This document shows, piece after piece, positions 1 through 33,535 of a stretch of 33,535 nt of DNA. Under the pieces are notes generated by a model that did no database searches, was not told the origin of the DNA, and saw only the letters and a program-made list of their open reading frames with translations. The DNA lies in the NCBI GenBank assembly GCA_021413735.1, contig JAIOPV010000259.1, forward strand, positions 1-33,535, given 5' to 3'. Position 1 is the stretch's first letter. Each line of letters starts with the position of its first letter. This DNA comes from Planctomycetota bacterium. Lineage in GTDB: Bacteria; Planctomycetota; Planctomycetia; Gemmatales; Gemmataceae. The translations under genes and the position numbers were made by a program.

Positions 1-3000
1 GTAGACGATGCCTGACGCCGCACTCTCCGTAAGCATCGCGAGGTTCTGTTGTGAGCCGGTTCCGGCGACGGATGTGATGGCCTGATCCACCACCGCGTTG
101 CCAGTCCGGTAGGTGCCCGCATCTGGACCGGTGCTGACAATTGTGGCGGCGCTTGACGATGCAGCGGGATTGATCGCGTACACCCCAACACGAACTTGCT
201 CGTTCGCCGGATTGGTCAGCGGGTCGAGTGCCGCGAACACCAACTCCGCCTTCCCATCTCCGTCGGCATCCACGAACGCCACACGACCATCACGATTGAT
301 GCCGTTCCCCGCTCCCGTGAGTCCCGCGAACGGTGCGAATGCCGTCGAGCCATCCGCAGCCAGATGCAGTTCAGTTAGTGCCGCACCTTGCAGTTGCAGA
401 ACCTTGACCTTGATCGATTGGACTGCGGGATTTGAACTTGCAACCGGACCGCCACGAGTGACCGCGATCTCATCGCCGCCGACACCATCAACGTTGCCAG
501 CCGCGACAATCACACCCTTCTGATAGCCCGTGCCGAAGGGAGTCTGGATTCCTCCGATCACATTGTTCGTGCCGGCGGGGGATGTTCCATTAATCACCAC
601 CAACCGGCCAAACTCAATCTGTCCCGCTGTCGTTCCGTTGCCACCGCGAGTGCCTGCAATCAGATCGACATGACCATCTCCGTTGACATCGCCCGCCGCG
701 ATGTTCAGGCCATTCGTGTACGCACCCGAGGTGCCGTTCGGTCCGTCGTGGTTCGCGAACGGGGTGAAGGTGTGAATCAGGGTCAACGTTCCCTTGGCGA
801 GCGCAGTCCCATCGTAGACGAACACATTTCCGGCTTTGCTCGCATCGAGCCCGTTCACTCCCCCGGCATCCGCAGCGGAAACCGCGAGATCCGCGACGGT
901 ATCGCCGTTGAAATCGCCGAGCGTGACCTCCACAAGCCCCGAGTAGAACGCAGTTCCGACATCGAGCGGTCGGACCGTCGTGAGGATTGCGCCATTAGTG
1001 GGGTTGATGATCTGAACTGTCCCGCCTGCATTGCCCACCGCCAGAACTGGTGGAATCGAAACGACACTGAAAGCGCTCGATGCCGTATTCCCCGTGCCGC
1101 CCTCGTTCTGAGCCGCACCTGCCTGGACGACCGCCGTGACGGTGCCTGGCGCGGTCGGGGTCAAACTAAATGTCCAGGTTGTTGCGAAGCCATTCACCGG
1201 GTTCACCGCCTGGACATTGCTCACGGTCCCGTTGGTGGCTGTAATGTCGGCCGCCGTCAAACCCGTCACTGGCGTTGAGAATGTCGCTGTGACCGGGATG
1301 ACACTCAAGCTGGTTGGGTTTGTCGCGGTCGAATTCAGAACTACCGTGGGAGCCTGGGCGAACGAAGACGGAACAAGCACCAACTCGAAGAGGGCGTTCG
1401 TCGCGGATGTTTGTGTCGTCTGGGTCGTCGTGTTCGGAAGGGTCGAGTTGATGCCGCCGTACATATAGCCGAGCGTGATCGGTTGAGTCAGTTGGTCGAG
1501 TTTGATCACATCGTTCGAGTAAGTCGGGAGCCCGCTGGCCTCGAAGAACCTCGCGTTCGATCCATACAGACCAGGCAATTGGCTCGGCATCTCGTACTCT
1601 TGCATGCTGCCATTCGCGGTCTGGACAAGGGTTGTCACGTCGTCGACGAAGGGCAACGCCGGATCGGAGGTCAACGTTCCTGTTGCAAAGTCGTAGTCGT
1701 AAGCACTGAGCCCACCAAGGAAGATGCTATACATTGATCCACTAACAGCATCATACATCGGCACGATGGGAGCGGTGTATTGGCTGAAGTATTGCTGATA
1801 AGTGCCGACATCAATGTTGGTCGCACTCGGGATCGCGATTGGGTTGCTGTAGCCTCCGCCGCCTTGCGGGCCAGGGGTGAAGACGCCGCCATAGATTTGC
1901 AACGCCTCAGTTGTCGGCGATTGCATCAAGTCGCCCAGGATATAGTCACGTCGGCGAAGGTCGGTCTGGTCGTTCAACGCCTGGTAATTGGAAATGTTCA
2001 GACTGCCCGGTACTGACCCATCGTAGTTGATCTGGAAACTTCGGATCTCGCTGATGTAGGTCTGGGTGAAGTGTGCAAAGTCAAAGTAATCGCCCTGGAA
2101 GTTGTGCCCGAGAGCGAGGACCACTTCATTGCCCAACTTCTTCATCTCGCCACCCGTGACCTGGAATCGCGGGTCGGAGATCTGCTGAAGTTGCGACTGG
2201 GTTGCGACACTCCCGCCGTTGACCACCGCCTTGATGAGTCCATCGACACTTAACGCCGTCAGGGTGTCGTAGGTCTGGTATGCACTGAAGACCCCGCTTC
2301 CTTGGTCTGTGGCTCCGTAGCCGCCCGACGTGAAGAGCGTGTCGCCATCCTGGAATGATTGCTGATTGGCGGAATAAAGAGACGCGGTAACGGCGGCTGG
2401 AATATCCGTGGAACTCCAGGGGAGAGTCCAACTCTGCCAGTTTGCAGGGTTGATGACGATGATGTCCTGGTTTTGATTCGTGGGCGGGAAGTTTGAACTG
2501 CCGTCCGGGTTGAAGCTGTGCAGGCCGTTCGTTCGGCCACCGAAGAGCAGCCAGTACCCTTCAAACTGCGATCCGCTGACGCTATCCATTCCGTCAACCG
2601 CCGACTGAATAACAGGAAGGTTGGGCGCGGTGATCTGCCTGACCTGAAGCGTGTACGGCAGATTGCTGGGCGTTGCGACGATGGGTGTCGGTGCATTCGG
2701 TGGCACCGCGAGCGGCGTTAATTGGAAGTTCCCCGACAATCCGTTCGTAAAGCTGACCCCCGCGCCGGCGATCGAGGGAACAACAACGATGACTGGCGGC
2801 GGAGGTGCTCCCGGTCCGGGCGGTGGCGGCGGTGGAACCGTGCCGCTCAAGGTGGTGGTCGCCAGTGTCCCACCCGACACGGTGATCTGTTGGATGCTGC
2901 CGCTCGTGAGGTTCGCCTGTGATGCGAGCGTCGTGGCGTTGAAGTCGCCGTTGAGCGCCCGCCAGGCATCGAGTTGGCCTGGACCGGTGATCTTCAGCGT

Positions 3001-3564
3001 AACCGGAACCCCTGCTGAGTCCGTGAAACTGAGAGGGGTTGCGGCAGTTGTCGAGGCGAACAGGCCGTAGAAATTGCCACTTGGAGTGTCGTCGTAATCA
3101 CCGTCGATCGGTTTGCCTTTGCTATCGGTGAGGCCAGGATCAGGATTTCCACCGGTTGCGGCCGAGCCGTTGATGAAGACGCGGTAAAAGGTAGCTGGGG
3201 TCAGAGCCGTCCCGAGGGTCAGAGTTACCGTCGACCCTGAGCCGCTCGCCGCGTAGGTACCTGAGGAGAGGGCAACCGTTGAAGTGCTACTCGTCACGAG
3301 TTGCGGGTTGCTCGTCGGAACCTGAATCGAGAAATCGGCGAGGGCGGTCGCGCTCAACGCGCCTGCCGGAAGCGACAGGGGACCGTCGAAACTGACCGTC
3401 AGTTGAGTTCCACCGGTGTTCGCGGTCAAGTTGGTCACAACCGCGCCGCTGCTATCCACAAAGGACGGAACGATTCTACCTTCCAGTGGTTCCACTTGCG
3501 GCCGGAAGCCCGCGTGAGCTTTGCTTTTGGTTTTTCGGCGAGTGATTCGGGAGTGGACGCTCAT
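1..3564 (-). CDS. Large secreted Ig-like / kelch-like / FG-GAP repeat protein (C-terminus outside window)
   Basis: The reading frame is open from an ATG at 3564 to the first base of the window, giving 1188 residues with no stop. It is preceded by a GAGGAA-type ribosome site. Residues about 24-34 read VEPLEGRIVPS after a basic stretch, the N-terminal motif seen on many planctomycete surface or exported proteins. Next come an Ig-like/Big_5-type region (about 36-220), a proline-rich hinge (about 240-258), and a kelch-like beta-propeller region containing LLFGGRTNGLHSF (about 280-730). A bacterial Ig-like domain follows (about 738-830), then FG-GAP/VCBS-like repeats such as DFNGDTVADLAV, DVNGDGHVDLIAG and DADGDGKAELVF (about 840-1160). 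The DxNxDxxxD loops are likely calcium sites. The family points to adhesion or cell-surface binding; the ligand is unknown. No catalytic motif is seen. Domain limits are approximate. Confidence 0.88.
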   Translation of the reverse strand, partial: MSVHSRITRRKTKSKAHAGFRPQVEPLEGRIVPSFVDSSGAVVTNLTANTGGTQLTVSFDGPLSLPAGALSATALADFSIQVPTSNPQLVTSSTSTVALSSGTYAASGSGSTVTLTLGTALTPATFYRVFINGSAATGGNPDPGLTDSKGKPIDGDYDDTPSGNFYGLFASTTAATPLSFTDSAGVPVTLKITGPGQLDAWRALNGDFNATTLASQANLTSGSIQQITVSGGTLATTTLSGTVPPPPPPGPGAPPPPVIVVVPSIAGAGVSFTNGLSGNFQLTPLAVPPNAPTPIVATPSNLPYTLQVRQITAPNLPVIQSAVDGMDSVSGSQFEGYWLLFGGRTNGLHSFNPDGSSNFPPTNQNQDIIVINPANWQSWTLPWSSTDIPAAVTASLYSANQQSFQDGDTLFTSGGYGATDQGSGVFSAYQTYDTLTALSVDGLIKAVVNGGSVATQSQLQQISDPRFQVTGGEMKKLGNEVVLALGHNFQGDYFDFAHFTQTYISEIRSFQINYDGSVPGSLNISNYQALNDQTDLRRRDYILGDLMQSPTTEALQIYGGVFTPGPQGGGGYSNPIAIPSATNIDVGTYQQYFSQYTAPIVPMYDAVSGSMYSIFLGGLSAYDYDFATGTLTSDPALPFVDDVTTLVQTANGSMQEYEMPSQLPGLYGSNARFFEASGLPTYSNDVIKLDQLTQPITLGYMYGGINSTLPNTTTQTTQTSATNALFELVLVPSSFAQAPTVVLNSTATNPTSLSVIPVTATFSTPVTGLTAADITATNGTVSNVQAVNPVNGFATTWTFSLTPTAPGTVTAVVQAGAAQNEGGTGNTASSAFSVVSIPPVLAVGNAGGTVQIINPTNGAILTTVRPLDVGTAFYSGLVEVTLGDFNGDTVADLAVSAADAGGVNGLDASKAGNVFVYDGTALAKGTLTLIHTFTPFANHDGPNGTSGAYTNGLNIAAGDVNGDGHVDLIAGTRGGNGTTAGQIEFGRLVVINGTSPAGTNNVIGGIQTPFGTGYQKGVIVAAGNVDGVGGDEIAVTRGGPVASSNPAVQSIKVKVLQLQGAALTELHLAADGSTAFAPFAGLTGAGNGINRDGRVAFVDADGDGKAELVFAALDPLTNPANEQVRVGVYAINPAASSSAATIVSTGPDAGTYRTGNAVVDQAITSVAGTGSQQNLAMLTESAASGIVY

Positions 3565-3734
3565 CGTGTCAGTTCCTCAGGGAGATTGGCTATGGGTGAA
3601 GGATCAAGTTGTGGAATGAAGAATGACGGTCACAGGGGCAAAGAACGTATACAGAATATTTGTGAACCTCCCAGTCGCGTTCTTCGGGTGGTTCCCGTTG
3701 CTCGCCGCGTTCGACTGGCATACCAGAGGTAATA

Positions 3735-3869
3735 ATGAAGCCGCGGGAGCTTCGCGGGGCTCGTGGTTTACAAAGCGAGCCGCCCCTGCGTCGGGTTCGC
3801 GTATTGGAATGTGGCGAAGTCGCAACCGCAACTGTGGCAGAGAAGCCGACGCCGGAAAAGAAGAAGTGA
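3735..3869 (+). CDS. Candidate 44-residue basic small protein
   Basis: A short ORF starts at ATG 3735 and ends at TGA 3867-3869. An AGAGGT Shine-Dalgarno-like site lies about 4-5 bases before the ATG. The product begins MKPREL, contains a VRVLECGEVATATV stretch with a single cysteine, and ends in EKKK. There is no signal peptide or membrane segment, and I do not recognise a family. It lies in the spacer that diverges from the large surface-protein gene. The good ribosome site is the main support, and chance is a real alternative at this length. Confidence 0.28.
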   Translation: MKPRELRGARGLQSEPPLRRVRVLECGEVATATVAEKPTPEKKK

Positions 3870-4114
3870 CTCCTTCAAGTTACGTGGGCATGCACATCCT
3901 TCGACCACATCGCCGGGGCGCCCAGCGACAGTTCACCCAGGTCTGGTGACATCTCACGCTGCTGTTGGTGGTACTGAGGTTCGTGACGTGTCAAACGCAA
4001 TGACTGCCGGGGAAATTCTCGAAGTGATTGCCGAGCAGTTGTGCCGTGTCGTGTAGCGATGGTGAGTGATACTGTCCGACTCACACGTTCGGCAGGCGCG
4101 GAGTCGAACGGCAT
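3870..4114. other. Intergenic spacer without a recognisable gene
   Basis: All six frames here give only short, arginine/serine-rich or overlapping ORFs with no recognisable domain. A weak inverted repeat (GTGAGT / ACTCAC around 4060-4086) is visible. I see no promoter or RNA gene that I can defend. Confidence 0.5.
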
Positions 4115-4140
4115 CTGCGGAAACCAATTGGTTTCCGCAG
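4115..4140. repeat. Perfect 26-bp palindrome downstream of the PEP synthase gene
   Basis: Arms CTGCGGAAACC and GGTTTCCGCAG flank a central AATT, so the full 26 bases are self-complementary. It sits about 58 bases past the stop of the minus-strand PEP synthase-BON gene. As RNA it would form an 11-bp stem with a four-base loop. No T-run follows on either strand, so it is not a standard intrinsic terminator. It could be an unconventional terminator or 3'-end stabiliser, or a binding site for a dimeric regulator. Confidence 0.6.
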
Positions 4141-4197
4141 CTCCATGACCGGAGGTGGTTGCTGTTTCGTTGCGTTCGTCGGCCCGGTCGGATGAGA

Positions 4198-6858
4198 TTA
4201 CCCCGGCGTGGGAACGCCCGCGGGGGCCACCTCGAGGTGGTTGACGACACGCTTCACACCATCGACGCCCGCAGCGACGGTCTCAGCTTGCCACTGCTCC
4301 TTCGTGCCCGGGACCGTTCCCCGCAGCCACACCACGCCATCGACCGCAGTCACGCCGATGTGGCCATAATCCACACTGGGTTCGATCCGCAGGGCTTCCA
4401 ACACTTCCCGTTCCAGTTCGGCATTCGATTTCATCGCATTTCCCTTTCGAGTTAGTGTCAAATCGGACTGCATCTCACGTTCCATCTCAACGATCTCGCG
4501 CGTGGTCTTCAGAACCGTGTCGGGGTTCAACGAGATGCTGTCGATCCCGCACGCCACCAAGAATCGGGCGAACTCTGGGTAATCGCTCGGAGCCTGGCCG
4601 CAGATGCCAACCTTCCGACCACACGCCCGCGCCCGTCGGATCACATCGGCGATCAGCTTCTTCACCGCCGCGTTCCGCTCGTCAAACAGGTGGGCCACAA
4701 TTTCCGAATCGCGATCGAGGCCAAGCGTCAACTGTGTCAGATCGTTCGACCCGATCGAGAACCCGTCGAACACTTCCGCGAACTCTTCGGTGAGGATCAC
4801 GTTCGACGGGATTTCGCACATCACGTAAACTTCAAGCCCATTCTCACCCTGCTTGAGTCCGGCCTCGGCCATCACGGCAAGCACCCGCTTGCCTTCCTCG
4901 ACGGTCCGGCAGAACGGGACCATGAGCTTCACGTTCGTCAGGCCCATCTCCTCTCGCACCTGCTTCATCGCCCGGCATTCCAGCAGGAAGCCCTCCTTGT
5001 AGCGAGGGTCGTAGTAACGTGAAGCACCGCGGAACCCGATCATCGGATTCTCTTCCTTCGGCTCGAACGGCTCACCGCCAAGGAGTCCGGCGTACTCATT
5101 CGTCTTGAAGTCGGACAACCGGACGATCACCTCGCGGGGGTAGAACGCAGCCGCGATCCGTGCCACACCTTCCGCCAACCGCTCGACAAAGTACGCGGGT
5201 TTGTCCGGGTGGTTGCGTGTCAACTCGGCAATCTTCTGCTTCGCAGGGCCATCGGGTACCTTGTCGAAGTGAACGAGAGCCAGTGGATGAATCTTGATGG
5301 ACCCCGAGATGATGAACTCTTCACGAGCGAGCCCAACCCCATCGCACGGCAGCGACGCGAGCGCGAACGCCTGATCCGGGTTACCGACGTTTACCATCAC
5401 CTTCGTCTTCGGGCGTGCAAGGCTGCCAAGGTCGATCTCCCGGCGAGTGAAGATCAGCATGCCATCGTAGATCACCCCGACCTCGCCGCCCGCACACGAC
5501 ACGGTGACCGATTGACCATCCTTCAGAACCGACGTCCCTGTTCCAGTGCCGACGACACACGGTACGCCGATCTCGCGGCTCACGATGGCAGCGTGGCACG
5601 TTCGACCACCGCGGTTGGTGACGATCGCGGCCGCCATCTTCATCGTTGGTTCCCAGTCCGGGTCGGTCATGTCGGCGACCAGTACCTCACCGGGCTTGAA
5701 CGCTCGGAGTCCGTCCACATCCTTCACCACCCGCACCGGACCGGCCCCAATCTTCTCCCCGACACTGCGGCCGGTGAGGAGCACTTGCCCGGATTGAGGA
5801 AGTGAGTACACCTCGCGGACGACCTTGCTCGCCTGCGAATGAACGGTCTCTGGGCGCGCTTGAAGGATAAACAGTTCACCGGTCAGGCCGTCCTTTCCCC
5901 ACTCGATGTCCATGGGGGTCGGCTGCCCGGCTTTCTTCGAGTAGTGATCCTCGATCTGGCAACCCCAACGGGCGAGCGTCAAAACCTCGTCGTCAGTGAG
6001 GCTCAACCGCCCCCGGTCTTCTGCTGGCACCGGCACGATGCGAGTGCTGCCACCGCGGGTGGTGTAGATCAACTTCTCTTGCTTCGCCCCAACCGAACGC
6101 TTCAGGATCGGTCGGTGTCCCGTCTTCAGCGTGGGCTTGAACACCAGGAATTCATCGGGATCGACTCGCCCCTTGACGACGCTCTCGCCGAGGCCGTAGG
6201 CGCTGCTAATCAGGATGACGTCGCGGAACCCGCTCTCGGTGTCGAGCGTGAACATTACCCCAGCGGCCCCGACATCGGATCGCACCATCCGTTGCACACC
6301 GACTGAGAGCGCTACCGCAAGGTGGTCGAAGCCTTTATCCACCCGGTACGAGATCGCACGGTCGGTGAACAGCGACGCGATGCAGAGTCGGACAGCCTCC
6401 AGGATTCCGCGTTCGCCGCGGACATTCAGGTACGATTCTTGTTGGCCCGCGAAGCTGGCGGTCGGCAAGTCCTCGGCTGTGGCGCTGGATCGCACCGCTG
6501 TGTCGGTGTCGGCTCCGTAATCGCGACAGAGTTCGGCGTAAGCGTCGGCGATTTCCTTTCGGAGATCGTCGGGCAGTGGCCGAGCGAGAATGGCCTCGCG
6601 GATGCGTCGGCCACACTCAGCTAGAGCGGTGAGGTCGCCGGTATTGAGGCCCGTGAGTGTCTTGCGGACTTCTTCACCCAGACCGCTGGCACGGAGAAAG
6701 TGCCGATACGCTTCAGCTGTGACAGCGAATCCGTTTGGGATGCGAATCCCTGTCGGGACGAGTTGCTGATACATCTCGCCGAGCGAAGCGTTCTTGCCAC
6801 CGACGGTGGCAACATCCGAGAGACCGATCTCCCGAAACCACCGTATGAAGCGGGCCAT
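4198..6858 (-). CDS. ppsA: Phosphoenolpyruvate synthase with C-terminal BON domain
   Basis: PEP synthase (pyruvate, water dikinase) converts pyruvate and ATP to PEP, AMP and phosphate, feeding gluconeogenesis in the cytoplasm. The product is 886 residues from the ATG at 6858, which I prefer to an upstream in-frame start at 7005 because a GGAG site precedes it and the protein then begins MARFIRWFREIG, as the family does. The N-terminal ATP-grasp region contains VGGKNASLGEM and VRSSATAEDLPTASFAGQQ. The swivelling domain carries GGRTCHAA with the phospho-histidine at about 422. The PEP-binding barrel contains GSNDLTQLTLGLDRD and the ICGQAPS cysteine loop. After about residue 800 the usual end of the family is passed and a single BON domain (about 809-886) follows in frame. 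BON domains usually bind membranes or lipids. The linker looks like former intergenic DNA (see findings). Confidence 0.93.
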   Translation of the reverse strand: MARFIRWFREIGLSDVATVGGKNASLGEMYQQLVPTGIRIPNGFAVTAEAYRHFLRASGLGEEVRKTLTGLNTGDLTALAECGRRIREAILARPLPDDLRKEIADAYAELCRDYGADTDTAVRSSATAEDLPTASFAGQQESYLNVRGERGILEAVRLCIASLFTDRAISYRVDKGFDHLAVALSVGVQRMVRSDVGAAGVMFTLDTESGFRDVILISSAYGLGESVVKGRVDPDEFLVFKPTLKTGHRPILKRSVGAKQEKLIYTTRGGSTRIVPVPAEDRGRLSLTDDEVLTLARWGCQIEDHYSKKAGQPTPMDIEWGKDGLTGELFILQARPETVHSQASKVVREVYSLPQSGQVLLTGRSVGEKIGAGPVRVVKDVDGLRAFKPGEVLVADMTDPDWEPTMKMAAAIVTNRGGRTCHAAIVSREIGVPCVVGTGTGTSVLKDGQSVTVSCAGGEVGVIYDGMLIFTRREIDLGSLARPKTKVMVNVGNPDQAFALASLPCDGVGLAREEFIISGSIKIHPLALVHFDKVPDGPAKQKIAELTRNHPDKPAYFVERLAEGVARIAAAFYPREVIVRLSDFKTNEYAGLLGGEPFEPKEENPMIGFRGASRYYDPRYKEGFLLECRAMKQVREEMGLTNVKLMVPFCRTVEEGKRVLAVMAEAGLKQGENGLEVYVMCEIPSNVILTEEFAEVFDGFSIGSNDLTQLTLGLDRDSEIVAHLFDERNAAVKKLIADVIRRARACGRKVGICGQAPSDYPEFARFLVACGIDSISLNPDTVLKTTREIVEMEREMQSDLTLTRKGNAMKSNAELEREVLEALRIEPSVDYGHIGVTAVDGVVWLRGTVPGTKEQWQAETVAAGVDGVKRVVNHLEVAPAGVPTPG
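4432..4460 (-). promoter_or_regulatory. Relic-like ribosome site and internal ATG at the PEP synthase-BON junction
   Basis: Reading the minus strand, the linker includes CGAAAGGGAA followed closely by an in-frame ATG at 4434 that would start a 78-residue BON protein. The spacing fits a ribosome site. The DNA also holds a TAA in another frame just upstream. This could allow separate translation of the BON part, or mark where two genes fused. Confidence 0.35.
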
Positions 6859-7248
6859 GAGTTCTCCAGTGGTTGGAAGTGGTGCGCGGTTTGGACCACA
6901 AAGCCGTGTGTTTGCTGTCGGAGTCATTGCATTCAACATGCCAAACGTGCCGAGCGGGTGAGATTCGCTAACTCCGAGCCCAGGAGCCGTGAATGAATCA
7001 GTCACAGCTCAATTCCGATGCTCGGCATACTGACGCGGATCCGCACACAGGTGTGCGGATTGGACCCGCGGTTTTGACTCAGCGGACGGGTTGGAGTAAG
7101 TCACCCACTGAGCCATTGCCCAAGACAGCTCGCAAGCAATTCGACGGCTACCTCGGATTATGGCTCTCGCTGCTTCGGCCCTGGAATTGCTCACTGATGC
7201 GCAGGCGTCACCACTTCACCATTCACGAGAACTTGAGGGGCGCGGCCC
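6859..7248. promoter_or_regulatory. Divergent control region between PEP synthase and the DUF47-like/half-PPDK pair
   Basis: This 390-base gap separates two oppositely oriented transcription units and must hold both promoters. It contains the 22-bp palindrome at 7039-7060. I could not pick out convincing -35/-10 boxes. A possible upstream in-frame extension of the PEP synthase (to 7005) has no family-like sequence and is not favoured. Confidence 0.5.
7039..7060. promoter_or_regulatory. 22-bp near-perfect palindrome, candidate operator
   Basis: Arms ATCCGCACAC and GTGTGCGGAT are separated by AG. Its length and dyad symmetry fit a site for a dimeric helix-turn-helix regulator. It lies between two divergent genes for PEP/pyruvate-node proteins, so one regulator could act on both. 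No regulator gene of this kind is adjacent, so the binding protein is unknown. Confidence 0.55.
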
Positions 7249-9195
7249 ATGTCGAAGGCGAAGATCGTCGGTGAACTCGGGGAGGAGGCATTGCTCTTGC
7301 CGGCGCTGGTCAACGAGGGATTGGCCGCCAACGACAGGGCCAAGTATCGGATGACACTTCTTCAAGCGGCTCGCGAACACGCCGACCACCCGCACCGGCC
7401 CGCACCCGAACTGAAGCGGGAACGCCTTGCGGCGGGCGAACTCGATGCCGAACTGGATACTGTGGTCGAGAGTAGTCGCCGGGACTCATCCGACACCTAC
7501 TCCATCCACTCCGGTCACCGTGTCTGCGAAGCCTTGGTGGATGATGTCCGCCAGATGCTCGCTCCTCTCCACGCCGCCGTCAGCGCGACGCCAGATGGCC
7601 AGGCTGATACGCGATACGAACAGCGACTCAACGCGATCCTCGCCCGAACCCCGATCCCCGCAGATGATCAGATCTCCGGAGCCGCGATCGACCGACTGAC
7701 CTCGGGCTCTCGTGATGCGGGCGACAGCTTGCATCTGCTGGTCATGGACCTGCACAAGGAGTTGAACAAGCTCCAGAGGCGGCTCGCAACTGAGACAATC
7801 GAAGGAGCCAGTGTCTACGGGATTCTCGACGCGGACCGATCCCTGATCACAGCGTTCATGGCTGGGTTGAACCGCACACGGGAGCTGAAATTCGAGCATC
7901 CCGGTCTTGGCACGACCGCAACCCGCAGCAATGACCGACTCGTTATCCAGAACGACATCGGACTCACTGCCGCCCACGTTCTCGTCATCCACATTGAGGG
8001 CAACCGGGTCACACTTACCTACACTGATGTTCACATCGAGCGGTTGCTCTTCTTCCAGAGCTTGTTCGAGCCGTTCGCCGTCGTGTGGCAGGACACGGTC
8101 TCGAAGCGAGGCACGGGGCTCGGCGAGGATCTGTACCATGTGTGCCTGGGAAGCTACACCGCTCGTGACCCTGGTGATTTGCTCGCTTACCTGACCCACC
8201 TTGGGTCGCGGCTTGTGTTCCTGATCGACTGGAACCGGGCGCGGAAACGGTTGCGGAAGTTTGCCAAGCGGCGTGTCTGCGTCGGCGTCCTGCGGTGGGC
8301 GGCCGACAACAACTACGGGCATATGGGCTTCCTGGTTCTGGGTGGGGATCAACTCATCTTCGATGCGTTGCGAGCCGGCAACCAACTCTCGCTCCCGCCG
8401 GCCGGGTTACTCTCGGACGTCATCGGCCCCGAACGCACTGGCGAGTTCCTCAAGTTCACAATCCAGACGGCCAGCGAGGGTTTGCGGGGTGGTCGCTCCG
8501 AGTTCCTGATTCGCGACGAGATCAGTGCCGAACTCCGACACTACATCGACACGGCCCACCAGTGGCTTCTCGCGTCGGCTGCCGAGCAGGCGTCACTCGC
8601 GGTGGAACTGGCTCTGGCCGCACGCGATCTGCTCACTTCAGCAGGCACGCCGCCAGACCGCGATTTCATCGAACGCACAGTGCGGCGAGCACGGAAGTGG
8701 GAACACCGAGCGGACCAACTCGTCAACCGCGGCCGAGGGAGTCGTGGTGAAGGGACCACGCCTATCGTTAATCTGCTCATCCAGGCTGACGATATCCCCG
8801 ATGCCCTCGAAGACGCCATCTACCGTCTCAGTCTCCTGGTAGCTCACGGGCAGAGGGAAGCATCCGTGGCGTTGACCGAATTGGCGACATTGGCGGCTGA
8901 AGGCGCGAGGGAGTATCTGAAGGCGGTGGAGACCGCCCGCTGCCTGCACCGGGCCAGTTCGCGAGATGAGGTCGACGACTTCCTCCGAGCAATCGATCGG
9001 GTATCGAGCGTGGAACACGAAAGCGATGACACCCACCGGCGGGCCCAGGCGGAGGTTCTCACCTTCGCGGGCGACTTCAAGCAGTGGCATCTGACGAGCC
9101 GGGTGGCAGACAAGTTCGAGGAAGCGACAGACGCATTGCTCCGGGCCGCTCTCCTTCTCCGCGATTACATTTTGGGTCAAGTGCTCCGACGCTGA
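7249..9195 (+). CDS. DUF47/PhoU-like C-terminal domain protein with large uncharacterised N-terminal half
   Basis: The product is 648 residues, starting at ATG 7249 with a GAGGGG site upstream. About residues 431-645 are almost wholly helical and resemble DUF47/PhoU-like proteins: paired acidic stretches such as RKWEHRADQLV, ADDIPDALEDAIYRL, VEHESDDTHRRAQ and DKFEEATDALL, the type of E/D pattern that binds metal in PhoU relatives. DUF47 proteins alone are about 200 residues, so this one is three times longer. Residues 1-190 are charged and helical. Residues about 190-425 look like a mixed alpha/beta domain that I do not recognise. There is no signal peptide or membrane span, so it is probably cytoplasmic. 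Its stop lies 11 bases before the next ATG, so it is coupled with the half dikinase. Function is not established; a regulator or partner of the dikinase is an inference from the coupling. Confidence 0.85.
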   Translation: MSKAKIVGELGEEALLLPALVNEGLAANDRAKYRMTLLQAAREHADHPHRPAPELKRERLAAGELDAELDTVVESSRRDSSDTYSIHSGHRVCEALVDDVRQMLAPLHAAVSATPDGQADTRYEQRLNAILARTPIPADDQISGAAIDRLTSGSRDAGDSLHLLVMDLHKELNKLQRRLATETIEGASVYGILDADRSLITAFMAGLNRTRELKFEHPGLGTTATRSNDRLVIQNDIGLTAAHVLVIHIEGNRVTLTYTDVHIERLLFFQSLFEPFAVVWQDTVSKRGTGLGEDLYHVCLGSYTARDPGDLLAYLTHLGSRLVFLIDWNRARKRLRKFAKRRVCVGVLRWAADNNYGHMGFLVLGGDQLIFDALRAGNQLSLPPAGLLSDVIGPERTGEFLKFTIQTASEGLRGGRSEFLIRDEISAELRHYIDTAHQWLLASAAEQASLAVELALAARDLLTSAGTPPDRDFIERTVRRARKWEHRADQLVNRGRGSRGEGTTPIVNLLIQADDIPDALEDAIYRLSLLVAHGQREASVALTELATLAAEGAREYLKAVETARCLHRASSRDEVDDFLRAIDRVSSVEHESDDTHRRAQAEVLTFAGDFKQWHLTSRVADKFEEATDALLRAALLLRDYILGQVLRR

Positions 9196-9206
9196 GGGAT
9201 CAACAC

Positions 9207-10841
9207 ATGGGTGGTGAGTTGTACCTGTTCGGGTGTCGCACACCCGAACCGCCGGAAGCGTCTCCCGAGGCGGTCGGGAACAAGGCCGCGAACCTGATCC
9301 GTATGGCAAGCGCTGGATTGCCAGTGCCACCCGGGTTCGTCCTTCCGACGGATCTCTGTCGTGACTATCTCGGCGGTGGCATGCTCCCCGTGGGAACGGC
9401 GGAATTGCTGCGCCTGGGAATCAGGGAACTCGAACAGGCCACGGGACAAACCTTCGGCGGCGACCGGCGCCCGCTCCTGGTGTCGGTGCGGTCCGGGGCG
9501 CCTGTCTCCATGCCGGGGATGCTCGACACAGTTCTGAACGTCGGGCTGTGTGATCGGACTCTGCCGGCGCTGGTGCGAGCAACCGGCAACCCCCGCCACG
9601 CCTGGGATTCCTACCGCCGCCTCGTGCAGTCTTACGCCGAGGTCGTCCGCGGTGTCTCGGCCGGCCCCTTCGACCAGGTGCTGGACGAACACCTCCGACG
9701 CGAGGCTGTGCCGACTGTTTCTGAACTCGACGTGGCCGCGTTAAAGGAAGTCACGCGGGGGTTTCTCGACCTGTACGCAACGGCCACCGGCTCCCCGTTC
9801 CCTCAAGACACCACGGACCAACTGACGGGCGCGGTCGAGGCTGTGTTCCGTTCTTGGCGGAGTCCGCGGGCGGTCGAGTACCGGCGACTCAACAAACTCG
9901 ACGACCTTGTCGGAACGGCCGTGACCATTCAAGCGATGGTGTTCGGCAACATGGGGGGCACATCCGGTTCGGGCGTGGGTTTCAGCCGGAATCCAGCAAC
10001 GGGTGAGAACGAACTTTACCTCGACTTCCTCTGGAATGCCCAAGGGGAGGATGTGGTTTCGGGCCGCTGTGCTGTTGAAGGTACTGTCGGATTGCAGGAA
10101 TCCAGTCCCGAACTCTTCCTCCGACTCCGTGAAGCCGTGGGACGGTTGGAGGCGCTCTTTCACGATGCCCAGGATTTCGAGTTCACCGTGCAGGAAGGCC
10201 GCCTCTACCTGCTCCAGACACGTTCTGCCAAGCGGACGCCGCTGGCAGCGCTGCGGATTGCCTGCGAGCAGGTTGCGGAAGGATTGATCGACGAGACGAC
10301 CGGCCTGGCCCGGCTCGCGAGCTACGACCTGAACGGAATCTCGACCGTGAGCGTTGCCGCGACGTCGGGTGTCCGCGAGGTGGGCAGCGGAACGCCGGCA
10401 AGCCCTGGAGTCGCCGTTGGAGAGGCCGTGTTTGATCCACAACGGGCGGCAGTCATGGTGACCGCCGGGCGGACGCCGATCCTTATCCGGGCTGACATCT
10501 CGACAGACGATATCGCCGGGCTTGCCGCCGCCGCTGGCATTCTCACGGCTCGTGGCGGCCGAACATCGCACGCCGCGGTCGTCGCCCGGCAACTTAATAA
10601 GGTGTGCGTCGTCGGCTGCCACGAACTCCAGATCGGACTCGACGGACAAAGTTGCCACATTGGAGATCAGTTCATCGCGGAGGGCGATCCAGTCTCGATC
10701 GACGGGCACACTGGTCGCGTTTATACCGGGAAGCTGGAAGTAACCCGCACGGTGCCGAGTTCCTACCTGACCGAAGTTGAGAAGTGGAAGGCTCACGTCG
10801 TGAACGTGGTTCCCTCCACGCTCACGCCAACCGATTCCTGA
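9207..10841 (+). CDS. Half-length pyruvate phosphate dikinase-like protein (ATP-grasp plus phosphohistidine domain, no PEP barrel)
   Basis: The 545-residue product starts at ATG 9207 with a GAGGGAT site that overlaps the upstream stop. Its sequence follows classical PPDK: VSVRSGAPVSMPGMLDTV and MVFGNMGGTSGSG in the ATP-grasp part, NAQGEDVVSG, LQTRSAKRTPLAA, then GGRTSHAAVVARQ with the phospho-histidine at about 455 and the regulatory-type threonine two residues before it. Classical PPDK is about 870-900 residues because a PEP/pyruvate-binding TIM barrel follows. Here the protein ends soon after the swivelling domain and the next 200 bases hold no remnant of the barrel. It should be able to bind ATP and phosphorylate its histidine, but the final acceptor is not evident. 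It may act with the DUF47-like protein encoded upstream. A truncated relic is possible, but the intact motifs argue against decay. Confidence 0.9.
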   Translation: MGGELYLFGCRTPEPPEASPEAVGNKAANLIRMASAGLPVPPGFVLPTDLCRDYLGGGMLPVGTAELLRLGIRELEQATGQTFGGDRRPLLVSVRSGAPVSMPGMLDTVLNVGLCDRTLPALVRATGNPRHAWDSYRRLVQSYAEVVRGVSAGPFDQVLDEHLRREAVPTVSELDVAALKEVTRGFLDLYATATGSPFPQDTTDQLTGAVEAVFRSWRSPRAVEYRRLNKLDDLVGTAVTIQAMVFGNMGGTSGSGVGFSRNPATGENELYLDFLWNAQGEDVVSGRCAVEGTVGLQESSPELFLRLREAVGRLEALFHDAQDFEFTVQEGRLYLLQTRSAKRTPLAALRIACEQVAEGLIDETTGLARLASYDLNGISTVSVAATSGVREVGSGTPASPGVAVGEAVFDPQRAAVMVTAGRTPILIRADISTDDIAGLAAAAGILTARGGRTSHAAVVARQLNKVCVVGCHELQIGLDGQSCHIGDQFIAEGDPVSIDGHTGRVYTGKLEVTRTVPSSYLTEVEKWKAHVVNVVPSTLTPTDS

Positions 10842-10968
10842 CACATCGCCCAATTCCGCCTCACCAACCGAACGAACCCGGCGAACGCTCGACATCGAAC
10901 CCTCGCCACGTCCCTTCCTCTTGCCGAGTCGATCGAGGAGTTGACAGCCACTCGCGGGTTGACCTGAG

Positions 10969-10987
10969 GATGTCGGTGGCCGACATC
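10969..10987. terminator. Hairpin between convergent genes, possible terminator
   Basis: Arms GATGTCGG and CCGACATC enclose a TGG loop in the 199-base gap between the half dikinase (plus) and glycogen phosphorylase (minus). Location between convergent genes fits a two-way terminator, but no clear T-run follows on either side. Confidence 0.3.
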
Positions 10988-11040
10988 ACCCGATAATGTT
11001 CTTCAAGTACAGTCGCCGCTCGATGCCAGACGAAGCTGAT

Positions 11041-13539
11041 CTAATTTGCGTGGTCAGCGGTGGTTCTGCTGTCTGGCTTGACCGCGTTGGCATGCCAGAT
11101 CCGCGTGCAGTATTCCCTGATACTGCGGTCCGAAGAGAACCACCCCATCCTCGCCACATTCAGTATCGACTTCCTGGCCCAAGCGTCCGGATCGGCATAC
11201 GCGGCACTCACCTTGTCCTGGCACTCGACGTAAGACGCGTAATCAGCCAGTACGAGGAAGGGATCGCTGTAGATCAGATTGTCGCAGAGAGGGCGGAACA
11301 GTTCTCGGTTGCCATCGGAGAATGTGCCGTCAGCGATGCGATCGATGATTCGCCGCAGCCCCTCGTTCTTTTCCAGTTCCGCTGCCGGTCGATATCCTGC
11401 AATCAACCGGGCTCCAACTTGCTCAGTCGTCAGTCCGAACGTGAAAAAATTCTCGGCTCCGACCAAGTCGCGGATCTCGACATTTGCCCCGTCGAGGGTG
11501 CCGATCGTCAGCGCGCCATTCAGGGCGAACTTCATGTTCCCTGTACCGCTCGCTTCTTTTCCCGCAGTCGAAATCTGCTCGGAAAGATCGGCACCCGGAT
11601 AGATCGTCTGGGCTGACTGAACATTGAAGTCTGGGCTGAACACGACCCGTAGCCGACCGCGAACATCTGGGTCGGTGTTCACCACGTCCGCGACGGAGTG
11701 GATCAACTTGATGATGAGCTTCGCCATGAAGTAGCCCGGTGCGGCCTTACCGGCGAAGACGAATACCCGCGGGACGATGTCTACACCCGGTTGATCCTTG
11801 ACGCGGAGATATTGCCCAATGATGTGGAGGACGTTCAGGTGCTGCCGTTTGTACTCGTGGAACCGCTTGGCTTGGATATCGAATAGTGCATCCGGATCAG
11901 TGGCGATCCCCGTGCGAGTTGCGATCCGTGCGGCGAGTCGCTCCTTTGCCTTTCGCTTGACCGCTCGCCACTCTGAGCGAAAGGCAGCGTCGTTCGTGAG
12001 TGGTTCAAGTTTGCGGAGTTGCTCGAGATCCGCCGGCCATCCGTCCCCGATTGCCTTCGTGATGAGGACCGCGAGCGGCGGGTTCGCAAGCACCATGAAC
12101 CGTCGTGGCGTGACACCGTTCGTCACGTTCTGGAACTTCTCTGGCTCGAAATTGGCGAAGTCCTTCAACACCGACTCGGTCAGTAGTCGGCTGTGCAGAG
12201 CAGACACGCCGTTCACGGAATGACTGCCGACAGTTGCCAGGTTTGCCATCCGGACCGACTTCCCGCCTCGCTCGTCGATGATCGACAACCGCTCGACCCG
12301 ACCTGTATCGTTGGGATACGCCGTTCGTACCCTGTCGAGCCACCGACGGTTGATCTCAAAAATGATCTCCAGGTGCCGCGGGAGTAATCGGCCAAAGAGT
12401 TCGAGCGACCACGCCTCAAGTGCCTCAGGCAGCAGAGTGTGATTGGTGTACGCGAATGTCTGACGGGTCACATCCCAGGCTTGGTCCCAGCCCATTGCGT
12501 ACTCGTCCACAAGCAACCGCATCAACTCCGCAACCGCGATCGCCGGGTGCGTGTCGTTCAGTTGTGCCGCGTATTTTTTGTGGAACCCGGACAAGTCCGC
12601 TGATCGCTGGGCGTGAATACGGGCCATGTCCCGTAGCGAACAGGCAACGAAGAAGTACTGCTGCTGGAGTCGCAACGCCTTGCCCTGAAGCGGTTCGTCA
12701 TTCGGATAGAGAACCTTGGTGATATTCTCTGACTTCACCTTTTCGTTCACGGCCCGCTCGTAATCGCCGACGTTGAACGCCTGGAAGTCGAACGACTCCA
12801 CCGCCTGGGCTTGCCAGAGTCGGAGCATGTTCGCGGTTCCGACCTTGTAGCCGAGGATCGGCGTATCGTACGCAACTCCAAGAACGACTCGCTCGGGAAC
12901 CCACTCGACGCGATACCGCCCGGCGGCGTCTGTGTAGTTGCGGGTGTGTCCTCCGAAACCGACTGGAACGGTGATTTCCGGTCGGTAGATTTCCCAGGGG
13001 TTCCCAAACCTCAGCCACTTATCTGTGAGTTCAACTTGCCACCCGTCGCGGATTGCCTGATCGAAGATGCCGAATTCGTAGCGAATGCCGTAGCCGATGG
13101 TCGGGATCTGGAGTGTGGCCAGCGAATCGAGGAAACACGCGGCCAACCTCCCAAGACCGCCGTTGCCGAGCCCAGGCTCTTCCTCCTGATCGAGCAGATC
13201 GTCGAAGTTGAGACCGAGTTCCGCGACTGCTTCGCGAGCCTGGTCGTACAGCCCGAGATTGATGAGATTGTTGCCGAGGTGTGGGCCGAGGAGGTATTCA
13301 GCAGATAGGTAGCAAACGGTGCGAGCGGCGGTGCGGTAATACGTCTCGAAGGTATCCATTGCATGGCGAACCACCCGATCACGGACGGTGTGTGCAAGCG
13401 CCATATACCGGTCGTTGGATGTCGCGACCGCCGGGAACTTGACCTGCGCGTAATAGAGGTTCTCAAGGATGGCGTGCTTGAGGTCAGCGGGAGTGGAACC
13501 TGTGCGTGTCGCATCGTGGGAGAGTGGATTGGTTTTCAT
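11041..13539 (-). CDS. glgP: Glycogen/alpha-glucan phosphorylase
   Basis: This PLP enzyme releases glucose-1-phosphate from the ends of glycogen in the cytoplasm. The 832-residue length is that of the standard GT35 family. Visible family motifs are TVCYLSAEYLLGP near residue 75, DQEEEPGLGNGGLGRLAACFLDSLA near 115-140, QLNDTHPAIAVAELMR, FQNVTNGVTPRRF, FDIQAKRFHEYKRQ, and EASGTGNMKFALNGA with the PLP lysine at about 670. It starts at the ATG at 13539 with only a weak AGG-type site. It diverges from the sensor kinase gene across 108 bases and converges on the half dikinase. With glgC 4 kb away, the window covers both glycogen breakdown and the first step of synthesis. Nothing suggests truncation. 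Confidence 0.97.
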   Translation of the reverse strand: MKTNPLSHDATRTGSTPADLKHAILENLYYAQVKFPAVATSNDRYMALAHTVRDRVVRHAMDTFETYYRTAARTVCYLSAEYLLGPHLGNNLINLGLYDQAREAVAELGLNFDDLLDQEEEPGLGNGGLGRLAACFLDSLATLQIPTIGYGIRYEFGIFDQAIRDGWQVELTDKWLRFGNPWEIYRPEITVPVGFGGHTRNYTDAAGRYRVEWVPERVVLGVAYDTPILGYKVGTANMLRLWQAQAVESFDFQAFNVGDYERAVNEKVKSENITKVLYPNDEPLQGKALRLQQQYFFVACSLRDMARIHAQRSADLSGFHKKYAAQLNDTHPAIAVAELMRLLVDEYAMGWDQAWDVTRQTFAYTNHTLLPEALEAWSLELFGRLLPRHLEIIFEINRRWLDRVRTAYPNDTGRVERLSIIDERGGKSVRMANLATVGSHSVNGVSALHSRLLTESVLKDFANFEPEKFQNVTNGVTPRRFMVLANPPLAVLITKAIGDGWPADLEQLRKLEPLTNDAAFRSEWRAVKRKAKERLAARIATRTGIATDPDALFDIQAKRFHEYKRQHLNVLHIIGQYLRVKDQPGVDIVPRVFVFAGKAAPGYFMAKLIIKLIHSVADVVNTDPDVRGRLRVVFSPDFNVQSAQTIYPGADLSEQISTAGKEASGTGNMKFALNGALTIGTLDGANVEIRDLVGAENFFTFGLTTEQVGARLIAGYRPAAELEKNEGLRRIIDRIADGTFSDGNRELFRPLCDNLIYSDPFLVLADYASYVECQDKVSAAYADPDAWARKSILNVARMGWFSSDRSIREYCTRIWHANAVKPDSRTTADHAN

Positions 13540-13647
13540 GTGCGCCTGGCATTATGTGGAACAAGGTGACACGCGGGGGTAGTATACCATCGCTCAAGTT
13601 GCAGACCGCACGCCGCCGGGCCGAATTGGTCCGCGAAGGTCAGGTAC
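13540..13647. promoter_or_regulatory. Divergent promoter region of glgP and the sensor kinase
   Basis: This 108-base gap separates two divergent genes. A TATACT-like box (minus strand, around 13587) is a possible -10 element for glgP, but no matching -35 box is clear. Start points remain unassigned. Confidence 0.35.
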
Positions 13648-15897
13648 ATGGATCCCGTGATCGATTCGACGCCCATCATGGGTGAGCCGGAACGGCAGAA
13701 GGCCCGACGACTCACACTCACCGAACTCCGCCCGCCACGCGCCATTCCGGGTTATGAGCAGGAACGCTTTCTCGGGCGAGGGGCGTTCGGCGAAGTTTGG
13801 GTTGCCATCGACAGCAATAACGGCCGAAAGGTTGCGATCAAGTACTACCACCGTCGCGGTGGGCTGGACTGGTCGCTGTTGTCTCGTGAGGTGGAAAAAC
13901 TCCGCTACCTGTTCGGCGATCGACACGTCGTTCAACTCCTGCAAGTCGGTTGGGAGAGTGACCCGCCGTACTACGTCATGGAGTACATGGAGAACGGGTC
14001 GCTCGAAGACTTGCTCCGGGAAGCGACTCTGCCAATCGAACGTGCATTGACCATGTTCAAGGAGATTGCGACCGGTTTGGTTCATGCTCACGGTAAGGGA
14101 ATCCTCCACTGCGATTTGAAGCCCGCGAACGTCATGCTCGATCAGGACGGGCAACCACGGCTTGCCGATTTCGGTCAATCGCGGCTTTCACACGAGCACT
14201 CCCCGGCATTGGGGACACTCTTTTACATGGCTCCGGAACAGGCTGATATGACTGCCGCACCGGATGCTCGGTGGGATGTCTACGCCCTCGGTGCGGTCGT
14301 GTACCGAATGCTGGTCGGGGAACCGCCATACCGCAACCCGGAGGCAATCGCGGCGATCCAGACTCCGGGCACACTGGAAGAACGACTCGCCCGTTACCGC
14401 CATCTCCTCGCTGCCGCACCGAAGCCCACCGCGCACCGAACAGTTCCTGGCGTGGATGCTGCTCTTGCTTCGATCATCGAGAAGTGCCTCGCGGTCAATC
14501 CCAGAGACCGCTACCCGAACGTCCAGGCTGTGTTATCCGCGCTGGACGCTCGAAGCGCGGCGCGTGCTCGCAAGCCGTTGCTCCTCCTCGGCGGGGTTGG
14601 CCCACTTCTCGTCCTGTTGGTCATCCTCGTTGTTGGGGGGTACGAATTCGCGCGGATCATCCAGGTCACCGAGCAGGAAGAGAAGGAACGAGCCCGTGAT
14701 CTGAATCGTTTGGCCGCACGAGCGGAAGCGGATCGGCTTGGGTGGGAAGTTGCCGCACGCTGGCAGTTGCTTCAACAAGAGGCGACCGACCCGAGCCTCC
14801 GCGCCGGGCTTGTTGGCCGCGTGCCGCCCGAAGATCGCGCTGGTGCGGAGAAGGTGAGCCGGTGGCTCGTCGAGCGGCAAGAATACTGGGGTCGGCGAGG
14901 CGGTGTGGGTCTTCAGGGGACAAACTGGGTGGTTCTGACTCGCGATGGGTATATCCGGGGGTGTACAGAACCCGACCCAGAGCGACCGAACCGTTGTCGT
15001 GTCATGACAGGAACACTCGGTGCCTACTTCGGCTTTCGTGACTACTTCCATGGGCGTGGCCAGGACATGCCCATCGCGAACGGTCCACCACTGGTTGATC
15101 CGCCGCGACCGATCACCCAGCCGCACCGCTCCGCGGTGTTCCGACAACTTCCACAGAACACGTTCGCTGTCGCGTACTCGACACCGATTCCGTCCCTCGA
15201 TCCTTCTGATCCGAACCCAGTTGGCGTGTTGATTATGATCAGCGATCTGGTCGGTGCGACCCGACTGCGAGGCGAGGATGGCCGCGACCGGTTCCTCGCC
15301 CTGGTCGATACCGGGCGAGACGAACACGGGCGGCGTGGGCTGATCATCCGCCACCCGTATCAGGAGGATTACAAGGACCGACCCACCGAGTTGCCCCTGG
15401 CGTTCGCGCCGGATTTGGTCGAGAAGGCAGGGTATGCCGGACCGTACTCGGACGCCGTTGGACGCGAACCCTGGGGACTGCGGTTCGCCGTGCCGTGGAT
15501 TGCCGCGATCGAATCCGTTCGAGTGCCCGTTGCCCCCAAGCCGGACGCGACCCCGGAGCAGCGGGATACCGGTTGGGTCGTCGTCGTTCAGGAAACCGAG
15601 AGCGGAGTCGTCGGTCCGATTCAGACGCTCCGAAGTCGGCTCGTCTGGCGCTCGCTCTTCGCACTCTTGCTGGTCGCACTGCTCTTGGGTGGGTTGTGGC
15701 TGCTCGTTCTCGTCGTGCTGGATGCCGCACCAACGTCGCGGGTTGTCCAATTCTTCCGGCGTCAGGTCGGGTTGAAGAGTGGGCTATCGGGCGGAACTTC
15801 CTCAACCAGTAGTTCGGTCTCCGGCGCCTCGGGTTCAGGCGGCGTGAAGTCAGGAGTCTCATCTCACCCCGCCGCACCTTCCAAGTTACCGGAGTAA
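13648..15897 (+). CDS. Transmembrane serine/threonine protein kinase with extracytoplasmic sensor domain
   Basis: The 749-residue product has a cytoplasmic kinase domain (about 34-300): glycine loop GRGAFGEV (43-50), lysine 65 in VAIK, HCDLKPAN (154-161) with catalytic Asp156, DFG (174-176) and APE (195-197). Arginine of the usual HRD is replaced by Cys155, making this a non-RD kinase, which usually does not need activation-loop phosphorylation. A transmembrane segment follows at about 309-333. Residues about 340-665, between two membrane spans, look like a Cache-type ligand-sensing region. The second span is at about 670-694, and a serine/glycine-rich tail ends the protein. Start 13648 has an AGG site; Met11 is an alternative. 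The stop lies five bases before the cyclase ATG, and the cyclase ribosome site GGAG sits inside this gene, so the two are coupled. A kinase-to-FHA relay is the obvious inference. Confidence 0.93.
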   Translation: MDPVIDSTPIMGEPERQKARRLTLTELRPPRAIPGYEQERFLGRGAFGEVWVAIDSNNGRKVAIKYYHRRGGLDWSLLSREVEKLRYLFGDRHVVQLLQVGWESDPPYYVMEYMENGSLEDLLREATLPIERALTMFKEIATGLVHAHGKGILHCDLKPANVMLDQDGQPRLADFGQSRLSHEHSPALGTLFYMAPEQADMTAAPDARWDVYALGAVVYRMLVGEPPYRNPEAIAAIQTPGTLEERLARYRHLLAAAPKPTAHRTVPGVDAALASIIEKCLAVNPRDRYPNVQAVLSALDARSAARARKPLLLLGGVGPLLVLLVILVVGGYEFARIIQVTEQEEKERARDLNRLAARAEADRLGWEVAARWQLLQQEATDPSLRAGLVGRVPPEDRAGAEKVSRWLVERQEYWGRRGGVGLQGTNWVVLTRDGYIRGCTEPDPERPNRCRVMTGTLGAYFGFRDYFHGRGQDMPIANGPPLVDPPRPITQPHRSAVFRQLPQNTFAVAYSTPIPSLDPSDPNPVGVLIMISDLVGATRLRGEDGRDRFLALVDTGRDEHGRRGLIIRHPYQEDYKDRPTELPLAFAPDLVEKAGYAGPYSDAVGREPWGLRFAVPWIAAIESVRVPVAPKPDATPEQRDTGWVVVVQETESGVVGPIQTLRSRLVWRSLFALLLVALLLGGLWLLVLVVLDAAPTSRVVQFFRRQVGLKSGLSGGTSSTSSSVSGASGSGGVKSGVSSHPAAPSKLPE

Positions 15898-15902
15898 CAC
15901 GC

Positions 15903-17726
15903 ATGCCGGACTTGCTTGCTCAGGGAGCAGACCCGAAGGATCACTGGCGACGCTCACTCACATCTGGGCGAGCGGTGCAGATTGGTCGCACCACCAGCGA
16001 ACTGGCGATCCCCTGGGACCGCTACGCATCGGGGGCACACGCCGAACTCATGTGGAACTCGGATCGACTTCGGGTTCGTCGGTTGCCCTCCGCACGCAAT
16101 CCGGTCTTCTTTCGTGGCGAGGAACTCGACACGTTCGAGGTTCGGTCGGGCGAGCGTTTCGCGATTGGCGATACCACGTTCACGGTGATCGCGGAAGAAA
16201 GCAGTAGTTCGTCCGACTCTCGCGCGGTGGTTCAAGAGCGGGCCGTCAATCCCGATGATCTGAAGAAGCTGCCCTTCCGCGATGCCCCACGACAACTCGA
16301 CGTCCTCCGCCGCCTCCCAACCGTGATCTCGTCTGCTGCCGATGACAACGACCTATCGGTTCAGTTGGTCAACCTACTGCTGGCTGGCATCCTCAGGGCC
16401 GAAGTGATTGCGCTGGTCGTCCTGGCTTCGCCGACTGATAGTTCGACGAACGGGGATCTGAAACCCGGCGCGGTGACCACGTTGCACTGGGAAGGGCGAC
16501 GGTTCGCGGGAACCGAGTTCCAGCCAAGCCGACGACTGGTGCAGGAAGCGGTGGCACGCCAGCAGCGGACCGTGCTTCATGTGTGGGCAGCACCTCGAAC
16601 CAACGAGGGCAAGTCCGAGGCTACATTCACTCTCCAAAGTGACCTCGATTGGGCGTTTTGTACGCCGGTTCGCGGGGAATCGTGCCCTGGGTGGGCGATC
16701 TACGTCGCCGGCCGGGTAACCGGTGATCTTGCGGCGAGCGTGGTCGCACCATTGACGGAAAACGAACTTGCCGACGACCTCAAATTCGCCGAACTCACGG
16801 CCGATGTTCTCGGTTCGCTTCGGCAAGTTCGGAAACTCCAGCGTGACCAGGCACGACTCAATCAGTTCTTCTCGCCGACGGTGCAGAAAGTCCTCACCAC
16901 TGCCGAACCGGAGGCGGTTCTTCGTCCACGCGAGACGGACGTGACCGTGATGTTCTGCGATCTTCGCGGGTTTTCGCATACCGTCGAGGCAGAAGCCGAG
17001 GCTGGCCATCTGCTCGAAATTCTGGAGCGAGTCAGTCAAGCTCTCGGAGTCATGACACAGCAAATCCTCGGTCATGAAGGAGTGGTCGCGGACTTCCTTG
17101 GTGATGCCGCTCTCGGCTTCTGGGGTTGGCCGTTAGCTGATCCAAAGATGGTTCGGCAAGCTTGCCTGGCAGCAATAGGAATCCGCCGATACTACGAGTC
17201 TCACACGAGGCAACCGGGCAGCCCACTGGCAGGTTTTCGAGTGGGAATCGGAGTGGCGACTGGACGAGCGGTGGCTGGGCGGATCGGTCCAAACGAGCAG
17301 GCCAAGGTGACGGTGTTCGGGCCTGTCGTCAACCTGGCTGCAAGACTTGAGAGCATGACGAAGCAACTTCACGTCCCGATTCTGATCGACGAGCCGACCG
17401 CTCGGGTCGTTCGGGAAATGATCGGAGCCACGGAGGCTCGCGTCCGGCGACTTGCGAAGGTCCGCCCTTACGGACTGGAAACGCCGCTGGTGGTGAGTGA
17501 ATTGTTGCCACCAGAGGGGCCGGACGAGTTGACCAATGCCGACCTGACAAACTACGAGCGAGCGCTCGACGCCTTCTTGATCGGTGATTGGAACGCATCA
17601 TTTGATGCGCTCCATCTCGTCTCACCGCGCGATCGAGGCAAGGACATCCTGACCGGTTGCATCATCGCCAACAACCACATCCCGCCCGCTGGTTGGACCG
17701 GTGTAATCGACCTCGGGCAGAAGTAG
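15903..17726 (+). CDS. FHA - GAF-like - class III adenylate/guanylate cyclase
   Basis: The 607-residue protein begins with an FHA domain (about 20-98; IGRTTSELAIP then SGAHAEL), which reads phosphothreonine. A GAF-like region follows (about 115-290). The cyclase domain spans about 315-510, introduced by LNQFFSPTVQKVL, a typical pre-cyclase linker. Metal-binding aspartates are Asp353 in FCDLRGF and Asp401 in DFLGD. Asn477 and Arg481 of VNLAARLE, used in transition-state binding, are present. The lysine normally found in KFxGD is aspartate here (Asp397), so nucleotide choice cannot be read from the usual code. No membrane span is seen. It is translationally coupled to the membrane kinase, so phosphorylation by that kinase could recruit or switch the FHA domain and set cyclic nucleotide output. 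It converges on glgC with a 40-base gap. Confidence 0.93.
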   Translation: MPDLLAQGADPKDHWRRSLTSGRAVQIGRTTSELAIPWDRYASGAHAELMWNSDRLRVRRLPSARNPVFFRGEELDTFEVRSGERFAIGDTTFTVIAEESSSSSDSRAVVQERAVNPDDLKKLPFRDAPRQLDVLRRLPTVISSAADDNDLSVQLVNLLLAGILRAEVIALVVLASPTDSSTNGDLKPGAVTTLHWEGRRFAGTEFQPSRRLVQEAVARQQRTVLHVWAAPRTNEGKSEATFTLQSDLDWAFCTPVRGESCPGWAIYVAGRVTGDLAASVVAPLTENELADDLKFAELTADVLGSLRQVRKLQRDQARLNQFFSPTVQKVLTTAEPEAVLRPRETDVTVMFCDLRGFSHTVEAEAEAGHLLEILERVSQALGVMTQQILGHEGVVADFLGDAALGFWGWPLADPKMVRQACLAAIGIRRYYESHTRQPGSPLAGFRVGIGVATGRAVAGRIGPNEQAKVTVFGPVVNLAARLESMTKQLHVPILIDEPTARVVREMIGATEARVRRLAKVRPYGLETPLVVSELLPPEGPDELTNADLTNYERALDAFLIGDWNASFDALHLVSPRDRGKDILTGCIIANNHIPPAGWTGVIDLGQK

Positions 17727-17766
17727 TTGCACCAGTGCCGTTGCTGGTCGCGAACTCCCTTGGCCA

Positions 17767-18987
17767 TTAACTGGCTTGATAGCCTTGCGGCACCACGGTA
17801 ACGTTCCCCGGTGATACGGTGAAACCTCGCGCACGATCAGCCTCTGGGGAAAATCCGATCTGAGCATTCGCGGGGATGCGAGTGTCTTTATCGACAATGG
17901 TCCGACGTAACCGCGCACCAGCACCAACCTCGACGCGACCGAACAGAATGCTGTCTTCGAGGGATGCCCCCGGATGGATCATGCACTCGTGACCCACAAT
18001 GGAACCCGAGATGCGAGCGTCTTGAATGACTGTTCCCGCACAGACGATGCAATTGAGCAACCCCGATTCGTCATTTGCCCCAGAGGACAATAACAACGGA
18101 GGCGGCAGGTTCGGCTTGAAGGTCCGGATCGGCCAATGCCGATCACGCCAGTTGAACGGCGAAACGGGCAGCAGGAGATCCTGGTGAGCCTCGAAGTAGG
18201 AGTCGATCGTGCCCACATCTCGCCAGTACGGAGGTTCGCCACCAGGTGCGCGGAACGAATAGGCAAAGACGCGTTGAGTGGCGAAGATTCGCGGAAGTAT
18301 GTTGTGTCCGAAATCGTGTCCGCCATCTTTCCGACCGGCATTCTTCTTGAGAATTTCGAGGAGATAGCTCGTAGAAAAGACGTAGATCCCCATCGATGCA
18401 AGTGTGTGCGCTGGGTCACCTGGAATCGGTGTGGGTTGGAGTGGTTTCTCCTGAAATCCCGTCACACGATGATCGGAATCGACTTCGATGACACCAAATT
18501 GTCCCGCTGCTTCGGCGACCGGCGTACGATAAGCGCCAACGGTCACATCGGCACATCGTTCCCGGTGAAACCGGATCATCTCACGATAGTCCATCGTGTA
18601 GATGTGATCTCCGGCCAGAATCAGCACGCTGTCGGACTGCGTATCAACAATCGAATCGAGATTCTGATACACGGCATCGGCGGTGCCGCGGTAATACTCC
18701 CCTTCGATGCGGTGTTGCGGAGGCACCACATTCAGAAACGGCCCGAGTTCTCGCGGAAAGTACTGCTTCCAGCCGAGATCAAGATGCTTATCGACGCTGT
18801 GTGACTTGTACTGCGTCAAGACGAGGATTTGGAGAAGCTCACTGTTGACGCAATTGGATAGCGCAAAGTCGATGATTCGATAACTTCCCCCGAACGGAAC
18901 CGCCGGCTTGGCTCGGTCGTTCGTGAGCGGTTCGAGCCGGGTGCCCTTTCCGCCAGCAAGGATGATCGCAAGGGTCCGTTCATGCAC
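17767..18987 (-). CDS. glgC: Glucose-1-phosphate adenylyltransferase (ADP-glucose pyrophosphorylase)
   Basis: GlgC makes ADP-glucose from glucose-1-phosphate and ATP, the committed step of bacterial glycogen synthesis. About 406 residues, normal for the family. Seen: LAIILAGGKGTRLEPLTNDRAKPAVPFGG at the N-terminus (nucleotide binding), YYRGTADAVYQN, ILAGDHIYTMDY (metal/catalytic Asp), FQEKP, and YWRDVGTIDSYFEAH. A C-terminal left-handed beta-helix region follows with hexapeptide-like turns. I chose the GTG at 18987 because a GGAG site lies nine bases upstream. A longer frame from TTG at 19002 would place that GGAG inside the gene. It stands alone on the minus strand between the cyclase and the PAS kinase. 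Allosteric control by glycolytic intermediates is usual for the family and would tie it to the PEP-node enzymes nearby. Confidence 0.96.
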   Translation of the reverse strand: MHERTLAIILAGGKGTRLEPLTNDRAKPAVPFGGSYRIIDFALSNCVNSELLQILVLTQYKSHSVDKHLDLGWKQYFPRELGPFLNVVPPQHRIEGEYYRGTADAVYQNLDSIVDTQSDSVLILAGDHIYTMDYREMIRFHRERCADVTVGAYRTPVAEAAGQFGVIEVDSDHRVTGFQEKPLQPTPIPGDPAHTLASMGIYVFSTSYLLEILKKNAGRKDGGHDFGHNILPRIFATQRVFAYSFRAPGGEPPYWRDVGTIDSYFEAHQDLLLPVSPFNWRDRHWPIRTFKPNLPPPLLLSSGANDESGLLNCIVCAGTVIQDARISGSIVGHECMIHPGASLEDSILFGRVEVGAGARLRRTIVDKDTRIPANAQIGFSPEADRARGFTVSPGNVTVVPQGYQAS

Positions 18988-19297
18988 GGTAAGACACTCC
19001 AATTGTCACGATTCAAGAGATCAGACCAAAACAATCTCGTTACATACTGACCCACGTTACCCACGCACCGAGAGCTCATTTCCCGGCATCGTCTATCGGG
19101 CACCCCTCATCGGCACCATGCAAACCTTGCGTATCCGATGGTTCCTGAAGATGTATCAACCCGCCGAAGTTGACCAAGGCTCATTTCTGTTCTCACGCCG
19201 CAGTGGCTGACAACTCCTCGGACCAGGAGGTTCCGGTTCCGCCGTCACTGCCTCAAGGAAGCCGACAAATGAGCGAAATGGATGCGGTTCAGGTAAG
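18988..19297. promoter_or_regulatory. Divergent control region of glgC and the PAS kinase
   Basis: This 310-base gap holds no recognisable gene. A direct repeat CGTTAC occurs at 19038-19043 and 19055-19060 (17 bases start to start), and an imperfect hairpin (AACTCCT / AGGAGGTT with one bulge) lies at about 19207-19227. Either may be chance. No convincing -35/-10 pair was found. Confidence 0.35.
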
Positions 19298-21361
19298 ATG
19301 CCCACATCCGAGGCGGAATTCTGCCTGTCGCGGAGCGAGAGCACGGCCCAGTTCCTTCGCCACTGGTCTCACCCGATCATGACCCACACCGACCGTGACT
19401 TACTTTTTGGCGTCATCGCCCTCCAGAACGATCTTATCGACACGCGACAGTTCGTGGATGCCTTCACGCTTTGGGCACTCCACAAGATCGGCTCGCTGGC
19501 GGATCTCCTCATCGAACGCGGCTGGCTCGATCCGATGGACCGAAACCACATCGAATACTTGGTCGAGCGGCATATCAAGAAGCACTGGATTCTCGCGGAA
19601 TCGCCCGTGCCGGCAGACCCCAGCATGCACACGGCGCCGAACGTGGCAAAGGCGCAAACTCATCAACTCCGCAAAGGTGCCACCCCGGGCGATCCGCTCG
19701 TTCGGGTGTCCCCAATTTCGGCGCCACTTCGCGACGACGGACGCCTGAGGTTGCTTGGGGTGCTTTCGACTGGCGGGATCGGGCAGGTGTGGAAGGCGCT
19801 GGATCAAGTGTTTGACCGGACTGTTGCTTTGAAGGAGTTAAAGCCCGAACTCGCCACGAACCCACAGCACCAGGAACGGTTCGTTCGCGAAGCCCAGATC
19901 ACAGGCCAACTGGAGCATCCGGGAATTGTGCCGGTCTACGACTTCCACGCCGGAGACGGCGCAACCCGCTGCTACTACACCATGCGGTTCGTGAAGGGCC
20001 GAACCCTGACGGAAGTGATCCGTGAATACCACCGTGAGCGGCTCGCCGGGGGTACCGGTCGATTTCTCCCCTTGCTGCAAAACTTCATCAGCATTTGCCA
20101 AACGATCGCATATGCCCACTCGCGGAACGTGATCCACCGCGACCTGAAGGGAGACAACATCATCGTCGGCGACTTTGGCGAGGTGATCGTTCTCGATTGG
20201 GGGCTTGCGAAGCGGCTCGACGACAACCCGGCTGGGTCGGCGTCCGAGCCGGACCGTAGCGAAACGATGGCTTACCTCGAACCGAAGCCGGATTCGGTGA
20301 CCTCTCCTTCTGCAACGGTGCAAGGCGACCGACTCGGCACGCCGGCTTACATGGCTCCGGAGCAGGCCACCGGTCAGATTCAACTGATCGACGCCCGAAC
20401 TGATGTCTACGGTCTCGCGGCGATCCTCTACGAAATCCTGGTCGGTGAGCCGCCGTTCTGGGGCACGAGCATCCTCGACACGGTTCACAAGGTCATCCAC
20501 GAACCGCCAGTCCCTCCACGTGAGCGCGTGGGAGAAGTGCCTGTCGAACTGGAGAAACTGTGCCTGCGTGGTCTGGCGAAGGATCGGAATGATCGCCCAG
20601 GTTCTGCGGCTGAGCTCGCCCTCCGGGTCCAATTCTGGATTGCCGAGCGAGCCGAGCGGAAACGGACCGAACAGGAACGGGAACGATTCTTCAACTTGTC
20701 CATGGATTTGCTTGCCATCCTCGATCTGGAAGGGCGATTGACGCAAACCAACCCGGCGTGGGGAACGATTCTGGGCTGGTCAGCGGAGCAACTCCACGGC
20801 CACGAGGTGCGTGACTTCATTCACCCGGATGACCGGCATCGGATGACAATGGCCCTCGAACGCCTCCTGGCCAGCGAATCGGCAACCGATGTTGAGTTGC
20901 AGTGCGTGACTCGTGGCGGCTCCTACCGTTGGATTCACTGGAACGCGACGCTCATTCGCGGCGAGTCAGCGCTCTACGTTGTCGGCCGCGATGTGAGCGA
21001 GCGGAAGCAGGCCGAGCAGATGTTCCGCGATCTTCTGGAATCGGCCCCGGATGCTATGGTGGTCGTGAACAGCGCAGGTTGTGTCGTGCTGGTGAATACT
21101 CAAATGGAACGACTTTTCGGCTACACCCGCGAGGAGGTGCTGGGTCAGCCGATTGAAGTGTACGTGCCGCGTGCCTACCGGGCCGACCATGTCGCAAAGG
21201 TGCAAGCATACATTGCCAATCCGTCGTTCCGACCGATGGGGATCGGGCGAGAATTAACGGGTCAGCACAAGGATGGTCATGCGTTCCCGGTCGAGATCAG
21301 TCTGAGCCCTGTGAGAACCGAACAGGGGTTACTGATCTCGTGCGCGATTCGGGGCAAATGA
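19298..21361 (+). CDS. Serine/threonine protein kinase with two PAS domains, apparently C-terminally truncated
   Basis: The frame from ATG 19298 gives 687 residues. The family-like sequence begins at MTHTDRDLLFGVIALQ, so ATG 19379 may be the true start; 19298 has the better AGG site. An N-terminal helical region typical of planctomycete kinases spans about 28-100. The kinase domain (about 150-450) has STGGIGQV as glycine loop (first glycine replaced by serine), VALKELK, HRDLKGDN (280-287), DWG (300-302) instead of DFG, and APE (353-355). Two PAS domains follow at about 463-575 and 577-687, which usually sense redox, light or small ligands. No membrane span. The protein stops right where related PAS proteins continue with a D(I/V)(T/S)ERK linker: the sequence reads LLISCAIRGK then TGA. 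The DNA that follows is foreign to this gene (metal ATPase and LuxR fragments), so an original output domain may have been lost. Confidence 0.88.
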   Translation: MPTSEAEFCLSRSESTAQFLRHWSHPIMTHTDRDLLFGVIALQNDLIDTRQFVDAFTLWALHKIGSLADLLIERGWLDPMDRNHIEYLVERHIKKHWILAESPVPADPSMHTAPNVAKAQTHQLRKGATPGDPLVRVSPISAPLRDDGRLRLLGVLSTGGIGQVWKALDQVFDRTVALKELKPELATNPQHQERFVREAQITGQLEHPGIVPVYDFHAGDGATRCYYTMRFVKGRTLTEVIREYHRERLAGGTGRFLPLLQNFISICQTIAYAHSRNVIHRDLKGDNIIVGDFGEVIVLDWGLAKRLDDNPAGSASEPDRSETMAYLEPKPDSVTSPSATVQGDRLGTPAYMAPEQATGQIQLIDARTDVYGLAAILYEILVGEPPFWGTSILDTVHKVIHEPPVPPRERVGEVPVELEKLCLRGLAKDRNDRPGSAAELALRVQFWIAERAERKRTEQERERFFNLSMDLLAILDLEGRLTQTNPAWGTILGWSAEQLHGHEVRDFIHPDDRHRMTMALERLLASESATDVELQCVTRGGSYRWIHWNATLIRGESALYVVGRDVSERKQAEQMFRDLLESAPDAMVVVNSAGCVVLVNTQMERLFGYTREEVLGQPIEVYVPRAYRADHVAKVQAYIANPSFRPMGIGRELTGQHKDGHAFPVEISLSPVRTEQGLLISCAIRGK

Positions 21362-21363
21362 CC

Positions 21364-21573
21364 GCTAGCCTGGAGCGAAACTCTCGGCACCCACTCGCTG
21401 GAGCGATTCTGGACGCGGCCCAGATCGAACGAGTGCGATTGCTGGAACCATCGAACATTAGCGAACCACCAGGGCGAGGGCTGGTAGGAACCGTCAGTGG
21501 GCGGTCGATTCGCGTTACCGGGCGAACGAAGCTCACTTCCGAGCAACCGGATATCGTGGGCCTGCTTCATTGA
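21364..21573 (+). pseudogene. Fragment of a P-type heavy-metal ATPase
   Basis: The frame ending at TGA 21571-21573 encodes SLERNSRHPLAGAILDAA and, after a short variable stretch, GRGLVGTVSGRSIRVTGR. This is the nucleotide-binding domain of P1B-type metal ATPases (the SxHPLA signature and the glycine-rich GxG loop). Only about 68 residues remain of a protein that is normally 700-800 residues; the membrane segments, CPC motif and DKTG phosphorylation site are absent. An ATG at 21352 inside the end of the kinase gene could start this frame, but the product would be inactive as a pump. Confidence 0.72.
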
Positions 21574-21701
21574 TCCTGAGCGTTCACACGGTCGATACGC
21601 ATATCCGCAACATTTACGAAAAGCTGCACGTTCACACGCGGTCGGGAGCTGTCGCGAAAGCGCTGAAAGAGAAGCTCGTTTCAGTTCCCGTGATCGCGTG
21701 A
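21570..21701 (+). pseudogene. C-terminal fragment of a LuxR/NarL-type response regulator
   Basis: Beginning at 21570 one frame reads LILSVHTVDTHIRNIYEKL, then HVHTRSGAVAKALKEKL, to a TGA at 21699-21701. This is the second half of the LuxR-type helix-turn-helix domain, including the recognition helix (SVHTVDTHIRNIY), and a natural-looking C-terminus. The first helices and any receiver domain are missing and there is no start codon. It is too short and startless to appear as an ORF on its own. Confidence 0.75.
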
Positions 21702-21772
21702 TGGTTCCCCGCTGACTCCTCGGTTAATCTGTCTGTAATCCTGCCTCGTCTCCCTTTAACGTTGGTGGCTCG

Positions 21773-24763
21773 ATGTTCCGCGTCGCTCGTATCCCCGCTC
21801 TCCTCCTCGCAGCGTTTTTCAGTGTCCCGAGCATGCGAGGAACTGCGGACAGTCAGGCTGACGAACCGAAGGCCGTCGACTTCGACCGCGAGGTGAAGCC
21901 AATCTTCGCGAAGCACTGCGTGTCGTGCCACGGTCCGGATAAACAGCGTGCTGACCTCCGACTCGACCGCAAGGCCGACGCCTTCCGTGGTGGTGAAACC
22001 GGCAAAGCGTTCGCATCTGGAAAAGCCGCGGACAGCCTGCTCGTTCATCGGGTGTTGGCAACCGACGACACGAAGATGCCACCAAAGGGCGAACGGCTTT
22101 CGGCAGTTGAAGTCGCCACACTGAAGGCGTGGATCGACCAGGGAGCAAAGTGGCCCGATGACGCGAACGCGGTGAACCCCGCCGATTGGTGGAGCTTCAA
22201 GGCCATCAAAAAACCCGCGGTCGCTGGTGCCGCGAATCCCATCGACGGCTTCATTCGTGCGAAGCTGAGTGACAAGGGGTTGTCACCGTCGCCGGAAGCG
22301 GATCGCCGGACTCTCATTCGCCGCGTGTACTTCGACCTGATCGGCTTGCCGCCAAGCCCCGAGGAAGTCGATGCGTTCGTCCGCGACCCGGCCGCAGACG
22401 CTTACGAAAAGCTCATCGAGAAACTGCTGGCCTCTCCGCAGTACGGCGAACGCTGGGCACGTTACTGGCTCGACGTCGTTCACTTCGGCGAAACGCATGG
22501 CTACGACAAGGACAAGCCCCGACCGAACGCCTGGCCGTACCGCGATTATGTCATCCGTTCGCTGAACGACGACAAACCCTACGGCCGCTTCGTGCAGGAG
22601 CAGCTGGCTGGCGATGTGCTGTTCCCTGGTACTGTCGATGGCATCGAAGCGCTCGGTTTCCTCTCGGCTGGGCCGTGGGACTTCATCGGGCACGCAGAAT
22701 TACCCGAATCGAAGATCGACGGAAAGGTCGCTCGCCATCTGGACCGCGACGACTTCGTGGCGAACACGATGGGCACATTCATGGGCCTCACTGTGCATTG
22801 TGCCCAGTGCCACAACCACAAGTTCGACCCGATTCGACAGGAGGATTATTACCGACTGCAAGCGGTGTTCGCGGCCATCGACCGCACCGACCGCACTTAC
22901 GATGCCGACCCGAAAGTCGCTACTCGCCGTGCCGAGTTGCAGGCAGCCAAGAAAGTCGCCATCGACAAAATCACTGCGATTCGAGCTGAAGCACGCAAGA
23001 CAGCGGGTGCGGATCTGGCACTGCTCGATCGACAAATCGCGGAGGCGACCAAGCCCGCAAATACTCCGAAGCCTGCCGAGTACGGCTACCATTCGGCACT
23101 CACGCCGAAGCAAGACGAGGTGAAGTGGGTGCAGGTCGATCTCGGCGAGAGTGTGAAGATCGACCGTGTTGTGCTGCGACCGTGCAACGACGACTTCAAC
23201 GATATCGGTGCGGGCTTCGGCTTCCCAGTGCGGTTTAAGATCGAAGTATCAGACGACGCCGCGTTTAAAAGCGGCGTGATGATCGCGGACCAAACTGGAA
23301 GCGACCACCCGAAATCCGGCATGGCACCTTTCACCGGGTACAGCGGGAAGAACGCGAACACGGCTGGCCGCTACATTCGCGTGACCGCGACTAAGCTGTC
23401 GCCGCGGTTGGTGAACGATTTCATGCTGGCCTTGGCCGAACTGGAAGCTATCGACGCGGATGGCAAGAACCGTGCTGCCGGGAAGACTGTCTCGGCGCTT
23501 GACAGCATCGAAGCCCCCACTCGCTGGCGGAAGTCGAACCTCACCGACGGGCTGTACGCTCCTGGGCCAATGCTTCCGGTGGCGGAACTTACGAAGCTCA
23601 CGGCAGCCCGCGATGCGCTTCTGAAAACGACGCTCGGCGAAAAAGGACTCGCTGTGCTCGCGGCAGCAGAAGCCGAGAGCCGCACCGCCGACGCTGAACT
23701 CGGAAAGCTGGTGGGTTCGCAGCGGACTGCGTACATCGGAGCGGTTCACACGGGTGGCGGAAACTTCGTCGGCACCGGTCCGATGGGCAGCAAACCGCGA
23801 CCAATTCACATTCTGCCTCGCGGTGATGTCACGAAGCCTGGGAAGGTCGTGGAACCTGGCGCGATCATCGCGATCCCCGGCATCAACGGTGAGTTCAACT
23901 TGCCACCGACTCACACGGAAGGCGACCGCCGTGCGGCGCTCGCGAAGTGGATCAGTTCGCCGCATAACCCGTTGACGTGGCGAGTGATGGCGAACCGCGT
24001 GTGGCAGTATCACTTCGGCAAGGGATTGGTCGATACGCCGAACGACTTCGGCAAGATGGGCCAACTGCCGACGCACCCTGAACTGCTGGATTTCCTCGCG
24101 GCAGAGTTGCGGGATCATCAATCGCTGAAGAAGCTGCACAAACTCATCGTGACAAGCAGCACGTACAAGCAGGTGTCGGCGTCGAACGAAGCAAACTCCA
24201 AGCTCGACGGCGACAACCGCTTCCTGTGGCGTCAGAACCGCCGCAAGCTCGAAGCGGAGGCAGTTCGCGATTCAATTCTTGCGGTCGCTGGCAAACTCAA
24301 TCTCACGATGGGCGGCCCCAGCTTTCAGGACTTCGTGATCGAACGCCCGGAGCATTCGCCGCACTACCAGTATCACCTTCACGACCCAGAAGACGTGAAG
24401 GCTCACCGTCGGGCGGTGTATCGCTATGTGGTGCGGTCGAAGCAGCAACCGTTCATGGCAGCTCTCGATTGTGCTGACCCGTCGCTGGCCGTGGACAAGC
24501 GAAATCAAACGCTGACGCCGCAGCAGGCGCTGACGCTGATGAACAACAAGCTTGCTGTGGCTATGGCCCAGCACTTCGCAGCTCGTGTGGAGAAACTCGG
24601 CACCGACGATGCGGGACGAATCACGGCAGCGGTGCGGTTGGCATTCGGTCGCGACCCGACTGCAAAGGAACGGGACGCGCTCGTGGCATATACGAAGGAA
24701 CACGGCTTGGCGAATGCGTGCCGCGTGATTCTGAATCTGAATGAGTTCGTGTTCGTGGATTGA
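21773..24763 (+). CDS. Planctomycete cytochrome (PSCyt1) - DUF1549 - DUF1553 secreted protein
   Basis: The 996-residue product begins with a signal peptide (about 1-25). A PSCyt1 c-type heme motif CVSCH at 49-53 follows in the context FAKHCVSCHGPDK. The DUF1549 part contains FDLIGLPPSPEEVDAFV, YGERWARYWLDV and the second cysteine motif CAQCHNHKFDPI. A discoidin-like insertion (about 420-560, WVQVDLGESVKIDRVVLRP) may bind carbohydrate. DUF1553 ends the protein with NPLTWRVMANRVWQYHFG, SSTYKQVS and LTPQQALTLMNN. These proteins are a hallmark of planctomycetes and are linked to growth on complex polysaccharides, but the reaction is not settled. The next gene, a DUF1501 protein, starts 36 bases later, the usual partnership. 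Confidence 0.94.
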   Translation: MFRVARIPALLLAAFFSVPSMRGTADSQADEPKAVDFDREVKPIFAKHCVSCHGPDKQRADLRLDRKADAFRGGETGKAFASGKAADSLLVHRVLATDDTKMPPKGERLSAVEVATLKAWIDQGAKWPDDANAVNPADWWSFKAIKKPAVAGAANPIDGFIRAKLSDKGLSPSPEADRRTLIRRVYFDLIGLPPSPEEVDAFVRDPAADAYEKLIEKLLASPQYGERWARYWLDVVHFGETHGYDKDKPRPNAWPYRDYVIRSLNDDKPYGRFVQEQLAGDVLFPGTVDGIEALGFLSAGPWDFIGHAELPESKIDGKVARHLDRDDFVANTMGTFMGLTVHCAQCHNHKFDPIRQEDYYRLQAVFAAIDRTDRTYDADPKVATRRAELQAAKKVAIDKITAIRAEARKTAGADLALLDRQIAEATKPANTPKPAEYGYHSALTPKQDEVKWVQVDLGESVKIDRVVLRPCNDDFNDIGAGFGFPVRFKIEVSDDAAFKSGVMIADQTGSDHPKSGMAPFTGYSGKNANTAGRYIRVTATKLSPRLVNDFMLALAELEAIDADGKNRAAGKTVSALDSIEAPTRWRKSNLTDGLYAPGPMLPVAELTKLTAARDALLKTTLGEKGLAVLAAAEAESRTADAELGKLVGSQRTAYIGAVHTGGGNFVGTGPMGSKPRPIHILPRGDVTKPGKVVEPGAIIAIPGINGEFNLPPTHTEGDRRAALAKWISSPHNPLTWRVMANRVWQYHFGKGLVDTPNDFGKMGQLPTHPELLDFLAAELRDHQSLKKLHKLIVTSSTYKQVSASNEANSKLDGDNRFLWRQNRRKLEAEAVRDSILAVAGKLNLTMGGPSFQDFVIERPEHSPHYQYHLHDPEDVKAHRRAVYRYVVRSKQQPFMAALDCADPSLAVDKRNQTLTPQQALTLMNNKLAVAMAQHFAARVEKLGTDDAGRITAAVRLAFGRDPTAKERDALVAYTKEHGLANACRVILNLNEFVFVD

Positions 24764-24799
24764 TCGTCGAACACCCGAAACACTTACCCACGGTTTCCC

Positions 24800-26236
<1,437 letters not shown>

Positions 26237-26335
26237 AGTTCATCGCTTCGTGAGTAAAACCGTCGCCGTCGGCGTGGTCCACTGCCTACAACAGAGCCAT
26301 TCGGCAAACCTGTTCGTGAAGCAGAACCACTCCCC

Positions 26336-27838
26336 ATGAATGCGCCCCCATCGGCCCGCGGCCGCAAACTGGCCCTCACCGCAGCCCTTCTCGGCTGGAT
26401 GTTCGACGGCCTGGAAATGGGCCTGTTCCCGCTCGTTGCCCGTCCCGCACTGCGGGAGTTGTTGCCACCAGGGACGAGCGAAGGCATCGTCGGCAACTGG
26501 TTCGCCATCATCACGGCGGGGTTCCTCGTCGGGGCGGCGACGGGCGGCGTCGTGTTTGGCTGGCTCGGCGACCGCATCGGTCGAGTGCGGGCAATGACAT
26601 TGAGCGTGTTCGTCTACGCGGGGTGCAGCGGTCTCTGCGCCGCAGCTCAGAATCCCTGGCAGTTGGCCGGCCTCCGCTTTGCCGGCGCGCTTGGGATGGG
26701 CGGTGAGTGGGCGCTCGGCGTGGCGCTCGTCATGGAACTCTGGCCGGACCGTGGCCGTGGCTGGCTCGCCGGTTGGATCGGTGCGTTCGGGAACCTCGGC
26801 TACGCACTCGTCGGAGCGGTCGCGTATGCCCTCACGTTCGTCAAGGACGACGTCCCCAACTGGCTGATGTCGGTTGGGCTTTCCTCGGAGTGGGCGGGCA
26901 TCCTCACGGCAAACGGGAACTGGCGACTGCTAATGCTCTTCGGGTCGCTTCCGGCGGTGCTGACGCTGATGATTCGGCTCCTGGTGCCTGAATCGGAGAA
27001 GTGGCTTCGCGAGAAGGAAGCGGGCGGTGCGTCCAAATGGTCGAGTCGCGATCTGCTCGGTGTGCTGGTCGGTGCTTTCGCGGGAGCAGGCATCCTCTAC
27101 CTGTGGGCGGAAGACTTCTCGTATCCCGTGCGGATTCTCGGCACGATCGTCGGCGTCGCAATCGTCACCATCGGCTACCTGTACCCCGTTCGCGGTTACC
27201 TCTCGCGGTCGGGAACGTCACCGGAAGAGACACGCCAGACGATCAAGCGAATGCTGCTGGCCGCAGGGTTGAGCGGGGTGCCGTTGCTCGCGACGTGGGG
27301 CGGCGTGATGTGGGTGTACAACTTCGTCGACGATCTCTCCAAGGACCCAGCGACCGGCCTGAGCATCTACCCGCAGGCCAGGGCAGTCACGATGATGGCG
27401 TCGGCCATTGGCGCGGCGATCGGCTGCGTGGTCGCAGCGGTGTTCGGCGACCGCCTTGGGCGGCGACCTGTTTACGCTGCGATGTGCCTGATGTCGATGG
27501 CGGTGATGTTCGGTTTCTTCCGGCTGAACACGCATTACGGCTGGGAGTTCGTTGCGTCCGCAGCGTTGCTCGGTGGTGTCACGGCATCCTTTTACGGCTG
27601 GCTCCCGTTGTACTTGCCGGAACTCTTCAGGACGGGGATGCGGGCGACGGGTCAAGGCTTCGGCTTTAACTTCGGCCGAATCATCGCAGCAGTGGGGGCA
27701 CTCCAAACCGGCGCATTGTTGAAGGCATTCGACAACAACTATGGTCAGGCGTGTTCGGTTGCCGCGGGGGTGTACGTCGTCGGGCTTGTGTTGATCTGCT
27801 TCGCCCCCGAAACGAAGGGTAAGCCGTTGCCTGAGTGA
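26336..27838 (+). CDS. MFS transporter (sugar/organic acid type)
   Basis: The 500-residue protein has about 12 hydrophobic segments. MFS signature loops are visible: GDRIGRVRAM after helix 2 (motif A), GMGGEWALGVAL in helix 4 region, VPESEKWLREKE before the long central loop, and GDRLGRRPVY in the second half. The start ATG 26336 lies 99 bases after the DUF1501 gene, without a clear ribosome site. The family (sialate/shikimate/aromatic acid-like MFS) takes up sugars or small acids by proton symport; the substrate cannot be read from sequence. It may take up products released by the preceding secreted proteins (inference). Its 3' end overlaps, antisense, the end of the redoxin gene. Confidence 0.9.
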   Translation: MNAPPSARGRKLALTAALLGWMFDGLEMGLFPLVARPALRELLPPGTSEGIVGNWFAIITAGFLVGAATGGVVFGWLGDRIGRVRAMTLSVFVYAGCSGLCAAAQNPWQLAGLRFAGALGMGGEWALGVALVMELWPDRGRGWLAGWIGAFGNLGYALVGAVAYALTFVKDDVPNWLMSVGLSSEWAGILTANGNWRLLMLFGSLPAVLTLMIRLLVPESEKWLREKEAGGASKWSSRDLLGVLVGAFAGAGILYLWAEDFSYPVRILGTIVGVAIVTIGYLYPVRGYLSRSGTSPEETRQTIKRMLLAAGLSGVPLLATWGGVMWVYNFVDDLSKDPATGLSIYPQARAVTMMASAIGAAIGCVVAAVFGDRLGRRPVYAAMCLMSMAVMFGFFRLNTHYGWEFVASAALLGGVTASFYGWLPLYLPELFRTGMRATGQGFGFNFGRIIAAVGALQTGALLKAFDNNYGQACSVAAGVYVVGLVLICFAPETKGKPLPE

Positions 27839-29690
27839 TTTGGTATTGCCGCTTGCTCACCGGCACCATCACATGCGGGAACGCCGCGGTCGATGACACG
27901 CCCATGAACACGAAACACATCTCGTCAGTGGTCTGCTCGCCGAGCCGCACGATCCGGGGCGGTGAACTCGGGTTGCGTGGGTTCTCTGCTGAGTTGTCGA
28001 ACGTCGCCCGCACTCGCAGGATCGTGCCCTTCGGCAACTTCAACGGCTCCTTCAAGTCGTACTGCTCCTGCCAGTTGTAATCCCACACCGGAATGCGGAT
28101 CAGGCTGCGTTCCTTCTCACCCGGCAACGTTGCAAACAGCTCGATGTCCTTGCCGAGAAGGTGCATGTGCGGGATGAGCCGATACGCAGTTACGTCTTCG
28201 AGGGTTCGCCAGGCGCGATCAACGACGAAGTCCTTGTCGCCAGCGGGAATCGACCAGAACAACCCGGCCACAGGAATCGACGTGAAGCGTTCCGTTGCGG
28301 GCTTCTTCGCGAAGTAAATCCCCACCTTCGTGCGATCAGTCTCTTCCTTGCCCGTGCGATGATAGTGGATCTGAATGCAGAGATCCGATCCTTTGGGCAG
28401 TCGCAGCGCGACACCATCGGGCAGCTTCTTCGGAAGCATTCCGGGTGCCCAACCGCCGAGAATCATTGACGTGTCCGGCACGAATCCGAACCCCATTTTC
28501 ACAGGGTAACCAGGGCCGCGGTCCGCATCGTTAGGTTGAGCTTCGGCCGCTGCTGCCGCCTGGAGCTTGCGGGCGGCACCGGTTCGATCCACGAGGTTCA
28601 CAGTGTGGTGAACGACTCGCGGATTGCCAGGTCGCACTTCGACAGCCACGACGTCCTTATCTTCGGTGAGGTTCGTAGGGAACACCATCACGCGAAACAT
28701 ATCCCGGCCCTTCGCGGCAATTGTCACATCACTGGGTGATTCGAGAACGAGGTCGGGCTCGCCAAGTGTCCAGTTGTCGTCGAACTTCGTGGCGGGTGGC
28801 GCGTCTTTTGGATCGCCTTCGGGCATCCCCTGAGCGACCCACTTTTCCAAAACCTTCATGGCGCTTGCGGGAAGGCTGCGCTCGCCCGCGAGTAGCGTGT
28901 TCGGGGCCGGCTTCCACGGCGGCATTCGCTTCGCGTGGACTTCCTCGACGCACAACTCTCCCCAGCGGGTTGCCTGCTTGTAGGTGAGCAGCGAGAACGG
29001 ACCCGCTTGGCCCGGTCGATGGCACGACTGGCAATTCGCGATGAAGACCGGCAGCACGTCCTTGTAGAACGTGACAGCCGTTTCGTTTGCGGCTGGTTTC
29101 TTCTCGGCAATGGTAATCGGACAGCCGAACGCCTTCGCTTCAGGCTCGCTCACGGCTTTGCCCGCGAGCAATTCGTCGATGGCAGTAGACAAATCGTTTC
29201 GCGCCACGATGGTCTTCGGTTTGAGCCTGGCTGTGAAGCCGTCATCGATCCGACCGCGATACCGCACGACGAACTTCTCGTCGAGTACCACAACCTCGGG
29301 CGTCACTTTCGCACCAAGAGACACAACCGACGCTTGCTCACGATCCGCAAACACTCGGAACGGCAGTTTGTACTCTTTCGCGTGTGCGGCAGCCTGGACA
29401 GGAGTTGTTTCGGTATCGGGGAAGACGCCTACCACAGTCACGCCCTTCGCGGCGTACTTCGTGGCAATGTCCGCGAGCGTCGGAAGGTAGCCGTTCGACA
29501 TGGGGCATTCGGTCGCCAGGAACGCGACGACAACAACCTTCGCCTTCTGATCGGCGAGCGTCCACTTCTTTCCGGCGGCATCGGTGAGTGTGAACCCCGC
29601 GACTGGTTTGGCATGTTCCACCTTCGCGGCACCAACAGGAATCACTCCCAACACAGCGACCAGAAGCGGAAGAACAAGGCGCGACATCAT
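27681..29690 (-). CDS. Redoxin - cytochrome c - copper monooxygenase-like secreted protein
   Basis: The start at ATG 29690 is chosen over a TTG at 29729 because CAGGAG lies upstream and the protein then starts with a signal peptide (about 1-21). A thioredoxin-fold redoxin domain (about 28-185) has a single ECPMS cysteine (Cys62), no CxxC. A c-type heme site CQSCH lies at 220-224, with MPPW (Met256) a likely axial ligand. A copper type II ascorbate-dependent monooxygenase-like region follows: HHTVN (361-362), IHYH (442, 444), PHMH (508, 510) and TTDEMCF (Met591), in the order of copper ligands in peptidylglycine monooxygenase. After about residue 616 the frame reads through into DNA antisense to the MFS gene, adding about 53 arginine/proline-rich residues that do not look like part of the family. 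It is the third gene of an ECF sigma operon and acts outside the cytoplasmic membrane, possibly in oxidative chemistry. Confidence 0.88.
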   Translation of the reverse strand: MMSRLVLPLLVAVLGVIPVGAAKVEHAKPVAGFTLTDAAGKKWTLADQKAKVVVVAFLATECPMSNGYLPTLADIATKYAAKGVTVVGVFPDTETTPVQAAAHAKEYKLPFRVFADREQASVVSLGAKVTPEVVVLDEKFVVRYRGRIDDGFTARLKPKTIVARNDLSTAIDELLAGKAVSEPEAKAFGCPITIAEKKPAANETAVTFYKDVLPVFIANCQSCHRPGQAGPFSLLTYKQATRWGELCVEEVHAKRMPPWKPAPNTLLAGERSLPASAMKVLEKWVAQGMPEGDPKDAPPATKFDDNWTLGEPDLVLESPSDVTIAAKGRDMFRVMVFPTNLTEDKDVVAVEVRPGNPRVVHHTVNLVDRTGAARKLQAAAAAEAQPNDADRGPGYPVKMGFGFVPDTSMILGGWAPGMLPKKLPDGVALRLPKGSDLCIQIHYHRTGKEETDRTKVGIYFAKKPATERFTSIPVAGLFWSIPAGDKDFVVDRAWRTLEDVTAYRLIPHMHLLGKDIELFATLPGEKERSLIRIPVWDYNWQEQYDLKEPLKLPKGTILRVRATFDNSAENPRNPSSPPRIVRLGEQTTDEMCFVFMGVSSTAAFPHVMVPVSKRQYQITQATAYPSFRGRSRSTQARRRTPPRQPNTPDHSCCRMPSTMRRFGVPPLLR

Positions 29691-29751
29691 GGTAGTGAAC
29701 TCCTGTTCGCGACCGAAAGACAAAGCCAAACACCAAATCCATTTGCTGTCA

Positions 29752-30693
29752 TTACAGACCGTTCACAATCACATCCCCGAGATTCTGAAGCAGAATCTTT
29801 CGGCGTAGAACTGGCCTCGTTGCATCATACACCGGCTTACCCGCGTCAATGTGCCCCTCCGGTGTGTATAACGTCTCGTCGGGCTTCGCGTTTCCAACGA
29901 ACTTGAACGTAATTGTGGCCGGCCCACCCATCAGCATTTCTCGATGCAGGACAAGCGAGCGAATCAGCTTCGTGTTCTTATCCACGACAAGTTCCGCAGC
30001 ACGAATTTGTCCTGCGTGTGGGTTGCCGCGTCGAGTGGCGGTCACGGAACTCGTCGCGGCACGTTTCTCGGGCGGTCCAGTCCACGATAGCTCAAAGTCT
30101 TTCAGCACTTCATCGAGCAGCGTTCCAATTTCCAGCCCGCGAATCTTGACCACATCGCGAACGGCTGGCGGCAATTCGGACTCGTCAAACCGAGCGGCGG
30201 CATCGCGAGTTGGAGCAATCCAGACGCGACCATCTTTGTCGCGGCCCCAAGTGCCGCGCCCGCCGAATCCAGGCTCGACCATGAAACGATCACCCCGAGT
30301 ACAGATCGTCATGGTTCGCCCACTGTCGATCATGAGCGCGAGCGGTGCCGGCGAGTTCACGGGAAGCTGAAGTGTCTGCGTGTAGCACCGATCTGCGTCC
30401 GCTCGGTATGCTTCGCGTGCGGACTCGACAACTTGCGCCGGCGTTGCCATCGCTTGACGGGGTGGGCTGATGAAAAACACTCCGACAAGCAGCGACGCAG
30501 CAAGAGCAGCGAACGCCAGCAGCGCAAATCGGCGACCCGAGGAAGTTCGAGGTGTCGCGTCTGCTTCGAGTTGAGCGAGGACACGATCACGCATCTTCGC
30601 GGCATCGACACGGCTCGCCTCAGCGTCGAGTTGAGCGCGCACGACAGCGTCGATTCCGGGTGCGGCTGGCGGGAATTTTTCGCTGGGAGTCAT
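29752..30693 (-). CDS. Membrane protein with anti-sigma-like architecture
   Basis: A 313-residue product starting at ATG 30693 with GAGG about eight bases upstream. The N-terminal 60 residues are cytoplasmic and helical (AQLDAEASRVDAAKMRDRVLAQLE). One membrane span lies at about 65-82 (FALLAFAALAASLLVGVFFI). The rest would be outside the membrane; it resembles LolA/RseB-like lipoprotein-carrier folds (YTQTLQLPV, DRFMVEP, EGHIDAGKPVYD) but I am not sure of this. Position directly after an ECF sigma gene (59 bases) and the one-span layout suggest a membrane anti-sigma factor. No zinc-binding HxxxCxxC motif is seen in the cytoplasmic part, so it is not a ZAS-type anti-sigma. Confidence 0.72.
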   Translation of the reverse strand: MTPSEKFPPAAPGIDAVVRAQLDAEASRVDAAKMRDRVLAQLEADATPRTSSGRRFALLAFAALAASLLVGVFFISPPRQAMATPAQVVESAREAYRADADRCYTQTLQLPVNSPAPLALMIDSGRTMTICTRGDRFMVEPGFGGRGTWGRDKDGRVWIAPTRDAAARFDESELPPAVRDVVKIRGLEIGTLLDEVLKDFELSWTGPPEKRAATSSVTATRRGNPHAGQIRAAELVVDKNTKLIRSLVLHREMLMGGPATITFKFVGNAKPDETLYTPEGHIDAGKPVYDATRPVLRRKILLQNLGDVIVNGL

Positions 30694-30752
30694 GCTGAAA
30701 CCTCACAGCAATTTGCCGGGTACGCGGGAACAACCCACAACTCGCCGATCGG

Positions 30753-31307
30753 TTACGTGGATTCATCAGAATTTGTTCCACCGAGCACCAAATGCAAATC
30801 CTCGGCGAGCGCCTTGCGACCGCGATACACCAGCACACCCGCGTTCGTGGCTGAGATGCCGAGCGATTCCGCGATGTCTTCCTTGCTCATGCCGAGCGCC
30901 CGCAACTCGACCGCCGCACGCTGCATTGGAGGGAGTTTCTCAAGTGCGGTGCGAACCCGTTCTTCGAGTTCGCGATGCTGTGCAATCTGATCCGGGCGGA
31001 GTGCGGACTGATCCGCGAAGTCGAATGGCCGGTCGTCTTCGTCTCGCACGGCGACGAGTGCAACCAGTTCGCGTTCGCGGGTCGCCTGGTTGATGCACAG
31101 GTTCGAGATCGCCTTGAACAGTAACTTCACGCCGTCGCGTTCGAGATCGTAGTCGTTGGCACGGCGAAGCAGCCTGAACAGACATTCCTGCACGACATCA
31201 TCGGCGCGGTCGGGTGTGCGAACGAGCGACCGTGCGTAGGCCAGTGCCCGCGGCGTCACGGACTTGATCCAGTCGCCGAGCCTTTTTCGCTGATCGTCCG
31301 TCAGCAT
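30753..31307 (-). CDS. ECF-type RNA polymerase sigma factor
   Basis: A 184-residue sigma-70 family protein of extracytoplasmic-function type. The region 2 part has RTPDRADDVVQECLFRLLRRA (core binding and -10 recognition) and the region 4 helix-turn-helix reads LPPMQRAAVELRALGMSKEDIAESLGIS with TNAGVLVYRGRKAL as recognition helix. Regions 1.1 and 3 are absent, as expected. It starts at ATG 31307 without a strong Shine-Dalgarno. It leads a minus-strand operon with the anti-sigma-like membrane protein and the redoxin/copper protein, which are its likely regulator and target. ECF factors often activate their own promoter, which would lie in 31308-31462. Confidence 0.93.
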   Translation of the reverse strand: MLTDDQRKRLGDWIKSVTPRALAYARSLVRTPDRADDVVQECLFRLLRRANDYDLERDGVKLLFKAISNLCINQATRERELVALVAVRDEDDRPFDFADQSALRPDQIAQHRELEERVRTALEKLPPMQRAAVELRALGMSKEDIAESLGISATNAGVLVYRGRKALAEDLHLVLGGTNSDEST

Positions 31308-31462
31308 GTCCGAAGTGTCCGCGTGTCAGTTGATCGGCTGCGTGAGGATCAACCTACAGGATAACGCCAGCGGGCGGGAACTGTTTCCTCATGTGAACTC
31401 GGCACTGCGATCGGTTAGACTCACTCGCTCACGGTCCGTCCTGTCATGTTGGAGTGGTCGCT
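31308..31462. promoter_or_regulatory. Divergent promoter region of the ECF sigma operon and the dehydrogenase-like gene
   Basis: A 155-base gap with an inverted repeat GTTGATC / GATCAAC at 31329-31353 (11-base spacer). A GGGAACT element at about 31376-31382 on the plus strand resembles an ECF -35 (GGAAC) upstream of the dehydrogenase-like gene, but a matching -10 is uncertain. Confidence 0.4.
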
Positions 31463-33535
31463 ATGTTCGCGCATTCCCGGCAAGTTCTCTTCGTCATCGC
31501 GATGGTCGCAGTTCTGGGAACCACAACCGGCGACGATAAGAAGCCAGCCGATCCGTTCGCCGAAGTGCCGCGAGTGAAGGCGCTTGAACCAGCCGAGTCG
31601 CTGAAAGCATTCGACGTGCAACCCGGCTTCCGTGTGGAGTTGGTTGCGTCTGAGCCGTTGATTCGCTCGCCAGTCGCGATGGACTTCGACGAGAACGGCA
31701 GGCTCTTCGTGGCAGAGTTCCCGGAGTACAACCAGTACGCGAACCCGGTAGGCTCGAAGGAACGCGGATGCATCAAGATGCTGGAATCGACCAAGGGTGA
31801 CGGTAAGTACGACAAGGCGACGGTGTACGCTGCCGATCTCGATTCGCCCGTCGCAGTGGCGTGCTGGGATGGTGGCGTGTTCGTCGGCGTGGTACCCGAT
31901 CTGTGGTATTTCAAAGACACGAAACGCGACGGCAAAGCGGACGTGAAACGCAAAGTGCTGACCGGCTTCGAGCGTGACAAGGCTGGCGAAGCAATGTTGA
32001 ACTCGTTCCGTTGGGGGCCGGACAATCGCTTCCACATAGCGACGGGGTTGGCTGGCGGCACACTTCGCAAGGCTGGTGAGCCAGGCGATAAGGGGACGCT
32101 GATTCGCCGTCAGAACATTCGCTTCGAGCCACGCAACGGAGACTTCACGATCACGAGCGGCGGCGGCCAGCACGGCATGACGCTCGATGATTGGGGCGAC
32201 ACGTTCGTCTGCGCGAACAGCGACCCGATTCAGCACCTCATCTATGATGCTCGCTACGCGATGCGGAATCCGTTCGTGGTCGCCCCGTCGCCGGTAGTCG
32301 ATGCGAACGCTGCGGGTCGCTATCCGAAACTGCACCGCGTCAGTCCTCCCGAGCCGTGGCGTGAGGCTCGCACTCGGCTTCGCAAAGACAAGCTCGTTCC
32401 GGGTTCCGACGAAGGCGGCACGCCGTTCGGCTTCTTCACGGGAGCAACGGGTGTGACCGTTTATCGCGGCGACGCCTACCCCGCAGCGTTTCGCGGAAAC
32501 GTGTTCGTCGGCGAAGTGGCGAACAATCTCGTCTATCGTGCGAAGTTGGAACCGAAGGGAATCACATGGTCGGCAGTGCGAGCTGACAAAGACCGCGAAT
32601 TCCTGGCGTCGAAAGATATCTGGTTCCGACCCGTGCAGTTCGCGAACGCCCCCGACGGCTGTCTGTACGTCATCGACATGTACCGCGAAATCATCGAAGG
32701 GGCAGCGTTCTTGCCGCCGCAATTGCTGAAGTTCGTCGATGTCGCGGGTGGCATTGATCGCGGTCGCATCTGGCGTATCCGACCCGATGACGATGTGAAA
32801 CTTCGCAAGCCGCCGGAACTCGGCAAGGCCACGCTCGCGGAGTTGGTCGCGCTCCTCGAACACCCCAACGGCTGGCACCGCGACACGGCCGCACGGCTGC
32901 TCTATCTGCGGAAGGATTCGGCCGCTGCACCTGCACTAAAGAAGCTCGCGTCTGAGTCGAAGTCGGCTCTCGGACGGATGCACGCACGGTACGCACTTCA
33001 CGAACTGAATCTGCTGAAGCCCGAGGAAGTGTCGGAGGCGTTGTGCGATTCCGAGCCGCGGGCACGAGTCCACGCCCTGCGGCTCGCGGAGGACTACGTC
33101 ACGTCAAGCGATGTCTGGACCAAACTCGCCACGATGTACAACGACGAGGATCAACGCGTGCGATATCAACTCGCGTTCTCGTCGTGGTCACGACCGGGCG
33201 GCACGCCGATCACGGGCCTGGCTCGTTTCGCGGTCACCGAGGGCACGAACCCCTGGATGCGGCTCGCAATTCTCAGCGCGGCCAATCAGCGGAGCGGCGG
33301 GCTTCTCAGTTATCTCTTGCGGGAGGCCGACCGCAGAACGGCCCCAGGCGTGAAGGAGCTGTGTCTTGCGCTCATCGCACAGGCCGCGGCCGCCAATCGA
33401 CCCGAAGAAATCGCACTGATCGTGAAGGCCATCGACGCTATCCCCGAAGCCGAGTTACCCCTGGCGCGAGAGTTGGTGCAGGTGTTCGTGTCGAAGTTGC
33501 CGCCAGCCGCGCGAGAGAAGTTCGCTGGTCTCGCG
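31463..33535 (+). CDS. PVC-type membrane-bound dehydrogenase-like protein with HEAT-like repeats (C-terminus outside window)
   Basis: The frame opens at ATG 31463, with GGAG eight bases upstream, and stays open for 691 codons to the window end. A signal peptide covers about 1-23 (RQVLFVIAMVAVLGTTTG). Residues about 40-470 form a beta-propeller of the planctomycete 'putative membrane-bound dehydrogenase' type: SPVAMDFDENGRLFVAEF, LNSFRWGPDNRFHIATGL, TSGGGQHGMTLDDWGDTF, FFTGATGVTVYRGDAYP, and VQFANAPDGCLYVIDMYREIIEG. Residues from about 480 on are helical repeats (HEAT-like). Relatives end with a c-type heme domain (CxxCH); that part would be beyond 33535. Probably periplasmic sugar/alcohol oxidation coupled to a cytochrome, by family analogy; the substrate is unknown. 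Confidence 0.9.
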   Translation, partial: MFAHSRQVLFVIAMVAVLGTTTGDDKKPADPFAEVPRVKALEPAESLKAFDVQPGFRVELVASEPLIRSPVAMDFDENGRLFVAEFPEYNQYANPVGSKERGCIKMLESTKGDGKYDKATVYAADLDSPVAVACWDGGVFVGVVPDLWYFKDTKRDGKADVKRKVLTGFERDKAGEAMLNSFRWGPDNRFHIATGLAGGTLRKAGEPGDKGTLIRRQNIRFEPRNGDFTITSGGGQHGMTLDDWGDTFVCANSDPIQHLIYDARYAMRNPFVVAPSPVVDANAAGRYPKLHRVSPPEPWREARTRLRKDKLVPGSDEGGTPFGFFTGATGVTVYRGDAYPAAFRGNVFVGEVANNLVYRAKLEPKGITWSAVRADKDREFLASKDIWFRPVQFANAPDGCLYVIDMYREIIEGAAFLPPQLLKFVDVAGGIDRGRIWRIRPDDDVKLRKPPELGKATLAELVALLEHPNGWHRDTAARLLYLRKDSAAAPALKKLASESKSALGRMHARYALHELNLLKPEEVSEALCDSEPRARVHALRLAEDYVTSSDVWTKLATMYNDEDQRVRYQLAFSSWSRPGGTPITGLARFAVTEGTNPWMRLAILSAANQRSGGLLSYLLREADRRTAPGVKELCLALIAQAAAANRPEEIALIVKAIDAIPEAELPLARELVQVFVSKLPPAAREKFAGLA

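Follow-up and report, generated by a model that had tools for sequence, protein, structure and literature searches.

Two adjacent genes in the window, the whole 33,535-nucleotide stretch of DNA that was analyzed, encode a half-length PPDK (here the half-dikinase) and a 648-residue partner protein, and we put at roughly one in two the probability that they constitute one two-protein phosphotransfer module, with the half-PPDK as donor and the partner as acceptor or regulator, most likely in polyphosphate or phosphate metabolism. Sequence comparison supports the two genes as a real, conserved pair of the phosphotransfer type, with a predicted activity. The features of the locus are as follows.

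4198 to 7005, minus strand: PEP synthase (pyruvate, water dikinase) bearing a BON domain at its C terminus, divergent and upstream (context only)
7249 to 9195, plus strand: partner protein gene, 648 aa (open reading frame, structure model, 76-member alignment)
7249 to 8520, plus strand: coding part of the partner N-terminal domain (residues 1 to 424), without a Pfam family
8515 to 9192, plus strand: coding part of the partner C-terminal domain of PhoU/DUF47 fold (residues 423 to 648; predicted fold, ExxxD motifs)
9194 to 9199, plus strand: Shine-Dalgarno-like GAGGGA, 7 nt before the ATG at 9207 (sequence read)
9207 to 10841, plus strand: half-length PPDK, 544 aa, phospho-His 455 (Pfam and TIGR01828 matches)
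11041 to 13539, minus strand: glycogen phosphorylase, convergent neighbor (context only)

The dikinase open reading frame was listed with a GTG start at 9084; the likelier start is the ATG at 9207, giving 544 aa and a gap of 11 nt from the partner stop. With this start, GAGGGA overlaps the TGA stop codon (9193 to 9195), the overlap of ribosome site and stop that the original prediction had read.

The half-dikinase and its partner

The half-dikinase was said to retain intact ATP-grasp and phosphohistidine motifs and to lack the barrel, and domain searches bore this out: PPDK_N (PF01326) and PEP-utilizers (PF00391) were matched at an E value of ≤0.001, and the PEP/pyruvate barrel (PF02896) was absent from the Pfam scan of the protein. 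The protein aligns to positions 7 to 526 of the 865 positions of TIGR01828 with 560 bits, below the cut-off of that model (843.45), and its family aligns to residues 13 to 530 of chain 9pzl_A. Because GGRTSHAAVVAR begins at residue 450, the phospho-His is H455, as had been proposed. R95, E325, Q337, R339, and H455, which we take to be the catalytic Arg, Glu, Gln, and His on the basis of PPDK residue roles, are kept in all 72 aligned half-dikinases (rows below 500 or above 560 aa were excluded, and L063, 501 aa and cut, was removed by hand). Thus, the likeness to PPDK (TIGR01828; PDB 1kbl and 9pzl) extends to both domains and the catalytic residues, whereas the half-dikinase differs in its missing barrel, its separate clade, and its tandem partner gene. 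The end point is likewise conserved, falling 72 to 94 residues past the phospho-His in 72 of 72 aligned rows. Among 79 dikinase rows, 73 are 522 to 553 aa long (L047, one of these, ends at its own contig end) and none of the 73 continues into a barrel; the others comprise five shortened by contig ends and one (L071) with a disturbed frame.

The partner had been described as DUF47-like, a description that held for the last third of the protein and not for the N-terminal 424 residues. The whole partner was modeled at a pLDDT of 89.3, and residues 423 to 646 are predicted to adopt a PhoU fold (match to 3l39 with Z of 23.7 and rmsd of 3.2, 203 residues aligned). PF01865 (DUF47) was matched by 60 of the 76 aligned family members at an E value of ≤0.1 (best, 2.4e-12), and the window partner itself, at 17.0 bits, lies below the gathering cut-off of 24.4. 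PhoU proteins bind metal via ExxxD motifs; two such motifs in this domain, E485/D489 and E589/D593, are invariant (76/76). The partner alignment comprised 76 rows, with 5 of 80 loci dropped where the partner was read at less than 630 aa.

Unlike PhoU/DUF47 proteins, which it resembles in its C-terminal third, the partner carries in front a domain of 424 residues that matches no Pfam family (E value of ≤0.001) and has a dikinase companion. This N-terminal domain was modeled at a pLDDT of 91.4 and holds 32 of the 39 invariant residues of the 76-member alignment, including H162, H169, H217, H243, D260, H262, R265, D327, R332, K333, and H358. A search of PDB folds returned no clear match: the best Foldseek E value was 0.041, the best VIA match was the C-domain of phage T4 MotA (Z of 8.3 over 105 residues, a common level of score), and a profile of the domain matched PDB sequences only at E values of ≥0.57. 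A known fold was rejected on these weak matches, which do not thereby prove a new one. A role in an anti-phage system was dropped, since neither the partner nor the half-dikinase matched any PADLOC model (E ≤ 0.01).

Conservation, lineage, and relation to VadK

The two genes lie in tandem in 76 of 80 relatives' loci (the best 80 of 211), and the pairing is therefore beyond chance; the conserved pairing proposed as a check was thus found. Intergenic gaps, with starts picked by script, range from −4 to 170 nt. The pair is found in Planctomycetota, Proteobacteria, Amycolatopsis, methanogens, and Thaumarchaeota, and it is also kept as a two-gene unit in Candidatus Accumulibacter, an organism that stores polyphosphate. 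Partner and dikinase distances correlate (r = 0.85 over 68 rows, with none of 2,000 Mantel permutations as high), a correlation also expected from co-inheritance alone. L069 and L084 have a partner without a half-dikinase, and those genomes match full-length PPDKs only. In the open-access literature, which included few subscription journals, no paper was found that links half-dikinase and partner proteins.

The half-dikinases form a single lineage. In a midpoint-rooted tree of 31 of the 74 eligible half-dikinases, 33 full-length PPDKs, and 4 VadK-type proteins, all hand-picked for spread, the 31 half-dikinases form one side of a branch with support of 98/95, recovered in 99% of 200 bootstrap trees, although the bootstrap had not fully settled. 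A half-length PPDK as such is not new, since mycobacterial VadK was described in 2026 (PMC13400623), although the lineage seen here is a different one. VadK of M. tuberculosis (Rv1127c) is reported to have the same two domains and, given ATP and Mg2+, to phosphorylate itself on His; its operon partner, Rv1126c, raised its solubility (PMC13400623).

The half-dikinase could accordingly be a regulatory histidine kinase of the VadK kind that autophosphorylates and tunes central-carbon enzymes by binding, with a regulatory or solubilizing partner and only incidental polyphosphate genes. The shared architecture without a barrel, the VadK chemistry just cited, and a score of the window half-dikinase barely over the curated NF004531 cut-off (457.3 versus 456) are consistent with this, as are a PEP synthase gene adjoining the pair in both the window and its closest relative (L080) and some carbon-metabolism families among the pooled near neighbors (three ORFs for the acetolactate synthase small subunit and four for short-chain dehydrogenase). 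However, the four proteins that we call VadK-type, short actinobacterial PPDKs from one Amycolatopsis genome that score 513 to 752 on NF004531, group with actinobacterial full-length PPDKs (support, 100/99). All four score higher on NF004531 than on TIGR01828, and the paired half-dikinases show the reverse; of six further paired half-dikinases, one exceeded the NF004531 cut-off (459.7) and the others scored 398 to 439. Nor was a homologue of the DUF47-like partner found in the fetched stretches around the four VadK-type genes. VadK-type short PPDKs thus look like a truncation separate from the half-dikinase clade. Membership in VadK was rejected on the tree and on the reversed order of the two model scores, the likeness of architecture remains, and we regard a VadK-like role as possible but unlikely.

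Genes near the pair

Polyphosphate genes are the neighbors that turn up from lineage to lineage. CHAD, a polyphosphate-binding domain (PMC6537752), is encoded within 5 kb of the pair in 8 of 80 loci, from five lineages, versus 0.17 expected from a density of 31 genes in 105.1 Mb (hand-summed over genomes with rounded sizes). Several of the eight lie on the opposite strand, and because three are from Methanomicrobiales and two from Amycolatopsis, they represent about five independent events, not eight. CHAD and partner share one open reading frame in L014, and in an archaeal locus (L050) ppk1, CHAD, ppx, partner, and dikinase are consecutive on one strand. Elsewhere, ppx lies on the opposite strand at a distance of 12 nt (L029), PPK2 is the next gene downstream (L070), and ppk1 lies about 4 kb (L044) or 6.5 kb (L043) away. 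The pair of Azotobacter vinelandii (L092) adjoins CHAD. In total, 12 of 80 loci share neighborhoods with PPK1, PPK2, Ppx, or CHAD (phosins); a CHAD model, motif patterns, and Pfam searches of near neighbors found no polyphosphate gene in the other 68. The same scans found none in the window, and the only CHAD match of the window genome is on another contig.

Genes for CHAD are widespread, however, and could accompany phosphate genes of any sort. As a control, 16 full-length PPDKs in 22 pair-bearing genomes were inspected, and none had CHAD within 5 kb on its contig (some contigs end sooner); where a full-length PPDK and CHAD share a contig in these genomes, they are more than 100 kb apart. CHAD was present in 21 of these 22 genomes, which were hand-picked, mainly as isolates with long contigs, before CHAD was noticed, versus 6 of 14 controls not matched for taxonomy. 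In Pfam rescans of near-neighbor open reading frames (ORFs within two genes of the pair, predicted by a codon-usage caller; 248 of 262 scanned, the CHAD part of L014 being missed), CHAD was among the commonest families, accounting for 4 ORFs in one set of 127 and for 2 in the other set of 121.

Other families recur near the pair as often as CHAD. The families with most members in the 121-ORF rescan were gyrase A (4 ORFs), short-chain dehydrogenase (4 ORFs), and UPF0047 (3 ORFs); a gyrase-like cluster sits in four related archaeal loci. In a 104-ORF scan that used a longest-ORF caller and included antisense ORFs, a pyridine-nucleotide oxidoreductase family was commonest (5 ORFs), with a related cluster in four Methanoregulaceae loci.

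Proposed phosphotransfer and its alternatives

In the two-protein module that we favor, the half-PPDK would transfer a phosphate of ATP to His455 of its swiveling domain in a PPDK-like step, with Pi as a probable co-substrate and AMP and PPi as probable products. With the barrel gone, the phospho-His domain would dock on the partner N-terminal domain, which carries the invariant His, Asp, Arg, and Lys residues and may hold the acceptor or may itself be phosphorylated, and the PhoU-fold tail could bind metal or phosphate or report phosphate status. The phosphoryl group might then be exchanged reversibly with polyphosphate, which would be made or consumed; or, the phosphorylated partner might control polyphosphate enzymes. 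The polyphosphate genes near part of the loci make polyphosphate a concrete candidate acceptor. Neither window protein has a Pfam match to the PPK1, PPK2, Ppx, or CHAD families, and we advance only tentatively, as an improbable proposal, that the pair is a polyphosphate enzyme of a kind distinct from both PPK1 and PPK2. In this reading a split dikinase, by way of its phosphohistidine and the novel domain of the partner, would reversibly link ATP and Pi to AMP and PPi, with growth or breakdown of a polyphosphate chain. One lineage of short PPDK-like genes, spread over bacteria and archaea, brings along its own partner with an undescribed domain. If the module operates as proposed, organisms like Accumulibacter and Azotobacter would have one more way of making or drawing on polyphosphate, or of controlling it, and the swiveling phospho-His domain of PPDK would have been reused between proteins.

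Control of phosphate uptake is an unlikely alternative, in which the phospho-His would pass its phosphate to a partner whose PhoU domain gates a Pit or Pst transporter in response to ATP and Pi. The predicted PhoU fold with its invariant motifs, the annotation of one partner family member as a "phosphate transport regulator," and the use of Pi in the first half-reaction of PPDK-type enzymes are in keeping with such a role. However, Pit was absent from the 25 commonest families listed for either near-neighbor set (248 of 262 ORFs, within two genes). BPD_transp_1, a general ABC permease family, matched four neighbor ORFs, and SBP_bac_1, a binding-protein family of another type, matched three, in listings that mostly cover families with more than one member; Pst may still be the transporter.

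Phosphorylation of glycogen by a glucan, water dikinase-like enzyme, the acceptor that the original prediction favored testing, is very improbable. Glucan, water dikinases combine an ATP domain and a phospho-His domain without a barrel, as the half-dikinase does, and the window holds genes for both glycogen phosphorylase and GlgC. Yet no carbohydrate-binding Pfam match was found in either protein at an E value of ≤0.001, as had been noted at the outset, or in the partner at an E value of ≤10, and in 82 other loci, a set that includes many short contigs, the pair has no adjacent glycogen phosphorylase; the only phosphorylase among the 82 is a distant one (24% identity) about 4 kb upstream in L029. 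The glucan acceptor was dropped on both counts.

The half-dikinase is not a broken copy, and we give hardly any credence to an ordinary PPDK that is damaged or draws its barrel from another gene: its homology to TIGR01828 is clear and 15 of 22 pair-bearing genomes also hold a full-length PPDK, but the conserved end points, the clade of their own, the 7 of 22 genomes (some draft assemblies) that show no full-length PPDK, and the absence of stand-alone barrel genes from the searches of 11 genomes all argue against it. In the window's own genome, all three PF02896 matches fall in frames of 660 to 936 aa, and in 10 further pair-bearing genomes all 29 fall in frames no shorter than 595 aa. The two findings named at the outset as refuting, a separate barrel protein or relatives whose gene runs on into a barrel, thus did not turn up in the genomes and loci searched. 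Of the PPDK matches listed for planctomycetes, three more frames of less than 700 aa (G057, G073, and G053) run to contig ends. The annotated records inspected name short PPDK-like genes "PEP/pyruvate-binding domain-containing protein" despite the missing pyruvate-binding barrel.

Conservation of the partner/half-dikinase gene pair

The window spans the whole of contig C293 of a 9.8-Mb genome, and planctomycete-type PSCyt1/PSD1 domains occur among its genes. Two of these genes form the pair analyzed here:

7249-9195, plus strand: partner gene, a 648-codon open frame
9207-10841, plus strand: PPDK-like frame with a 544-aa product (half-dikinase); ATG 9207 is the probable start

As originally predicted, the ribosome site of the second gene (GAGGGA, ahead of ATG 9207) overlaps the stop of the first. 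The half-dikinase matched the ATP-grasp and phospho-His domains of PPDK, aligned to positions 7 to 526 of the 865 in TIGR01828, and carried His455 within GGRTSHAAVVAR; the barrel (PEP/pyruvate-binding domain) was absent from it. These matches bear out the original prediction of a half-length PPDK with both domains, a His near 455, and no barrel.

Elsewhere in the window, a PEP synthase (4198-7005, minus strand) carries an in-frame BON domain at its C terminus (residues 861 to 928); an 87% identical homologue at locus L080 has the three PEP synthase domains only. Near glgC and glgP lie genes for a Ser/Thr kinase (13648-15897), an adenylate/guanylate cyclase-domain protein (15903-17726), and a PAS-containing Ser/Thr kinase (19298-21361).

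The partner was present in 3 of 294 planctomycete genomes sampled, its own included; in the other two (genomes G235 and G290) the half-dikinase lay directly 3' of it, the G290 copy being cut at the contig end. Species genomes were then scanned with a three-sequence partner alignment, and the best 80 of 211 relatives were kept. A search for conserved pairing had been proposed as a check, and the tandem arrangement was found: a same-strand half-dikinase followed the partner in 76 of these 80 loci, at spacings from a 4-nt overlap to 170 nt (script-chosen starts). Four loci departed from this arrangement. L027 and L046 stop at a contig edge; L069 and L084 are without a half-dikinase, and the only PPDK matches in their genomes were full-length, in frames of 928 and 891 aa. 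Both are alphaproteobacterial metagenome assemblies. With L010, L011, and the window added to the 76 pairs, 79 dikinase rows were obtained, of which 73 were 522 to 553 aa long, 5 were cut short, and 1 (L071) was disturbed. The half-dikinase frame of the latter (L071/L144, Candidatus Accumulibacter adjunctus) runs to 795 aa and the expected C-terminal part matched in another frame, reflecting either assembly error or decay.

Distances among partners paralleled those among dikinases (r = 0.85, 68 rows; 0 of 2,000 permutations). Because most loci come from metagenome assemblies, an isolated archaeal placement could result from a binning error. The loci of Methanoculleus sp. FWC-SCC1 (L029), Anaeromyxobacter (L053), and Azotobacter vinelandii (L092) do not carry that label, the last two being complete genomes. 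On two plasmids in PLSDB, the partner is annotated as "phosphate transport regulator" or "DUF47 family protein" and the gene after it as "PEP/pyruvate-binding domain-containing protein." The conserved pair is real and not an artefact, and is of more interest than one odd gene.

A half-dikinase lineage without a barrel

Residues R95, E325, Q337, R339, H455, and D323 align with the PPDK catalytic set. The first five were kept in 72 of 72 aligned half-dikinases, and position 323 was Asp in 43 and Glu in 29. One alternative was that the window gene is a broken copy whose relatives run on into a barrel; in the 72-row alignment, the proteins end 72 to 94 residues after the His. Another was that a separate barrel protein completes an ordinary PPDK. 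No stand-alone barrel was found in the window's genome (three matches, in frames of 660, 909, and 936 aa) or in 10 other pair genomes (all 29 matches in frames of at least 595 aa); these lengths are compatible with PTS enzyme I, PEP synthase, PtsP, and PPDK. A full-length PPDK accompanied the pair in 15 of 22 genomes, and the remaining 7 gave only weak matches to other PEP-utilizing enzymes.

The nearest published protein is VadK (Rv1127c of Mycobacterium tuberculosis), described in PMC13400623 as an autophosphorylating half-PPDK; the enzyme type is already known. A maximum-likelihood tree was built from 68 rows (midpoint root, bootstrap not fully settled). In it, the 31 half-dikinases made up one side of a branch (98/95) recovered in 99% of 200 bootstrap trees, and four short proteins of VadK type, all from a single Amycolatopsis genome, grouped with actinobacterial full-length PPDKs (100/99). 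Given these separate positions, the barrel looks to have been lost independently in the two groups. Profile scores agree with the separation: VadK-type proteins scored higher on NF004531 (513 to 752) than on TIGR01828, and the seven paired half-dikinases tested did the reverse. No partner homologue was found in the stretches around the four VadK-type genes. These lie on separate contigs (C101, C36, C112, and C35; loci L126, L127, L128, and L130) of Amycolatopsis genome G299, which also holds a full-length PPDK and a paired half-dikinase.

Domains of the partner

The partner was modeled by AlphaFold with a mean pLDDT of 89.3 (91.4 for residues 1 to 424 alone). Residues 423 to 646 have a predicted PhoU fold (Z of 23.7 to 3l39 over 203 residues, rmsd 3.2; Z of 18 to 20 to further PhoU chains), and a profile search with the partner also reached 3l39 (E = 1.9e-6). 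The ExxxD motifs E485/D489 and E589/D593 were invariant in 76 of 76 partners. The predicted DUF47 likeness holds for the C-terminal third and is confined to it. The N-terminal domain had no Pfam match at E ≤ 0.001 and no clear match in structure comparison. It contains 32 of the 39 invariant positions, including six His as well as a number of Asp, Arg, Lys, and Asn residues; many of these lie in loops or where strands end in the modeled alpha/beta core. Such an arrangement suggests a putative functional pocket more than a scaffolding role.

Polyphosphate genes near the pair

When 104 adjacent ORFs were scanned with Pfam, CHAD (3), Ppx-GppA (2), CYTH (2), and PPK2 (1) stood out, housekeeping families being commoner; in redone neighbor scans, CHAD matched 4 ORFs out of 127 and 2 out of 121. 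CHAD domains bind polyphosphate (PMC6537752). A profile built from 20 CHAD regions (that of L160 probably a wrong-strand translation) was run on six-frame translations of the best 80 of 211 relatives; 10 loci were positive, all 10 confirmed by Pfam. CHAD lay within 5 kb of the pair in 8 loci, versus 0.17 expected from CHAD density in 22 genomes, and 6 to 7 kb away in L044 and L019. The eight span five lineages: Planctomycetales, Methanomicrobiales (3), Amycolatopsis (2), Azotobacter, and Rhizobiales. For the 16 full-length PPDKs from the same 22 genomes, no CHAD match lay on the same contig at a distance of 5 kb or less; a few of these contigs stop short of that distance. CHAD occurred in 21 of 22 pair genomes versus 6 of 14 unmatched control genomes.

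Among the same 80 loci, 12 contained a polyphosphate gene and 68, many of them short contigs, did not. In L050, ppk1, CHAD, ppx, partner, and dikinase are consecutive on one strand; in L029 the pair has ppx as its immediate neighbor on the opposite strand, in L070 it is followed by PPK2, and ppk1 lies within L043 and L044. In L014 (3676-6666), a single unbroken frame encodes both CHAD and the DUF47-like partner, joined by a stretch rich in Ala and Pro; the locus comes from a metagenome assembly, and a fusion is likely. No polyphosphate gene was found in the window, and its genome's single CHAD match is on contig C182.

The analysis shows the conservation, the residues, the predicted folds, and the neighborhood, and we infer the docking of the two proteins, the acceptor, and the direction of the reaction. 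In the reading we favor, the half-dikinase would act as an ATP-driven phosphohistidine donor, the acceptor domain would be located on the partner, and the module would serve polyphosphate or phosphate metabolism. No title or abstract opening in the open-access literature searched (DUF47, PPDK, dikinase, CHAD, PhoU, polyphosphate, and Accumulibacter) described the pair, and passages of PMC8981147 discuss a Streptomyces PPDK and the CHAD protein PptA, each on its own. Three features appear new to the literature searched: the lineage of the half-dikinases, the partner domain, and the link to polyphosphate.

Two other CHAD fusions were seen in methanogens, one to a Ppx-type HD domain (L044, 74-1765) and one to a calcineurin-like phosphoesterase (L029, 13696-15645).
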